A stretch of DNA of 64,000 bases from Frondihabitans sp. PAMC 28766 (GTDB lineage Bacteria > Actinomycetota > Actinomycetes > Actinomycetales > Microbacteriaceae): the NCBI RefSeq assembly GCF_001577365.1, contig NZ_CP014513.1, positions 2,728,001 to 2,792,000 on the forward strand, given 5' to 3'. The notes beneath the pieces were generated by a model. It made no database searches. It saw only the letters and a program-made list of their open reading frames with translations, and was not told the DNA's origin. Position 1 is the first letter of the stretch. Every line of letters starts with the position of its first letter. A program made the translations under genes and the position numbers. Positions 1-64,000 of the stretch are shown here, in pieces.

Positions 1-335
1 TCACCGATCGGACGGCGGCGCGCGACGCGCTCATCTCGGTGCAGCAGCGCTTCGACGCGATCGGGCGCGTGCCTCGCGATCAGGTCCGCCCCGTCGAAGA
101 CCGGCTGCGCGCCATCGAGAACCACGTCCGGAAGCTCGACGACGACTTCTGGCAGAAGAACAACCCCGAGCGGAAAGCCCGGTCAGAGGGGCTCGCCGGC
201 CAGCTGGAGAGCGCCATCGCCAAGCTCGAGATCGAGCTCGCCGAAGCGCAGTCGGCCGGCGACACCCGCGCGATCAAAGACGCCCAGGAGGCGCTCGACG
301 CTCGCCGGATCTGGCTGGACGCGCTGGGTTCGTAG
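1..335 (+). CDS. DUF349 domain protein, C-terminal part (truncated by window edge)
   Basis: Only the last 110 codons are visible; the frame is open to the left edge and ends at TAG. The sequence is very rich in charged residues, with alternating Arg/Glu/Lys and a predicted helical coiled-coil character, and it contains the FDAIGRVPRDQ and DDFWQKNNPERKARSEG stretches typical of the DUF349 helical repeat. The molecular role of this family is not established. In actinobacteria it commonly lies beside the rel gene, which is also the case here. The true start lies outside the window. Confidence 0.85.
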   Translation, partial: TDRTAARDALISVQQRFDAIGRVPRDQVRPVEDRLRAIENHVRKLDDDFWQKNNPERKARSEGLAGQLESAIAKLEIELAEAQSAGDTRAIKDAQEALDARRIWLDALGS

Positions 336-363
336 TCGTCTTCGACGTCTCGGACCGTGGCAT

Positions 364-387
364 CCTGCCCTCCCCAGGGCGGGCAGG
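364..387 (+). terminator. possible terminator hairpin after the DUF349 gene
   Basis: CCTGCCC and GGGCAGG form a perfect 7-bp stem around a 10-nt loop, starting 28 bases after the stop codon. There is no T-tract, which is common for actinobacterial terminators but makes this call weak. Confidence 0.35.
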
Positions 388-455
388 GCGCCGGGTTGTC
401 CACAGGCGGCCACTGACGGGCGGCAGGATCCGGCGGGGTGCGTCACGCTGTCGGC

Positions 456-1034
456 ATGACCTCACGCCCTTCCGCTCTGCTGACCTCCGCCGATCTCCCC
501 TACGTCGAGCTTCAGGCGGCCGCTCTCGACGGCGACGTCTTCCGTGTCGACCGGGCCTTCTGCTCGGTCGCCGAGATCGACGTGCCGTGGCGCCGCGCTA
601 CGGCGCTGGCGCCCCTCTTCGGGACGGAGTTCGTCGTCGCCGGGCTGTCGGCCGCGTGGGTGTGGGGTGCGCTGGCGGAGGCACCGATCACGCACGAGGC
701 GTTCGGTGACACCCGGCGCACGCACCGGGACATCCCCGCAGGGACTCGCGTGCGAGCGGCCCGCACCGAGCCGGTCGACCTGGTCGACTTCGGCCCCGTG
801 CGGGTCACGTCGCCGGTGCGCACTGTCGTCGACCTCGTGCGGCGGGAGGCGTTCGGCGACGAGGCGGCTGAGGTGGTGCGTTTCCTCGTCTCCGAGCACG
901 GCATCGACCGCGGCTCCTGCGAGGCTCTGCTCACGCGGAGCCCGCACCTGCCGCACAAGCGCCGCGCGCGTCAGCGCCTCGACGCCGCAGGCCTCGCGGA
1001 TGTCGCCGCGGACGGCGCCACGCGGCTCGGCTGA
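456..1034 (+). CDS. AbiEi-like (type IV antitoxin-like) protein, orphan
   Basis: A 192-aa soluble protein from the ATG; a GTG 18 bases upstream is an alternative start, and neither has a strong Shine-Dalgarno. The central part carries the pattern of the actinobacterial AbiEi-like family: a GLSAAWVWG segment, a charged variable loop and the conserved VTSPVRTVVDLVRRE segment, followed by a helical C-terminus rich in Arg. Family members are annotated as antitoxins of type IV toxin-antitoxin systems. No AbiEii-like nucleotidyltransferase toxin is encoded next to it; the downstream neighbour is relA on the opposite strand. The activity is therefore unknown and the name rests on architecture only. 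Confidence 0.6.
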   Translation: MTSRPSALLTSADLPYVELQAAALDGDVFRVDRAFCSVAEIDVPWRRATALAPLFGTEFVVAGLSAAWVWGALAEAPITHEAFGDTRRTHRDIPAGTRVRAARTEPVDLVDFGPVRVTSPVRTVVDLVRREAFGDEAAEVVRFLVSEHGIDRGSCEALLTRSPHLPHKRRARQRLDAAGLADVAADGATRLG

Positions 1035-1048
1035 CGCGATGGCTTACC

Positions 1049-1243
1049 GTGGTGCAACGGGCGCCGCGTGGTGCAACGGCTCAAGCCCCTCAGGGTCGCA
1101 CCACGCGATCTCGTTTGCACCACGGGAAGCGGTGGTGCGACGGGGATGCCGTGGTGCGACGTGGGAGGCGGCTCCAGGTGGCACCATGCGATCTCGTTTG
1201 CACCGCGGTCTACGTTAGTGCGACGGGGATCGCGTGGTGCGAG
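1049..1243. repeat. intergenic cluster of direct and inverted GTGGTGCRAC repeats
   Basis: The gap between the AbiEi-like gene and the 3' end of relA holds five copies of GTGGTGC(A/G)A(C/G) at 1049, 1068, 1132, 1151 and 1234, and an inverted copy GTCGCACCAC at 1095. A 26-bp unit built around GCGATCTCGTTTGCACC occurs twice (1098-1123 and 1181-1206) with two mismatches. The convergent position suggests a structured 3' region or repetitive element. No gene is seen in it. Confidence 0.75.
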
Positions 1244-1251
1244 AGCGCGGC

Positions 1252-3552
1252 TCAGCCGCCCGAGACGCGGTAGACGTCGTAGACGGCATCGATGCGTCGC
1301 ACGGCATTGAGCACCCGGTCGAGGTGGGTGGTGTCGCCCATCTCGAAGACGAACCGGCTGAGAGCCAGGCGTTCGGACGAGGTCGAGACCGTCGCCGAGA
1401 GGATGTTGACGTGGTGCTCGGAGAGCACGCGCGTGACGTCCGACAAAAGGCCCGACCGATCGAGCGCCTCGATCTGGATCTGCACCAGGAAGACGCTCTT
1501 CGACGAAGGAGCCCACGAGACCTCGATCATGCGCTCGGGCTCGGCCATCAGGCCCTGCACGTTGTGGCACGACGCCTGGTGCACGCTGACGCCCTGACCG
1601 CGGGTGATGAAGCCGACGATCTGGTCGCCCGGCACCGGCGTGCAGCACTTGGCGAGCTTGACCAGGATGTCGGGCGCGCCGCGGACGAGGACGCCGGAGT
1701 CGCTGTTGCGCAGTGGCCGTGGCCGACCCTTCGACGGGAACTCGAGGTCGAGATCGGTGTCGTCGTCGGCCTGCTCTTGGACCGCGGCGAGGATCTTCTC
1801 GATGACGGACTGCGTCGAGATGTGGCCCTCGCCGACCGCGGCGTACAGCGCCGTGAGGTCGTCGTAGCGCATCGCCGTCGCCACCTCGGCGATGCTGTCC
1901 TGGCTCATCAGCTTCTGCAGCGGCAGGTTCTGCTTGCGCATGGCGCGTGCGATCGCGTCCTTGCCCTGTTCGACGGCCTCGTCGCGGCGCTCCTTGGTGA
2001 ACCACTGCTTGATCTTGTTGCGCGCGCGAGGGCTCTTGACGAAGGTGAGCCAGTCCTGGCTCGGGCCGGAGTCGGGGTTCTTCGAGGTGAAGACCTCGAC
2101 GACGTCGCCGGAGGTCAGCGCCGACTCGAGCGGCACGAGGCGCCCGTTGACCTTCGCACCCATGGTGCGGTGTCCGACCTCGGTGTGCACGGCGTAGGCG
2201 AAGTCGACCGGCGTCGCACCGCTCGGCAGGCCGATGACCTTGCCCTGCGGCGTGAAGACGTAGACCTCTTTCGCGCCGATCTCGAAGCGCAGGCTGTCGA
2301 GGAACTCCCCCGGGTCGGCCGTCTCGGCCTGCCAGTCGGAGATGTGCGCGAGCCACGCCATGTCGGTCTCGGTCTTGGGGTCGGTGGTCGTGTCACGGCC
2401 GCCGTTCATCCGCTGCTTGTACTTCCAGTGCGCGGCGACGCCGAACTCGGCGCGCTGGTGCATCTCGTGCGTGCGTATCTGGATCTCGACCGGGCGCCCC
2501 TTCGGCCCGATGACCGTGGTGTGCAGCGACTGGTAGAGGTTGAACTTGGGTGTCGCGATGTAGTCCTTGAAGCGGCCCGGGATCGGGTTCCAGCGCGCAT
2601 GGATCGAGCCCAGCACGGCGTAGCAGTCGCGCAGACTGTTGACGAGCACCCGGATGCCGACGAGGTCGTAGATCTCGTCGAACTCGCGACCGCGCACGAT
2701 CATCTTCTGATAGATGGAGTAGTACTGCTTGGGTCGGCCGACGACGTCGCCACGGATCTTCGACGACTTGAGGTCGGACTTGACCGCGTTGATCACGTTC
2801 TGCACGAACTGCTCGCGCTGCGGGGTGCGCTGCTTGACGAGGCTGTCGATCTCGACGTAGAGCTTGGGATGCAGCACGGCGAAGCTCAAGTCTTCGAGCT
2901 CCCATTTGATGGTCTGGATGCCCAGGCGGTGCGCGAGGGGCGCATAGATCTCGAGGGTCTCGGTCGCCTTGCGCGTCGCCGAGGCCGACTCGACGAAACC
3001 CCAGGTGCGGGCGTTGTGCAGGCGGTCGGCGAGTTTGATGACGAGCACGCGGATGTCTTTCGACATGGCGACGACCATCTTGCGGACGGTCTCGGCCTGG
3101 GCACTGTCGCCGTACTTCAGCTTGTCGAGCTTGGTGACGCCGTCGACCAGCATCGCGATCTCGTCGCCGAAGTCGGCGCGCAGCATCTCGAGCGTGTAGT
3201 CGGTGTCCTCGACGGTGTCGTGGAGCAGGGCAGCCGCGATCGTCTTGGCGCCGATACCCAGGTCGGCGAGGATCTGCGCCACGGCGACGGGGTGGGTGAT
3301 GTATGGCTCGCCGCTCTTCCGCAGCTGGCCGGTGTGCGCCTTGTCTGCGGTGGCGTAGGCACGCTCGATGATCGAGAGATCGACCTTCGGGTGGTGCATG
3401 CGCACCGTCTTGATCAGCCGGTCGACAGCACCGGCGGGCTGGCTGCGCGAGAAGAGCCGCGGCAGCAGTGTTCGTAGCGACGCAGTGGACTGGGGCGGGG
3501 TCGGGCCGCCAGCGGGCGCAGACGTGTCGGAGGTGGTGATCTCAGTCGTCAT
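1252..3552 (-). CDS. relA: bifunctional (p)ppGpp synthetase/hydrolase
   Basis: A 766-aa cytosolic RelA/SpoT enzyme that makes and degrades the stringent-response alarmone (p)ppGpp. The N-terminal HD hydrolase domain has the metal-binding HDTVED motif at residues 111-116, so hydrolysis is expected. The synthetase domain follows with the YQSLHTT motif near residue 340. A TGS domain comes after about residue 400, then a Cys-rich stretch with CCTPVPGD near 637, and a C-terminal ACT domain. The length is usual for actinobacterial Rel. The ATG at 3552 is preferred over the in-frame TTG just before it. A TATTCT hexamer (3590-3585) lies about 33 bases upstream and could be a -10 element. Confidence 0.97.
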   Translation of the reverse strand: MTTEITTSDTSAPAGGPTPPQSTASLRTLLPRLFSRSQPAGAVDRLIKTVRMHHPKVDLSIIERAYATADKAHTGQLRKSGEPYITHPVAVAQILADLGIGAKTIAAALLHDTVEDTDYTLEMLRADFGDEIAMLVDGVTKLDKLKYGDSAQAETVRKMVVAMSKDIRVLVIKLADRLHNARTWGFVESASATRKATETLEIYAPLAHRLGIQTIKWELEDLSFAVLHPKLYVEIDSLVKQRTPQREQFVQNVINAVKSDLKSSKIRGDVVGRPKQYYSIYQKMIVRGREFDEIYDLVGIRVLVNSLRDCYAVLGSIHARWNPIPGRFKDYIATPKFNLYQSLHTTVIGPKGRPVEIQIRTHEMHQRAEFGVAAHWKYKQRMNGGRDTTTDPKTETDMAWLAHISDWQAETADPGEFLDSLRFEIGAKEVYVFTPQGKVIGLPSGATPVDFAYAVHTEVGHRTMGAKVNGRLVPLESALTSGDVVEVFTSKNPDSGPSQDWLTFVKSPRARNKIKQWFTKERRDEAVEQGKDAIARAMRKQNLPLQKLMSQDSIAEVATAMRYDDLTALYAAVGEGHISTQSVIEKILAAVQEQADDDTDLDLEFPSKGRPRPLRNSDSGVLVRGAPDILVKLAKCCTPVPGDQIVGFITRGQGVSVHQASCHNVQGLMAEPERMIEVSWAPSSKSVFLVQIQIEALDRSGLLSDVTRVLSEHHVNILSATVSTSSERLALSRFVFEMGDTTHLDRVLNAVRRIDAVYDVYRVSGG

Positions 3553-3600
3553 CAACGCCCACTCTCGTGTCGAGTCGAAACTCCAGAATACCCGTCCGGG

Positions 3601-3942
3601 TCAGCCGACCTGCGGCGCGGAGCCGTTCTCGCTCGTGAGTTCGCCAGAAGCGTTCTGCCAGGCGACCATGCCGCCGAGCACGTCGACGGCGTCGTAGCCC
3701 GCATTGCGGAGCGCGGCCGTCACCTGCGCCGACCGCCCGCCGAGGTGGCAGACGACCAGGATCTCGTGATCATGCGGGATCTCTTCGACGCGAGCGCTGA
3801 GCTCGGACATCGGCAGGAGGTGCGCGTCGGGTGCGTGACCTGCATCCCACTCGTGCTGCTCGCGGACGTCGAGGAGGTACGCACCGGATGCGACCTCGCC
3901 GACGGCTTCGTCGGCCGTGACCTGCTGGCGTTCGACGCTCAC
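3601..3942 (-). CDS. single-domain rhodanese-like protein
   Basis: A 113-aa protein consisting of one rhodanese domain. It shows the N-terminal LLDVREQHEWDAGH signature and the active-site loop CHLGGRS, whose Cys would carry the persulfide. Such stand-alone domains transfer sulfane sulfur, though the acceptor cannot be read from sequence. The start codon overlaps the end of secF by four bases, so it appears to be the last translationally coupled gene of the yajC-secD-secF unit. relA follows after 48 bases. Confidence 0.9.
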   Translation of the reverse strand: MSVERQQVTADEAVGEVASGAYLLDVREQHEWDAGHAPDAHLLPMSELSARVEEIPHDHEILVVCHLGGRSAQVTAALRNAGYDAVDVLGGMVAWQNASGELTSENGSAPQVG

Positions 3943-4919
3943 GGGGCCACCACCGCCTTGGCCTTCTTGGCGTCGCTCTGTTTGATCGACGCCTCGTGGC
4001 CGCGGATCTGCGAGTAGACGGGCGCCGCGATGAAGATCGTCGAGTACGTGCCGACCAGGATGCCGATGAACAGCGACAGGGCGATGTCGCGGAGGGTGCC
4101 CGCGCCGAGGAGCAGCGAGCCGATGAAGAGGATCGACGCCACCGGCAGCAGGGCGACCACCGACGTGTTGATCGAGCGGACGAGAGTCTGGTTGACCGCC
4201 AGGTTGACGGACTCACCGAAGGTGCGCGACGAGCCGTTCTTGTCTTCGTTGTTGTTCTCGCGGATCTTGTCGAAGACCACCACTGTGTCGTAGAGCGAGT
4301 ACCCCAGGATCGTGAGGAACCCGATCACGGCTGCCGGCGAGACCTGCACGCCGAGCACGCCGTACACGCCCGCCGTGATCACGAGGTCGTGCAGTAGCGA
4401 GACCATCGCCGCGGCCGCCATCTTCCAGGTGCGGAAATAGATGGTCATGAAGATCGCCGCGAGGATCAGGAAGACGACGAGGCCTCGGACGGCCTGCCCG
4501 GTGATGTCACCGCCCCAGGTCGCACCGATGAACGACGTCGCGACCTTGTTGTCGGAGACGTGGTAGGCATGGGCCAGCTTGGTGCCGAGGGCATCGGTCT
4601 GCGTGGTCGAGAGGTTGTTGGCCTGCACGCGGACGGTGTTGTTGCCGACCACCGAGACGAGCGGCACCGAATTGGCGTCGAACGACTTGACGGTGTTCGT
4701 CGCGATGCTCTGGTCGGGGTTCTTGAGCCCCGAGATCTGGTACTCGGAGCCGCCGGTGAAGTCGATGCTGAACTGGAACCCACCGCGCACGATCGGCACG
4801 ATGATCGCGATCAGGATCATCACCGCCGCGATGAGGTACCAGGTCTTGCGTCGGCCGATGATGTTGTACGAGCGCTTGCCCGTATAGAGATCGTTGCCGA
4901 ACGTGGAGAAGCTGGCCAT
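3939..4919 (-). CDS. secF: protein translocase subunit SecF
   Basis: A 326-aa integral membrane protein of the Sec export machinery. With SecD it uses the proton motive force to help pull secreted proteins across the membrane. The sequence has an N-terminal transmembrane helix around residues 25-45, the conserved FSIDFTGGSEYQ element just after it, an extracytoplasmic domain, and a block of five C-terminal helices with the IGFLTILGYSLYDTVVVFDKIREN signature split over the membrane. The ATG overlaps the secD stop as ATGA, indicating coupled translation. The same frame is open far upstream, but that stretch is only the shadow of secD. Confidence 0.96.
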   Translation of the reverse strand: MASFSTFGNDLYTGKRSYNIIGRRKTWYLIAAVMILIAIIVPIVRGGFQFSIDFTGGSEYQISGLKNPDQSIATNTVKSFDANSVPLVSVVGNNTVRVQANNLSTTQTDALGTKLAHAYHVSDNKVATSFIGATWGGDITGQAVRGLVVFLILAAIFMTIYFRTWKMAAAAMVSLLHDLVITAGVYGVLGVQVSPAAVIGFLTILGYSLYDTVVVFDKIRENNNEDKNGSSRTFGESVNLAVNQTLVRSINTSVVALLPVASILFIGSLLLGAGTLRDIALSLFIGILVGTYSTIFIAAPVYSQIRGHEASIKQSDAKKAKAVVAP

Positions 4920-6742
4920 CAGGCGTCCTTTCCGGGCTTCGAGTCGGTGCGCGATTCGCCCGTGCCTGCGGTGGTGTCGGTGGAGGTGGTCGAGTCGGCC
5001 GGGGGCAGGCCGCCGTTCTTGGCCGCAGCGGCCTCGGCCGCGCGACGCTCGGCGATGGTCTGACGCTTGACGGCCTCTTTGCCGCCGGCCCTCTTGCGAC
5101 CGGCCACGACGGGCTCGCGGAACTGGGCGCGACCACGGTAGACGGCGCCGAGGGCGTCCGGGTCGAGGCCAGAGAACTTGTGGCCGCCGCCGAAGAAGCG
5201 GGTGCGTGCGAGGAGGCGAAGCATGGGGTGCGTGAACAGCGCCACCACCACGACGTCGATGAGAGTCGTCAGCAGCAGGGTCAGCGCGAAGCCCTTCACG
5301 CTGCCGATCGCGAGGATGTAGAGCGTCGCGGCCGCGAGGAAGTTGACCGAGTCGGACGCCAGGATCGTGCGGATCGCCCTCGTCCACCCGGCCTCGACCG
5401 CCGATTCGAGGATGCGACCGTCGCGCAACTCGTCGCGGATGCGCTCGAAGTAGACGATGAACGAGTCGGCCGTGATGCCGATCGCCACGATCAGACCGGC
5501 CACGCCCGCCAGGGACAGCCGGTAGCCGTCGTGCCAGGAGAGGAAGTCGATCGTGAGGTAGGTGATCGCGCCCGAGATCGCCAGCGACAGGATCGTGACG
5601 AAGGCGAGGGCGCGGTACTGGATGATCGAGTAGATCACGACCAGGATCAGGCCGATGAGGCCGGCGATCAGTCCCGCCAGGAGCGACGTCGAGCCGAGCG
5701 TCGCCGAGATGACCTCGTTGCTCTGCACGGTGAAGCTGATCGGCAGGGCGCCGAACTTGAGCTGATCGGCGAGCGTCTTCGAGCTGACGGCGTCGAACGA
5801 GCCGGTGATCTGCGCCTTGCCGTCGGTGATCGCCGAGTTGGTGGTCGGTGCCGTGATGACATCGCCGTCGAGGACGATGGCGAACTCGTTGCGGGGGGCG
5901 GTCAGCGAGACCAGGCGGCTCGTGACGGCCTCGAAGTCTTTCGAGCCGGTGCCGTTGAAGGTGATGTTGACGGCGTACTGGCCGGTGCTGTTGCCCTGCG
6001 AGTTGGTGGCGATGCCGCTCGTCGCGTCGCTGATGGTCGAGCCCTGCACCTCGACGGGGCCGAGGATGTACTTCGCCGTGCCGTCGGTCGAGCAGGTGAC
6101 CAGGGGCTTCGAGTCGGAGGAGTTCGAGACGTCGTTCGGGGCGTCGCAGTTGTACTTCGTGTAGGTGTCGGCGAGGGCCTGCGAGATGTAGCTGAGGTCG
6201 CTGCCGTTCGTCGGCTTGGCCGTGTAGGTGTTCGGCACCGTGGCGGGCGGCGAGTACGGCGTCGGGCTCGACGTGACCTTGCCTGCCTTGTCTTTGCCGA
6301 CGGCGGTGTTGGTCGAGGCGCCGGTGTAGAGCACCGGGCGGAAGGTCAGGCGGGCGGCCGACTCGATGCGCTTCAGAGTGGCGGCGTCGGGCTTGCCCGG
6401 AATCGACACGACGATGTTGTTCTTGCCCTGTGTGTTGATCTCCGCCTCGGACACGCCGCCGGCGTCGATGCGCTGGCGGATGATCGTCACGGCCTGGTTG
6501 AGCTGGTCGGACGACACCGTCTTCCCGCTCTGGAGCTGGGCCTGCAGAGTGATCTGCGTTCCGCCCTGGAGGTCGAGGGCCAGCTGGGGTACGAAGCTGG
6601 CGTCGCTCCACCAGCCTGTCGTGCTGTTGGTCGCCTTGTGCAGGATCGTCGCGGCGCCATTGAGAGCCGCGATGGCGGCGATGATGATCAGGAGCCAGGT
6701 CAGGGAACGAAGGGCCTTCTTCGCGGGCGTCGATCGTGCCAC
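4919..6742 (-). CDS. secD: protein translocase subunit SecD
   Basis: A 607-aa membrane protein, partner of SecF. It has one N-terminal transmembrane helix, the LALDLQGGTQITLQ element that opens the extracytoplasmic P1 domain, a long Ser/Thr-rich extracytoplasmic region, and five C-terminal helices with the ITADSFIVYFERIRDELR signature. The tail is charged and Lys/Ala-rich. I chose the GTG at 6742 because it directly precedes the basic stretch before the first helix. A start 49 codons further upstream is possible but adds only low-complexity residues. The gene follows yajC after about 90 bases. Confidence 0.93.
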   Translation of the reverse strand: MARSTPAKKALRSLTWLLIIIAAIAALNGAATILHKATNSTTGWWSDASFVPQLALDLQGGTQITLQAQLQSGKTVSSDQLNQAVTIIRQRIDAGGVSEAEINTQGKNNIVVSIPGKPDAATLKRIESAARLTFRPVLYTGASTNTAVGKDKAGKVTSSPTPYSPPATVPNTYTAKPTNGSDLSYISQALADTYTKYNCDAPNDVSNSSDSKPLVTCSTDGTAKYILGPVEVQGSTISDATSGIATNSQGNSTGQYAVNITFNGTGSKDFEAVTSRLVSLTAPRNEFAIVLDGDVITAPTTNSAITDGKAQITGSFDAVSSKTLADQLKFGALPISFTVQSNEVISATLGSTSLLAGLIAGLIGLILVVIYSIIQYRALAFVTILSLAISGAITYLTIDFLSWHDGYRLSLAGVAGLIVAIGITADSFIVYFERIRDELRDGRILESAVEAGWTRAIRTILASDSVNFLAAATLYILAIGSVKGFALTLLLTTLIDVVVVALFTHPMLRLLARTRFFGGGHKFSGLDPDALGAVYRGRAQFREPVVAGRKRAGGKEAVKRQTIAERRAAEAAAAKNGGLPPADSTTSTDTTAGTGESRTDSKPGKDA

Positions 6743-6833
6743 GGAGGAACTCAGCTTTCTCAGGCGGTGAGCGCGCCGGAGCGCTGCCTCACCGGGTGGG
6801 GATCCGGCCGGTCGGCCGGATCGCGTGACAGTG

Positions 6834-7265
6834 TCAGTTGGTGTGCGTGTCGCTGTCGCGGGCGGTCGTGTTGGTCTGGATGCGCTCACCGAAGTCGGGC
6901 TCGGCCGACGGGATGGCGTGGTCTTCGTTCAGCGAATAGGACGAGGCCGACTCGGTGCCGGTGGTCGAGGCTGTGGCGGTGGTCACATCGGTGGTGTCGG
7001 CGACGGGCTCGACGACACGGCCGAGGGTCTGACGGTGCACCTTGATGACGGTGCCGGGGGCGATCTCGACGTCGGCCACGTTGTTCTCTTCGTCGAGGCT
7101 CACGAGGGTGCCGTAGAGGCCGAAGGTCAGCATGATCTCGCTGCCGGGCTGCATCTTGAGCTGCAGCTCGGCCTGGTCGCGCTTCTTCTTGCGGCTGTTG
7201 CGGAACATCACCACGATGAGCACAACAAGGATCAGAAGGATGATGTATTCGCCGTAACTGCCCAT
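6834..7265 (-). CDS. yajC: preprotein translocase accessory subunit YajC
   Basis: A 143-aa protein with one N-terminal transmembrane helix (about residues 6-21) followed by the basic RNSRKKKRDQ stretch and a compact domain containing PGSEIMLTFGLYGTLVSLDEENN, as in YajC. It belongs to the SecDF-YajC complex. The acidic Thr/Ser-rich C-terminal 45 residues go beyond the conserved core and look disordered. It is the first gene of the yajC-secD-secF-rhodanese unit. Confidence 0.95.
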   Translation of the reverse strand: MGSYGEYIILLILVVLIVVMFRNSRKKKRDQAELQLKMQPGSEIMLTFGLYGTLVSLDEENNVADVEIAPGTVIKVHRQTLGRVVEPVADTTDVTTATASTTGTESASSYSLNEDHAIPSAEPDFGERIQTNTTARDSDTHTN

Positions 7266-7344
7266 GGTGTCGTCTTCTTTCGAAAGAGGGGAGGTGGTTG
7301 TGCCGCGAGGAGATCAGTCGCGGCGGCTGAGAAGCCTCCGAGGA

Positions 7345-8376
7345 TTATAGGCCATCGCCGAAGAGGCCCCCTGGGTGCCTCTCGATGCCGAAGTGGCGCC
7401 AGGCCTCGGGTGTCGCGATCCTGCCCCGGGGCGTCCGGGTCACGAGGCCCACGCGCACGAGGAAGGGCTCGACGACTGATTCGATCGTGTCGGCCTCTTC
7501 GCCGACCGAGACCGCCAGGGTGTTGAGACCCACGGGGCCGCCGTCGAACCGCTTCAGGATCGCCTCGAGGACGGCCCGGTCGAGCCGATCGAGCCCCAGC
7601 GAGTCGACGTCGTAGAGCTCGAGGGCGGCCTGCACGGTGGCGAGGTCGGCGCGCTGACCGTGCACGAGGGCGTAGTCGCGGACGCGGCGCAGCAGGCGGT
7701 TCGCAATGCGCGGGGTGCCGCGGCAGCGGCCGGCGATCTCGACGAGGGCGCGCTTGTCGATGTCGATGTCGAGCAGGGCGGCGGCGCGCCGCAGAACTTC
7801 TTCGAGCTCGGTCTCGTCGTAGAACTCGAGGTGCGCGGTGAAGCCGAAGCGGTCGCGGAGCGGGTTGGGGAGGAGGCCCGACCGGGTGGTGGCGCCGACG
7901 AGGGTGAACGGCGACAGCTCGAGCGGGATGCTGGTGGCGCCCGCCCCTTTGCCGACCATGATGTCGATCCTGAAGTCTTCCATGGCCAGGTAGAGCATCT
8001 CTTCGGCCGAGCGGGCCATACGGTGGATCTCGTCGATGAAGAGCACCTCGCCGGGCACCAGCGACGACAGGACCGCGGCCAGGTCGCCGGCGTGCTGGAT
8101 GGCGGGGCCCGACGACATGCGAAGCGGTCGGTTGCCCTCGTGCGCGACGATCATCGCGAGGGTCGTCTTGCCGAGGCCGGGAGGGCCGGCCAGCAGGATG
8201 TGGTCGGGCGTGCGCGACTGCATCGCCGCGGCGCGCAGCAGCAGCTCGAGCTGGCCGCGCACCTTCGTCTGCCCGACGAACTCGCTCAGGGACTTGGGGC
8301 GGAGAGCGCCCTCGAAGGCGAGCTCGGCGTCGTTCTCGAGCTCGGGCTTGGTGAGGTCGAGGTCGTCGGCGCCCAT
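7345..8376 (-). CDS. ruvB: Holliday junction branch-migration ATPase RuvB
   Basis: A 343-aa AAA+ motor that drives branch migration of Holliday junctions together with RuvA. The Walker A motif GPPGLGKT is at residues 64-71, Walker B with FIDE at 113-116, and the winged-helix C-terminal domain ends with the [11 protein letters not shown] element. It is the last gene of a ruvC-ruvA-ruvB operon; the 16-base gap to ruvA fits co-transcription. Confidence 0.98.
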
Positions 8377-8392
8377 CAGCGGGACCGCCGCA

Positions 8393-8998
8393 TCAGACGG
8401 AGGCCCGCTGCGGGCCGAGACGCGTGAGCGCCGCCCGGAGGAGGGCGGGGACCGCGGAGGAGACCGACGGGTCGGCGTCGTCGAGCACCGCGTCGATCGC
8501 GCTCTGCGCGTCGCGCTCGGACCACCCGAGGCCGATCAGGGCCACCAGCACGTCGGCGGACGTCGTCGAGCGGGCGGTGACGGTCGGCGCCTGGACGCGG
8601 ATGTCGAGCTTGCCGGCGAGCTGCACGATGATCAGCTTCGCGGTCTTCGGGCCGATGCCCGAGACGCGGCGGAAGGCGGCGTCGTCTTCGGAGGCGACCG
8701 CCGTGGCCACCTGCGACGGCGTGAGGTGGGCGAGCACGCCGAGGGCCGACTTCGGGCCGACTCCGGTGACGCCCCGCAGCAGGTCGAACACCTCGAGCTC
8801 GTCGGTCGTCGAGAAGCCGAAGAGCGACATGTCGTCTTCGCGGACGATGAGCGCCGTGTGCAGGAAGGCCGGAGATCCGATGGGAGAGGACAGGGCCAAC
8901 TGCGGTGTGACCGCGACGCGGTAGCCGACTCCCCCGACCTCGACGACGACCGTCCCGCCCGATGCGGCGGCGACGGAGCCGCGGAGACTGGAGATCAT
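8393..8998 (-). CDS. ruvA: Holliday junction DNA-binding protein RuvA
   Basis: A 201-aa protein with the three RuvA domains: an N-terminal OB fold beginning MISSLRGSV, a central double helix-hairpin-helix region ([14 protein letters not shown] and [16 protein letters not shown]) that contacts the junction, and a C-terminal domain that binds RuvB. The start overlaps the ruvC stop by four bases, so translation is probably coupled. Confidence 0.98.
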
Positions 8999-9573
8999 CC
9001 GCCCAGCCTAGGAGTGCGCACCGACTTCTCGGCGTCGCGCCACGCTCGTTGGGCGGGTGTCAGGCCGTGGGCCGGGGCGTTCGGGGTGCGGTCGGTGCCG
9101 CGGCGCCAGGCATGGCAGATGGCCAGCGCGAGCGCGTCGGCGGCGTCGGCCGGCTTCGGCACCTCGTCGAGGCCGAGGAGGCGCGCGACCATCGCGCCGA
9201 CCTGCTTCTTGTCGGCCGAGCCGTAGCCGGTCACTGCCGCCTTGACCTCGGACGGCGTGTGCAGGGCGACCGGGATCGAGCGCTCGGCGGCTGCCCGGAG
9301 GGCCAGACCGCTGACCTGGGCGGTGCCCATCACCGTGCGTACGTTGTTCTGTGCGAAGACTCGCTCGATCGCCATCGCGTCGGGCCGGAACTCGTCGACG
9401 AGCGCCTCGATGCCCCGCGCGATGATGAGGAGGCGCTGCTCGAGCGGCGCGTCGGATGCCGAGCGGATCGTATGGACGGAGACGAGCGACGGGCGCCTGG
9501 TCGTGTCGACCTCGATGATGCCGACACCGCAGCGGGTAAGGCCGGGGTCGACGCCGAGCACCCTCAGGGTCAT
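8995..9573 (-). CDS. ruvC: Holliday junction resolvase RuvC
   Basis: A 192-aa endonuclease that cuts Holliday junctions symmetrically. The acidic active-site residues are visible: Asp9 in LGVDPG, Glu70 in MAIERVF, and the Asp pair around 143-146 in PADAADALA. The C-terminus extends some 30 residues beyond the usual core. It is the first gene of ruvCAB and is preceded, after 26 bases, by the YebC/PmpR gene. Confidence 0.98.
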   Translation of the reverse strand: MTLRVLGVDPGLTRCGVGIIEVDTTRRPSLVSVHTIRSASDAPLEQRLLIIARGIEALVDEFRPDAMAIERVFAQNNVRTVMGTAQVSGLALRAAAERSIPVALHTPSEVKAAVTGYGSADKKQVGAMVARLLGLDEVPKPADAADALALAICHAWRRGTDRTPNAPAHGLTPAQRAWRDAEKSVRTPRLGG

Positions 9574-9599
9574 GCCCCGACCACCGTGAACAAGCGCCT

Positions 9600-10364
9600 C
9601 TACTCGTCGTCTTCGTCGAGCTCGGCCTGCACGTCGGCCGTCACGTCGATGTTCGAGTAGACGTTCTGCACGTCGTCGTCGTCGTCGAGCGCGTCGATGA
9701 GGCGGAACACCTTACGGGCCGTCTCGGCGTCGGCCTCGACCTTGAGGCCGGGCACGAACTCGATGTCGGCGGCGTCGTAGTCGATGCCGGCCGCCTGAAG
9801 CGCGGTGCGCGCCGGCACGAGATCGCTCGGATCGGTCTGCACCTCGAATCCGGCGCCCTGGTCGACGACGTCTTCGGCACCGGCGTCGAGCACGGCGGCC
9901 ATGACGTCGTCTTCAGAGAGGTTGTCGGTCTTCATGACCGTGATGACGCCCTTGCGGCTGAAGTTGTAGGCGACGCTGCCGGGGTCGGCCATCGTGCCAC
10001 CGTTGCGAGACATGACCGTGCGAACGTTGGCGGCCGCGCGGTTCTTGTTGTCGGTGAGGCACTCGATCATCAGCGCGATGCCATTGGCGGCGTACCCCTC
10101 GTAGATGATGGTCTGGTAGTCGACGGCGTCGCCGCTCAGGCCGGCGCCGCGTTTGACCGCGCGATCGATGTTGTCCTTGGGGACGGAGGTCTTCTTCGCC
10201 TTCTGAACGGCATCGACGAGCGTCGGGTTGCCCTCGAAGTCGGCGCCGCCCATCTTGGCGGCCACCTCGATGTTCTTGATCAGCTTCGCGAACGATTTCG
10301 CGCGACGGCCGTCGACGACCGCCTTCTGGTGCTTGGTCGTCGCCCACTTGGAATGCCCGGACAC
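9600..10364 (-). CDS. YebC/PmpR family protein
   Basis: A 254-aa protein of the YebC family. The diagnostic [17 protein letters not shown] start is present, as are [12 protein letters not shown] and [16 protein letters not shown]. Members are annotated as transcriptional regulators, and some have been reported to help ribosomes through proline-rich stretches; the sequence alone does not decide. The GTG start is supported by an AGGAG five bases upstream. The extreme C-terminus is strongly acidic. The gene lies between pdxT and ruvC, an arrangement conserved in actinobacteria. Confidence 0.95.
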
Positions 10365-10419
10365 GGTGCTCCTGTCGTTGCCTTGCAATAAGTCGCCACA
10401 AGTCTACCCACGACCGGTG

Positions 10420-11022
10420 TCAGTCGCGGCGGGCGCGCACCTTCGTCAAGAAGTACTCGTGGAATCGGTAGTCGTGCGTCATCTCGGGGTGGAAGGACGT
10501 TCCGAGGAGGTCGCCCTGCTCGACGGCGACGACGCGATCGTCGCTCAACTGCCCGAGCACGCGGGCCGCGGGGCCGACTTCTTCGACGACGGGCGCCCGG
10601 ATGAACACCGCGTGCACGGGCCCGCCCTCGAGCACCGGCACTTCGAGGTCTTCTTCGAACGAGTCGCGTTGCGAGCCGAACGCGTTGCGTCGCACCGACA
10701 CGTCGAGGCCGCCCAGACTCTGCTGACCCGCCATGCCGTCCAGGATGCGATCGGCCAGCATGATCAGACCGGCGCACGTGCCGTAGACCGGCAGCCCACT
10801 CGAGATCGCAGCCTTCAACGGCGCGGCCAGGTCGAACGTTCGGGACAGCTTGTCCATGACGCTCGACTCGCCGCCGGGGATGATCAGGCCCTCGACACCG
10901 TCGAGCTCGGACGAGCGGCGCACGGGCACGCCCTCCGCACCGAGCATGCCCATGACGTGCAGGTGCTCACGGAAGTCGCCCTGGAGGGCGAGCACTCCGA
11001 TGCGAAGGGGGGGCCGGCTCAC
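10420..11022 (-). CDS. pdxT: pyridoxal 5'-phosphate synthase glutaminase subunit PdxT
   Basis: A 200-aa class I glutaminase that supplies ammonia to PdxS for vitamin B6 synthesis. The PGGESS loop is at 49-54, the nucleophile Cys83 in YGTCAG, and the His178/Glu180 pair in SFHPEM, so the catalytic triad is complete. The GTG start overlaps the pdxS stop (GTGA), which supports stoichiometric expression of the two subunits. Confidence 0.97.
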
Positions 11023-11942
11023 CAGCCGCGGTCCGCGAGGCGGTGCGGGGCCGGAATGTCGGCGACGTTGATGCCGACCATGGCCTCGCCGAGACCGCGC
11101 GAGGCTTCGGCGACGATCTTCGCGTCGTCGTAGAACGTGGTCGCCTTGACGATCGCGGCTGCGCGAAGCGCCGGGTCTCCCGACTTGAAGATGCCGGAGC
11201 CGACAAAGACGCCGTCGGCGCCGAGCTGCATCATGAGGGCTGCGTCGGCCGGGGTGGCGACGCCACCGGCGGTGAAGAGCACGACGGGCAACTTGCCGGT
11301 GGCTGCGACCTCGCGGACGGTCTCGATCGGGGCCTGCAGCTCTTTCGCGGCGACGTAGAGCTCGTCTTCGCGAAGGTGGCGGAGGGCCGCGATCTCTCTC
11401 GTGATCGTGCGGATGTGCTTGGTGGCCTCGGAGACGTCGCCGGTGCCGGCCTCGCCCTTCGAGCGGATCATGGCCGCGCCTTCGGTGATGCGGCGGAGAG
11501 CCTCGCCGAGGTTGGTGGCGCCGCAGACGAACGGCACCGTGAACTTCCACTTGTCGATGTGGTTGACGTAGTCGGCCGGGCTCAGCACCTCGGACTCGTC
11601 GATGTAGTCGACGCCGAGGGTCTCGAGGATCTGCGCCTCGACGAAGTGGCCGATGCGCGCCTTCGCCATGACCGGAATGTTCACGGCCTTGATGATCTCG
11701 TCGATCATGTCGGGGTCGGACATGCGGGCCACGCCGCCCTGCGCACGGATGTCGGCGGGGACGCGCTCGAGGGCCATGACCGCAGTGGCGCCCGCGTCTT
11801 CGGCGATGCGAGCCTGCTCGACGTTGACGACGTCCATGATGACGCCGCCCTTGAGCATGTCGGCGAGACCGCGCTTGACCAGGGAGGACCCCGTGGCGGG
11901 CGCAGTGAGGGAGGAATCGGTGGTGGGGGTGCTGTCGCTCAT
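11019..11942 (-). CDS. pdxS: pyridoxal 5'-phosphate synthase lyase subunit PdxS
   Basis: A 307-aa TIM-barrel enzyme that builds PLP from ribose 5-phosphate, glyceraldehyde 3-phosphate and ammonia from PdxT. The conserved GGVIMDVVN strand is at about 32-40 and the substrate-binding Lys in [10 protein letters not shown] is Lys94. The first 20 residues are a non-conserved Ser/Thr-rich extension. No clear Shine-Dalgarno precedes the ATG, and the HIT gene ends 11 bases upstream, so it is probably translated from the same message. Confidence 0.98.
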
Positions 11943-11953
11943 GATGCTGTAGC

Positions 11954-12544
11954 TTACGGTGTCGAAGCGCCCGGATCGCTCGGAGCCGAGTCGTTCGGCC
12001 AGGCGTCGGCGACGGCTTGGCGCACGTCGCCGAGTAGCTGCGTGATCGCCTTCGTCTCGGCGATGATCGGGAAGAAGTTCGAGTCGCCGCCATAGCGCGG
12101 CACGACGTGCTGGTGCAGGTGGGAGGCGATGCCGGCGCCGCCGACATCGCCCTGGTTGATGCCCATATTGAAGCCCTGCGCGTGCGACACCTCGGTGAGC
12201 ACCCGCATCGCGGTCTGAGTCAGCGAGCCGATCTCGGCGACCTCCTCGGCGGTGGCCCGGTCGTAGGTCGACACGTGGCGATACGGGCAGACGAGCAGGT
12301 GCCCCGGGTTGTACGGGAAGAGGTTGAGGAGCACGTAGGCGTGCTCGCCGCGCGCGACGATCAGAGCCTCGTCGTCGCTCTTGCCGGGCGCCGCGCAGAA
12401 CGGGCACTTGTCGTCGTGAGCGCCCTGCCCCTTCTGCACGTAGACGGCGCGGTGCGGCGTCCAGAGCCGCTGGAAGGCGTCGGGTGCCGCCGCGAAGGAG
12501 GCGGACGACTCGACGACGTCCGCCTCCTCCCGAGGGTCGGTCAC
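11954..12544 (-). CDS. HIT-family protein, Ap4A phosphorylase-like
   Basis: A 196-aa HIT-domain nucleotide-binding protein. The catalytic histidine triad is in the HLHQHVVPR segment, and the N-terminal part carries a CPFC pair that may bind zinc with downstream residues. The same gene directly after thrS is known in Mycobacterium, where the homologue is an Ap4A phosphorylase, so breakdown of dinucleoside polyphosphates is the likely role. The GTG start lies two bases from the thrS stop, consistent with one transcript. Confidence 0.88.
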
Positions 12545-12546
12545 TC

Positions 12547-14601
<2,055 letters not shown>

Positions 14602-14637
14602 TCGTCTTCCTCACTGTCGAAAAGGGTTCCGTCCAGT

Positions 14638-15591
14638 TTAGGGGACCAACACGACCTTGCCGTGGGCGTGGTGCTGCTCGAGCAACTCGAACGCCGCCCG
14701 CACCTCGGTCAGCGGGAAGGTCTGCGCGATGGGCAGCGTGACCTTGCCCTGGTCGAGCAGCTTCGCCACGTGCGCCAGCACCTCGGGCGTCGACGCGTCG
14801 GACGACCCCTTCGACAAGGCGCCGATCTCGGCGGCGGCCCCGAACGCGATGATCGTCTCGATGCGGTCGGGCTGGAGGCCGAGCTCGACCCCGAGGTGCA
14901 CGTACTCGTCGCCGAAAGTGTCGATCAGCGCGTCGACGCCGTTCGGCGCGAGCTCGCGGATGCGGTCCGCGAGGCCCTCGCCGTAGGCGACGGGGCGCGC
15001 GTCGACGCTGCGGAGCCACTCGTGGTTGCCCGCGGAGGCGATGCTGATCACGTCGACGCCGTCGACGACGAGCAGCTGGGTGACGAGCGAGCCCACTCCC
15101 CCGGCGGCCGACGAGACGACGACCGTCTGGCCGGGCTTCGGGCCGATGGCCGCAATGGCGGCCGTCGCGGTGGCCGCGACCACGAAGAGGGAGCCGGCGA
15201 CCTCCCATGACACGCCCCTCGGCTTGGCGACGAGCTGGTGCGCCGGCACGGTGACGAAGTCGGCATGGCTGGAGCGCTGCTCCGACCAGCCGATGACCTC
15301 GTCGGCAGGATGCCAGGCCGTCACGTCGCCTCCTGCGCTCACGACGACGCCGGCGAAGTCGGTGCCCTCGCCGGAGGGGAAGGTGGCCGGGAACATCGAG
15401 TCGAGGAAGCCCTGGCGGATCGCTGCCTCGCCGGGGTTCGTGCCCGCAGCCTTCACCTCCACGAGCACGTCACCGGCAGCAGGAGGCGACACCTCGACGT
15501 CGACGACTTGCAGAACCTCGCGGTCGCCGTAGTGGTCGAAGCGGACGGCGCGGCCGTGCGTGGGGATTTCGGGGGCGGGTGAGTCGCTCAT
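14638..15591 (-). CDS. zinc-independent NADP-dependent oxidoreductase (quinone oxidoreductase-like, MDR family)
   Basis: A 317-aa medium-chain dehydrogenase/reductase. A GroES-like N-terminal domain (VLVEVKAAGTNPGEAAIR) is followed by a Rossmann fold with SSAAGGVGSLVTQLL. The structural and catalytic zinc ligands of alcohol dehydrogenases are absent, placing it with quinone/enoyl reductases; the substrate is unknown. The ATG at 15591 has AAAGGA six bases upstream. It is divergent from the SDR gene, with a 62-base shared promoter region. Its leader CGAAAGGACCGCC is identical to that of the ABC transporter gene at 21970. Confidence 0.88.
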   Translation of the reverse strand: MSDSPAPEIPTHGRAVRFDHYGDREVLQVVDVEVSPPAAGDVLVEVKAAGTNPGEAAIRQGFLDSMFPATFPSGEGTDFAGVVVSAGGDVTAWHPADEVIGWSEQRSSHADFVTVPAHQLVAKPRGVSWEVAGSLFVVAATATAAIAAIGPKPGQTVVVSSAAGGVGSLVTQLLVVDGVDVISIASAGNHEWLRSVDARPVAYGEGLADRIRELAPNGVDALIDTFGDEYVHLGVELGLQPDRIETIIAFGAAAEIGALSKGSSDASTPEVLAHVAKLLDQGKVTLPIAQTFPLTEVRAAFELLEQHHAHGKVVLVP

Positions 15592-15653
15592 GGCGGTCCT
15601 TTCGTCGGGCACCTCGAAGCGTACGCTCGCCGGTAAGCACCCAGGAGGCACTC

Positions 15654-16313
15654 ATGGCACGCATCGCAATCGTCGGGGGCAACGGTCTCACGGCCCGGCA
15701 CCTCATCAGTCGGCTCAGCGCCCGGGGCGACGAAGCCCTCGCGTTGGTCAGGTCGGGTGACCAGGGCCCGACCATCGAGGCCCTCGGCGGCACCCCGGTC
15801 GTGCTCGACCTCGTCTCGAGCAGCGTCGACGACTACGCCGACGCGCTCCGCGGCGCTGACGCCGTCGTCTTCGCCGCCGGAGTAGGCGGCAACGGCGGCG
15901 ATGTGAATGCCGTCGACCGCGACGGCTCCATCAAGAGCATCGACGCGGCGGCCGCGGCCGGCCTGCGTCGCTTCGTGCAGATCTCGGCCGTGGGGGCATC
16001 CGGTGGCACCCCGTCGAGCCTGTCGGGGCCGTTCTGGGAGGCCTACTACGCGGCCAAGCGCGCGGGTGACGCGCACCTGCGCGATTCGGGTCTCGACTGG
16101 ACGATCCTCGAGCCGGGAGCCCTCACCGAAGATCTGGCCGCCGACGGCATCGAGCTCGGCACCCGCGTCTCGAGCGTGCCGATCAGCCGCGCCGATGTAG
16201 CCGCCACCGTCGTCGCCGTGCTCGACGAGCCTGCCAGCATCGGCTTCACCTGGGAGCTCGTCGGCGGCGACACCCCCGTGGTCGATGCGGTGAAGGCGGC
16301 CGTCGCCCGATAG
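15654..16313 (+). CDS. NAD(P)H-binding atypical short-chain dehydrogenase
   Basis: A 219-aa single-domain Rossmann protein. The glycine-rich loop GGNGLTA is at residues 8-14, a YYAAK segment sits where the SDR Tyr-x-x-x-Lys pair belongs, and the C-terminal part (DWTILEPGALTED) is typical of NmrA-like/atypical SDR proteins that bind NAD(P) and often act on quinones or serve as redox sensors. The ATG is fixed by an AGGAGG five bases upstream. Confidence 0.88.
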   Translation: MARIAIVGGNGLTARHLISRLSARGDEALALVRSGDQGPTIEALGGTPVVLDLVSSSVDDYADALRGADAVVFAAGVGGNGGDVNAVDRDGSIKSIDAAAAAGLRRFVQISAVGASGGTPSSLSGPFWEAYYAAKRAGDAHLRDSGLDWTILEPGALTEDLAADGIELGTRVSSVPISRADVAATVVAVLDEPASIGFTWELVGGDTPVVDAVKAAVAR

Positions 16314-16353
16314 CTGTCGTCGGCGGGCCGCTCGGAGTAGGTTCATTCACCAG

Positions 16354-16638
16354 ATGTTCACGATCACCCTGCCCCCGCTGCTCCAGAGCCCGTCCGAAGG
16401 GCGTGTCCTCGCCGAGGCCCTGCCTGACGAGGGCGCCGCCCACGTCGAGATCGACGCGAGTCTCAACGCTCTCGCCGACCACGGCTTCGTCGACGAGCTG
16501 CTGGACGAGCTGCTCGCCCGCGGGCTCGAGGTGCTCGTCGTCGACGGCGCTCACCCCGATCTGCGCGGCACCTTCGCCAGCGCGGCCTCGGCACGCGACT
16601 TCGGCGAGATCTGGTTCGCCACCGACTCGGCTGCCTGA
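16354..16638 (+). CDS. small conserved-looking protein, STAS-like character
   Basis: A 94-aa acidic protein I do not recognise with certainty. The pattern of alternating hydrophobic strands and amphipathic helices (VEIDASLNALADHGFVDELLDELL split over the middle, then LEVLVVDGA) resembles small STAS/DUF4325-type domains. There is no Shine-Dalgarno; a TAGGTT hexamer ends ten bases before the ATG, so the message may be nearly leaderless. It sits between the SDR gene and the SARP regulator, both on the same strand. Confidence 0.55.
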   Translation: MFTITLPPLLQSPSEGRVLAEALPDEGAAHVEIDASLNALADHGFVDELLDELLARGLEVLVVDGAHPDLRGTFASAASARDFGEIWFATDSAA

Positions 16639-16654
16639 ACCGATAGGTCGCCGA

Positions 16655-16684
16655 TGTATCGCTGAGGCAACGGGTCGCGATACA
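16655..16684. promoter_or_regulatory. inverted repeat over the promoter of the SARP-type regulator gene
   Basis: TGTATCGC and GCGATACA form a perfect 8-bp inverted repeat with a 14-bp spacer. The right arm overlaps the TACACT hexamer (16681-16686), which is placed like a -10 element six bases before the GTG start. A repressor bound here would block transcription; autoregulation is plausible but not shown. Confidence 0.5.
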
Positions 16685-16692
16685 CTCGTCGG

Positions 16693-19600
16693 GTGTCCTC
16701 CGAGGTCGCTACGCGCGTGGCGGTCGCCGTCCTCGGCCGAGTGCTCGTCACCGGCCACGACGACGACGCCTCCCTTATCGAGCCCCCGGGTGCGCTCGCG
16801 AAGGCCTTGCTCGTCGCCCTGACCCTGGCCGGGTCCGACGGGGCGAGCTCTGCTCGCCTCGTCGACGACGTCTGGGGCGAGACTCCCCCCGGCTCGCCCA
16901 AGCCCGCACTGCAGACACTGGTCTCCCGGGTGCGGCAGACGGGCCCGCGCGGCCTGATCGAGTCGACGACCACCGGCTACCGCCTCTCAGCGGCGGTGCT
17001 CACCGATCTCAACGAAGCCGAGCGCCTCCTTCGTGCCTCCCGCAGCGAGGTTTCGGCCGACCCGGCGATCGCTCAACTCACGTCGAGCGAGGCGCTCGGC
17101 CTGTGGCGCGGAGAGCCCGGCGCCGACCTCCAGACCGAAGGGCTCGCCGGCGAGCTCGCCAGAGCCGCCCACCGTCTGAGGGCAGACCTGCTGACCGTGC
17201 GGGCCGAAGCTCGAGAGGCCGTCGGAGACCACGCGGCAGCGCTCGACGATCTCGATTCGCTTGCGGCGGGGCCAGCGCCGTCGTTCGCGGCCGCAGGAGG
17301 CGACGAGCACACACTCGAGCTCCGGCTGCGCGCTCTCGGCGGCCTCGGCCGGCGTCCCGAGGCGCTGCGCCTCTTCGCCGCCCATCGTGAAGCCCTGGCC
17401 GACGAGCTGGGCATCGACCCCTCACCTCGCCTCGTCGCGCTGCACACCGAGCTGCTGCGAGACGACGCCGAGACGCAAGCCACTCCTCCCGCGCGCGACG
17501 CGTCCGCTGCGAAGCCGCGGCGCACCGGGCGCGTGAGCGGGTTGCGCCGCGCTCCCAATGAGCTGCTCGGCCGGGATCGCGATGTCGACGAGGTCGTCGC
17601 GAGCCTCCAACCGGGTCGCGCCGTCACGATCCTGGGGGCCGGCGGCCTCGGCAAGACCCGGCTCGCCCACGAGGTCGGCTGGCGGATGCACGAGACGAGG
17701 CCCGAGCTGTCGGTCGTGGTGGTCGAGCTCGGCGCTGTGCGGAGCGCCGCCGACGTGCCCGCGGCGATCGCCGATCCGCTGGGCATCCGCGACGCCGCGG
17801 TGACCCGTCTGCCGCGCGGCGAAGTGATGCCGCGCGCGGATGTGCGCGAACGCATCATCGGCGCGATCGACGAGGGCCCGATGCTGCTCGTGATCGACAA
17901 CTGCGAGCACCTCGTCGATGCCGCAGCGGAGTGGGTGGCAGACATTCTGGCCTCGAGCGCCGATGTGACGATCGTGGCGACGAGCCGTTCGCCCCTCGCG
18001 ATCGCGGCCGAGCGCCTGCACCCGCTCGAGCCGCTGCCGGTCGAGGGCGCCGGCGCCCAGCTCTTCGAAGAGCGAGCGCGGCAGGCCCGGCCGGGCGCCG
18101 TGCTGCCGCGCGACGTGGTCGAGCGCCTGTGCGCTCGCCTCGACGGGCTGCCGCTGGCCATCGAGCTGGCCGCCGCTCGCGTGCGATCGATGCCGGTCGA
18201 CGAGATCGAACGGCGGCTCGGCAACCGCTTCGCGTTGCTGACCTCCGGTGACCGGTCGGCGCCCGAGCGCCACCGCACGCTGACCGCGGTGATCGACTGG
18301 AGCTGGAACCTGCTGGGGCCGAGCGAACAGCGCCTCCTGCGCCGGCTGTCGCCGCTGCCGGCCGGGTTCAGTGCCGATGCGGCCGCTCACGTCGCCTCCT
18401 GCGATCTTTGCGACGTGAAGGGCGGCAAGAGGAGCGCCGAGACGCTCGTCGACGACGACCTCGACGGGCTGGTGGCCCAGTCGCTGGTCTCGGTGGTCGA
18501 CGATCGCCGCACCGGCGCCGTCCGCTACCGGATGCTCGAGACGGTGCGCGAGTTCGGGCTGGCGCGGCTGCACGAAGCCGGCGAGAGCGCGCTCGTGCGC
18601 GACGCACTGTACGGCTGGGCGCTCGCGTTCTCGCACTTCGCTCTCGAACGGCTGGACGGCACGGATCAGGTCCGGGTGATCTCAGCCGTCGCCGCCGAGC
18701 AGGACAACCTCATCTCGGTGCTGCGGCACGCCGCCGACGAGGGCCGCGACGATGTGGTCGTGGTCGTCTTCGCGGCGCTCGGCTACCACTGGACCCTCCG
18801 CGGCATCCACGAGGAGGTCGCGGAATTCGGCAAGGTCGCCGTCCGCGCGCTCCTCCGGTCGAGGCCCGCTCGCGAGCACCGCGACGCCGCCCTGCTCGGC
18901 CTCGCGCTCGCCGGCAGCCTCACCTTCTTCGGCGACCGTCGCACGGGGCTCGTCGCGCTCGGCGCGCTGCGGCGTCTGCGGGAGGGCGGACCTGCCGACG
19001 ACCCGTTCGTCGAGATGACATCGCGGCTGTTCGTGGCAGCCACTACCGATCTCGCCTCGCTCAAGGCCCTCCTCGACGAGGGCGTGCGGTCGTCGCACAC
19101 CAGTGTCGTCGAGCTCACCTCGTTGGTGAGCGCGCAGGTGCACGAGAACGACGGCGACGTCGACGAGGCGATGGCGCTGTCGCTGCGCAGCCATGCGATC
19201 GCCGTCGAGGGTCGGCACGTGTGGAGCGAGGCCACCGCGGCCGGCCAGGTCGCCGAGCTGCACATGCAGCGCGGCTGCCCCGCCGAGGCGCTCTCGTGGT
19301 CGGCCCGGAGCCGCGACGGCCTCGACGCGGTCGGGGCGATCGCCGACGTGCATCGCGCCGAATGGCTGTCCGGCCTCGCCCTCGTGCAGCTCGGCCGGCT
19401 CGACGAGGCCCGCGCGATCTTCGAGCGCTTCTCCGAGGCCGACGAGCCGGACGCCATCGCCGATGGCGAAGACCTCACGATGGTCAGCCGCGCCGGCCTC
19501 GCCGAGATCGCTCTGGCCGAGGGGCGCGTCGCCGACGGGGTCGCCACCTACGACGCCTCCGCCGAGGCGCTCCGCCACGGCGACCTGTTCTCGCCGTGGC

Positions 19601-20061
19601 GCGAGCTGGTCGGCGCCGCAGCCCTCGCGGCTCGGGTCACCAGCGGCATGGGGGCGCAGGATGCCACTGGCCGGCTGGCCACGCGGCTCCGCGTGCGCCT
19701 CGTGGCCGGGCGGCGCGTGCGTGGCATGTTTCACGACGTCCCCATCCTCGGGTCCTGCGCCTTCGCCCTGGGGCTCTGGCTGCGCGCGCCGGGCGGGCCG
19801 GTCGATCGCCCCGAGCTCGGCCTGCGCCTCCTGGCGCTCGGCGAGCGGTTGGGCGCCCGGCAGGATCTCGGCGTGCTCGTCCAGGCGCCGCACTTCGCGG
19901 CCGTCCCCGCCGACGAGCTGCCCGCGCTCGACCGGTTCCGCGCCGAGGCGGCGGGGCTCTCCCCCGCCGACGCCCTGAGCCTGGCGATCGACCTGCTGGC
20001 CGATCGCACCCTGCGCCCGGCGCTCGTCCCGTCGGCCCCGCTCGCGCCGACCGCACACTGA
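16693..20061 (+). CDS. SARP/AfsR-type transcriptional regulator with NB-ARC ATPase and TPR-like repeats
   Basis: A 1122-aa regulator. Residues 1-95 form an OmpR-type winged-helix DNA-binding domain, followed to about 260 by a bacterial transcriptional activation domain (BTAD). After an Arg/Ala-rich linker comes an NB-ARC-like ATPase with Walker A GAGGLGKT near 313-320 and a Walker B-like MLLVIDNCEH near 397-406, then the LPLAIELAAARV element. The C-terminal half is helical and TPR-like. Large proteins of this plan (AfsR, LuxR-like) activate secondary-metabolism or export genes in response to ligand and ATP. The gene is convergent with a DrrAB-like exporter whose upstream region has SARP-style repeats. 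The GTG start fits a leaderless message. Confidence 0.88.
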   Translation: MSSEVATRVAVAVLGRVLVTGHDDDASLIEPPGALAKALLVALTLAGSDGASSARLVDDVWGETPPGSPKPALQTLVSRVRQTGPRGLIESTTTGYRLSAAVLTDLNEAERLLRASRSEVSADPAIAQLTSSEALGLWRGEPGADLQTEGLAGELARAAHRLRADLLTVRAEAREAVGDHAAALDDLDSLAAGPAPSFAAAGGDEHTLELRLRALGGLGRRPEALRLFAAHREALADELGIDPSPRLVALHTELLRDDAETQATPPARDASAAKPRRTGRVSGLRRAPNELLGRDRDVDEVVASLQPGRAVTILGAGGLGKTRLAHEVGWRMHETRPELSVVVVELGAVRSAADVPAAIADPLGIRDAAVTRLPRGEVMPRADVRERIIGAIDEGPMLLVIDNCEHLVDAAAEWVADILASSADVTIVATSRSPLAIAAERLHPLEPLPVEGAGAQLFEERARQARPGAVLPRDVVERLCARLDGLPLAIELAAARVRSMPVDEIERRLGNRFALLTSGDRSAPERHRTLTAVIDWSWNLLGPSEQRLLRRLSPLPAGFSADAAAHVASCDLCDVKGGKRSAETLVDDDLDGLVAQSLVSVVDDRRTGAVRYRMLETVREFGLARLHEAGESALVRDALYGWALAFSHFALERLDGTDQVRVISAVAAEQDNLISVLRHAADEGRDDVVVVVFAALGYHWTLRGIHEEVAEFGKVAVRALLRSRPAREHRDAALLGLALAGSLTFFGDRRTGLVALGALRRLREGGPADDPFVEMTSRLFVAATTDLASLKALLDEGVRSSHTSVVELTSLVSAQVHENDGDVDEAMALSLRSHAIAVEGRHVWSEATAAGQVAELHMQRGCPAEALSWSARSRDGLDAVGAIADVHRAEWLSGLALVQLGRLDEARAIFERFSEADEPDAIADGEDLTMVSRAGLAEIALAEGRVADGVATYDASAEALRHGDLFSPWRELVGAAALAARVTSGMGAQDATGRLATRLRVRLVAGRRVRGMFHDVPILGSCAFALGLWLRAPGGPVDRPELGLRLLALGERLGARQDLGVLVQAPHFAAVPADELPALDRFRAEAAGLSPADALSLAIDLLADRTLRPALVPSAPLAPTAH

Positions 20062-20121
20062 AAGTCGCCTCCCGGTCGTCGAGGTGGTCCGCGGACCACA
20101 TTCCCGACCGGAAGGCGACTT
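20062..20121. repeat. nested palindrome at the SARP/ABC permease convergent junction (likely bidirectional terminator)
   Basis: An outer stem AAGTCGCCT/AGGCGACTT continues, after one mismatch, into CCGGTCG/CGACCGG. It encloses the perfect 16-bp palindrome GTGGTCCGCGGACCAC. The element begins directly at the stop of the regulator gene and precedes the 3' end of the permease gene on the other strand. Confidence 0.75.
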
Positions 20122-20150
20122 CTCGCCAGTGCGGCGAGCGCCGCGGGCTG

Positions 20151-20963
20151 CTACGCCTTGCGCATGTACGCCCGCACGGTGAGCGGCGCGAAGATCGCGA
20201 CGATCACGGCGGCGCCGACGAGTGCGATCCACAGGTCGCCCGTGACAGTGCCGCTGTTGGTCAAGTCGCGGATGGCCGTGACCAGGTGCGACACCGGATT
20301 GATGTTGACGAAGGCCTTCAGCCAGGACGGAAGGGACGTCGTGGGCACGAATGCGTTGGACAGGAACGTCAACGGGAACAGCACCAGGAACGAGATGCCT
20401 TGCACGCTCGACGCGCTGCGGGCCGTGACGCCGAAGAACGCGAAGATCCAGCTGATCGCCCAGGCGCAGGCGATCACCAGCAGGCCGGCCAGCACGATGA
20501 AGCCGAAGCCTCCGTCAGGGCGCCAGCCGAGGATGACACCCATGATGAGCGTGATCGTCGTAGCGATGGCGTAGCGCACGGTGTCGGCCAGCAGGGCCCC
20601 TGCGAGCGGCGCGATTCGCGCGATCGGCAGAGACCGGAACCGGTCGAACACGCCCTTGTCCATGTCTTCGCGCAACTGGACCCCGGTCGTGACCGAGCCC
20701 GTGATGACCGTCTGCACGAGGATGCCGGGGATGATCAGAGGCAGGTACGCGTGGACGCTGCCGGCGATGGCCCCGCCGAACAGGAACGTGAACATCAGCG
20801 TGAAGATGATCGGCTGGATCGTCACGTCGATCAGCTGCTCGGGGGTGCGACGCACCTTGAGCAGCCCCCGGTAGGCCATCGTGAACGAGTTTCGAACCGT
20901 CTGCCCGAGGCTGACGTGGTTCTTCAGCTTCTGGGCGAGCAGCTGATTGGTGACGGCGGTCAT
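20151..20963 (-). CDS. ABC-2 type exporter permease (DrrB-like)
   Basis: A 270-aa integral membrane protein with about six transmembrane segments and the ABC-2 permease pattern. The cytoplasmic-side segment GVQLREDMDKGVFDRFRSLP and the later FPLTFLSNAFVP stretch are characteristic of DrrB-type drug/polyketide exporters. The start overlaps the ATPase stop by four bases, so the two proteins form one transporter. The substrate cannot be read from sequence. Confidence 0.93.
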   Translation of the reverse strand: MTAVTNQLLAQKLKNHVSLGQTVRNSFTMAYRGLLKVRRTPEQLIDVTIQPIIFTLMFTFLFGGAIAGSVHAYLPLIIPGILVQTVITGSVTTGVQLREDMDKGVFDRFRSLPIARIAPLAGALLADTVRYAIATTITLIMGVILGWRPDGGFGFIVLAGLLVIACAWAISWIFAFFGVTARSASSVQGISFLVLFPLTFLSNAFVPTTSLPSWLKAFVNINPVSHLVTAIRDLTNSGTVTGDLWIALVGAAVIVAIFAPLTVRAYMRKA

Positions 20964-21970
20964 GCGCTGACCTTGCCCTTCTGAGCGGTGGTGGTCTGGT
21001 CGGAGGAGGCCTCGGTGTCGGAGTCGACGCCGTGGCCGGTGAGGGTGAGGAAGACCTCGTCGAGGGTGGGCTTCTGCACGCTCATCTCGGTGAGACGGAT
21101 GCCCGCCTCGCGGAAGGTGATGAGCAGGTCGGTGACGCGGTCGGGGTCGGCCATGGGGGCAGTGATCCGGCCGGCTTCCGGGGACAGCGTCGCCTCGACC
21201 CCGAGCACTGAGCGGATGGCCCGGCGGGCGTCCTCGATCTCGCCCGGGTCGGCGATGCGCAGCTGCAGCGACGACTCGCCGATCGACGCCTTCAGCTCGT
21301 CGGCGGTGCCCTCGGCGACGACGCGGCCGGTGTCGATCACGGCGACGCGGTCGGCGAGCTGGTCGGCCTCCTCGAGGTATTGCGTGGTGAGCAGCACGGT
21401 CGAGCCCTCGGTGACGAGGCGGCGGATGGTGTCCCACATCTGCGAGCGGGTGCGCGGGTCGAGGCCCGTGGTCGGCTCGTCCAGGAAGATCAGCGGCGGC
21501 TGGGCGATGAGGCTGGCGGCGAGGTCGAGGCGACGGCGCATGCCGCCCGAGAACTTCGCGAGCGGGCGCTTGGCGGCCTCGGTGAGGCCGAACTCCTCCA
21601 GCAGCTCGGTGCTCTTGCGGCGGGCGTCGCCCCGCGACAGGCCGAGGAGACGCGAGAAGATGATGAGGTTCTCGGTGGCCGACAGCTTCTCGTCGACGCT
21701 CGCGAACTGGGCAGTGACGCCGATCAGCTGGCGCACGACCTGCGCCTCGTGGCGCACGTCGTGACCGAAGATCGTGGCCGTGCCGGCGTCGGGCTTGAGG
21801 AGAGTCGCCAGCATGCTGATGACGGTCGACTTGCCGGCGCCGTTCGGGCCAAGGACTCCGTAGACGGTTCCGGCGCGGACGCTGAGGTCGACGCCGTCGA
21901 CCGCTCGGTTCTCGCCGAACGTCTTGACGAGGCCGTGGGCTTCGACGGCCCAGTCGGTGGGGGTGCTCAT
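20960..21970 (-). CDS. ABC exporter ATP-binding protein (DrrA-like)
   Basis: A 336-aa ATPase. Walker A GPNGAGKST is at 41-49, the signature SGGM at 141-144, Walker B LIFLDEP ends at about 166, and the C-terminal extension of roughly 100 residues matches DrrA-type daunorubicin-resistance ATPases. The ATG is preceded by AAAGGA in a 13-nt leader (CGAAAGGACCGCC) also found before the oxidoreductase at 15591. The gene is divergent from the clpP operon, and SARP-style direct repeats lie 58-88 bases upstream of its start. Confidence 0.94.
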   Translation of the reverse strand: MSTPTDWAVEAHGLVKTFGENRAVDGVDLSVRAGTVYGVLGPNGAGKSTVISMLATLLKPDAGTATIFGHDVRHEAQVVRQLIGVTAQFASVDEKLSATENLIIFSRLLGLSRGDARRKSTELLEEFGLTEAAKRPLAKFSGGMRRRLDLAASLIAQPPLIFLDEPTTGLDPRTRSQMWDTIRRLVTEGSTVLLTTQYLEEADQLADRVAVIDTGRVVAEGTADELKASIGESSLQLRIADPGEIEDARRAIRSVLGVEATLSPEAGRITAPMADPDRVTDLLITFREAGIRLTEMSVQKPTLDEVFLTLTGHGVDSDTEASSDQTTTAQKGKVSA

Positions 21971-22027
21971 TGGCGGTCCTTTCGGTGACCCGGCGCTTCG
22001 CCGGATGAATCGATGGTGCACGGGGGC

Positions 22028-22058
22028 GCTCACACGCCGCTTACACGGTGCTGACACG
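22028..22058. promoter_or_regulatory. three GCTNACACG direct repeats with exact 11-bp period
   Basis: GCTCACACG, GCTTACACG and GCTGACACG start at 22028, 22039 and 22050. Read on the minus strand (CGTGTNAGC), the last repeat ends about nine bases before CACCAT (22018-22013), which can serve as a -10 for the ABC exporter genes. Heptamer-like repeats one helical turn apart, just upstream of the -10, are how SARP activators bind. Confidence 0.6.
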
Positions 22059-22146
22059 CGCTGGCTCGGCGCCGCGCCGCCTGCAGCGGATCGGCCCTGA
22101 GCAGGATCACGAGACAGCCGCCCTCACCCCCGCCCACACTGGCCGC

Positions 22147-22761
22147 ATGACCGACGACACCCGACCACCGTTCTTCACCGAACCCCTCCGCAACCAGCTG
22201 CTGCACCAGCGCGTCGTCGTGCTCGACGGCGTGCTGAACGACGACAACGGCACCATGATCGCCGCGCAACTGCTCACGCTCGCCGCCGACGACGCGCAGA
22301 CCGACATCGCCCTCTGGATCCATTCGCCTGGCGGCTCCGTGCCGTCGATGCTGGCGATCCGCGACGTGATGACGCTCGTACCGTGCGACGTGGCGACCCT
22401 CGCCCTCGGGCTGGCCGCCAGCGCCGGGCAGTTCCTGCTCTCGGCCGGGGCACGCGGCAAGCGGCGAGCTCTGCCGCACGCTCGCATCCTGATGCACCAG
22501 GGCTCCGCCGGGATCGGCGGCTCGGCCGTCGAGGTCGAGGTGCAGGCGGCCGACCTGCGACACATGCGCGACACGACCCTCGGGCTGATCGCCGCCGACA
22601 CCGGGCAGCCCGTCGAGCGCGTCTTCGAAGACTCGCTGCACGACCACTGGTACACGGCCGCGGAGGCCCTCGAGTACGGCTTCGTCGACGAGATCGTGTC
22701 GTCGTTCGATGCCGTGATGCCGAGACGCTCGCACCCGATCGGGATCGGAGCGTTCGCATGA
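22147..22761 (+). CDS. clpP: ClpP-family serine protease subunit (catalytically intact)
   Basis: A 204-aa ClpP fold protein. The nucleophile Ser92 lies in GLAASAG, the catalytic His in ARILMHQGSAG, and an Asp occupies the expected place in SLHDHWYTAAEALEYG, so the triad looks complete. ClpP forms barrel-shaped tetradecamers that degrade unfolded or tagged proteins fed by Clp ATPases. No Clp ATPase is nearby. There is no Shine-Dalgarno; a CACACT hexamer ends six bases before the ATG, so a leaderless start is possible. The stop overlaps the start of the next clpP-like gene. Confidence 0.9.
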   Translation: MTDDTRPPFFTEPLRNQLLHQRVVVLDGVLNDDNGTMIAAQLLTLAADDAQTDIALWIHSPGGSVPSMLAIRDVMTLVPCDVATLALGLAASAGQFLLSAGARGKRRALPHARILMHQGSAGIGGSAVEVEVQAADLRHMRDTTLGLIAADTGQPVERVFEDSLHDHWYTAAEALEYGFVDEIVSSFDAVMPRRSHPIGIGAFA

Positions 22762-23420
22762 GCGCGGATGCTCGCATGGCTGCCGGCGGCTCGTACACGA
22801 TCCCCAACGTCATCGCCGAGAGCCCCCGCGGCGACCGCGTGATGGACGTCTACTCGCACCTCCTGACCCAGCGCATCGTCTACCTCGGCACCGCGATCGA
22901 TGCGGGGGTGGCCAACGCGCTGATCGCGCAGTTGCTGCACCTCGACGCCTCGGCCGGCTACAGCCCGCAAGAAATCAACCTCTACATCAACTGCGAGGGC
23001 GGCGACCTCTCGGCCATGCTCGCCGTCTACGACACGATGCGCTTCATCCGCTCACCCGTCGCCACGACGTGTGTCGGCGAGGCGATCGCCGCCGGTGCGG
23101 CGCTGCTCGCCGCGGGAGCGCCGGGCCGGCGCGCAGCACTCCCCCACGCGCGCATCGTGCTGCACCAGCCCGCGGGGCAGGGGCGCGGCACGATTCCCGA
23201 CCTGATACTGCAAGCCGACGAGCTCGTGCGCGTGCGCTCGGACATCGAAGAGCTGCTGTCAGAGCACACCGGCCAGACGATCGCCGACCTCCGACGCGAC
23301 ACCGACCGCGACCGGATCTTCACCGCCGCGGCCGCGCGTGACTACGGCCTGGTCGACGTGGTGCTGGGGCGGGGTGGTGTGGCGACCGCTGCCCTCGGGG
23401 CTCAGGCGGCGACGGCGTAG
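22758..23420 (+). CDS. ClpP-like subunit with catalytic Ser replaced by Ala
   Basis: A 220-aa ClpP homologue. The His (RIVLHQP) and the Asp (DTDRDRIF) are present, but the nucleophile elbow reads GEAIAAG where active ClpP has an A-A-S-A-G type sequence; residue 111 is Ala (codon GCC at 23088). It should be unable to cleave peptides and most likely forms mixed rings with the intact subunit encoded just upstream, with which it shares an ATGA overlap. This resembles ClpR subunits of cyanobacteria and plastids in principle. Its 3' end overlaps the regulator gene on the other strand by 19 bases. Confidence 0.9.
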   Translation: MSADARMAAGGSYTIPNVIAESPRGDRVMDVYSHLLTQRIVYLGTAIDAGVANALIAQLLHLDASAGYSPQEINLYINCEGGDLSAMLAVYDTMRFIRSPVATTCVGEAIAAGAALLAAGAPGRRAALPHARIVLHQPAGQGRGTIPDLILQADELVRVRSDIEELLSEHTGQTIADLRRDTDRDRIFTAAAARDYGLVDVVLGRGGVATAALGAQAATA

Positions 23421-23908
23421 AGCGTGAAGCCGATCGGCCGAGCGGCTGCGGGGGCGACCTCGACGTCGCTCGAGCCGTTCGCGACGGCGACAGCAGGATC
23501 GAGGAGGGTCAGGTCGACGAGGACGGGGGCCGTCTGGTTCGGCTCGGCTTCGGTGGCCGCGGCGTCGTCATGGCGCGGGGAAGCCGGCACCGCAGCGCTC
23601 TCCGCGAATGCTGCCCGTCGGCCCGTCGCGGCCTCGTGAGAGCGCAGGTCGCGCGCGATGCCCTCGGTGAGGTCGAGCAAGCCGGTGCCGAGCGCCCCGG
23701 CGATGGCCGCGATCATCTCGCTCGACGGCTCTTTGAGGCCGCGCTCGACCTCGGAGAGGTACTGGGGCGACACTCCGGCGCGGGCGGCCGTCTCGACGAG
23801 CCTTTCGCCGCGGGCAAGCCGCAGCTCGCGCAGGCGGTGCCCGACGAGCTCGCGCAGCAGCGGCTCGATGGCTGGGCGGGTGGTCAGCGTGCGAGCGTCG
23901 TGTCCCAT
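23402..23908 (-). CDS. PopR/ClgR-like XRE-family transcriptional regulator
   Basis: A 168-aa protein with an N-terminal Cro/C1-type helix-turn-helix (LRELRLARGERLVETAARAG, then VSPQYLSEVERGLKEPSSE). The wording of the recognition helix region is that of the actinobacterial ClgR/PopR group, which activates clp protease genes. The middle is Ala-rich and variable, and the protein ends in AVAA. In Streptomyces, two C-terminal alanines of PopR are needed for its degradation by ClpP. It is convergent with the two clpP genes. The ATG at 23908 is preferred; an upstream GTG adds 12 codons. Confidence 0.82.
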   Translation of the reverse strand: MGHDARTLTTRPAIEPLLRELVGHRLRELRLARGERLVETAARAGVSPQYLSEVERGLKEPSSEMIAAIAGALGTGLLDLTEGIARDLRSHEAATGRRAAFAESAAVPASPRHDDAAATEAEPNQTAPVLVDLTLLDPAVAVANGSSDVEVAPAAARPIGFTLYAVAA

Positions 23909-24459
23909 GGCGACAGCCAACCAGCGCCGGGCGGTCGTCGCCACTCGTTCCGCTCAGAGCAGACGCCGCCCGCCGCCCCTCGGCCAGAAGTGGGGCCGCC
24001 GCCCCGCGGGCGAAAGCTTCGCCACTGCCCGGGAGGCAAGTCGTCTCCGGAATGAAGCCTGGCCGTCGCCGCGGAAGGTGTCGCGTCTCCGGGAGGAAGC
24101 CCGGCCGCCCGACCGTTGTCCCAGGAGGAAGCCCATTTTCGGGAGGAAGTCTCGGCGCGCGGGGAGGAACTTGGGCCCGAGACTCTTGCCAGGGAGGAGA
24201 AACCCGGGCAGTGCAGCCCCCGGGGAGGTCAGCTCGCAGCGTTTTCCTCCCGACCGCAGCGCCTCCCGCGGCCCAAGCGTCTTGGCGAGGAGGTCTTCTC
24301 CGCAGGAAGCGCCATACTCTCGCGCACCCTGAAGAGCATTTCTGCCCGATGCGCGCACCCCCGTGAGGATCGCCCGCGCTCACTTGCTCGGAAACCATTC
24401 GGCCGGCACCGACGCATCGGCCGGAGCCGGCGCCGGAGCCATCGGCATAACGCACGAAC
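23909..24459. other. gene-free stretch with purine-rich GGGAGG repeats
   Basis: I see no credible gene in about 550 bases; the open frames here lack family resemblance and conflict with each other. Between 24031 and 24228 the motif (G/A)GGAGG occurs seven times at uneven spacing (24031, 24091, 24123, 24141, 24162, 24192, 24223), four of the seven followed by AA, and its complement CCTCCC occurs at 24246 and 24262. These look like Shine-Dalgarno sequences but are not followed by coding starts. The irregular spacing rules out a CRISPR array. Confidence 0.5.
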
Positions 24460-24482
24460 GGCTCCTCCCGGTGGGAGGAGCC
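24460..24482 (-). terminator. terminator of tRNA-Val(CAC)
   Basis: A perfect 10-bp stem GGCTCCTCCC/GGGAGGAGCC with a 3-nt loop lies nine bases beyond the 3' end of the minus-strand tRNA. The U-tract is poor, as is usual in high-GC actinobacteria. Confidence 0.7.
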
Positions 24483-24491
24483 ACTCTCCTG

Positions 24492-24564
24492 TGGGCGATA
24501 CCGGACTCGAACCGATGACCTCTTCCGTGTGAAGGAAGCGCGCTACCAACTGCGCCAATCGCCC
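24492..24564 (-). tRNA. tRNA-Val (anticodon CAC)
   Basis: A 73-nt cloverleaf. The acceptor stem GGGCGAT pairs with ATCGCCC and the discriminator is A. The anticodon stem CTTCC/GGAAG encloses the loop TTCACAC, giving anticodon CAC for GUG codons. The T-arm contains GGTTCGAGTCC. The 3' CCA is not encoded. On its strand an ATACTA complement (TAGTAT) about 14 bases upstream could be the -10. Confidence 0.95.
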
Positions 24565-24644
24565 TGGGGACTCGTCGATACTAATGGATGATGCGGCTCG
24601 ACTCCTACTCAGCCACCCCGGCAAGACACGAAGCAATCTCAGTT

Positions 24645-24673
24645 TGTGCCTCAGGGAGAACATCGGATAGAGT
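24645..24673 (+). promoter_or_regulatory. candidate promoter of the Gly-Cys-Val tRNA operon
   Basis: TTGTGC (-35-like) and TAGAGT (-10-like) are separated by 17 bases and lie about 43 bases before the first tRNA. Confidence 0.4.
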
Positions 24674-24715
24674 TCCTGAGGTCGCAGAGATGCGGAAGAA
24701 ACAACAGCAACAAAT

Positions 24716-24787
24716 GCGGATGTGGCGCAGTGGTAGCGCATCACCTTGCCAAGGTGAGGGTCGCGAGTTCGAATCTCGTCATCCGCT
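24716..24787 (+). tRNA. tRNA-Gly (anticodon GCC)
   Basis: A 72-nt cloverleaf with acceptor pairing GCGGATG/CATCCGC and discriminator T. The anticodon stem TCACC/GGTGA encloses TTGCCAA, giving GCC for GGC/GGU codons. The T-arm contains GAGTTCGAATCTC. CCA is not encoded. It is the first of three tandem tRNAs. Confidence 0.96.
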
Positions 24788-24811
24788 CGAGTGAAAGCTC
24801 ACCCCGATCAG

Positions 24812-24885
24812 GGTGGGGTGGCCGAGAGGCGAGGCACCGGCCTGCAAAGCCGTTCACGCGGGTTCAAATCCCGTCCCCACCTCCA
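24812..24885 (+). tRNA. tRNA-Cys (anticodon GCA), CCA encoded
   Basis: Acceptor pairing GGTGGGG/CCCCACC, discriminator T and an encoded CCA. The anticodon loop CTGCAAA gives GCA for UGC/UGU codons. The T-arm contains GGGTTCAAATCCC. It lies 24 bases after tRNA-Gly. Confidence 0.95.
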
Positions 24886-24923
24886 GCACTGGTTTCGACC
24901 GGCACTGACAATTTCATACTCAT

Positions 24924-24998
24924 GAGCGATTGGCGCAGCGGTAGCGCGCTTCCCTGACACGGAAGAGGTCACTGGTTCGATCCCAGTATCGCTCACCA
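24924..24998 (+). tRNA. tRNA-Val (anticodon GAC), CCA encoded
   Basis: Acceptor pairing GAGCGAT/ATCGCTC, discriminator A, encoded CCA. The anticodon stem CTTCC/GGAAG encloses CTGACAC, giving GAC for GUC/GUU codons. The T-arm contains TGGTTCGATCCCA. Its D- and anticodon arms are nearly identical to those of tRNA-Val(CAC) on the other strand, so the two probably arose by duplication. Confidence 0.96.
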
Positions 24999-25009
24999 GC
25001 AAGGCAGCG

Positions 25010-25034
25010 AGCCCCCGAGAAATCGGGGGCTTTT
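25010..25034 (+). terminator. rho-independent terminator of the tRNA operon
   Basis: A 9-bp stem AGCCCCCGA/TCGGGGGCT with a GAAA tetraloop, running into TTTT, lies 11 bases after the last tRNA. This is the most classical terminator in the window. Confidence 0.9.
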
Positions 25035-25824
25035 CGTGTGCCGAACGAGCTCGGGGCTGTCGTTTCTCGCCTCGCCCAGCGATGTCGGCCAGCGAGAAGC
25101 TGAAGGCGACATACTTCCGCCCGTCGACGACGTACGGAGCGGTCCGCTCCATCCCATGGTGGGTGTGGGTCGTATCGGCTTGCCAGTTGTGCGCTGAGCC
25201 CGATCAGGAGGCTCGAAAGCACGCCTCACCCCTGGAAAGCCGGATTGACGACGGTCGGCCCCTAGAGCAGCAGCCGCATCGGAGTCCCCGAGCGGAGCCG
25301 CGGCCGCGGCGACGGCCTGAAGCGCGGCGAGGGTGCCCAGCCCCATCGTCCCTTGTCCGAACCCCTGATCGGCCCGCTCGACGTCAGTCAGCCCAGTGCC
25401 GCGGGCTGAGCCCATCAGGGCGCGGATGGCGACGTGATCAGCGACGAGCGCGCGGCGGATTGTGACCGGCGCGACGCCAGTGATCTCTCGAGAGACCACG
25501 CGTGCTCGCCCAATCCGAATCGGCGGTCGGTCCGAAACTACCCTCGGACGCTTGTCGTCCCAGGCGTCGCCCGCCCTGATCGGGCGGCGCCTGCTTCGTA
25601 GTGCCTGTTTCCTGCAAGGGTGCCCAGACTTCAGCTCTCTTTTAGCCGAGGGCTATCACCATGCACTCGGAGGGTGTTTGCTTGGGGCACCTGGAGACGA
25701 AGTCAGAGTTTCCAGTCGGAACGGGCCGGCGGCATTCGGGTGCCGCCTCGATACGTTCCCAGGGTGGGCGGCGCGACGTGGGAAGCGCGCCCCCACCCGA
25801 TCGAACGCGACGTTGTCGCGAACA
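25035..25824. other. stretch without a recognisable gene between the tRNA operon and amt
   Basis: About 790 bases without a frame I can assign. Two short minus-strand frames look locally protein-like: one with PYVVDGRKYVAFSFSLADIAG around 25080-25150 and one with VADHVAIRALMGSARGTG around 25390-25460. They are in different frames and break down quickly, so decayed coding sequence is possible. The part at 25600-25720 is visibly less GC-rich than its surroundings. I found no copy of the tRNA 3' end here that would mark an attachment site. Confidence 0.45.
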
Positions 25825-25864
25825 CCAGAATGGCCCCGCAGCTGTCGCTGCGGGGCCATTCTGG
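25825..25864 (-). terminator. long perfect hairpin, terminator of amt
   Basis: An 18-bp perfect stem beginning CCAGAATGGCCCCGCAGC encloses the loop TGTC, 15 bases beyond the amt stop codon. Confidence 0.85.
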
Positions 25865-25878
25865 CGGGGTGCGGGTGA

Positions 25879-27171
25879 CTAGGCGCGCTCGTCGAGGAGG
25901 ACGTAGCCCTCTTCGCCGTGGACGGCGGAGTCGATGCCGGCGATCTCGTCTTCGGTCGTGATGCGGAAGCCCATCGTCTTCTGGATGATCCAGCCGATGA
26001 TGAACGCCAGGACGAACGAGTAGACCATGACCACCGCCGCGGCGAGGGCCTGGATGCCCAGCTGGCCGAAGCCACCGCCGTAGATGAGGCCGACGCCACC
26101 GGGGTGGGCGGGCGAGGTCTGGTAGGCGAAGAAGCCGATGAACAGCGTGCCGACGATGCCGCCGACGAGGTGCACGCCGACGACGTCGAGCGAGTCGTCG
26201 AAGCCGAGCTTGAACTTCAGGTCGATGGCGACGCAGCAGATCGCACCGGCGACGAGGCCGAGCACGATGCCCCAGAAGGGCGTCAGAGCAGCACAGGCCG
26301 GGGTGATAGCGACGAGGCCCGTGACGGCACCCGAGGCGGCGCCGACCGAGGTGGCCTTGCCGTCTTTGATCTTCTCGACGATCAACCAGCCGAGGATGGC
26401 TGCGGCGGGGGCGGCGAGAGTGTTGATGAAGGCCACGGATGCCGTTCCGTCAGCGCCCAGCTCGGATCCTGCGTTGAATCCGAACCAGCCGAACCAGAGG
26501 AGGCCGGCGCCCAGCATCACGAAGGGAGGGTTGTGCGGCTTGTAGGCGCCCTTGGCGAAGCCGACACGGCGACCGAGGACGAGCGCCAGGGCGAGGCCTG
26601 CCGATCCTGCATCGATGTGGACGGCTGTACCGCCCGCGAAGTCGATCAGGCCGAGGTGTGCGAGCCAGCCGCCGCTCGTGGTCTTGGTGGGCAGGTTGAA
26701 CACCCACTGCGCGACGGGGAAGTAGACGACAGTGGCCCAGATGCCGGCGAAGACCATCCACGCGCCGAACTTGGCGCGATCGGCGATCGCGCCCGATATC
26801 AGGGCGACCGTGATGATGGCGAACGTCGCCTGGAACGCCGCGAACGAGAGGAGGGGGTAGCCCGTGCTCGTAAGCGAGTGAGCCTGGTCGACGAGCGAAT
26901 TGAGGCTGAACATCGACGAGTCGATGCCCCAGAAGCCGGGGATGCCGACGTAGTTGCCGGCGCCGGCGTTGTTGAATGCGATCGAGTAGCCGTAGAGCAC
27001 CCAGAGCACGGCGATGAGGCCGATCGCTCCGAAGCTCAGCATCATCATGCTGATGACGCTTTTGGCCTTCACGAGGCCGCCGTAGAAGAAGGCGAGACCG
27101 GGCGTCATCAGCAGCACCATGGCGGCGGTGATGAGGACGTAGCCGGTTTGGCCCTGGCTGAACTGCTCCAT
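25879..27171 (-). CDS. amt: ammonium transporter (Amt family)
   Basis: A 430-aa membrane channel with about eleven transmembrane helices that conducts ammonium into the cell. Family features include the N-terminal GLAFFYGGLVKAKSV, the first pore His in DFAGGTAVHIDAGSAGL and the second in VVGVHLVGGIVGTLF, and the HNPPFVMLGAGLLWFGWFGFN signature split across the pore. The C-terminal tail (GFRITTEDEIAGIDSAVHGE) is the part that contacts a PII protein, but no glnK or glnD follows; a strong hairpin ends the transcript directly. A GlnR-like site lies 134 bases upstream of the ATG. Confidence 0.97.
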   Translation of the reverse strand: MEQFSQGQTGYVLITAAMVLLMTPGLAFFYGGLVKAKSVISMMMLSFGAIGLIAVLWVLYGYSIAFNNAGAGNYVGIPGFWGIDSSMFSLNSLVDQAHSLTSTGYPLLSFAAFQATFAIITVALISGAIADRAKFGAWMVFAGIWATVVYFPVAQWVFNLPTKTTSGGWLAHLGLIDFAGGTAVHIDAGSAGLALALVLGRRVGFAKGAYKPHNPPFVMLGAGLLWFGWFGFNAGSELGADGTASVAFINTLAAPAAAILGWLIVEKIKDGKATSVGAASGAVTGLVAITPACAALTPFWGIVLGLVAGAICCVAIDLKFKLGFDDSLDVVGVHLVGGIVGTLFIGFFAYQTSPAHPGGVGLIYGGGFGQLGIQALAAAVVMVYSFVLAFIIGWIIQKTMGFRITTEDEIAGIDSAVHGEEGYVLLDERA

Positions 27172-27304
27172 GTGGTGTCACCTCTCAGTTGTGCAGAGCT
27201 TGATACCCAGAGCGCTCGACCGCGTTCGCGCGCGGTGCTGTCGATTTCTCGCCTCGGGTACCGCTCATCCTGTCGGCAAGAGGTTTCGGTCGATGTGCGC
27301 CAAT

Positions 27305-27320
27305 GTTTCACCGATGTAAC
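27305..27320 (-). promoter_or_regulatory. GlnR-like site upstream of amt
   Basis: On the coding strand of amt the sequence reads GTTAC, six bases, GAAAC. This is an exact match to the GTnAC-n6-GAAAC half of the GlnR box known from Streptomyces. Further upstream GAAAC and GTTTAC (27351-27336) occur but with different spacing, so only one half-box is convincing. Confidence 0.45.
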
Positions 27321-27411
27321 ACGAATCGGGCTTATGTAAACAACACGTTTCGTGAGACTGGCCATGTGACGAGAACGGGCTGTCTGCTCGCCCCGATTCG
27401 GCCCAAGCGGG

Positions 27412-28419
27412 TCAGAGCAGGGTCAGCGCGACCAGGCGCGACATCGCCCGGAGGTATTTCTTGCGGTAGCCGCCGGCGAGCATCTCGGGGCTGAACACCT
27501 CGTCGAGGGGTGCGCCTGACGCGATCACCTTCACCTGGGCGTCGTAGAGGCGGTCGACGAAGGCGACGAAGCGCAGGGCCTGTGTCTGGTCGCGAAGCGG
27601 CGTTACGTCACGCAGGGCCACCACGTCGAGGCCTTCGATGAGCTTGACGTACTTCGACGGGTGCACCGTCGCGAGATGCTCGATGACCGCGGCGAAGTCG
27701 TCGACCGAGACGATTCCTTTCGCGTCGTCGATGGCAGGATCCAGCGGCTCGGTCACGGTCGCGTGCGCCTCGATCTCGCGGCGGCGGTAGTCGGTGCCGT
27801 CGATGCGCAGGGTGCGGAAACGCCCCGACAGGGCCTGGATCTCGCGCAGGAAGTCGCTCGCTGCGAACCGACCCTCCCCCAGCGCGTTGGGAGGGGTGTT
27901 CGAGGTGGCCGCCATGCGCGTGCCGCTGTCGGCGAGCGTGCCGAGCAGGCGCGTCATGATCATGGTGTCGCCCGGGTCGTCGAGCTCGAACTCGTCGATG
28001 CAGATGAGCTTGGCGCCGGAGAGCTGCGAGACGGCGCCGGCGTAGCCGACGGCGCCGACGAGGGCGGTGTACTCGATGAACGTGCCGAAGTACTTCGGCC
28101 CGTCGGTGCGGTGCCAGAGCGCCGCCAGCAGGTGGGTCTTGCCGACGCCGAAGCCGCCGTCGAGGTAGAGGCCGGGCGGAGTGGTGGAGGCTGCGCGGCG
28201 CCGGAAGAGCCCCTTGGCGGGGGCAGCCGACTCGCCGAAGGTGCGGACGGCCTCGACGGCCTCGGCCTGGGACGGGTACGCCGGGTCGGGCCGGTAGTTG
28301 TCGAGGGAGGCGCCGTCGAACTGGCGAGGCGGCACGAGGTGCGCGACGATCTCGGCGGCGGAGATGGTGGGTGCGCGATCGACGAGAGACACCGTCGCCC
28401 GGGTCGTCTCGTCGGTCAT
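27412..28419 (-). CDS. zapE: ZapE/AFG1-like cell division ATPase
   Basis: A 335-aa P-loop ATPase. Walker A GGFGVGKT is at 88-95, and a Walker B-like LICIDEFELDD follows near 138. The SNTPPNALGEGRF and the C-terminal FVDRLYDAQVKVIASG segments are typical of the ZapE/AFG1 family. In Escherichia coli ZapE acts at the division site. It is divergent from the sulfurtransferase gene. A 17-bp tandem duplication covers its start codon. Confidence 0.92.
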   Translation of the reverse strand: MTDETTRATVSLVDRAPTISAAEIVAHLVPPRQFDGASLDNYRPDPAYPSQAEAVEAVRTFGESAAPAKGLFRRRAASTTPPGLYLDGGFGVGKTHLLAALWHRTDGPKYFGTFIEYTALVGAVGYAGAVSQLSGAKLICIDEFELDDPGDTMIMTRLLGTLADSGTRMAATSNTPPNALGEGRFAASDFLREIQALSGRFRTLRIDGTDYRRREIEAHATVTEPLDPAIDDAKGIVSVDDFAAVIEHLATVHPSKYVKLIEGLDVVALRDVTPLRDQTQALRFVAFVDRLYDAQVKVIASGAPLDEVFSPEMLAGGYRKKYLRAMSRLVALTLL

Positions 28420-28439
28420 GCTGTCTCGTCGGTCATGCA
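28406..28439 (-). repeat. 17-bp tandem duplication over the zapE start codon
   Basis: GTCTCGTCGGTCATGC occurs twice with a period of 17 bases. Because 17 is not a multiple of three, the upstream ATG (28436) opens a six-codon frame, MTDETA followed by TGA, whose stop overlaps the real zapE ATG as ATGA. The main protein itself begins with the near-identical MTDETT. Confidence 0.85.
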
Positions 28440-28607
28440 GCAGTGCCTCTCGAGCGGCCGGAACGCGAATGTGTGACGGACTCTTACGATCGCTCCCGGC
28501 ATAGACGGTGAGCGCCTAGCGTTGTGCGAGTGTCCGGCAGAATCGAGTTTACTGCCGTGGGCATCACGCACGAGTCGCCCGACGAGGGCGACGACAGGAG
28601 GAGAACC

Positions 28608-29534
28608 ATGTCGATCGCAAGCGATCCGTCCCCGAAGTTCAGCGACTACGCGCACCCCGAGCGCCTCGTCTCGACCGAGTGGCTCTCTGAGCGCCTCGAT
28701 CAGGTCGGGGCCCCGGGATCGGGCCTCGTCGTCGTCGAGTCGGACGAAGACGTCCTGCTCTACGAGACCGGCCACATTCCCGGCTCCGTGAAGCTCGACT
28801 GGCACACCGATCTCAACGACCCGGTGCTGCGCGACTACGTCTCGGCCGAGAAGTTCGCCGCGCTGATGAGCGAGCGCGGCATCTCGCCCGACACCACGGT
28901 GGTGGTCTACGGCGACAAGAACAACTGGTGGGCGGCCTACGCCCTCTGGGTGCTCACCCTCTTCGGCCAGAGCGACGTGCGCCTGCTGGACGGCGGCCGC
29001 GCGAAGTGGGAGGCCGAGGGGCGCGAATACACGCTCGATCAGCCGGCGGTCACCGCCTTGACCTACCCCGTCCCGGTCCGCGACGACTCGACGATCCGCG
29101 CCTTCAAAGAGGACGTGCTCGCCCACTTCGGCAGCCCGCTGATCGACGTGCGCTCGCCCGAGGAGTTCGACGGCTCCCGCACGACTGCCCCTGCCTACCC
29201 CGAGGAAGGCGCCCTTCGCGCCGGCCACATCCCGAGCGCGCAGAACGTGCCGTGGGGCAAGGCCGCGGCCGAGGACGGCACCTTCCGGTCGGTCGCCGAG
29301 CTCGACGCGATCTACCGCGACGGCGCAGGGCTCAGCGAGGGCGACGACGTGATCGCCTACTGCCGCATCGGTGAGCGCTCGAGTCACACCTGGTTCGTCC
29401 TGCATCACCTGCTCGGGTTCGAGAACGTGCGCAATTACGACGGATCCTGGACGGAGTGGGGCTCGGCCGTGCGTGTGCCGATCGTCATCGGCTCGGAGCC
29501 CGGCGACGCGCCCGTGGCTCTCGCCGCGCGATGA
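28608..29534 (+). CDS. sseA: thiosulfate sulfurtransferase (two-domain rhodanese)
   Basis: A 308-aa enzyme with two rhodanese domains. The first is inactive; the second carries the active-site loop CRIGERSS with Cys252, a type common among thiosulfate sulfurtransferases. It moves sulfane sulfur from a donor such as thiosulfate to an acceptor. The ATG is preceded by AGGAGGAG. Its stop overlaps the sufE start (ATGA), so the two are co-expressed and a role in sulfur supply for Fe-S assembly is plausible. Confidence 0.93.
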
Positions 29535-30040
29535 GCAACGACACACCGGGCACGGCCGCCGCGGCTCTGCCGGAGGTTCTCGCCGAGATCCGGCAGGACT
29601 TCCTCGACCTCGGCGTGAAAGACCGGCTGCAGCTGCTGCTCGAGTTCTCGAACGAGCTGCCCGAGCTGCCGGCGCGCTACGCCGACCACCCCGACCTGCT
29701 CGAGCAGGTCGTCGAGTGCCAGTCGCCGGTCTACATCTTCGCCGAGGTGGAGGAGCCCTCAGCCGGCGCCTCCCCCGCCGACAGCCACGTGCACCTCTAC
29801 GCGACGGCGCCCCGCGAGGCTCCGACCACGCGCGGTTTCGCGTCGATCGTGTCGCAGGGTCTCGACGGCCTGACGGTCGCCGAGGCGCTCGGCGTGCCCG
29901 ACGACTACCCGCAGACCATCGGCCTGGTCGAGGCGGTCAGCCCGCTGCGCATCCGCGGCATGACGGCCCTGCTGGGGCGCGCCAAGCGGCAGATCCGCGA
30001 GAGGGTCGTCCCGTACGAGGCGGCGGCCAAGGCCTCGTAG
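29531..30040 (+). CDS. sufE: SufE-family Fe-S assembly/sulfur acceptor protein
   Basis: A 169-aa SufE-like protein. Cys63 in [11 protein letters not shown] is the residue that accepts persulfide sulfur from a desulfurase in this family. The helical [20 protein letters not shown] segment near the C-terminus is also typical. It is coupled to the sulfurtransferase gene by a four-base overlap, which suggests that here the sulfur donor may be the rhodanese rather than a cysteine desulfurase. That is inference from context. Confidence 0.9.
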
Positions 30041-30816
30041 TGGAGATCCGTCTCCTGCACCGGGCCGCCGAGGCCGGCCACGACGTGTCGACGCGTCTGG
30101 AGGTCGGCTCTGCCGACTCGGTCGCCCGAGCGTCGACCCAATCGGTCCTCGAAGACTGGTACCGGCCGCCGTCCGACCCGTGGCTGCGCATCAACCTCAT
30201 CACGGCGGTCTCGGGCGACGCGGCCGGCGCCGACGGCACGAGCGACACACTCTCGAACCCGGCCGACCGGGCGATCCTGAAGGCTATCCGAGACGTCGCC
30301 GACGCGGTCGTCGTCGGCGCCGCGAGCGTCCGAGCCGAGGGCTACCGTGTGCCGTCGAAGGCGCGTCTTGCGGTCGTCACGTCGTCGGGCGATCTCTCAG
30401 GCCACCGGATCGCCGACGACCTGGCCGAACGGGTCATCGTCGTCTGCCCCGCCTCTGCCGTCGATCGCGTGCAGTCGTCGCTCGGCGGCACCGTCGCGGC
30501 CTGCGCCACGATCTTCGTGGTCGACGACGCCGACGGCCGCCTGCAGCCCGCCGACATCGTCCGCGCCCTGCACGAGCAGGGCCTCACCTCGCTCATCTGC
30601 GAGGGCGGCCCGTCTCTGGCCGGTCAGTTCGTGCGTGCGGGGTTGGTCGACGAGCTGTGCCTCACGACGTCGCCGGTCGTGATCGGCAGCGGCCTGCCGG
30701 CTTTCGGCAGCGAGCGATTCGACGCGTCGAGCCTGTCGCTCACTCAGCTGCTGATCGACGACCAGAGCGCTCTGTACGCCCGCTGGCGGGTCGAAGGCGA
30801 CCGAGCCACTCTCTGA
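30040..30816 (+). CDS. RibD C-terminal-type (dihydrofolate reductase-like) reductase
   Basis: A 258-aa protein whose central and C-terminal parts match the RibD_C/pyrimidine reductase fold: RINLITAVSG near the start, ADAVVVGAASVRAEGY, and LICEGGPSLAGQFVRAGLVDELCLTTSPVVIG split over the C-terminal part. No deaminase domain is present and no riboflavin genes are nearby, so it may be a stand-alone NADPH reductase of unknown substrate. The GTG start overlaps the sufE stop (TAGTG). The last 77 bases overlap the hydrolase gene on the opposite strand. Confidence 0.82.
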   Translation: MEIRLLHRAAEAGHDVSTRLEVGSADSVARASTQSVLEDWYRPPSDPWLRINLITAVSGDAAGADGTSDTLSNPADRAILKAIRDVADAVVVGAASVRAEGYRVPSKARLAVVTSSGDLSGHRIADDLAERVIVVCPASAVDRVQSSLGGTVAACATIFVVDDADGRLQPADIVRALHEQGLTSLICEGGPSLAGQFVRAGLVDELCLTTSPVVIGSGLPAFGSERFDASSLSLTQLLIDDQSALYARWRVEGDRATL

Positions 30817-31999
30817 TGACGCGGTCGAAGCGCTCCGGGTCGATGTTCCAGAGCTTCGTGTGGCGCGCGACCGTGAAGACCTCGAAGTGGACGAGGTCGG
30901 GCAGTGCTTTCGCCAGGGCGTGAGCCGACGTCGACGGCACGAAGCCATCGTCGTCGCTGTGCAGGATCAGAGTCGGCACGGTGATCTGGTCGGCCCCGCT
31001 CACCAGATCGAGCGCATCGAAGTTGATCGGCTCGGCCTGCCCGGTGATCGCCGACAGGTGCGGGCCGCCGAGGATCGACAGCACGATGTCCTGCATGGGC
31101 ATCGGCAGATGCAGGTGGTCGCCCTGGTAGCGGAGCGTGGTGCGCCAGTCGACGACCGCGGACTCGAGGACGACGCCGCGGATGACGTCGCCGTGTCGGC
31201 TGTGCAGCAGGGTCTGCAGGACGAGGGCGCCGCCCATCGACCAGCCCATGAGCACGATGTCGGTGGCGCCGTGGCCGGTGGCGTAGTCGATCGCGGCCTC
31301 GACGTCGGCCCACTCGGTCAGGCCGAGCCCGTAACGGTGGTCGTCGGAGGCCGGCGCCTCGCCGTCGTTGCGGTACGAGACGACGAGCGAGGCCCAGCCC
31401 GCCTCGCGGAAGGATGGGACGGCCCGCAGCGTCTCGGCCCGGACGACGCCGCGACCGTGCACGATGATCGCCCAGCGGCCGCCGAGGGTGTCGTCGCCCG
31501 GCACTGCGTCGACGGGCGGCACGAGCCACGCGGGCGCCGGGCCGATCGGCGTGTCGACGCGCACCTCGGTGAAAGGCAGCCCGAGGTCGGCGGGGCGGCG
31601 GTAGTACCAGCCGAGCAGGCCGCCGCGCTTGGCCGACGAGAGGACCCCGTCGTCGACGGCGTCGACCCGGCGCACGACGACGTCGCCGTTGTCGTGCACG
31701 ATCTCGCCGAGGCGCGCATAACCGCGGCCGTCGTCGAAGTGGAACCCATAGCGGCCCGGCAGGCGAGTGTCGGGGGTCGAAGTGAGGGCGACGGTGCGCG
31801 CCCTGCGGTCGACCGAGATGATCCGGATCCGCTCGTGATGGGTCTTCGCGGGCGTCACGATGAAGCGGGCCACGGCGTAGGTGAGCCCGGCGAAACCCAC
31901 GGCAGCGAGGGTCGCGGCCCCGCCCAGCGTGATCGCAGCAATGGTGCCGAGCTTTCGCGACGTCGACCTCGGGGTGCCCCCCGGCACGACACGTGTCAT
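30740..31999 (-). CDS. membrane-anchored alpha/beta hydrolase
   Basis: A 419-aa protein with one N-terminal transmembrane helix (about residues 18-42) and a C-terminal alpha/beta-hydrolase domain. The nucleophile elbow GWSMGG places Ser254; Asp and His candidates occur in LILHSDDDGFVP and FTVARHTKLWN. The substrate is unknown. It is convergent with the RibD-like gene, overlapping it by 77 bases, and divergent from the DUF3000 gene. Confidence 0.87.
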   Translation of the reverse strand: MTRVVPGGTPRSTSRKLGTIAAITLGGAATLAAVGFAGLTYAVARFIVTPAKTHHERIRIISVDRRARTVALTSTPDTRLPGRYGFHFDDGRGYARLGEIVHDNGDVVVRRVDAVDDGVLSSAKRGGLLGWYYRRPADLGLPFTEVRVDTPIGPAPAWLVPPVDAVPGDDTLGGRWAIIVHGRGVVRAETLRAVPSFREAGWASLVVSYRNDGEAPASDDHRYGLGLTEWADVEAAIDYATGHGATDIVLMGWSMGGALVLQTLLHSRHGDVIRGVVLESAVVDWRTTLRYQGDHLHLPMPMQDIVLSILGGPHLSAITGQAEPINFDALDLVSGADQITVPTLILHSDDDGFVPSTSAHALAKALPDLVHFEVFTVARHTKLWNIDPERFDRVIREWLGRLRPASGRTERSGRRSAAE

Positions 32000-32106
32000 C
32001 GAACTGCCTTCTCTGGGCGAACGGGCCGTCAGCTGCTGCCTCTGTCGCCGAGCTCTCCCCGGCGTGCCTCTGGCCACCGGTTCGTCATCGAGCCTAGTCT
32101 TCTGAC

Positions 32107-32715
32107 GTGTCCGAAACTCCCTCAGGTCCCCTCGGGGCCCCCGATGTGCCGGCGCCTTTCGCCCACGCGGTCGAGGCGATCCGGGCCCTCGAGGCGCGCG
32201 ATGATCTGGCGGTCACCGAGATCCCGGCCCCGAAGGGTCTCGCGCCGCACGCCTTCGCCCTGGCGGCCGACATCGTCGGCGCGCGAGACCTGCCCGACCC
32301 CGAGCTCGGCACCGGGCGCTTCATCGTGCTCTACGACACCGACGAACCCGAGCAGTGGGGTGGCCCCTGGCGGGTCGTCAGCTTCGCGCAGGCTCCGCTC
32401 GAGGTCGAGATCGGCCTCGACCCGTTCGTCGCCGACGTCGCCTGGTCGTGGCTCGTCGACTCGCTCGGGGCCAACGGCGCTTCCTACCAGCTGGCTTCCG
32501 GCACGGCCACGAAGATCCTGTCGAGCGGCTACGGCGAGCTCGCAGGCCAGGGCGACGGCGCCCAGCTCGAGCTGCGGTCGTCGTGGTCGCCGACCGACGA
32601 TGATCTCGCCCCGCACGTGGAGGCGTGGACCGAACTGATCTGCACTCTCGCCGGGCTGCCGCCCACCGCCGAGGGCGTCACCCTGCTGGCATCGAGAAGG
32701 GTCGGGCGTGACTGA
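32107..32715 (+). CDS. DUF3000 domain protein
   Basis: A 202-aa soluble protein of a family restricted to actinobacteria; the function is unknown. The conserved WRVVSFAQAPLEVEIGLDPF block and the neighbouring RNase D gene identify it. A TAGTCT hexamer ends exactly six bases before the GTG and no Shine-Dalgarno is present, so the message is probably leaderless. It overlaps the RNase D gene by eight bases and is co-transcribed with it. Confidence 0.88.
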   Translation: MSETPSGPLGAPDVPAPFAHAVEAIRALEARDDLAVTEIPAPKGLAPHAFALAADIVGARDLPDPELGTGRFIVLYDTDEPEQWGGPWRVVSFAQAPLEVEIGLDPFVADVAWSWLVDSLGANGASYQLASGTATKILSSGYGELAGQGDGAQLELRSSWSPTDDDLAPHVEAWTELICTLAGLPPTAEGVTLLASRRVGRD

Positions 32716-33994
32716 CGGCGCCCGTGAGGATCCTGAGGCCGTCGCGCCCGTTTCCGTTCCTCCCGTCGCCCGCGTGGCGACCGCCGACGACGATCACGGC
32801 TTCGTCGACGTCATCGACACCCGCGAGGCGTACCTCGAGGCAGTCGACGCCATCGCGAAAGGCCACGGGCCCATCTCGATCGACGCCGAGCGGGCCAGCG
32901 GCTATCGCTACTCACAGCGTGCCTACCTGATCCAGATTTTTCGTCGCGGCTCGGGCGTCTTCCTCTTCGACCCGCCGGCGATCGGCTCGATGAGCGAGCT
33001 CAACGACGTGATCCGCGACGACGAATGGATCCTGCATGCCGCGTCGCAAGACCTGGCGTGCCTCCGTGAGGTTGGCCTCGACCCGACCCGGATCTTCGAC
33101 ACCGAGCTGGGCGCACGCCTGGCCGGAATGCCGCGGGTCGGCCTCGGTGCCGTGGTCGAAGAGCTGCTCGGCATCCACCTCGCCAAAGAGCACTCGGCGG
33201 CCGACTGGTCGACGAGGCCCCTGCCGCAGAGCTGGCTGGTCTACGCCGCCCTTGATGTCGAGCTGCTGGTCGACCTCCGCGACGCGATGTACGAGCTGCT
33301 CGACGGGCAGGAGAAGATCGAGATCGCCGAGGAGGAGTTCGAGGCGACCCTGCACCGCGACGCCAAGCCGCCGCGACAGGAGCCCTGGCGCCGCACCTCG
33401 GGTCTGTCGACCCTCCGCGGGCAGCGCGCCCTCGGGCTCGTACGCGAGCTGTGGGAGGCGCGCGACGCGTACGCCATCGAGGTCGACACGTCGCCCGGGC
33501 GCCTCCTGCCCGACTCGTCGATCATCGCCGCGGTGCGAGGCAACGCGCAGACCAAGCGCGACCTCGGCGCCCAGAAGGACTTCGTCGGCCGCGCCAGCCG
33601 CACCGAGCTGGCACGTTGGTGGGCCGCCCTCGAACGCGGTCGCGCTTCGTCCGATCTGCCGTCGCTGCGCGGACCTTCGACCGACACCCTGCCGCCGCCG
33701 CGCTCGTGGATCGACCGCGCCCCTGAGGCCGACGCCCGCTACAAGGCCGCACGCCCCAAGATGCAGCACATGTCGGAGGCGATGTCGATCCCGGTCGAGA
33801 ACCTCCTGACACCGGATCACCTGCGCCGCGTCGCGTGGGACATGCCCGCGGTGCTCGACGTCGAGCACATCGGCGCGGCCCTCCGCGATGCGGGGGCGCG
33901 CGAATGGCAGATCCGTGTCACGGCGCCGGCCATCACACAGGCCTTTGTCGAGGCCGGCCAATCGCTTCGCGACGGCGCCGACGACCCCTCGTAG
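32708..33994 (+). CDS. rnd: ribonuclease D-like 3'-5' exonuclease with HRDC domain
   Basis: A 428-aa protein. The N-terminal DEDDy exonuclease domain shows Asp59 and Glu61 in SIDAERA, Asp115 in HAASQDL, and Tyr179 with Asp183 in LVYAALDVELL, so all catalytic residues are present. An HRDC nucleic-acid-binding domain follows around residues 235-320. Likely roles are tRNA or stable-RNA 3' processing. GTG start; overlaps the DUF3000 gene. Confidence 0.94.
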   Translation: MTDGAREDPEAVAPVSVPPVARVATADDDHGFVDVIDTREAYLEAVDAIAKGHGPISIDAERASGYRYSQRAYLIQIFRRGSGVFLFDPPAIGSMSELNDVIRDDEWILHAASQDLACLREVGLDPTRIFDTELGARLAGMPRVGLGAVVEELLGIHLAKEHSAADWSTRPLPQSWLVYAALDVELLVDLRDAMYELLDGQEKIEIAEEEFEATLHRDAKPPRQEPWRRTSGLSTLRGQRALGLVRELWEARDAYAIEVDTSPGRLLPDSSIIAAVRGNAQTKRDLGAQKDFVGRASRTELARWWAALERGRASSDLPSLRGPSTDTLPPPRSWIDRAPEADARYKAARPKMQHMSEAMSIPVENLLTPDHLRRVAWDMPAVLDVEHIGAALRDAGAREWQIRVTAPAITQAFVEAGQSLRDGADDPS

Positions 33995-34071
33995 GTTTCG
34001 TCACACCGACTCGTCGGCCCACAGGTGTCGCTCGTAGGATTCACGTCAGAACCGTGAATACAGGAGGCAAC

Positions 34072-35273
34072 GTGGCCGAAAGAGCAGAAGTCGTGTTCGT
34101 CGACGGGGTCCGTACCCCGTTCGGGCGAGCCGGCGAAAAAGGCATGTACTGGCAGACCCGGGCAGACGATCTGGTGGTCAAGGCGATGAAGGGGCTGCTC
34201 GAACGCAACCCCGAGCTCGACCGTGCGGCCGTCGACGACGTCGCGATCGCCGCCACCACGCAGCAGGGCGACCAGGGGCTCACCCTCGGGCGCACCACGG
34301 CGCTGCTGGCGGGCCTGCCCGAGTCGGTGCCCGGCTATGCCATCGACCGCATGTGCGCCGGCGCCATGACGAGCGTCACCACCGTGGCGGGGGCCGTCGC
34401 CTTCGGCGCCTACGACTTCGCCCTCGCCGGCGGCGTCGAGCACATGGGGCGCCACCCGATGGGCTTCGGGGCCGACCCCAACCCGCGCTTCCTCAGCGAG
34501 CGGCTCGTCAGCGCCGAGGCGCTCAACATGGGCAACACCGCAGAGCGAATCCACGATCGCTTCCCGTCGCTGACGAAGGAGCGCTCGGACCACTTCGCCC
34601 TGCGATCGCAGCAGAAGGTCGCCGCCGCCTACGAATCGGGGCAGATCCAGCCCGACCTCGTCTCGGTCGCCGTCAAGAGCGACGCCGGCTGGGGCTCGCC
34701 GACCGCGACGAAGCGCCCCGGCCGGAGACCACCATGGAGGGGCTCGCCGCGCTGCGCACCCCGTTCCGGCCGCACGGCCGTGTCACCGCCGGCAACTCGT
34801 CCGGCCTGAACGACGGCGCCACTGTCAGCCTGATCGCGTCGGAGAGCGCCGCTCGTGCCGCCGGCATGACGCCGAAGATGCGCCTCACGAGCTTCGCCTT
34901 CGCCGGAGTCGAGCCCGAGATCATGGGGATCGGCCCGGTGCCCGCGTCCGAGAAGGCACTCCGCAAGGCGGGGCTCACCATCTCCGACATCGGGTTGTTC
35001 GAACTCAACGAGGCGTTCGCCGTGCAGGTGCTCTCGCTGCTCGACCACTTCGGCATCGACGACGACGACGAGCGCGTCAACCTGTGGGGTGGCGCGATCG
35101 CTGTCGGCCACCCGCTCGCCTCGTCGGGCGTCCGCCTGATGATTCAGCTCGCGCGCCAGTTCGAGCAGCACCCCGAGGTGCGCTACGGCATGACGGCCAT
35201 GTGCATCGGCCTCGGCCAGGGCGGCAGCGTCATCTGGGAGAACCCGCACTTCGACGGAAGGAAGCGCAAATGA
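34072..35273 (+). pseudogene. fadA: acetyl-CoA acyltransferase (thiolase), interrupted by a -1 frameshift
   Basis: A thiolase of fatty-acid beta-oxidation, read in two frames. The first part (GTG with AGGAGG upstream) has the nucleophile Cys in IDRMCAGAMTSV. The second has IAVGHPLASSG and the Cys of AMCIGLGQGG. The join lies at the G-run 34691-34694: adding one G restores GWGLADRDEAPRPETTMEGL. No residue block is missing, so the protein would be about 400 aa and complete if that base were restored. It is coupled to fadB by an ATGA overlap. A sequencing or assembly error is as likely as true inactivation. Confidence 0.85.
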
Positions 35274-37392
35274 GCGTGGAGGCAGCAGAACTCGTGGCAC
35301 AGTCTCAAGACGAAGTGGTCACGCACTCGTATGTCCGCGATGTCACCCTTCCGTCGGGTCGCATCCTGGCCCTCGTCACCCTCGACAACGGTCGCGACCA
35401 CCGTCGACCGTCGACTCTCGGCCCGGTCACCCTCGTGGAGTTCCGCGACACGCTCGACGTGCTGCGGGCTCGCGCCGCCGCCGGTGCGATCCAGGCGATC
35501 GGCGTGACCGGCAAGCCGTACTTTCTCGCCGCGGGTGCCGACCTCTCGCAGGCCGCGACGATCTCCTCGCGCGAGGTCGGCAAGAAGATGGCGCAGCTCG
35601 GCCACGAGGCGCTCGGCAAACTGCACGACGCCGGTGTGCCGACGTTCGTGTTCGTCAACGGGCTCGCGCTCGGTGGCGGCATGGAGATCGCGCTCAACGC
35701 CGATTACCGCACCGTCGACGCCACCGCCCCGGCTCTGGGCTTCCCCGAGGTCTTCCTCGGCATCATCCCCGGCTGGGGTGGCGCCTGGCTGCTGCCGAAC
35801 CTGATCGGTATCGAGAACGCCCTCAAGGTGATCATCGAGAACCCGCTCAAGAACAACCGCACCCTGAAAGCGAAGGACGCCCTCGAGCTCGGCATCGTCG
35901 ACGTGATGTTCTCGTCGGCGGCCTTCCTCGAAGACAGCCTGAAGTGGGCCGACGGCGTGCTCGGCGGGTCGATCGAGGTCGACCGGCCGCATGTGCCCGG
36001 CAAGATCGAACGAGCCGTGAAGTGGGACGCCGCCATCGGCATCGCGCGCAAGTCGCTGGAGTCGCGCATCGGCACGGTCGCGAAGTCGCCGTACCGCGCC
36101 CTCGAGCTGCTGGCCGGCGCGAAGAAGGCCTCCCGCGAAGAGGGTTTCGCGGCCGAGGACGAGGCCCTCGCCGACCTCATCTCGGGTGACCAGTTCCGTG
36201 CCTCCATCTACGCCTTCGATCTCGTGCAGAAGCGCGCCAAGCACCCCGCCGGCGCTCCCTCCCCGACCTCGCGCGCAAGATCACCAAGGTCGGCATCGTC
36301 GGCGCGGGGCTCATGGCGTCGCAGTTCGCTCTCCTGTTCGTGCGCAAGCTGCGCGTGCCCGTGGTCATCACCGACATCGACCAGGGTCGCGTCGACAAAG
36401 GTGTCACGGGCATTCGCGCATCGATCGACGAGCTGCAGGTCAAGGGCCGGATCTCGCAGGACGAGTCGAACCGCCTCAAGGCGCTCATCTCGGGAACGAC
36501 AGACATTGCCGACTTCGCCGACGCCGACTGGGTCATCGAGGCCGTCTTCGAAGAGCTGAAGGTCAAGCAGGAGGTGTTCGCGAACGTCGAGAAGGTGGTC
36601 TCCGACACCTGCATCCTGGCGACCAACACGTCGTCGCTCTCGGTGACGGCGATCGGGTCGGGGCTCGCGAACCCCTCGCGGCTCGTCGGCTTCCACTTCT
36701 TCAACCCCGTGGCCGTGATGCCGCTGGTCGAGGTGGTCAACACCGACGCGACCGACGACGAGACGCTGTCGACCGCGATGGTCGTGGCGAAGACGCTCGG
36801 CAAGAACGCCGTCATCACGAAGGACGCCCCTGGGTTCGTCGTCAACCGGATCCTTGCGAAGCTGCTGGGCGAGGCGATGCATGCCGTCGAGACCGGTACG
36901 CCCTTCGAGGTCGTCGACCGCGCCACCGCCCCGTTCGGCCTGCCGATGACGCCGTTCGAGCTGCTCGAGCTCGTCGGGCTGAAGGTGGGCGCGCACGTGC
37001 TCGACACGCACCACGCCGCGTTCCCCGACCGCTTCTTCGAGAGCGAAGGCCTTCACCGCCTGGCCGACTACGGCCACATCTTCGAACGCGACGCCAAAGG
37101 CAAGCGCAAGGGATTCGACAAGAAGGCCGTCGCGCTGGCGTCCGGGCCCGGCAAGGCGATGACCGAGAAAGAGCTGCAGACCAGGATCGAAGACGGGCTG
37201 GCCGACGAGATCGGCCGCATGCTCGACGCGGCAGTCGTCGCGGCACCGGAAGACATCGATCTCTGCCTCATCCTCGGCGCGGGCTACCCCTTCCAGATGG
37301 GTGGAGCGACGCCCTACCTCGACCGCGTCGGCGCCTCCGACCGCGTGCGCGGCCGCAAGTTCCACGACCCGGCCATCGTCGGCGTCGCCTGA
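35270..37392 (+). pseudogene. fadB: fatty-acid oxidation multienzyme FadB (enoyl-CoA hydratase / 3-hydroxyacyl-CoA dehydrogenase), interrupted by a -1 frameshift
   Basis: About 707 residues in two frames. The N-terminal crotonase domain has the oxyanion-hole element GLALGGGMEIALNADYR; the C-terminal part starts with the NAD-binding VGIVGAGLMASQFA and contains GFHFFNPVAVMPLVEVV. Frame changes at the C-run 36261-36264; one more C restores PSPDLARKITKVGIVGAG. Together with the thiolase upstream it would complete beta-oxidation. As with fadA, nothing else is damaged. Confidence 0.86.
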
Positions 37393-37404
37393 TCCCAACT
37401 CCCG

Positions 37405-37490
37405 CCCCCTCCGTTTTACCTATAGGTAAGGCCCTCCCGACAGAAAATTTCTGTTGGGGAGGGCCGCACCTATAGGTAGAACGGAGGGGG
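37405..37490. repeat. TACCTATAGGTA palindromic element, copy 1
   Basis: A nested inverted repeat filling the fadB/dxs convergent gap. The outer 11-bp stem CCCCCTCCGTT/AACGGAGGGGG encloses two copies of the palindrome ACCTATAGGTA (37418 and 37468). Inside these, GGCCCTCCC/GGGAGGGCC encloses the palindrome ACAGAAA-ATTTCTGT. Related elements occur at 47121 and 52179. Bidirectional termination is likely in this place. Confidence 0.85.
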
Positions 37491-39430
37491 CTACTGCTGC
37501 TGCCCGCGCACGGGTGCAGGAGCCGGCTGCGACTCGCGACGGGCCACCGGGATCTTGCTGCCGAGCACCATTGCCGTCACGTCGCGGGCGATGGTGGGCG
37601 CGGTGAGCCCCGCTGCCTCGAAGATCTCCGACCGGCTCGCGTGCCCGATGAAATCGTCGGGCAGGCCGAGCTCGGTGACGGGCGTGTCGATGTCGGACGC
37701 CCGGAGATCCTGACGCACGCGCGTCCCGATGCCGCCGACGCGGATGCCGTCTTCGATGGTGACGACGAGGCGGTGCTCGGCGGCGAGGCCGATGATGCTG
37801 CGCGGCACGGGCACGACCCAGCGCGGGTCGACGACGGTCGCGCCGATGCCCTGGTCGGCGAGGCGGGCGGCCACGTCGAGACCGAGACGGGCCATCGCAC
37901 CGACGGCCATGATCAGCACGTCGGGGCGGTCGCCGCGGGTCAGGATCTCGACGCCGTCGTCGAGACGCTCGATCGCGTCGATGTCGGGGCCCACGTCACC
38001 CTTCGGAAATCGCACCACGGTGGGGCCGTCGTCGACCGCCACGGCCTCCCGCAGCTCTTCGCGAAGGCGCGTCGCATCCCGGGGAGCCGCCAAGCGGATG
38101 CCGGGCACGACCTGGAGGATCGCGAGATCCCAGATGCCGTGGTGGCTGGGCCGTCGGGCCCGGTGACGCCGGACCGGTCGAGGACGAAGGTGACCCCGGC
38201 CTTGTGCAGGCCGACGTCCATCAGCACCTGGTCGAAGGCCCGGTTGATGAAGGTCGCGTAGAGGGCGACGACCGGGTGCAGGCCGCCGAAGGCCAGGCCG
38301 GCGGCCGAGGCCACCGCGTGCTGCTCGGCAATGCCGACGTCGAGCACGCGCTTCGGATACTTCTCGGCGAACCGGTGCAGCCCGACCGGGCGCAGCATGG
38401 CCGCCGTGATGCCGACGACGCGGCGGTCGTGATCGGCGATGGCGACGATCTCGTCGGCGAACACGCTCGTCCAGTCGGGGCCCTTGGCCGTTTCCAGCGC
38501 CTCACCGGTTTCGGGATCGATGTGGCCGACCGCGTGGAACTGGTCGGAGACGTCCGCCCTCGCCGGCTCGTAGCCGCGGCCCTTCTCGGTGATGGCGTGG
38601 ACGATGACGGGCGCGCCGTAGTTCTTCGCCTGCGTCAGCGCCTCCTCCATCGCCTTCTGGTCGTGGCCGTCGATCGGCCCGATGTATTTGATGTCGAGGT
38701 TCGAGTAGAGCGCCTCGTTGTTGGTGAAGCGGCTCAGGAAGCCGTGGAGGCCGCCGCGCACGCCGCGGTAGAACGCGCGAGCGGGCGAGCCCATGTGGTC
38801 GAAGGCCGCGCGGCTCTGCAGATGCATGTCGCGGTACTTCTGGTTGGTGCGGACCCCGTTGAGGAAGCGGGCCATGCCACCGATGGTCGGGGCGTACGAG
38901 CGGCCGTTGTCGTTGACGACGATGATCAGCCGGCGGTCGTTGTCGTCGCTGATGTTGTTGAGAGCCTCCCACGTCATGCCGCCGGTGAGCGCACCGTCGC
39001 CGACGACTGCGACGACGTGCCGGTCACCGTGGCCGGTGAGGGTGAACGCGCGAGAGATGCCGTCGGCCCACGACAGCGACGACGACGCGTGCGACGACTC
39101 GACGATGTCGTGCTCGGACTCGGAGCGCTGCGGATAACCGGCGAGGCCGTCTCTCAGTCTCAGGTGACTGAAATCCTGCCGCCCCGTGACGAGCTTGTGC
39201 ACGTATGACTGGTGGCCCGTGTCGAAGACGATGGCGTCTTTCGGCGAGTCGAAGACGCGGTGCAGGGCCAGGGTGAGCTCGACGACGCCGAGGTTAGGGC
39301 CGAGGTGGCCGCCGGTCTTCGAGACCTCGGTGACGAGGAATCGACGGATCTCGGCGGCGAGGGCCAGCATCTGGTCGTCGCTGAGTGCATCGAGGTCGCG
39401 GGGGTTGTGGATGGTCTCGAGGAGGCTCAT
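37491..39430 (-). pseudogene. dxs: 1-deoxy-D-xylulose-5-phosphate synthase, interrupted by a -1 frameshift
   Basis: First enzyme of the MEP isoprenoid pathway, about 646 residues in two frames. The N-terminal part has [17 protein letters not shown] and the thiamine-pyrophosphate motif beginning [16 protein letters not shown]; the middle has the catalytic-region [15 protein letters not shown]. The frame breaks at the run GGCCC on the coding strand (around 38148-38152); one extra C restores [17 protein letters not shown]. Since this pathway is the usual route to isoprenoids in such bacteria and no other dxs is in view, a consensus error is more plausible than gene loss. Confidence 0.88.
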
Positions 39431-39497
39431 GTCACTCCCTTTCAGCGGCTGGGTTCGACCGCGTTCTCAGCTTAGGCGTCGAAGGTCACGGACGACC

Positions 39498-39535
39498 GGA
39501 AGCCCCATACCCCGTGGGGAGGGTATGGGGCTTCC
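39498..39535 (-). terminator. hairpin terminator after acnA
   Basis: A perfect 15-bp stem GGAAGCCCCATACCC/GGGTATGGGGCTTCC with an 8-nt loop, 12 bases beyond the acnA stop. Confidence 0.8.
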
Positions 39536-39547
39536 GAGAGGAGGAGA

Positions 39548-42370
<2,823 letters not shown>

Positions 42371-42476
42371 GTGCCGTCTCCCTTGCGCTGACTCGCCTCA
42401 TCATGAAGGTGGAGCGCAGCGCGCCACCAGCAAGGCCAGCCTAAGTCCGCCGCCGACCCGCGGGCCGGCTTTGGCG

Positions 42477-42500
42477 ATTTATCTTGATGTCGAGATAAAT
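42477..42500. promoter_or_regulatory. 24-bp dyad, MarR-type operator candidate
   Basis: The arms ATTTATCT and AGATAAAT flank TGATGTCG; the two 12-bp halves match at 10 positions. Sites of the TATCTCGA...TCGAGATA kind are used by MarR-family regulators of quinone and stress enzymes. It lies about 107 bases upstream of acnA and about 45 bases before the SDR remnant on the other strand. Confidence 0.5.
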
Positions 42501-42546
42501 CTAGCACCGACCGGCCGATCTGGCGACAGCGACGCGTCGAACTCGA

Positions 42547-42858
42547 TGGCTCTTTTCGAACGCGATCGCCCCGGGCATCGTCATGTCGCCGATCGTGGCG
42601 CGATCGTTTCGGGATGCCGCTCGAGCAGTCGGACGAGTTCGTGGCGTTCCTCGCCGAGAAGCTCGGCCACCCTCAGCCCGTCGGCCGGGTCGGTCATCCC
42701 GACGACATCGCCAAGGTCGCGACCTTCTTGGCCGGCGATCTCTCCGAGTGCGTGACGGGCGCCAGGATCCCGGTCGACGGCGGCGCCACTGCGATCACGC
42801 AGGGCGCGTTCGGCACCGACATCGTGCGGTCGCGGGCGGGTTCACGAGCAAGTAGCCC
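42547..42858 (+). pseudogene. remnant of a short-chain dehydrogenase gene
   Basis: Only the C-terminal third of an SDR enzyme is present. NAIAPGIVMSPIVARSF is readable from 42559, then a one-base insertion in the GGG at 42611-42613 shifts the frame, and MPLEQSDEFVAFLAEKL, PVGRVGHPDDIAKVATFLAGD and VDGGATAI follow. The N-terminal Rossmann part and the Tyr-x-x-x-Lys active site are missing, and the original stop is lost. It is a decayed gene. Confidence 0.8.
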
Positions 42859-42877
42859 TCAGACCGACCTGCTGGGG

Positions 42878-43606
42878 TCAGGCCTGCTCGTCCGCCGCGT
42901 CGGCGGCGCGTGCCGCGTACACGGTCCGGACCAGCAGCCAGGTCACCCAGAGCATGGCGGCGTAGAGCGGCACGCCGGTGATCAGCTTGATGCCGCCCAG
43001 CAGGGTGGCCTGGTTCGCGAGGTAGAGCGGGATCTCGATCGCCAGCCGGATGGCGAAGAGCAGCACCCAGAGCCACGTCGTGATCGTCAGCACGCGTCGC
43101 TTGGCACGGTCACCGCGCCAGGCAGAGCCCTCACCGGTGATGAGGCCCACGACCACGCCGATCAGCGGCCAGCGCGCCACCAGAGTGGCCAGCAGCACGA
43201 CGATCGACACGATGTTGATGACGATGCCCGGCAGGAAATTGTCGACGGCACGACCCGAGATCAGGGCCAGGATCGCCGAGATGGCGATGCCGAGCAGGCC
43301 GGCGATCGCCTGAGGCACGGGCCCGCGCTGCACGGCGCGCACGATCACGAAGACGACGCCCAGGGCCACCGGGATCAGCACCGACGGCAGCAGAGACTGC
43401 GTCGCCGTGTAGATGATCAAGAACGCGAACCCCGGCAGGATCGACTCGACCAGGCCTCGCACCCCGCCGATCGCCGTCAGCAGCGCGTGGCCGCTCGGGG
43501 CGTCGCCCGGCGCCACCTTGCCGATGCCGGCACGCAGCGCCGCCTGGCGCAGTTGGTCGCCCATCGACACGGCAGGGCGCTGCTCGTCCGGAGTGCTCTC
43601 GCTCAT
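42878..43606 (-). CDS. DUF3159 membrane protein
   Basis: A 242-aa integral membrane protein with about six hydrophobic segments and a short basic cytoplasmic loop (GSAWRGDRAKRR), as in the actinobacterial DUF3159 family of unknown function. It follows the DUF3710 gene after seven bases, the arrangement dut-DUF3710-DUF3159 being conserved in actinobacteria. Confidence 0.9.
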   Translation of the reverse strand: MSESTPDEQRPAVSMGDQLRQAALRAGIGKVAPGDAPSGHALLTAIGGVRGLVESILPGFAFLIIYTATQSLLPSVLIPVALGVVFVIVRAVQRGPVPQAIAGLLGIAISAILALISGRAVDNFLPGIVINIVSIVVLLATLVARWPLIGVVVGLITGEGSAWRGDRAKRRVLTITTWLWVLLFAIRLAIEIPLYLANQATLLGGIKLITGVPLYAAMLWVTWLLVRTVYAARAADAADEQA

Positions 43607-43613
43607 GAGCGGG

Positions 43614-44372
43614 TCAGACGGTGGTCGTGCCCGGGTCGCCCGGGTTCTGCTTCGGCATGTGCAGCGGAATGAGGTCGCGGGGCGGCATGGGGTCGTTGCC
43701 GCGCACGACGACGACGCTGCGGAAGAGCTCTTCGATCTTCTCGGCGGTCTCAGGATCGATGGTCGCGTCGCCGGCGATCACGCCGCGAAGGAACCAGCGC
43801 GGCCCGTCGACCCCGACGAAGCGCGCGAGGCGGGTGGTCTGCCCGGCGACCGCACCCTCCGAGCCGACCGCCACGGGGATCTCGGCGGTGATCTCGGGGC
43901 CGAACGGCCCGTCGACCTCAGTGGTCGTGCCACCCTGCTTGCGGATCTGGTCGGCGATCTGCTCGCGGATCTCGTGCCAGAGGCCGGTCGAGCGGGGCGC
44001 GGCGAAGGGCTGCACCTGGAGCGTCGACTTGGCGAAATCGAGCCCGACGGCGACGACGCGCTTCGAGCCCTCCTCGACCTCCAGGCGGAGGTGCAGACCT
44101 TCGCGCGGGACGATCTTCACGCCGCCCAGGTCGACGTATGGCCGGACGGGGTTGGCCTCGGCCTCATCCAGCGGCCCCTCCTCGGCGCGGTTCTCGGGGG
44201 CCGACTTGTCGTCGATGATCAGTTCGACCTGGGCCTCTTCGGCCTCGACCAGCTCGATCTCGTCGGAGTCTGCCGAAGTCGCCTCGACCTCGGTCGACGC
44301 GGCGTTCTCAACGCCCTCGTTCTCGACGAGCTCGGCCTGCTCTGCAGCCTCGCGGCGGCTCTTCCTGCTCAC
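43614..44372 (-). CDS. DUF3710 domain protein
   Basis: A 252-aa soluble protein. The first 70 residues are acidic and probably disordered; the conserved core contains YVDLGGVKIVPREGLHLRLEV, the RSTGLWHEIREQI segment and GPRWFLRGVIAG. The function is unknown; the family is actinobacterial. The GTG start overlaps the dut stop by four bases, so the two are translated together. Confidence 0.9.
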   Translation of the reverse strand: MSRKSRREAAEQAELVENEGVENAASTEVEATSADSDEIELVEAEEAQVELIIDDKSAPENRAEEGPLDEAEANPVRPYVDLGGVKIVPREGLHLRLEVEEGSKRVVAVGLDFAKSTLQVQPFAAPRSTGLWHEIREQIADQIRKQGGTTTEVDGPFGPEITAEIPVAVGSEGAVAGQTTRLARFVGVDGPRWFLRGVIAGDATIDPETAEKIEELFRSVVVVRGNDPMPPRDLIPLHMPKQNPGDPGTTTV

Positions 44373-44842
44373 TTGTTGGTGCCTTCCGATGCGTGTGCGT
44401 AGCCCGTGGAGCCGAATCCGCCCTCACCGCGGACGCTCTCGGGCAGGGTCTCGACCACGGCGAACCGGGCCTGGACGACGGGCATGACGATCAACTGGGC
44501 GATTCTGTCACCCGCCGAGATCTCGTAGTCGGCCGAGTCGGTGTTGAGAAGCGTGACCTTGATCTCGCCGCGGTAGCCCGCGTCGACGGTGCCCGGCGAG
44601 TTGAGTACCGTGATGCCGTGCTTTGCAGCGAGGCCCGAGCGCGGCACCACGAAGGCGGCGTAGCCCTCGGGCAGCGCGATCGAAACGCCGGTCGACACGA
44701 GGGCCCGAGCGCCGGCCTCGAGGGTCAACGCCTCGGCCGATTTGAGGTCGGCGCCGGCGTCGCCGGGGTGCGAGTATGTGGGAACGACGCTGGCGTCGTG
44801 GCCCGCCACCGGGGCGAGAAGAACGTCGAGGGTCTGAGTCAC
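44369..44842 (-). CDS. dut: deoxyuridine 5'-triphosphate nucleotidohydrolase (dUTPase)
   Basis: A 157-aa homotrimer-type dUTPase that removes dUTP and supplies dUMP for thymidylate synthesis. The conserved motifs appear in order: DAGADL, PRSGLAAKHGI, the uracil-binding hairpin with PGTVDAGYRGEI, GDRIAQLIV and the C-terminal Gly-rich RGEGGFGSTG. GTG start. It is divergent from the DUF3093 gene. Confidence 0.97.
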   Translation of the reverse strand: MTQTLDVLLAPVAGHDASVVPTYSHPGDAGADLKSAEALTLEAGARALVSTGVSIALPEGYAAFVVPRSGLAAKHGITVLNSPGTVDAGYRGEIKVTLLNTDSADYEISAGDRIAQLIVMPVVQARFAVVETLPESVRGEGGFGSTGYAHASEGTNK

Positions 44843-44880
44843 GTGTCGAGGGTAGTGCAGAAGTCTGGTCGAATAGTCCT

Positions 44881-45336
44881 ATGACCTCGTACCGCGAACG
44901 CCTCAGCCCTCCCCCGCTCGTCTACCTCGCGCTCCTCATGGTCGTGCCTGCGAGCGTGCTGGTGTTCCTGCCGATCAACATCCCCGTGGGCTGGCTCGTC
45001 GGCATCGTGCTGTTCTTCGGCTTCGGGATCGCGCTGTGGTTCGGCTCTCCTGTCCTGCGGATCGACGACGAAGGCTTCCACGCGGGCCGAGCCGTGCTCT
45101 ACCCCGCCGAAATCGGAACGGCCGCCGCATTCCTCGCTGAGGATGCGACGGCCGAGAGAGGCGTCCGTCTGGACGCGCGGGCCTGGACACTGTTCAGGGG
45201 CTGGGTGCACCCGGTGCTGAAGATCGAGCTGACCGACCTCACCGACCCCGCGCCCTACTGGCTCGTGTCGACGAGGCATCCCCAAAAGCTGTCCCGTGCG
45301 ATCGATTCGATCAGGCCGCGCATTCCAGGCAGATAG
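44881..45336 (+). CDS. DUF3093 membrane protein
   Basis: A 151-aa protein with two transmembrane segments near the N-terminus (about residues 13-55) and a soluble C-terminal part with PYWLVSTRHPQKLSRAI, matching the actinobacterial DUF3093 family of unknown function. It sits next to dut on the other strand. Its 3' end overlaps the DUF4193 gene by 26 bases, tail to tail. Confidence 0.88.
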   Translation: MTSYRERLSPPPLVYLALLMVVPASVLVFLPINIPVGWLVGIVLFFGFGIALWFGSPVLRIDDEGFHAGRAVLYPAEIGTAAAFLAEDATAERGVRLDARAWTLFRGWVHPVLKIELTDLTDPAPYWLVSTRHPQKLSRAIDSIRPRIPGR

Positions 45337-45604
45337 GCCCGAGCTTGGTCTCGTGGTCGAGCTGTGAACGGTGCTTCACGAGGAAGCACTCGACACAGGT
45401 GAACTCGTCGGCCTGCGGGGGCAGGACGACGACGTCGAGATCCAGATCGGAGAGATCCTGCCCCGCGAGCTCGAAGCTGCCGGGGTTGTCGGCGTCATCG
45501 ACGTCGACCACTCCGGACATCTTGTCGGGAACCCGCTCTTTCAGCGCCTCGATCGACTCGGAATCGTCGTCGTTCTTGCGAGGTGCGTCGTAGTCGGTGG
45601 CCAT
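45311..45604 (-). CDS. DUF4193 zinc-ribbon-like protein
   Basis: A 97-aa acidic protein beginning MATDYDAPRK, the usual start of this actinobacterial family. Four cysteines, C70-x2-C73 and C92-x2-C95, form a likely zinc site at the C-terminus. The function is unknown. The 236-base region shared with sepH, transcribed in the opposite direction, is less GC-rich and probably holds promoters for both. Confidence 0.92.
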   Translation of the reverse strand: MATDYDAPRKNDDDSESIEALKERVPDKMSGVVDVDDADNPGSFELAGQDLSDLDLDVVVLPPQADEFTCVECFLVKHRSQLDHETKLGPICLECAA

Positions 45605-45840
45605 GCCCATCCAGTTCTGTTGTTCGTGCTGAAAATCCCATGTCTTGCCAAACGGCGGGCACAGTTTGCACCAAACACAGTGCAATAGCAAACCCATCCG
45701 CACGGCCCAAAGACACCCGGATTTTCGCGTGTTTCGGGCCGCAGGAGTGGAACTCACGGCGCGCCCGTGTTATTCCCCGGAATGGCACGTGTTCCGTGGC
45801 ATCCTGACTGGCGAATCGCGATGGCGAAAGGCGTGACACC

Positions 45841-47106
45841 ATGCAGGATCTCAAGGTCATCGGAGTCGAGAGCGGCGCACTGCTCGTCGCCACGGACGCC
45901 GGCAGCGAATACCGTCTGCCCGTGACCCTGTCGCTGCAGACGCAGCTGCGGCAGGCGAACCCCGATCTGCGCTCCACGAGCGCGTCGGCGGCAGTGCAGA
46001 AGATCAGCCCGCGCGACATCCAGGCGAGCATCCGCGCCGGCCGCACGGCCGAGCAGGTCGCCACCGACACCGGGGCCGAGATCGACTACGTGCGTCGTTT
46101 CGAGGGGCCCGTGCTCGACGAGCGCGGCTTCGTGCTCGAGCGCGCCCGGGCCGTGCCGGTCAGCGTCGTGTCCGCCGACGGCGCAATCGGCGAGCTCTCG
46201 AAGTTCGGCGACGTGATCGACTCGCGTCTCGACGAGGCCGAGGCGAGCGACCGCGACTGGACGAGCTACAAGGACCCGGCCACCGGCTGGGTCGTGCACG
46301 TCACCTATACCGCCGCCGAAGTCGAGCGCGAGGCGACCTGGCGCTTCGAGCCGAAAAAGCAGGGCCTCGCCCCGCTCGACGGTGACGCCCACACTCTCTC
46401 GCGCCAGGACGGCTCGCGCACCACGCTGGTGCCCCGACTTCGCGCTGTCGACTCGACCACCGGCGGCGTCGAGCCCCTCGAATCGGCTGACGAGCCGGCA
46501 CCGGCGGGATCGTCGGCGCCGAACGAGGCGGGTCGATTCGACAGTGGTGCGTTCGAGCCGGCGCCCGTGGCACCCGAAACGCTCGTGCCCGAGCCCCCCC
46601 TGCCCTTCGACCGAACTCGTGACGGCCGCACGGCGGCGTCGTTCGCCGCGATGAACCGCGCGCCCGAGAATGCCCCCGAGCACAACCAGACGGCCGACCT
46701 CCTCGAGGCGCTGCGCCGCCGCCGCGGCGAGCGGGAGGCCGCGCGCTTCGACGACGACCACGCGTCGACGCCCGAGTCGTCTGTGGACTCGCGTGCGGCG
46801 CACCCGTCGACGGGGTCGATGCGCGTCATCGACGTTCCGCTCGACGACTTCGAGACGGTGGGCACCGTCGATGAGCCGACTCCCGAGACGCCCGAGCCCC
46901 CGCGCACGACCAAGCCCCTCGCCACGCACCCGACGGCGTCGCGCCGAGTCGCCCCGCGGCGCCAGGCGCCGACACCGCCTCCCGCCGAGGAGGCTCCCGA
47001 GCAGCAGCGCGCCAAGCAGGGCGGTCGCGCCCGCAAGGGCCGTGCCGCCATGCCGAGCTGGGACGAGATCGTGTTCGGCGCCCGTTCGGACGACGACCCC
47101 GCCTGA
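45841..47106 (+). CDS. sepH: septation protein SepH (DUF3071)
   Basis: A 421-aa protein. The N-terminal 170 residues match DUF3071 and contain a helix-turn-helix-like segment (SPRDIQASIRAGRTAEQVA). A long Pro/Ala/Glu-rich linker follows, and the conserved C-terminal tail reads MPSWDEIVFG. In Streptomyces SepH binds FtsZ and promotes Z-ring assembly. The ATG is preceded by GAAAGGCG. Confidence 0.92.
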   Translation: MQDLKVIGVESGALLVATDAGSEYRLPVTLSLQTQLRQANPDLRSTSASAAVQKISPRDIQASIRAGRTAEQVATDTGAEIDYVRRFEGPVLDERGFVLERARAVPVSVVSADGAIGELSKFGDVIDSRLDEAEASDRDWTSYKDPATGWVVHVTYTAAEVEREATWRFEPKKQGLAPLDGDAHTLSRQDGSRTTLVPRLRAVDSTTGGVEPLESADEPAPAGSSAPNEAGRFDSGAFEPAPVAPETLVPEPPLPFDRTRDGRTAASFAAMNRAPENAPEHNQTADLLEALRRRRGEREAARFDDDHASTPESSVDSRAAHPSTGSMRVIDVPLDDFETVGTVDEPTPETPEPPRTTKPLATHPTASRRVAPRRQAPTPPPAEEAPEQQRAKQGGRARKGRAAMPSWDEIVFGARSDDDPA

Positions 47107-47120
47107 CCCCTCCCCTCCCC

Positions 47121-47200
47121 TCCCGTTTTACCTATGGGTGCGTCGTTCGCGCATAGGCGTTTCTGCGTGGCAACGTGCCGCCTCTAGGTAGAACGTGGTT
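47121..47200. repeat. ACCTATAGGT-type palindromic element, diverged copy 2
   Basis: In the convergent gap after sepH, CGTTTTACCTATGGGT at the left and CCTCTAGGTAGAACG at the right match the ends of the element at 37405 with a few changes. The inside has TTCGCGC and a GTTTCTG, elements that recur in the other copies. Confidence 0.7.
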
Positions 47201-47203
47201 GGA

Positions 47204-48352
47204 CTAGCGGGCGAAGGCTCCAAAGCGCAGCAGCGGCACCTGCGTCTCGTCGGGCGACCACGAGCCATGCTGCCCGATCATGCCGCGAGAACGCTCGTCG
47301 ACAGTCGCGTAGTACGCGATGCCCTTTCGCGCGGCGATCAGCACGTCGCCGATCCGGGGCGTCACTTCCGGAGCGACCTCGCCGAACCACCCCGCTTCGA
47401 TCGCCTCGTCGCGGGTGACGACCCAGGCGCGCTGCCCCTCGGCGGCGCGCCATGCGTCGACCACGGCAACCCGTTGCGCGTTATCGGCCGACGCATCGAA
47501 GTGCAGCTGCAGGCACCGCGGCTCCCCCGCGAGGTGCCGCACGCCATCGAGCAGCCCGAGCTTGTCGCCGAAGATCACGTGCTTGTGCTCGGGCACGTCG
47601 ATGATGCCGTGGTCGGCCGTCACCAGCAGCGCCTGCTCGCGCCCGAGCGAGGCGACGAGTCGCCTCACCTCGGCGTCGAGCGACTCGAGAGCTGCGGCCC
47701 ACTGGTCCGACTCCCAGCCGTACCGGTGGGCCGCCATGTCGAGTTCGGGCACATAGAGGTACGTCACGCTGGGGGCGGGGTCGTGCAGGATGTCGATGGC
47801 GGCGTCGAATCGCTGGGTCACCGACTCGGCCGAGCGGTAGCGGGCGCCGCGCAGGATCGCCCGCGTGAGACCCGAGTCTGAGTAGCGGGTCGGGCCGACC
47901 GCCCAGACGGCCACCCCTGATCCTGCCGCCTTCTCGAAGGTCGTGGGCAGTCGCTGCCAAGTCGCGGGGTCGAGCAGGGCGTCCCAGCCCGAGAGCTGCT
48001 TGACGACACGGTCGTTCGCCGCGTCGAGCACCTTGTAGCCAACCAGGCCGTGCTGGCCCGGCAGCGCGCCGGTCGTGAGGGTGGCGAGGGCCGCCGCCGT
48101 CGTCGTCGGGAAGCCCGAGAAGATCGACGTTCCGGCGGCCGACAGCGTGCGGGCATACGCCGAGCGCGCGTTGAGGTTGGCTGCACCGAGCCCGTCGACG
48201 ACCAGGATCACCACGTGCGACGCCCGTCCCAGCCTCAGCGTGTCGACGAAGCCGGCCTCGTTTCCCGGCCCCGTCACTGCGGCGATGCAACTCGGCACCA
48301 CGTCGGCCAGGCTCCGGGCGTCGGGGTCGCGCGCCGGTACCATGGTCGTCAT
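47204..48352 (-). CDS. alkaline-phosphatase-superfamily protein (nucleotide pyrophosphatase/phosphodiesterase type)
   Basis: A 382-aa protein. Metal ligands of the superfamily are visible in [20 protein letters not shown] and [15 protein letters not shown], and the nucleophile Thr is in [14 protein letters not shown]. No signal peptide is seen, so it should be cytoplasmic. Members hydrolyse phosphodiesters or nucleotide pyrophosphates; the substrate is unknown. The ATG at 48352 is preferred. Confidence 0.87.
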
Positions 48353-48403
48353 CGGCCCCAGTCTGGCACAGGGTCGGGCGCCGAGGTCCGGGACGGCGTT
48401 CGT

Positions 48404-48456
48404 CAGGCCCGAGTGACACAGCAGGCCCGAGCGACCCAGCAAGCCAGATCGACAAG
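48404..48456 (+). repeat. three imperfect 17-18-bp tandem repeats before parC
   Basis: CAGGCCCGAGTGACACAG (48404) and CAGGCCCGAGCGACCCAG (48422) are 18-bp neighbours with two differences; a third, more diverged unit CAAGCCAGATCGACAAG follows. They occupy the leader of parC and end nine bases before its ATG. Confidence 0.75.
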
Positions 48457-48465
48457 CGAGAGTGC

Positions 48466-50928
48466 ATGACCACGACCGACACCACAGGCGCCTCCGGCGG
48501 GTTCGACGGCGAACGCATCGAAGAGATCGATGTCTCGGCCGAGATGCAGGGGTCCTTTCTCGAGTACGCCTATTCGGTCATCTATTCGCGCGCCCTTCCC
48601 GACGCTCGTGACGGGCTGAAGCCGGTCCAGCGTCGCATCCTGTACCAGATGTCGGAGATGGGCCTCCGCCCTGACCGTGGGCACGTGAAGAGTGCCCGTG
48701 TCACCGGCGAGGTGATGGGCAAGCTCCATCCGCACGGCGACAGTGCCATCTACGACGCCCTGGTGCGCCTGGCGCAGGACTTCACGATGCGGCTGCCCAC
48801 GATCGACGGGCACGGCAACTTCGGGTCTCTCGACGACCCGCCGGCTGCCGCCCGCTACACCGAGGTGCGCCTCGCCCCGTCGGCCCTGGCGATGGTCGAG
48901 GGAATCGGCGAAGACGTCGTCGACTTCGTGCCGAACTACGACAACCAGCTGATGCAGCCGGAGGTGCTGCCGAGCGCCTTCCCCAACCTGCTGGTCAACG
49001 GCGGTTCGGGCATCGCGGTCGGGATGGCGACCAACATGGCGCCGCACAACCTCGTCGAGGTCATCGGCGCGGCCCGTCACCTCATCGACCACCCCCACGC
49101 ATCGCTCGACGACCTGATGGCCTTCGTGCCCGGGCCCGATTTGCCGACCGGAGGCACCATCGCGGGCCTCGCCGGCGTGCGCGACGCGTACGCGACCGGC
49201 CGCGGCAGCTTCAAGGTGCGCGCCCGCGTCTCGATCGAAAATCTGACGGCCCGCAAGAAGGGCCTGGTCTTCACCGAACTGCCATACATGATCGGCCCCG
49301 AGAAAGTCATCGAGCGGGTCAAAGACGGTGTGGGCAACAAGAAGCTCACCGGCATCTCCGACATCAACGACTACAGTGACCGGCACCACGGCCTGCGTCT
49401 CGTCGTCGAGATCAAGACCGGGTTCAGCCCCGAGGCCGTGCTCGAGCAGCTCTACCGGCACACCCCGCTCGAAGACGGCTTCAGTATCAACAACGTCGCG
49501 CTCGTCGACGGTCAGCCGCGCACCCTCGGCTTGAAAGAGTTGCTCGAGGTCTACGTCGCGCACCGCCTCGAGGTCGTCACGCGCCGCAGCCGTTACCGCC
49601 TGCAGAAGCGCGAAGATCGCCTGCACCTCGTGGAGGGTCTCCTGATCGCCATCGTCGACATCGACGAGGTCATCCAGGTGATCCGCACCAGCGACGACTC
49701 CGATGCAGCCAAGGGTCGCCTGCGCCAGATCTTCGACCTCTCCGACCTCCAGGCCGAGTACATCCTCGAGCTGCGACTGCGCCGCCTCACCCGCTTCAGC
49801 CGCATCGAGCTCGAGACCGAGCGCGACGAGTTGAACGCGCAGATCGCCGAGCTGCGCGAGCTGCTCGCCGACCAGAGCAAGCTGCGCGCCCTCGTGTCGA
49901 CCGAGCTCGAAGACATCGCCGAGACCTACGGCACGCCCCGCCGTACCCTGCTGACCGAGGCGGCGCCGTCGGTGGCCTCCGCGTCGAAGCGCTCGGCCCC
50001 CCTGCTCGAGGTCGCCGATGTGCCGACGCGGGTGTACCTGTCGACGACCGGTCGGATCCTGCGGGTCGACCTGGTCGACGGGGCCGGCGACGGGCCGGTG
50101 CCGCCGTCGCGACGGACGAAGCACGATGCGATCCGGTCGTCGCTGACCACCACGTCGCGAGCCGAGATCGGCGCCGTCACGAGCACGGGCCGCCTCATCC
50201 GGTTCACACCCGTCGACATACCGGCTTCTCCCCCGACGTCGGTGCAGCTCGGCGCGGGCGTGAAGATCGGCGACTATCTGGGCGTTCTCGAGAAGAACGA
50301 GCAGGTGCTGGCACTGGTGTCGCTCGACTCCGACCTGCCACTCGCCCTCGGCACGGCGCAGGGCATCGTCAAGCGCGTCACGCCCGGCGCGTGGCCGTCG
50401 AAGCCCGACTTCCCGGTGATCTCGCTTAAACCCGGCGACGCGGTGATCGGCGTCGCCCAGGGTGGCGACGAGGACGAGCTGGTGTTCGTCACGTCGACCA
50501 CGCAGCTGCTGCACTACTCGGCGTCGCTCGTGCGGCCGCAGGGGCCGGCCGGCGGCGGTGTCGCGGGCGTCTCGCTCGCGGCCGGGGCGACGGCGATCTT
50601 CTTCGGGGCCGTGGCGACGGGGTCGGACGCCGTCGTCGCGACCATCTCGACGTCGTCTGCGACCATCGCCGGTGCTGATCCTGGTCGCGTGAAGGTGTCG
50701 GCGTTCGCCGACTACCCGGGCAAGGGGCGTGCCACCGGCGGTGTCCGGGCACACGCGCTGCTCAAGGGCGAAGACGCGCTCTCGATCGCGTGGGTCGGCG
50801 TCGCGCCGCCCCTCGCCGTCGCAGCCGACGGCGGAGTGCGCCAGCTGCCCGCGACGCTCGCCCGCCGTGACGCGTCGGGCACGCCGCTCGACACCGTGGT
50901 CGGTTCGATCGGTGGCGCTGTCTCCTAG
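48466..50928 (+). CDS. parC: DNA topoisomerase IV subunit A (GyrA/ParC family)
   Basis: An 820-aa type IIA topoisomerase subunit that decatenates chromosomes. The quinolone-resistance region with [10 protein letters not shown] is at about 88-97 and the catalytic Tyr131 is in ARYTEVRL. The C-terminal beta-pinwheel lacks a clear GyrA box (QRRGGKG); only a degenerate [12 protein letters not shown] is seen, which together with the nearby parE and sigA favours topoisomerase IV over gyrase. It is transcribed alone, tail to tail with the acyl-CoA dehydrogenase gene. Confidence 0.9.
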
Positions 50929-50935
50929 CTGTCCG

Positions 50936-51003
50936 CTGAACTCCGTCGACCGGCACGTGATCTAGCCCGCGGGCTGGATCGCGCGCCGGTCGCAGGAGTT
51001 CAG
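50936..51003. repeat. nested palindrome at the parC/acyl-CoA dehydrogenase junction
   Basis: Four concentric stems: CTGAACTCC/GGAGTTCAG, CGACCGGC/GCCGGTCG, GATC/GATC, and the central perfect palindrome AGCCCGCGGGCT. It fills the gap between the two convergent genes and would fold into one long hairpin on either strand, so a bidirectional terminator is likely. Confidence 0.85.
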
Positions 51004-51010
51004 GGCCGGG

Positions 51011-52147
51011 CTAGAGGCCGAGCCCGCGCGCCACGATCTCGCGTTGCACCTCGTTAGCGCCGCCGTAGATCGTCGGCGCTATCGCCGTGCGCAGCTGCTG
51101 TTCCATACCCCACTCCGACCCGAAGCCGTAGCCGCCCATCAGCTGGACCGCCTCGAGCGTCGTCTTCTTGAACGTCTCGGAGCCCTTGAGCTTGGCCATC
51201 GACGCCTCGGTGTTGAGCGCGTCTTCGTCGCCCTCGTCGATGCGCTCGGCCACGTCGTAGACGAACGAGCGCAGCACGGCGATCTCGGTGGCGACGTCGG
51301 CGATGCGGTGCGCGACGGCCTGCTTTTTCGATAGTGGCTTGCCGAACTGCACGCGCGTGATCACGTGCGCAATCAACTGGTCGAGGGCCCGCTGCGACGC
51401 CCCCACGCACATCGCCGCGATGATGACCCGCTCGATGGCGAGGCCGCGGCTGATGTGCCGCCACGCCTCGCCCACCTCGCCGACCACGGCCGACGCCGGA
51501 ACCCGCACGTCGGTGAATACGATGTCGTTGACCATCGGCGCACCCATAGTGCGGATCGGCAGGATCTCGACGCCCGGGGCGTCGGCCGACACCATGAGCA
51601 GCGTCAGCCCGTCGTGTCGCACGCCCGAGGCATCGGTGCGCGTGAGGACCAGCAGGTGCGAGGCCAGATGGGCGAACGAGATCCAGGTCTTCCGGCCGGT
51701 GATCACGTAGTCGTCGGCGTCGAGGCGCGCCGAGGTCGTGGCGCTGGCCAGGTCGGATCCTGCCTCGGGCTCGGTGAACGAGATGGACTCGGCGTGGCCG
51801 CCGCGAAGGGAGGCCACGATCGTCTGGCGCTGAGCTTCGTCGCCCCACTTGAGGTAGGACTGTGCCGCGGTGAGAGCGGTCGAGTAGGCCATGAGCGGCA
51901 CGCCGGTGCGGGCGGTCTCTTCGAGCAGGAGGCACTCTTCGACGAAGGTGCGGCCGCGCCCGCCGTCGGCGGCCGGCAGCGACACGCCGAGCAGGTCGCG
52001 CTCGGCGAACGCGGCTGCGGCCTCGGGCGAGTGCAGCAGCGTGTCGTCGGCCGTGAGTCGGCGTCGGGTGGCCTCGTCGGGCACGAGCTCGGCGCACAGC
52101 GCGCGCACTGCGTCGCGGTACTCGGTCTGGCTGGTGGTCAGCCGCAT
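51011..52147 (-). CDS. acyl-CoA dehydrogenase
   Basis: A 378-aa flavoenzyme of the acyl-CoA dehydrogenase family that introduces the alpha-beta double bond in acyl-CoA chains. The FAD/substrate segment SISFTEPEAGSDLAS, the VQFGKPLSKKQAV segment and the C-terminal QLMGGYGFGSEWGMEQQ and APTIYGGANEVQREIVARGL stretches are present. In the place of the YEG-type catalytic loop it reads YGG, so the base may come from another position as in some subfamilies. Chain-length preference cannot be told. Confidence 0.93.
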   Translation of the reverse strand: MRLTTSQTEYRDAVRALCAELVPDEATRRRLTADDTLLHSPEAAAAFAERDLLGVSLPAADGGRGRTFVEECLLLEETARTGVPLMAYSTALTAAQSYLKWGDEAQRQTIVASLRGGHAESISFTEPEAGSDLASATTSARLDADDYVITGRKTWISFAHLASHLLVLTRTDASGVRHDGLTLLMVSADAPGVEILPIRTMGAPMVNDIVFTDVRVPASAVVGEVGEAWRHISRGLAIERVIIAAMCVGASQRALDQLIAHVITRVQFGKPLSKKQAVAHRIADVATEIAVLRSFVYDVAERIDEGDEDALNTEASMAKLKGSETFKKTTLEAVQLMGGYGFGSEWGMEQQLRTAIAPTIYGGANEVQREIVARGLGL

Positions 52148-52178
52148 CGTCGCTCCCGTCGTTCCGGATGGTCTCGGT

Positions 52179-52265
52179 CCCCTGCCTTTCTACCTATAGG
52201 CAAGCCATTCGCGCACAGAAACATCACTGCGCGAAGGCCCCACCTATAGGTGAAACGGGAGGGGG
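52179..52265. repeat. ACCTATAGGT-type palindromic element, copy 3
   Basis: Between parE and the acyl-CoA dehydrogenase gene. TACCTATAGG at 52191 and ACCTATAGGT at 52242 flank an inner stem TTCGCGC/GCGCGAA (52208 and 52229). The outer arms (CCTTTC on the left, AAACGGGAGGGG on the right) resemble those of copy 1. It ends two bases before the parE stop codon. Confidence 0.82.
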
Positions 52266-52267
52266 GG

Positions 52268-54388
52268 TCAGGTGTCGATGCGCTCGCGCGTGAGGCCCTC
52301 GGCGCCGTCGATGATGAAGTCCTTACGGGGCGCGACGTCATTGCCCATCAACAGCTCGAACACTCGGCCCGCGTTTTCGGCGTCCTCGACCTTGACGCGG
52401 CGCAGGAGGCGACCCGAGCGGTCCATCGTCGTGGTGGCCAACTGCTCGGCATCCATCTCGCCGAGGCCCTTGTAGCGCTGGATCGGATCCTGGTAGCGCT
52501 TGTTCGATTTGCGAAGACCGGCGAGCACCGATTGGAGCTCCTGCTCGGAGTACGTGTAGATCGTCTCGTTCGGCTTCGACCCCGGGTTCATCACGACGAC
52601 GCGGTGCAGCGGCGGCACGGCGGCGAACACTCGACCGGCCTCGATCATGGGCCGCATGTAGCGGAAGAACAGCGTCAGCAGCAGCGTGCGGATGTGTGCA
52701 CCGTCGACGTCGGCGTCGCTCATGACGATGACCTTGCCGTACCGCGCCTGCGACAGGTCGAACGACCGCCCCGAGCCCGCGCCGATCACCTGGATGATCG
52801 CGGCGCACTCGAGGTTCGAGAGCATGTCGCTCACCGACGCCTTCTGCACGTTGAGGATCTTGCCGCGGATCGGCAGCAGCGCCTGGTACTCGCTCGAGCG
52901 AGCCGCGCGCGCCGTTCCGAGCGCCGAGTCGCCCTCGACGATGAAGAGCTCGGTGGAGTCGACGTCGTTCGAGCGGCAGTCGACCAGCTTCGCCGGCAGC
53001 GACGACGACTCGAGAGCGTTCTTGCGCCGCTGGGTCTCTTTGTGGGCGCGAGCGGCGATACGCGACTTCATCTCGGCGACGATCTTGTCGAGCACGGCGG
53101 CCGACTGCGTCTTGTCGTCGCGCTTGGGCGAGGCGTAGATCGCCTTCATCGCATCGGCGACGGCGTTCGAGACGATGGCGCGCACGGCCGGGGTGCCGAG
53201 CACCTCCTTCGTCTGGCCCTCGAACTGCGGCTCGGGCAGACGCACGGTCAACACGGCGGTGAGACCGGCCATGATGTCGTCTTTCTCGAGCTTGTCGTTA
53301 CCGACCTTGAGGCGACGGGCGTTCGCGTCGACCTGCGCCTTCAAGAACTTGAGCAGGCCCGCGTCGAATCCGGCCTGATGCGACCCGCCCTTGGGTGTGG
53401 CGATGATGTTGACGAAGCTGCGGGTGACCGTCTCGTAGCCCTCGCCCCAGCGCAGCGCGATGTCGACCTCGCACTCGCGCTTCACATCGGTCGACACCAT
53501 GTGGCCCTTGTCGTCGAGCACGGGCACGGTCTCGGTGTAGTGCCCGGTGCCCTGCAGACGCCAGGTGTCGGTGACGGGGCGGTCGGGTGCGAGGTGGTCG
53601 ACGAACTCCGAGATGCCGCCCTCGTATTCGAAGACGCTTTCGACCGGCCGGCCGTCCGGGGTGCCCGCCAGTGTGACGGGCCGCTCGTCGCGGATCCTGA
53701 TGGTCAGACCCGGCACGAGAAAGGCGGTCTGCTGCGCGCGCGAGATCAGGTCGTCGGTCGAGAAGGCGGCACCCTTGGTGAAGATCTGCCGGTCGGCCCA
53801 GTAGCGCACGCGCGTGCCGGTCTTGCCTTTGGCGACCTTGCCCGTGACCTTCAGGACGCTGCCGTTCTCGAACGGAGAGAAGGGCGCGTCAGGATGCGGG
53901 TCGCTCGCATCGACATCGGCGAAGGTGCCGGGCTCGCCGCGGTGGAACGACATCGAATGAGTCTTCCCGCCTCGGTCGACCGACACGTCGAGGCGCTCGG
54001 AGAGAGCGTTGACGACGCTCGCGCCGACACCGTGGAGGCCTCCCGACGCCGCGTACGAGCCGCCGCCGAACTTGCCGCCGGCGTGCAGCTTCGTGAAGAC
54101 GACCTCGACACCGGTGAGGCCGGTCTTCGGCTCGATGTCGACCGGGATGCCGCGGGCGGTGTCGCGCACCTCGACGCTGTCGTCGGGGTGCAGGATCACG
54201 TCGATGCTGGCTCCGAACCCGCCCAGGGCCTCGTCGACGGCGTTGTCGATGATCTCCCAGAGGCAGTGCATCAGACCGCGCGAGTCGGTCGAGCCGATGT
54301 ACATGCCGGGGCGCTTCCGAACCGCCTCGAGACCTTCGAGCACGGAGAGGTGCCGCGCGCTGTACGTGTCGGTCGAGGTCGTGGTCAC
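52268..54388 (-). CDS. parE: DNA topoisomerase IV subunit B (GyrB/ParE family)
   Basis: A 706-aa ATPase subunit. The GHKL ATP-binding motifs are EIIDNAVDEALGG near 45-57 and GGLHGVG at 116-122; the TOPRIM domain has EGDSALG and DADVDGAHI; the C-terminus carries RYKGLGEMDAEQL. The GTG start has GAAGGAGA upstream; an open stretch of 58 codons further upstream is not conserved. Together with parC it forms topoisomerase IV; proximity to sigA is usual in actinobacteria. Confidence 0.93.
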   Translation of the reverse strand: MTTTSTDTYSARHLSVLEGLEAVRKRPGMYIGSTDSRGLMHCLWEIIDNAVDEALGGFGASIDVILHPDDSVEVRDTARGIPVDIEPKTGLTGVEVVFTKLHAGGKFGGGSYAASGGLHGVGASVVNALSERLDVSVDRGGKTHSMSFHRGEPGTFADVDASDPHPDAPFSPFENGSVLKVTGKVAKGKTGTRVRYWADRQIFTKGAAFSTDDLISRAQQTAFLVPGLTIRIRDERPVTLAGTPDGRPVESVFEYEGGISEFVDHLAPDRPVTDTWRLQGTGHYTETVPVLDDKGHMVSTDVKRECEVDIALRWGEGYETVTRSFVNIIATPKGGSHQAGFDAGLLKFLKAQVDANARRLKVGNDKLEKDDIMAGLTAVLTVRLPEPQFEGQTKEVLGTPAVRAIVSNAVADAMKAIYASPKRDDKTQSAAVLDKIVAEMKSRIAARAHKETQRRKNALESSSLPAKLVDCRSNDVDSTELFIVEGDSALGTARAARSSEYQALLPIRGKILNVQKASVSDMLSNLECAAIIQVIGAGSGRSFDLSQARYGKVIVMSDADVDGAHIRTLLLTLFFRYMRPMIEAGRVFAAVPPLHRVVVMNPGSKPNETIYTYSEQELQSVLAGLRKSNKRYQDPIQRYKGLGEMDAEQLATTTMDRSGRLLRRVKVEDAENAGRVFELLMGNDVAPRKDFIIDGAEGLTRERIDT

Positions 54389-54629
54389 GGGTCTCCTTCG
54401 GTGCTGCCGCCTGCTGCCCCGGGAATGCACGAGCGCACGCGTGCGTTCAAGAATACGGGCGCCACCGCAACCTTCGGCGCCCGACACCCCTGCGTGACTC
54501 GCCCCTGCTCTGGGGGTGAACGAATCTCTTCGCGAACAGCGAAATCCAGCGAAATGTCGCACGATCGAAACAGCGCTGTGTTTTGATGAGTGTCACGTAC
54601 CCGCGCACCACCGTTTGGAGGAGCATCCA

Positions 54630-54857
54630 ATGACTCAGATGGCCACCGACCACAACGCCGTCGACGAGCTCGGCTCCCGGTACCAGTTGTCTGCAGCAGA
54701 CCGCTGCGACTCCTGCGGAGCCCAGGCATACATCCGAGCCACCATGGCCTCGGGTGAACTCCTCTTCTGCGCCCACCACGGCGCGAAGTTCAAGGAGAAG
54801 CTGCAGCCCAACGCCATCGAATGGCTGGACGAGACTGCCAAGCTCAGCGCCCACTAA
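54630..54857 (+). CDS. small zinc-binding protein (DUF7455-like)
   Basis: A 75-aa protein with C26-x2-C29 (CDSCG) and a C47-x2-H50 pair in FCAHHG, giving a probable single zinc site. Small proteins of this kind next to the principal sigma factor gene are conserved in actinobacteria; the function is unknown. The ATG is preceded by GGAGGAG. The 241-base region upstream, shared with parE, is less GC-rich and contains three GCGAA words (54532, 54539, 54549) of unknown meaning. Confidence 0.88.
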   Translation: MTQMATDHNAVDELGSRYQLSAADRCDSCGAQAYIRATMASGELLFCAHHGAKFKEKLQPNAIEWLDETAKLSAH

Positions 54858-54875
54858 GCGCCTAGAGACCTACGA

Positions 54876-54913
54876 AGAAGGCCCGCTCCCCTCACCCGGG
54901 GTGCGGGCCTTCT
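54876..54913. terminator. bidirectional terminator hairpin
   Basis: An 11-bp perfect stem AGAAGGCCCGC/GCGGGCCTTCT with a 16-nt loop lies between the convergent ends of the small zinc-protein gene and the GatD-like gene. Confidence 0.8.
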
Positions 54914-54946
54914 GCCTGTCCGGCTCTCGAGGCGGGCACGCCTGGG

Positions 54947-55702
54947 CTACATGGCCTTGAAGACGTGCTCCAGGTTGGCGGCGATGACCTTGCGCGCCTT
55001 CGCGGCGAACTCGTCGAGCTTCGCGTGTGTGTCGTTGGTCGTGAACTCGGCGCCGTTGCGTGCGAGAGCCGCGGCCAGGACACGATCGGTCAGCGCGGGG
55101 TTGAGCGGCAGAGCCGGGCCCTTGAGCTGCGTGCCGAACGACGCGCCGCGCACGATGCCCTCCGTGCCGTCTCCGTTGCCCCCGCCGCTCGTGACGCGGC
55201 CGAACGGCCGAGCGCCCGCCGCGAGCTCGAACCGGGTGGCGTGGTCTTCGAACCCCAATAGCGTGAGGTCCGCCTCGCCGTAGGTGGTCTCGACCTGGAA
55301 GTAGTTAGCGCGGCGCTTGGCTCCGCGGTGCGCAGCAGCATCGAAGAAGCCGAGCCCCACGAGGTCGGCGCCTTCGCCCGAGATGCCGTTCGAGAGGATC
55401 TCCATGCCGCCGCCGATCGCGACGACGGGCACGCCGGCGTCGGCCCAGTCGGACAACAGCGGGGCGAACCGCAGGATGTCAGGGTGCAGCGCCCGCAGCG
55501 TCGACAGCGGCCCGGATCCGACCACGACGACATCGGCCGAGGCGGGCAGCGCGTCACCGACGCGGTGCTCGGCCACGGTCACGGTGACATTGGCTCGACG
55601 CGCACGCTCGGCCAGCGTGACGACGTTGCCGCCGTCACCCGAGACGCCGAGCTCGGCGGGGTACAGCTGCAGGATCGACAGGGATGGTGCGGTGGAGGCC
55701 AT
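54947..55702 (-). CDS. GatD-like amidotransferase fold protein without catalytic residues
   Basis: A 251-aa protein that aligns along its length with the glutaminase GatD, partner of MurT in amidation of lipid II D-glutamate: ILQLYPAELGVSGDGGNVVTL at the start, then LVGLGFFDAAAHR, LLGFEDHATRF and GTQLKGPALPLNP. The nucleophile elbow, CGG in GatD, reads AIGGGMEIL here (Gly97), and the catalytic His position in GTxLHGP is Lys194. The protein has no cysteine at all, so it cannot be a Cys-type glutaminase. The start overlaps the MurT-like stop (ATGA). A structural or amino-acid-binding role is inferred. Confidence 0.88.
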   Translation of the reverse strand: MASTAPSLSILQLYPAELGVSGDGGNVVTLAERARRANVTVTVAEHRVGDALPASADVVVVGSGPLSTLRALHPDILRFAPLLSDWADAGVPVVAIGGGMEILSNGISGEGADLVGLGFFDAAAHRGAKRRANYFQVETTYGEADLTLLGFEDHATRFELAAGARPFGRVTSGGGNGDGTEGIVRGASFGTQLKGPALPLNPALTDRVLAAALARNGAEFTTNDTHAKLDEFAAKARKVIAANLEHVFKAM

Positions 55703-57009
55703 CAGGCGCGCTTCTCCAGGTCGGGATAACCGAGCATCTTGCGCGCGATCATCATCTGCTCGTAGTTGACGATGAAGTTCTTCGTCTTGGTGGAGGGGGC
55801 AGGCAGCGCCTTCATCAGCTCGATGGCCTTCTCGATGTCGGGCTCGACAGTCGTGATCGGGATGCCGGCGTGTTCGAGTCGCAGGGCGATCTGCCAGGCC
55901 TTCGCCCCCGAGACCACGTCGACGTGGTCGAGTGACGAGAAGTCGACGTCGTAGATCCACGAGATGTCGGGCGTGCCCTCATCGATCGCAAGCAGCACCT
56001 GCTCAGGCACGCTCTGCAGTGCGTCGAGGTTCAGCTGAAGGCTCGCGGCGTTCTTGAACATGACGAACTCGGCCTCGTCAGAGCCGATCTTGAGTCGCTC
56101 GCCGCGCCCGTAGGCGGGCTTCATCGCGGCGAACGCCCCCACGGCTCGGTCGAGGCGGAACTCGGAGCCGAGCGAGACGCGAGCCGTCTGGATCGCGGCG
56201 GCGGCGTCGACCGCGTAATGCAGACCGCGGGCGGGAAGGCGCACGTCGAGGCTCTCGCCCGACGATCCGGCAGTGCCGCCGAGAGCGATCGTGGCACCGT
56301 CGGCGGTGAGGGCAGTCACCTCGGAGTCGGCCGAGAAGTCGGCGGCGGCGACGCCGTCTTCGGTACGGCCGAAGTCGCTGGCGTTCTGCAGGCCGTGCGG
56401 GGCCGCCGTGACGAGCGCGGCGGAGGCTCCGAAGCGGGTGGTCACCTGCGTCACCGGGGTGGACAGCGCAGTCTGCGATTCGTAGCGACCCAGGTAGTCG
56501 TCGTCGCGGTTGGTGACGACATTGGTCGTGGCAGTCGCAGCCGTGTCGGTCATCATGTCGGCGACGCGCGAGGTCTCGTAGAAGCGGTAGAGCTGGTCGA
56601 CCTGCACGTTGAGCATGAGGACGGTCGACGGGTGCAGGTGCCCGGAGAGCTCGACGGCGAACGCCTCGTCGACCTCGAGCACGCCCACGTCGGCCTTGAG
56701 CTTGCCGAACAGGCTGACTTCGGAGAGCAGTGCCGAGGCGATGCCCTGTGGGAGGTTCGCACCCGTCGGGTTCGTGAAGACCCGGAGGCCGTGTGACCGC
56801 ATGATGTCGGACAGCATGTGCGTCGTCGTCGACTTGCCGTTCGAGCCGAGCACGAAGAGCACGCCGCGGTCGAACTGCTGCGTGACGTCGGTGAGGAACG
56901 TCGGCAGAAGCTTCAGGACGAGGTAGCCGGGGTACGCCGACCCACCCCCTCGGGCTCTTGCGAGAACGCGGGCGAGACGCCCGAGGAGGATGGGGAAGAA
57001 GTACTTCAA
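55702..57009 (-). CDS. MurT-like Mur ligase family protein lacking the zinc ribbon
   Basis: A 435-aa Mur-ligase fold protein. The P-loop GSNGKST is at 55-61, followed by LEVDEAFAVEL, NVQVDQLYRFYE, and the C-terminal SWIYDVDFS element shared with MurT. MurT amidates the alpha-carboxyl of D-Glu in lipid II using ammonia from GatD. This copy contains no cysteine, hence no Cys4 zinc ribbon, and the NFFRDQMDRFGE-type motif is altered. The start is TTG with AAGGA five bases upstream. ATP-dependent activation of the D-Glu alpha-carboxyl is still plausible. Confidence 0.9.
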   Translation of the reverse strand: MKYFFPILLGRLARVLARARGGGSAYPGYLVLKLLPTFLTDVTQQFDRGVLFVLGSNGKSTTTHMLSDIMRSHGLRVFTNPTGANLPQGIASALLSEVSLFGKLKADVGVLEVDEAFAVELSGHLHPSTVLMLNVQVDQLYRFYETSRVADMMTDTAATATTNVVTNRDDDYLGRYESQTALSTPVTQVTTRFGASAALVTAAPHGLQNASDFGRTEDGVAAADFSADSEVTALTADGATIALGGTAGSSGESLDVRLPARGLHYAVDAAAAIQTARVSLGSEFRLDRAVGAFAAMKPAYGRGERLKIGSDEAEFVMFKNAASLQLNLDALQSVPEQVLLAIDEGTPDISWIYDVDFSSLDHVDVVSGAKAWQIALRLEHAGIPITTVEPDIEKAIELMKALPAPSTKTKNFIVNYEQMMIARKMLGYPDLEKRA

Positions 57010-57054
57010 GTCGGTCCTTGTGTCGTCGACGTCGGCGGCTGGGCTGCTGGAGGC

Positions 57055-58365
57055 TTACTCCAGATAGTCGCGAAGCGACTGCGACCGCGACGGGTGGCGC
57101 AGCTTGGCCATCGTCTTCGACTCGATCTGGCGGATGCGCTCACGCGTCACACCGAAGGTGTCGCCGATCTGGTCGAGCGTCTTCGGCATGCCGTCGCCGA
57201 GACCGAAGCGCATGCGGATCACGCCTGCCTCGCGCTCGGAGAGGCTGTCGAGCAGCGATTCGAGCTGCTTCTGCAGCATCGTGAAGCCGACCGCGTCGGC
57301 CGGGACGACCGCCTCGGTGTCTTCGATCAGGTCGCCGAACTCGCTGTCGCCGTCTTCACCCAGCGGGGTGTGAAGAGAGATGGGCTCGCGGCCGTACTTC
57401 TGCACCTCGACGACCTTCTCGGGCGTCATGTCGAGCTCGCGCGAGAGCTCTTCGGGGGTGGGCTCGCGACCGAGGTCTTGCAGCATCTGGCGCTGCACGC
57501 GGGCCAGCTTGTTGATGACCTCGACCATGTGCACCGGGATGCGGATGGTGCGTGCCTGATCGGCCATGGCACGGGTGATCGCCTGACGGATCCACCACGT
57601 GGCGTAGGTCGAGAACTTGAAGCCCTTGGTGTAGTCGAACTTCTCGACTGCACGGATCAGACCCAGGTTGCCCTCTTGGATGAGGTCGAGGAACTGCATG
57701 CCGCGGCCCGTGTAGCGCTTGGCGAGGCTGACGACGAGGCGGAGGTTCGCGCCCAGCAGGTGGCTCTTGGCACGCTGTCCGTCGCGCGAGACCCACCGCA
57801 GTTCGCGCTCGAGCTCTTTGGAGAGCCCGGTCGAGTTCTGCAGCTTGTCTTCGGCGAACAGGCCCGCCTCGATGCGCATGGCGAGCTCGACCTCTTCGGC
57901 CGCGTTGAGCAGCGCGACCTTTCCGATCTGCTTGAGGTAGTCCTTGACCGGGTCGGCGGTGGCGCCGGTGATGGTGGAGGAGTAGACCGGCACCTCGTCG
58001 TCGTCGTCCTGCGAGATGACGAGGGCGCCCGTGGGCAGCACCTCGTCTGCCGCCTTGACGGCCTCGCCCTCGGAGTCGTCGGTGTCGGTCGCCTCGGCGT
58101 CGGGGGTCTCGACGGCGTCGTCGGTCTCGACTTCGGCGGTGTCGGCCACGGCGTCGTCGTCTTCGTCGTCAGCGGAGGCCTTCGCCGACTTCTTGGCCTT
58201 GGCGGGCGACGCCTTGGCCGTGCCGGCGGCGGCCTTTTTGGCCGGCGCTGCCTTGGCAGGAGCCTTCTTAGCGGGCGCCTTCTTGACGGCCGTCGCCGTG
58301 GCGGCGGTCTCGTCGACGGTGTCGTCGTTCGTCGTGAGGTCTGCGGTCTTGGTGCGAGTAGCCAT
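57055..58365 (-). CDS. sigA: principal RNA polymerase sigma factor (RpoD/HrdB/SigA)
   Basis: A 436-aa sigma-70 factor. The first 125 residues are a Lys/Ala- then Asp/Glu-rich extension. Region 1.2 begins [11 protein letters not shown] near 135; region 2 has [20 protein letters not shown] and [12 protein letters not shown]; region 4 has the [20 protein letters not shown] helix-turn-helix and ends [15 protein letters not shown]. It directs transcription of housekeeping genes. The ATG is preceded by AAAGGTG. The MurT-like gene follows after 45 bases, so it may be transcribed with sigA. Confidence 0.98.
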
Positions 58366-58646
58366 GGGGTGCACCTTTCACTCGGGGCTGTCGCGCCTCG
58401 GGTGAGGAGGCGCCTGTCTGCCCTCGGCCAACCTGTCCAAGGGCATAACTAGGACCCATGTCAAGCCCCCGGCGTTTCACCAGGGACAGGAACGGGTCCG
58501 TACGTAATTATTGCACGAGCCGGGCCGACCTGTTTACAAGACCTGTCGAATCCTGGTATTGACGGTCGGATCGGGGCACAACACTCAGGAAGCAGAACCG
58601 AGACGGCCCCCTGTCTATTCCGCTCGGTCGCTACTCCGCTCGGTCG
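58366..58646 (-). promoter_or_regulatory. sigA upstream region
   Basis: 281 bases without a gene. On the sigA strand an AT-rich patch reads TTGTAAACAGG and, further down, GCAATAATTACG; the TTGTAA and AATAAT hexamers are 21 bases apart, too far for a standard promoter. A perfect TTGACA (58464-58459) lacks a well-placed -10. At least one sigA promoter is expected here, but I cannot fix it. Confidence 0.35.
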
Positions 58647-59573
58647 TCAGCTGATCGACGGGCCGGGCTCGTCGTCGCCGCGGCGCGAGAGGAACTTCTC
58701 GAGCTCGGCCGCCAGCGCGTCGGCGCTCGGCACCTGGCCGTCGAGGCCGATGAGCGGCGACGGCAGCGGGTTGCCCTCCATGTAGGTGTCGTGACGCTCT
58801 TCCAGGGTCTGCACGAGACGCGAGAGCTCGTGGTTGGTCTGCACCTGCTCATCGACCTTCGAAAGGAAGTCGCGGCCCTCGTCGCGGAGACGGTCGGTGG
58901 GGAAGATGAGGCTGGTCGCGGCGCTGATGCTCGACAGGGCGGCGACGGCGGCGTCGGGGAACTCGGTGTCGGCGAGGTAGTGCGGCACGAGCAGGACGAA
59001 GCCGGCCGTGGGATGGCCGGTCGCGGCGAGCTTGTGCTCGACGAGGTGGAGCGCGTTCGCCGGAGCCTGAGTGGTCGGCTTCCAGACCGAGAGCGACTCG
59101 ATCAGGTCGACGCGGTTGCCGCTCACTGTGACGCCCAGCGGGCGAGTGTGGGGCACGGGCATGGGGATGGCCTGCACCCAGGTGGTCGACTTCACGGCGT
59201 AGCGCTCGATCAGCTGCAGCACCGCCGCGGTGAACTGCTGCCAGCGGAAGTCGGGCTCGAAGCCCGACAGCAGGAGGAACTGCTGGCCGATCTCGTCTTT
59301 CATCAGCGAGAGGGTGAGGCTCGAGGCCTCGTACTCGGCGATGTGATCTTGGTCGAAGGTGATGATCGGGCGGCGGGCGCGGTAGTCGAGCAGGGTGTCG
59401 ACGTCGAACGTCGCGACGACGTCGCCGTCGAGCGTGTCGAGCATGTACTGCGTGAGCTGCGCGACGGTGCTGCCGGCGTCGGCGAAGCCGGTGAGGCCCG
59501 CGACGAGCGGGAGCCCCGCCGGGATGCCGTCGGCCGACGGCTCTAGCTCGTACAGGTCAGCAGGATCGGACAT
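58647..59573 (-). CDS. PAC2-family (proteasome assembly chaperone-like) protein
   Basis: A 308-aa soluble protein of the actinobacterial PAC2 family, recognisable by GLTGFADAGSTVAQLTQYML, LLLSGFEPDFRWQQF and the AIPMPVPHTRPLGVTVSGN segment split in the middle. The fold is related to eukaryotic proteasome assembly chaperones; the bacterial role is unclear. The ATG at 59573 is preferred over an upstream in-frame start. It is divergent from pepA. Confidence 0.92.
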   Translation of the reverse strand: MSDPADLYELEPSADGIPAGLPLVAGLTGFADAGSTVAQLTQYMLDTLDGDVVATFDVDTLLDYRARRPIITFDQDHIAEYEASSLTLSLMKDEIGQQFLLLSGFEPDFRWQQFTAAVLQLIERYAVKSTTWVQAIPMPVPHTRPLGVTVSGNRVDLIESLSVWKPTTQAPANALHLVEHKLAATGHPTAGFVLLVPHYLADTEFPDAAVAALSSISAATSLIFPTDRLRDEGRDFLSKVDEQVQTNHELSRLVQTLEERHDTYMEGNPLPSPLIGLDGQVPSADALAAELEKFLSRRGDDEPGPSIS

Positions 59574-59665
59574 GCCTTCAATGCTAGGCACGGCGGCTCG
59601 AAGCCACGCCACCGTGTCGGATGCTGACAGCGAACATCGCGGGAGGGGACCGTCCGCTCGGTGGA

Positions 59666-59671
59666 TAGCAT
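59666..59671 (+). promoter_or_regulatory. -10 element of a leaderless pepA message
   Basis: TAGCAT ends seven bases before the pepA ATG and no Shine-Dalgarno is present, so transcription should start at or next to the A of the start codon. Confidence 0.5.
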
Positions 59672-59678
59672 CGATGCC

Positions 59679-61175
59679 ATGACAGTGCCCCAGCTATCCG
59701 TGCTCGCCCCCGTCGATCTCTCCTCCCCCGCCGACGTGCTCGTCCTCGGCGTCGTGCCCGCCACGGGCGGGGCCGACGCCCCGACTCTTCTGGCCGACGC
59801 GCCCGATCTGCAGGCGCAGCTCGCGGCCATCGGCGTCTCCGGGGGCCGCGACGAGCTGACGCGGCTGCCGGCCGGGGCGCTCGGGAGTGCCGACCTGCCG
59901 GCGAGCACCTCCGTCGCTCTCATCGGTCTGGGGGGCGCACCCTCGGTCGAGACGCTTCGCTACGCTGCAGGATCCGCCGCCCGCCAGCTGGCCGGGCAGG
60001 CTCGCGTCGCGCTCGCCCTTCCGGTGTCGGGCGACGACGAGGCCCTGGCCGTGCTGGAGGGCGCCGCCATCGGCGCGTACGCCTTCGACTCGTACCGTCA
60101 CGCGTCGGCTGCCGACTCGAAGGCCGCCGTCAGCGACGTCGTCCTTCTCACCGAGACGGCGGTTGCCGACTCCGTGGTCGCCCGGGCTGCAGCGGTCGCG
60201 ACGGCCGTGCACACGGTCCGCGACCTCGTGACGACCCCTCCGATCGACCTGCCGCCGGCAGCGCTGGCCGATGCGACCGTGCGTCTCGCCGAGGGCAAGG
60301 ACGTCACGGTGACCGTCCTCGAGGGCGACGAGCTCCGCGAGCAGGGGTTCGGCGGCATCGTCGGCGTCGGGCAGGGCTCGGCACGCCCGCCCCGCCTCGT
60401 CAAGGTCGCCTACTCGCCCGAGGGCGCCACCAAGCACCTCGCTCTCGTCGGCAAGGGCATCACCTACGACACCGGCGGGCTGTCGCTGAAGCCCGCGGGC
60501 AGCATGGTCGGCATGAAGTACGACATGACCGGCGCCGCCACCGTCATGGCCGTCACCCTCGCCGCCGCCGAGCTGCGCCTGCCGGTGCGGCTGACCGCGT
60601 GGCTGTGCATCTCCGAGAACATGCTCGGGGCCGATCCGATCCGACCCGACGACGTCCTGACCATCAAGAACGGCACCACGGTCGAGGTGACGAACACCGA
60701 CGCCGAAGGGCGTCTCGTGCTCGCCGACGGCCTCTCGGCCGCGTCCGAAGAGCAACCGGATGCGATCATCGACGTCGCGACCCTCACCGGCGCGCAGGTC
60801 GTCGCGCTCGGCATGCGCTACGTCGGTGTGATGGGCACCGACGACTTCGCGCCGCGCGTGGTCGAAGTGGCCGACGCCGCGTCCGAGCCGTTCTGGCGGG
60901 TGCCGCTCGCGCCCGAGCTGCGCCAACGCCTCAAGTCGGACGTCGCCGACCTCGTCAACGCCACGCCTGGCAACAGCGCCGCGGGCATGCTGCTCGCCGG
61001 CGTCTTCTTGAAAGAGTTCGTGGGCAAGAAGGTGGGCACCGACGAGCTGATCCCCTGGGCCCACCTCGACATCGCGGGGCCGAGCGAGAACAAGGCCGGA
61101 GGCTACGGCTTCACGACCAAGGGCGCGACCGGCATCACTGTGCGCACCCTGATCGACCTGGCCTCCGCGTTCTGA
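59679..61175 (+). CDS. pepA: leucyl aminopeptidase (M17 family)
   Basis: A 498-aa cytosolic two-metal aminopeptidase. The C-terminal catalytic domain contains GKGITYDTGGLSLKP (Lys and Asp metal ligands), MKYDMTGAATV and the signature NTDAEGRLVLADGL; the N-terminal domain is variable as usual. It trims N-terminal residues from peptides. The ATG at 59679 fits the leaderless promoter; a GTG six codons upstream overlaps the -10 and is unlikely. Confidence 0.95.
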   Translation: MTVPQLSVLAPVDLSSPADVLVLGVVPATGGADAPTLLADAPDLQAQLAAIGVSGGRDELTRLPAGALGSADLPASTSVALIGLGGAPSVETLRYAAGSAARQLAGQARVALALPVSGDDEALAVLEGAAIGAYAFDSYRHASAADSKAAVSDVVLLTETAVADSVVARAAAVATAVHTVRDLVTTPPIDLPPAALADATVRLAEGKDVTVTVLEGDELREQGFGGIVGVGQGSARPPRLVKVAYSPEGATKHLALVGKGITYDTGGLSLKPAGSMVGMKYDMTGAATVMAVTLAAAELRLPVRLTAWLCISENMLGADPIRPDDVLTIKNGTTVEVTNTDAEGRLVLADGLSAASEEQPDAIIDVATLTGAQVVALGMRYVGVMGTDDFAPRVVEVADAASEPFWRVPLAPELRQRLKSDVADLVNATPGNSAAGMLLAGVFLKEFVGKKVGTDELIPWAHLDIAGPSENKAGGYGFTTKGATGITVRTLIDLASAF

Positions 61176-61280
61176 GCGGCGTACTAGGGTAATGGAGGCG
61201 GGAAAATCCGTCTTCTTGGCAGGGGTGCGCGGCCCGACAACCGGCCGCCGTCCTGACCGATCGCACGAAGGAGTTGCTGG

Positions 61281-62654
61281 GTGTCAGAGCAGAACTATGA
61301 CGTCGTCATTCTCGGTGGAGGCAGCGGCGGATATGCCGCGGCACTGCGTTCCAGTGAATTGGGCTACTCGGTGGCCCTGATCGAGAAGGACAAGGTCGGC
61401 GGCACCTGTCTCCACCGCGGCTGCATCCCCACGAAGGCCCTGCTGCACACCGCCGAGGTGGCCGACGTGTCGCGCGAGTCGGCGAAGTACGGCGTCAACA
61501 CCGACTTCCACGGCATCGACATCGCGAACGTCACGACGTACCGCCGCGACATCGTCGAGCACAAGTACAAGGGCCTGCAGAGCCTCGTCAAGGCGCGCGG
61601 CATCACGACGATCGCCGGCGAAGGCAAGTTGACGTCCCCCTCGACGATCCAGGTCGGTGACGACACCATCACCGGCAAGAACATCATCCTGGCGACCGGC
61701 TCGTACTCGCGCAGCCTGCCCGGCCTCGAGATCGGCGGCCGCGTCATCACGAGCGAGCACGCTCTCGAGCTCGACTACATCCCCCAGCGCGTCGCGATCC
61801 TGGGCGGCGGCGTCATCGGCGTCGAGTTCGCCAGCGTCTGGAAGTCCTTCGGCTCCGACGTCCAGATCATCGAAGCGCTCCCGCACCTCGTGCCCAACGA
61901 GGAGGAGTCGGTGTCGAAGCAGTTCGAGCGCGCCTTCCGCAAGCGCGGCATCAACTACTCGCTCGGCATCCGCTTCCAGAGCGTCACGCAGGACGACAGC
62001 GGCGTGCACGTCACGCTCGAAGACGGCAAGACCTTCGACGCCGACATCCTGCTCGTGGCGGTCGGGCGCGGCCCGGTCACCCAGGGCCTCGGATACGACG
62101 AGGTCGGCATCACGATGGACCGCGGCTTCGTCCTCACGGACGAGCGCCTCCACACCAACGTCGAAGGCGTCTACGCCATCGGCGACATCGTGCCCGGCCT
62201 CCAGCTCGCCCACCGCTCCTTCCAGCAGGGCATCTTCGTCGCCGAAGAGATCGCCGGGCTCTCGCCCGTCGTCATCGAAGACGCGAACATCCCCAAGGTC
62301 ACCTACTCCGACCCCGAGGTCGCGTCCGTCGGCCTCACCACGGCGAAGGCCACCGAGAAGTACGGTGCCGACAAGATCTCGTCGTACGACTACAACCTCG
62401 CCGGCAACGGCAAGAGCTCGATCCTCGGCACGGCCGGCTCGGTCAAGGTCGTCCGCGTCGTCGACGGCCCGGTCGTCGGCGTCCACATGATCGGCGCCCG
62501 CGTCGGCGAGCTCGTCGGCGAAGCACAGCTCACCGTCAACTGGGAGGCCTACCCGGAGGACATCGCGCCGCTGATCCACGCGCACCCGACCCAGAACGAG
62601 GCGATCGGCGAGGCGATGCTGGCCCTGGCCGGCAAGCCCCTGCACGCGATGTAA
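61281..62654 (+). CDS. lpdA: dihydrolipoyl dehydrogenase (E3)
   Basis: A 457-aa FAD enzyme that reoxidises lipoyl groups of 2-oxoacid dehydrogenase complexes. The FAD loop GGGSGG is at 12-17, the redox-active disulfide is Cys43/Cys48 in GGTCLHRGCIP, a second dinucleotide loop is AILGGGVIGVEFAS, and the C-terminal HAHPTQNEAIGEA has the catalytic His-Glu pair. The GTG start is preceded by GAAGGAG. sucB follows after 53 bases, so E3 and E2 are made together. Confidence 0.97.
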   Translation: MSEQNYDVVILGGGSGGYAAALRSSELGYSVALIEKDKVGGTCLHRGCIPTKALLHTAEVADVSRESAKYGVNTDFHGIDIANVTTYRRDIVEHKYKGLQSLVKARGITTIAGEGKLTSPSTIQVGDDTITGKNIILATGSYSRSLPGLEIGGRVITSEHALELDYIPQRVAILGGGVIGVEFASVWKSFGSDVQIIEALPHLVPNEEESVSKQFERAFRKRGINYSLGIRFQSVTQDDSGVHVTLEDGKTFDADILLVAVGRGPVTQGLGYDEVGITMDRGFVLTDERLHTNVEGVYAIGDIVPGLQLAHRSFQQGIFVAEEIAGLSPVVIEDANIPKVTYSDPEVASVGLTTAKATEKYGADKISSYDYNLAGNGKSSILGTAGSVKVVRVVDGPVVGVHMIGARVGELVGEAQLTVNWEAYPEDIAPLIHAHPTQNEAIGEAMLALAGKPLHAM

Positions 62655-62707
62655 CACAGTCTTCTCACTTCCCCACACAAGAACAGTTTTCTAAAGGAGT
62701 CCCCCTG

Positions 62708-64000
62708 ATGAGCGAATCCGTCAACCTCCCGGCACTCGGCGAGAGTGTCACCGAGGGCACGGTCACCCGCTGGTTGAAGAACGTCGGCGATCGTGTGGAG
62801 GTCGACGAGCCCCTGCTCGAAGTCTCCACCGACAAGGTCGACACGGAGATCCCGTCGCCCGTCGCCGGTGTGATCGAAGAGATCCTGGTGCCCGAAGACG
62901 AGACCGTCGAGGTCGGCACTCCGCTGGTGAAGATCGGCGACGGCACCGGCGCCGGCTCGAGCGACTCCGCCCCCGATGCCGAGGCGCCTGCCACCGGCCC
63001 CGCCTCCACGGACGACCAGCCCGCCGCCGAGTCGAGCGAAGACTCCGAGGGCTACGAGACGCCGTCACCGGCCGACGAGGCTCCCGCCGAGGTGCCGTCG
63101 TCCGCTGCCCCCGCACCCGAGGAGGCCGCCCAGGCTGCTCCCCCGGCTCCGGCTCCGGGCGTCGACCCCGCGCCCGCGGCCCCCGCCGCGCCGGCTCCTG
63201 TCGCCGCTGCGCCGGCTCCTGCCGCTGCTGCCCCGGCCGCGCCCGCCCCGGCCGCTCCTGCTGCTCCCGCCCCCGCTTCGCCCGCCGCTCCCGCCCCGGC
63301 AGCTGCTGGCGGCCCCGTCGGTTACGTCACGCCGCTGGTGCGCAAGCTCGCCAACGAGAAGGGCGTCGACCTGTCGACCGTCTCGGGCAGCGGCGTCGGC
63401 GGTCGCATCCGCAAGGAGGACGTCCTCGAAGCCGCTGAGGCCGCCGCCAAGGCGACGCCCGCTGCCGCACCGGCCGCGTCGGCTCCTGCCGTCGCGTCGA
63501 AGTACGAGCCGCTGCCCGTCTCCGACCTGCGTGGCACGACGGTGCCGATGACGCGCCTCCGCAAGGTCGTCGCGCAGCGCGCCGTCGAGTCGATGCAGCA
63601 GACGGCCCAGCTCACCAGCGTGGTCGAGGTCGACGTCACGAAGGTCGCGAAGTTCCGCGACGCCGTGAAGGGCGACTTCCTCGCGAAGACCGGAAACAAG
63701 CTGTCGTTCCTGCCGTTCTTCACGCTTGCCGCGGCCGAGGCCCTCCAGGCCTACCCGAAGCTCAACGCGACCGTCGACGGTGACTCGATCGTCTACCCGG
63801 ACACCGAGAACGTCTCGATGGCGGTCGACACAGAGCGCGGCCTCCTCACCCCGGTGATCAAGAACGCCGCGACGCTCGACCTCGCCGGGCTCGCCGCCTC
63901 GATCGCCGACCTGGCCGGCCGCACGCGCGACAACAAGCTGACCCCCGACGAGCTCTCGGGCGGCACCTTCACGGTGACCAACACGGGCTCGCGCGGGGCG
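62708..64000 (+). CDS. sucB: 2-oxoglutarate dehydrogenase E2 (dihydrolipoamide succinyltransferase), 3' truncated by window edge
   Basis: 431 codons are visible and the frame is open to the right edge. One lipoyl domain (residues 1-78) carries the lipoylated Lys43 in STDKVDTEIP. A long Ala/Pro linker (about 80-200) is followed by the E3/E1-binding domain with TPLVRKLANEKGVDL and GGRIRKEDV, then the start of the acyltransferase domain (MTRLRKVVAQRAVESM and AVDTERGLLTPVI). The active-site His-x-x-x-Asp is outside the window. The ATG has AAAGGAG upstream. Pairing with E1 of either the pyruvate or the 2-oxoglutarate complex is possible. Confidence 0.93.
   Translation, partial: MSESVNLPALGESVTEGTVTRWLKNVGDRVEVDEPLLEVSTDKVDTEIPSPVAGVIEEILVPEDETVEVGTPLVKIGDGTGAGSSDSAPDAEAPATGPASTDDQPAAESSEDSEGYETPSPADEAPAEVPSSAAPAPEEAAQAAPPAPAPGVDPAPAAPAAPAPVAAAPAPAAAAPAAPAPAAPAAPAPASPAAPAPAAAGGPVGYVTPLVRKLANEKGVDLSTVSGSGVGGRIRKEDVLEAAEAAAKATPAAAPAASAPAVASKYEPLPVSDLRGTTVPMTRLRKVVAQRAVESMQQTAQLTSVVEVDVTKVAKFRDAVKGDFLAKTGNKLSFLPFFTLAAAEALQAYPKLNATVDGDSIVYPDTENVSMAVDTERGLLTPVIKNAATLDLAGLAASIADLAGRTRDNKLTPDELSGGTFTVTNTGSRGA

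Follow-up and report, generated by a model that had tools for sequence, protein, structure and literature searches.

The locus downstream of sigA in Frondihabitans sp. PAMC 28766, a member of the family Microbacteriaceae, raises the question of what a MurT-GatD-like gene pair does when the glutaminase nucleophile of its GatD-like subunit is missing. The window, that is, the whole stretch of DNA analysed here (64,000 nucleotides), contains the following features at this locus.

52268..54562, minus strand: parE-type topoisomerase subunit, the downstream neighbour of the slot
54516..54857, plus strand: open frame with a small DUF7455 protein (Pfam PF24254, 79 bits), between the slot and parE
54947..55702, minus strand: GatD-like partner, 251 amino acids
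55121..55123, minus strand: codon of Lys194 of the GatD-like protein, catalytic His position
55412..55414, minus strand: codon of Gly97 of the GatD-like protein, glutaminase nucleophile position
55702..57009, minus strand: MurT-like ligase, type I, 435 amino acids, TTG start
57055..58374, minus strand: sigA, principal sigma factor, the upstream neighbour of the slot and the same neighbour in the fetched carriers

A MurT-GatD Pair without a Glutaminase Nucleophile

The MurT-like gene starts 45 bases downstream of the sigA stop codon. An earlier note on this DNA described the two genes as coupled by ATGA; the actual overlap is TGATG, with one base in common. The MurT-like protein matches Pfam MurT_C (43.5 bits) and Mur_ligase_M (31.2 bits) as well as the MurT structures 6fqb, 7q8e, 6gs2, and 9sq9 in the Protein Data Bank, and it scores 93–103 bits against the NCBIfam MurT equivalog, for which the cut-off of 800 is not reached. 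The GatD-like protein matches Pfam GATase_3 (50 bits) and could be aligned to the GatD of 6gs2; the cut-offs of the NCBIfam GatD equivalogs are likewise not reached (67 of 400 and 78 of 450 bits). Its AlphaFold2 model has a pLDDT of 89.5, and the top match in the Protein Data Bank is 6gs2_A with a TM-score of 0.87.

Type I MurT lacks the zinc ribbon and the DNAAD loop and retains the ATP-site residues. In the window protein the P-loop is GSNGKST at residues 55–61, as the earlier note had it, and Asp-348 corresponds to the triad aspartate Asp-349 of S. aureus MurT. Alignment to S. aureus GatD places Gly97 at the nucleophile Cys94 and Lys194 at His189, so that both assignments of the note are upheld; the catalytic His of the HGP motif is absent. 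The translations bear out that neither protein contains a single cysteine. According to excerpts of two reports, replacement of Cys94 in S. aureus GatD by Ser or Gly abolishes lipid II amidation (PMC6113224, PMC6085368). Compared with two congeners, pN/pS is 0.38–0.39 for the GatD-like gene and 0.24–0.29 for the MurT-like gene; the pair is under purifying constraint, with no visible decay. By its sequence, the pair is classed as a glutaminase-dead derivative of the lipid II isoglutaminyl synthase MurT-GatD.

Residue Conservation among Relatives

Loss of the glutaminase is borne out across the clade. In the sorted alignment set, the nucleophile Cys is found in none of the 66 type I GatD-like orthologues, whereas Cys, His, and the MurT Asp are all kept in 31 of 31 canonical pairs. 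The Cys is also present in all 43 readable canonical GatD proteins (L044, which is incomplete, was left out). The catalytic His, by contrast, is retained in 43 of the 66 type I relatives. The triad Asp of MurT is retained in 66/66. Lys-59 (the P-loop lysine), Glu-112, and Glu-115 are present in all 65 type I rows with a letter at these positions, Asn85 of MurT is kept wherever the alignment row has a letter, and the conserved lysine of the KNP loop is replaced by Gln in 29 of 66. In type II, all three triad residues are lost, the MurT Asp included (10/10). Cysteines occur at other positions in 14 of 47 named GatD-like proteins. The absence of the nucleophile is a conserved clade trait, and the complete absence of cysteine is incidental.

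The Cys4 zinc ribbon is absent from the window MurT-like protein, as had been claimed, and its loss was considered as a marker of glutaminase loss. The ribbon is likewise missing from canonical Cys and His pairs within this family and order (for example L012, L007, L013, and L037), which separates its loss from that of the glutaminase, and the marker was rejected.

A Slot between sigA and parE with Three Alternative Modules

In relatives, the slot between sigA and parE contains one of three modules, an arrangement that is new here: the type I pair, a type II glutaminase-dead MurT-GatD, or a CofE-like protein. Among 80 named loci, 45 contain type I, 2 type II, and 27 the CofE-like protein, and 6 are incomplete; none is double and none is empty. 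A module is thus present in all 74 readable named loci, mostly of Microbacteriaceae genera. A quick parE tree requires 17 module changes by parsimony, and at least 8 CofE changes are forced when only well-supported branches are used; the parE tree is not a species tree, as the gene lies next to the slot and could be transferred along with it. A split alanine-racemase-like pair also lies in the slot at 20 of the 66 type I loci and 16 of the 27 CofE loci. In a profile search, 26 of the 27 CofE loci also had an ATP-grasp protein, against only 1 of 66 type I loci; the modules may therefore be less than fully equivalent. The ATP-grasp open frame that a gene caller predicted at this locus for M. aoyamense and M. 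resistens was unsupported by the profile search and is taken to be an antisense artefact.

Empty slots were seen in 14 loci, taken from 14 genomes that were selected because by score they had neither module; two of these genomes are almost the same. Some deep-branching family members are among them, and several carry a live canonical pair at another site. Should their walls be of group B, that chemistry would do without the slot module.

The CofE-like protein matches Pfam F420_ligase with 49.3 and 28.9 bits (cut-off 25), and it belongs to an amino-acid-ligase family without a glutaminase. Against the CofE equivalog it reaches 31.6 bits, far under the cut-off of 180.65, and the copy at L181 gave no NCBIfam match. 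The best fold match of its predicted model is the F420 γ-glutamyl ligase 2phn_A (Foldseek E-value 4.5e-10, TM-score about 0.5), a comparison limited by a model with a pLDDT of 72 that is weak in the middle, below 50 for most of residues 93–141. Middling CofE-like genes are present in three family genomes, G053 and G363 (about 153 bits) and G384 (127.5 bits). G384 has a type I pair and its middling gene elsewhere (L258); G053 has a slot without a ligase, yet a dead pair lies beside the middling gene at another site (L236, L237). A further CofE-like kind, with 135–148 bits, occurs in four genomes of another family of the class (f24), and these four are not among the MurT_C matches of the class.

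Distribution of the Ligase Systems among Genomes

Among 199 family genomes, type I MurT (at least 440 bits) is present in 123 and the CofE-like protein (at least 360 bits) in 28 others, with no overlap. The exchange is mutually exclusive as well as repeated, and this distribution does not support the pair as the general group B enzyme. In 31 named genomes picked by slot content (17 and 14), the other module was not found elsewhere in the genome. In three further families (f2, f4, and f7) of the order, no genome combines an AsnB-CofE fusion with canonical MurT (0 of 61: 23 with the fusion only, 33 with MurT only, and 5 with neither; Fisher p 2.6e-12), which points to the carboxyl used by canonical MurT. 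MurT-type and CofE-type ligases are probable competitors for the same group, the α-carboxyl of D-Glu.

Of the observations that the earlier note had counted against its reading, two concern gene content. The first, a second intact murT-gatD in the same genome, is not seen: the window genome has a single MurT_C match and thus no second pair. The second, intact Cys and His in homologues, does occur in the family, and both residues are kept in 14 of 14 such loci read. All four of these canonical pairs whose surroundings were examined are at a locus other than the sigA-parE slot. Dead and live pairs are present together in at least two family genomes (G054 and G066), and by score alone G364, G395, G399, and G437 give the same picture.

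Proposed Function and Alternatives

Group B walls use the α-carboxyl of D-Glu for the cross-link, as in Clavibacter michiganensis, where, according to part of one report, D-diaminobutyrate links D-Glu to D-Ala (type B2γ, PMC9603630). The best-ranked matches in the open-licence PMC literature included no enzyme that attaches the cross-bridge residue. We lean towards an amino-acid ligase that builds the group B cross-bridge as the best reading of the pair. The MurT-like protein would still bind ATP and, judging by its family, would convert the D-Glu α-carboxyl of the lipid-linked stem peptide into an acyl phosphate. The acceptor amine would be an amino acid, replacing ammonia from glutamine, most likely the first residue of the bridge, a diamino acid or Gly, and the GatD-like fold may persist as a structural or acceptor-binding subunit. 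This idea of the note has gained strong, if indirect, support: exchange at one locus with a CofE-like member of an amino-acid-ligase family points to attachment of an amino acid to a cell-wall peptide by the pair, and the exclusion of CofE and canonical MurT in three families agrees with it.

A simple division of the modules by diamino acid (L-Lys versus D-Orn) in Microbacterium failed, and both wall types are among the pair carriers. These include M. aurantiacum, which we take to have a lysine wall, and M. resistens and M. esteraromaticum, presumably with ornithine walls. CofE carriers include M. testaceum, M. maritypicum, M. murale, and a metagenome-assembled genome labelled M. enclense, a species given as lysine type in the portion seen of one report (PMC10757982).

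An alternative that we regard as unlikely is an ammonia-dependent amidase, in which MurT takes free ammonium to amidate the D-Glu α-carboxyl and needs the dead GatD-like protein only to keep its shape. The retained triad Asp and GatD fold of type I fit such an enzyme, and part of one report describes the S. aureus complex as using free ammonia at pH 8.5, with GatD still required (PMC6085368). A known wall of the family, however, cross-links through this same carboxyl, type II occupies the same slot without any of the three triad residues, and the protein exchanged for the pair is CofE-like, from a family in which the characterised enzymes couple amino acids.

There is also a small chance that the pair caps the α-carboxyl with a single amino acid such as Gly, and that another enzyme makes the cross-bridge. 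Gly or glycine-amide occurs as a substituent of D-Glu, and the fusion of CofE relatives outside the family to an AsnB-type amidotransferase would suit it. Against capping, the Clavibacter wall carries its bridge on this carboxyl, and the racemase-like pair present in part of the slots is in keeping with a D-diamino acid. Gly is reported for two Brachybacterium walls in an excerpt of one paper (PMC6090031), which offers a lead for family f7.

We consider it highly unlikely that both ligases form an amide outside peptidoglycan, for example on a cofactor or polymer. CofE proper extends F420, which favours such a role, but the further matches to the CofE-like profile, which we take to be ordinary F420 enzymes, reach only about 20–27 bits. 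Mur-type folds are also listed for CapB, CphA, and folylpolyglutamate synthase in the consulted part of one study (PMC11915815); the homology of the pair to MurT_C and GatD argues for the wall, as does the finding that CofE relatives and canonical MurT are never combined in f2, f4, and f7. That the pair is a decaying relic, as the lost nucleophile and its absence from some genomes might suggest, is extremely improbable: the sorted copies number 66, all 65 readable rows keep the ATP-site residues, and pN/pS is 0.24–0.39.

Beyond the amino-acid ligase reading of the pair itself, we put at about even chances a wider model in which MurT and the CofE-like protein are unrelated amide ligases, each freed from a glutaminase, that compete to place the first group B bridge residue on the D-Glu α-carboxyl. 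They would have been swapped repeatedly at one slot, the CofE-AsnB fusion would do the corresponding capping outside the family, and a genome would as a rule keep one α-carboxyl ligase system. If correct, this names two candidate enzyme systems for attachment of the group B cross-bridge residue, opens the question to tests with purified proteins, and describes a locus at which an unrelated enzyme has repeatedly displaced a cell-wall enzyme. The database names lipid II isoglutaminyl synthase and coenzyme F420-0:L-glutamate ligase would then both probably be wrong for these proteins.

Comparison with Known Systems

In pseudomurein archaea, MurT relatives occur in genomes without a GatD homologue, as stated in the part of the study consulted (PMC11915815), the main text of which contains neither CofE nor F420. 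These archaeal proteins have no partner at all, in contrast to the window ligase with its GatD-like partner. AsnB-type amidotransferases make up the N-terminal portion of the fusions with CofE seen in other families and are absent from the slot modules. The MurT-GatD complexes of S. aureus (6gs2 and 7q8e), S. pneumoniae (6fqb), and S. pyogenes (9sq9) differ from the window pair, which lacks the Cys nucleophile and the DNAAD loop, has a variable His, is sited after sigA, and stays under the NCBIfam equivalog cut-offs. The F420-0:γ-glutamyl ligase CofE (2phn and 7uld) shares its fold family with the displacing protein; the latter differs in its score far under the equivalog cut-off and in its location in the MurT slot, and it is unrelated to MurT.

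Results

The gene pair in the window

The pair lies next to sigA:

57009-55702, minus strand: MurT-like ligase (435 aa, TTG start, 45 bases after sigA)
55702-54947, minus strand: GatD-like protein (251 aa)

An earlier note described an ATGA coupling of the two genes, which is replaced here by the TGATG overlap present in the window sequence. In the pair, the Pfam models MurT_C, Mur_ligase_M and GATase_3 all exceed their own cut-offs, and the scores with the NCBIfam models of MurT and GatD are far under theirs. The solved structures that match the pair by sequence are exclusively MurT and GatD chains, and the closest named proteins are from Frondihabitans, which places the window in a Frondihabitans-like lineage of Microbacteriaceae. 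Comparing the window with two congeners gives a pN/pS of 0.38-0.39 (GatD) and 0.24-0.29 (MurT); the congeners compared with each other give 0.32 and 0.24, respectively. Rfam at gathering score gave no match in the whole window besides four tRNA genes lying close together (24492-24995).

Catalytic residues

With S. aureus GatD as the reference, Gly97 aligns with the nucleophile Cys94 and Lys194 with His189, confirming their placement at the nucleophile and the catalytic His by the earlier note. The residue alignment comprises all sorted loci of type I (the glutaminase-dead kind of the window) and type II (a second such kind), and 31 canonical pairs from 44 canonical loci fetched.

Table. Residues at functional positions of MurT-GatD pairs
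Position; type I (n = 66); type II (n = 10); canonical (n = 31)
GatD nucleophile; G 55, A 9, T 1, S 1; H 10; C 31
GatD catalytic His; His 43; His 0 (I or L); His 31
MurT triad Asp; Asp 66; Asp 0 (N 9, M 1); Asp 31
MurT P-loop Lys, Asn85, Glu112, Glu115 (rows with a letter); kept in 65/65; 10/10; 31/31

In a wider reading, the nucleophile is Cys in all 43 readable canonical loci. The ATP-site residues of the MurT-like ligase are intact; among them is the P-loop, whose presence the earlier note had stated. Among type I rows, the Lys preceding Asn320 is replaced by Gln in 29 of 66 and Trp351 by Tyr in 26 of 66, and the DNAAD loop, thought to be used by S. aureus MurT near the stem peptide, is absent among the rows listed.

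According to the available text of two studies (PMC6113224, PMC6085368), the substitutions C94S and C94G in S. aureus GatD each abolish amidation of lipid II, and D349 of MurT is the third member of the triad, with D349N inactive or severely reduced. The window pair is almost certainly glutaminase-dead, and judged by its residues the GatD-like partner could not use the known mechanism to hydrolyse glutamine.

Type II combines a zinc-ribbon MurT with a GatD that has His at the nucleophile column and Ile or Leu at the His column (10 loci). It is a second glutaminase-dead form occupying the same slot as type I, the position between sigA and parE. Two loci from another family (L252, L253) contain a zinc-ribbon MurT and a GatD in which the nucleophile is Asp and the His is kept, apparently an independent glutaminase loss.

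Spread in Microbacteriaceae

MurT_C matches (Pfam) occur in 69 of 100 family genomes and split into two score groups. Homologues with Cys and His, which the earlier note held to speak against its reading, do exist: all 14 family loci read from the high-score group (L006-L019) have a GatD with both residues. A second intact murT-gatD, named there in the same sense, does not appear in the host genome (100% complete), which has a single MurT_C match. The low-score group contains the Cys-less clade. In four odd loci (L020-L023) a single-sequence search gave no clear GatD.

A profile built from 12 Cys-less MurT proteins scores at least 440 bits in 123 of 199 family genomes. All 16 type I carriers fetched have their MurT gene in the position between sigA and parE, with GatD found by single-sequence search in 15 and by profile in L101. 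In four canonical carriers fetched, the canonical pair is located outside this slot. The strongly reduced 0.93 Mb genome G015 (L100) retains the pair between sigA and parE, and the function therefore survives genome reduction.

Exchange of modules in the sigA-parE slot

The slot was sampled by a contig scan with one Microbacterium ParE as query, and deep branches are missing because only the best 80 named loci for that ParE were taken. By profile these comprise 45 type I, 2 type II and 27 loci with a CofE-like protein, related to F420 gamma-glutamyl ligases, and 6 are truncated where a contig stops; all 74 readable loci contain a single module. Type I slots occur, for example, in Agromyces, Curtobacterium, Cryobacterium, Leifsonia, Herbiconiux, Agreia, Subtercola, Plantibacter, Okibacterium, Frigoribacterium, Mycetocola, M. 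aurantiacum, M. aoyamense and M. resistens, and CofE-like slots in M. testaceum, M. maritypicum, M. schleiferi, M. yannicii, M. jejuense, M. murale, Salinibacterium and Homoserinibacter. L130, from a record with the title Planococcus sp. APC 4015, is a Microbacterium-type locus (91% ParE identity), and that title is probably wrong.

With the window and further loci added, 123 loci sort into 66 type I, 10 type II, 27 CofE-like, 14 empty, 6 cut and no double, the empty ones having been picked because their genomes scored for neither module. Nine of these 14 fall in one deep group of the parE tree and the rest are scattered. The slot of genome G049 (L232:3522-5935) is occupied by apparent amino-acid ABC transporter genes and no ligase.

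Across the 199 family genomes, 28 have a CofE-like match of at least 360 bits, and in these no MurT hit reaches an E-value below 1e-10; about 17 genomes with both modules would be expected under independence. Of 31 named genomes picked by slot content, 14 carry CofE there (378-440 bits) and lack MurT throughout the genome; the other 17 carry type I (475-691 bits), and nothing CofE-like in them scores above 25 bits. Middling CofE-like genes occur in three more family genomes (G053 and G363, about 153 bits; G384, 127.5 bits), and G384 also has type I. At L237:6607-9556 (minus strand), away from the slot, G053 has its middling gene (153 bits) next to a dead MurT-GatD pair; the slot of this genome holds a racemase pair only.

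Parsimony on a quickly built parE tree (117 rows) gives 17 changes for the three modules, or 21 with empty as a state, against a shuffled mean of 46.4. CofE alone requires 13, at least 8 of them forced by well-supported branches; some branches are long, and parE may have travelled with the slot because it adjoins it. Slot exchange has occurred several times, and the pair has repeatedly been exchanged one-for-one with an amino-acid-ligase fold.

The CofE-like protein and its companions

The CofE-like protein has about 232 aa. Pfam F420_ligase scores 49 and 29 bits in the two copies tried, and the CofE equivalog model 31.6 bits against a cut-off of 180.65; presumed ordinary F420 enzymes reach about 20-27 bits with the CofE-like profile. 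No PDB sequence matched. An AlphaFold2 model (pLDDT 72, weak middle) has PDB fold matches at E <0.001 only to A. fulgidus F420 gamma-glutamyl ligases. Two companions occur at the slot loci:

L143:5709-6722 and L183:7497-8495, minus strand: sugar-transfer-type ATP-grasp protein (PF14397)
L143:6794-8541 and L106:6124-7907, both plus strand, and 35 other slot loci: split alanine-racemase-like pair (237-aa C-domain protein and a protein of about 350 aa)

The ATP-grasp protein, perhaps a second ligase, is present in 26 of 27 CofE-like, 6 of 10 type II and 1 of 66 type I loci. The racemase-like pair (16 of 27, 0 of 10 and 20 of 66) is possibly a racemase for a D-diamino acid, or a housekeeping alanine racemase.

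AsnB-CofE fusions outside the family

A survey of 248 genomes of the order found CofE relatives scoring above 100 bits in 23 genomes outside Microbacteriaceae, all in three families (147-206 bits; open frames of 809-1016 aa). Fifteen were read (L276-L290, about 900 aa), and in each a C-terminal domain matching the CofE-like profile (144-202 bits) follows an AsnB-like part. The glutaminase part starts with Met-Cys-Gly in 10; the other 5 are without the N-terminal glutaminase Cys. Pfam, tried on four, found AsnB-type domains in three, named none in L290, and reported F420_ligase in none.

The 61 genomes of these families divide into 23 with the fusion only, 33 with MurT only and 5 with neither, a count that could rise by one. 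None has both, against 12.4 expected (Fisher p 2.6e-12, with genomes non-independent through kinship). Canonical MurT in these families and its dead derivative in Microbacteriaceae are both excluded by CofE relatives; the simplest reading is that the latter use the carboxyl on which canonical MurT acts, the alpha-carboxyl of D-Glu. Some actinobacteria carry Gly or glycine-amide on D-Glu, and the fusion could make such a substituent.

Discussion

Group B peptidoglycan is typical of Microbacteriaceae, and the pair would attach the first amino acid of the bridge to the alpha-carboxyl of D-Glu. That it is a ligase acting on this carboxyl is very probable; that its acceptor is an amino acid is likely, and that this amino acid is the bridge residue is favoured more cautiously. 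In the available text of PMC9603630, D-DAB links D-Glu to D-Ala in the Clavibacter michiganensis wall (type B2gamma), and in that of PMC10757982, D-Orn, L-Lys or diaminobutyric acid is present in Microbacterium walls.

Against a bridge function, ammonia could be the acceptor in place of an amino acid. Also counted against it are the empty slots of some family branches, whether or not a live canonical pair is present, the genomes in which a dead pair coexists with a live one (G054 and G066; G364, G395, G399 and G437 likewise by score), and the ATP-grasp link of CofE-like loci. A search of the open-licence literature found no paper joining MurT, GatD and Microbacteriaceae and, among the matches listed, no report of an enzyme for the group B bridge.

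Canonical MurT-GatD amidates the D-Glu of lipid II (PMC3266927; available text of PMC6113224 and PMC6085368). Compared with this lipid II isoglutaminyl synthase, the pair fails at the nucleophile and therefore should not be filed under that name; its action is probably like that of the synthase's ligase half.
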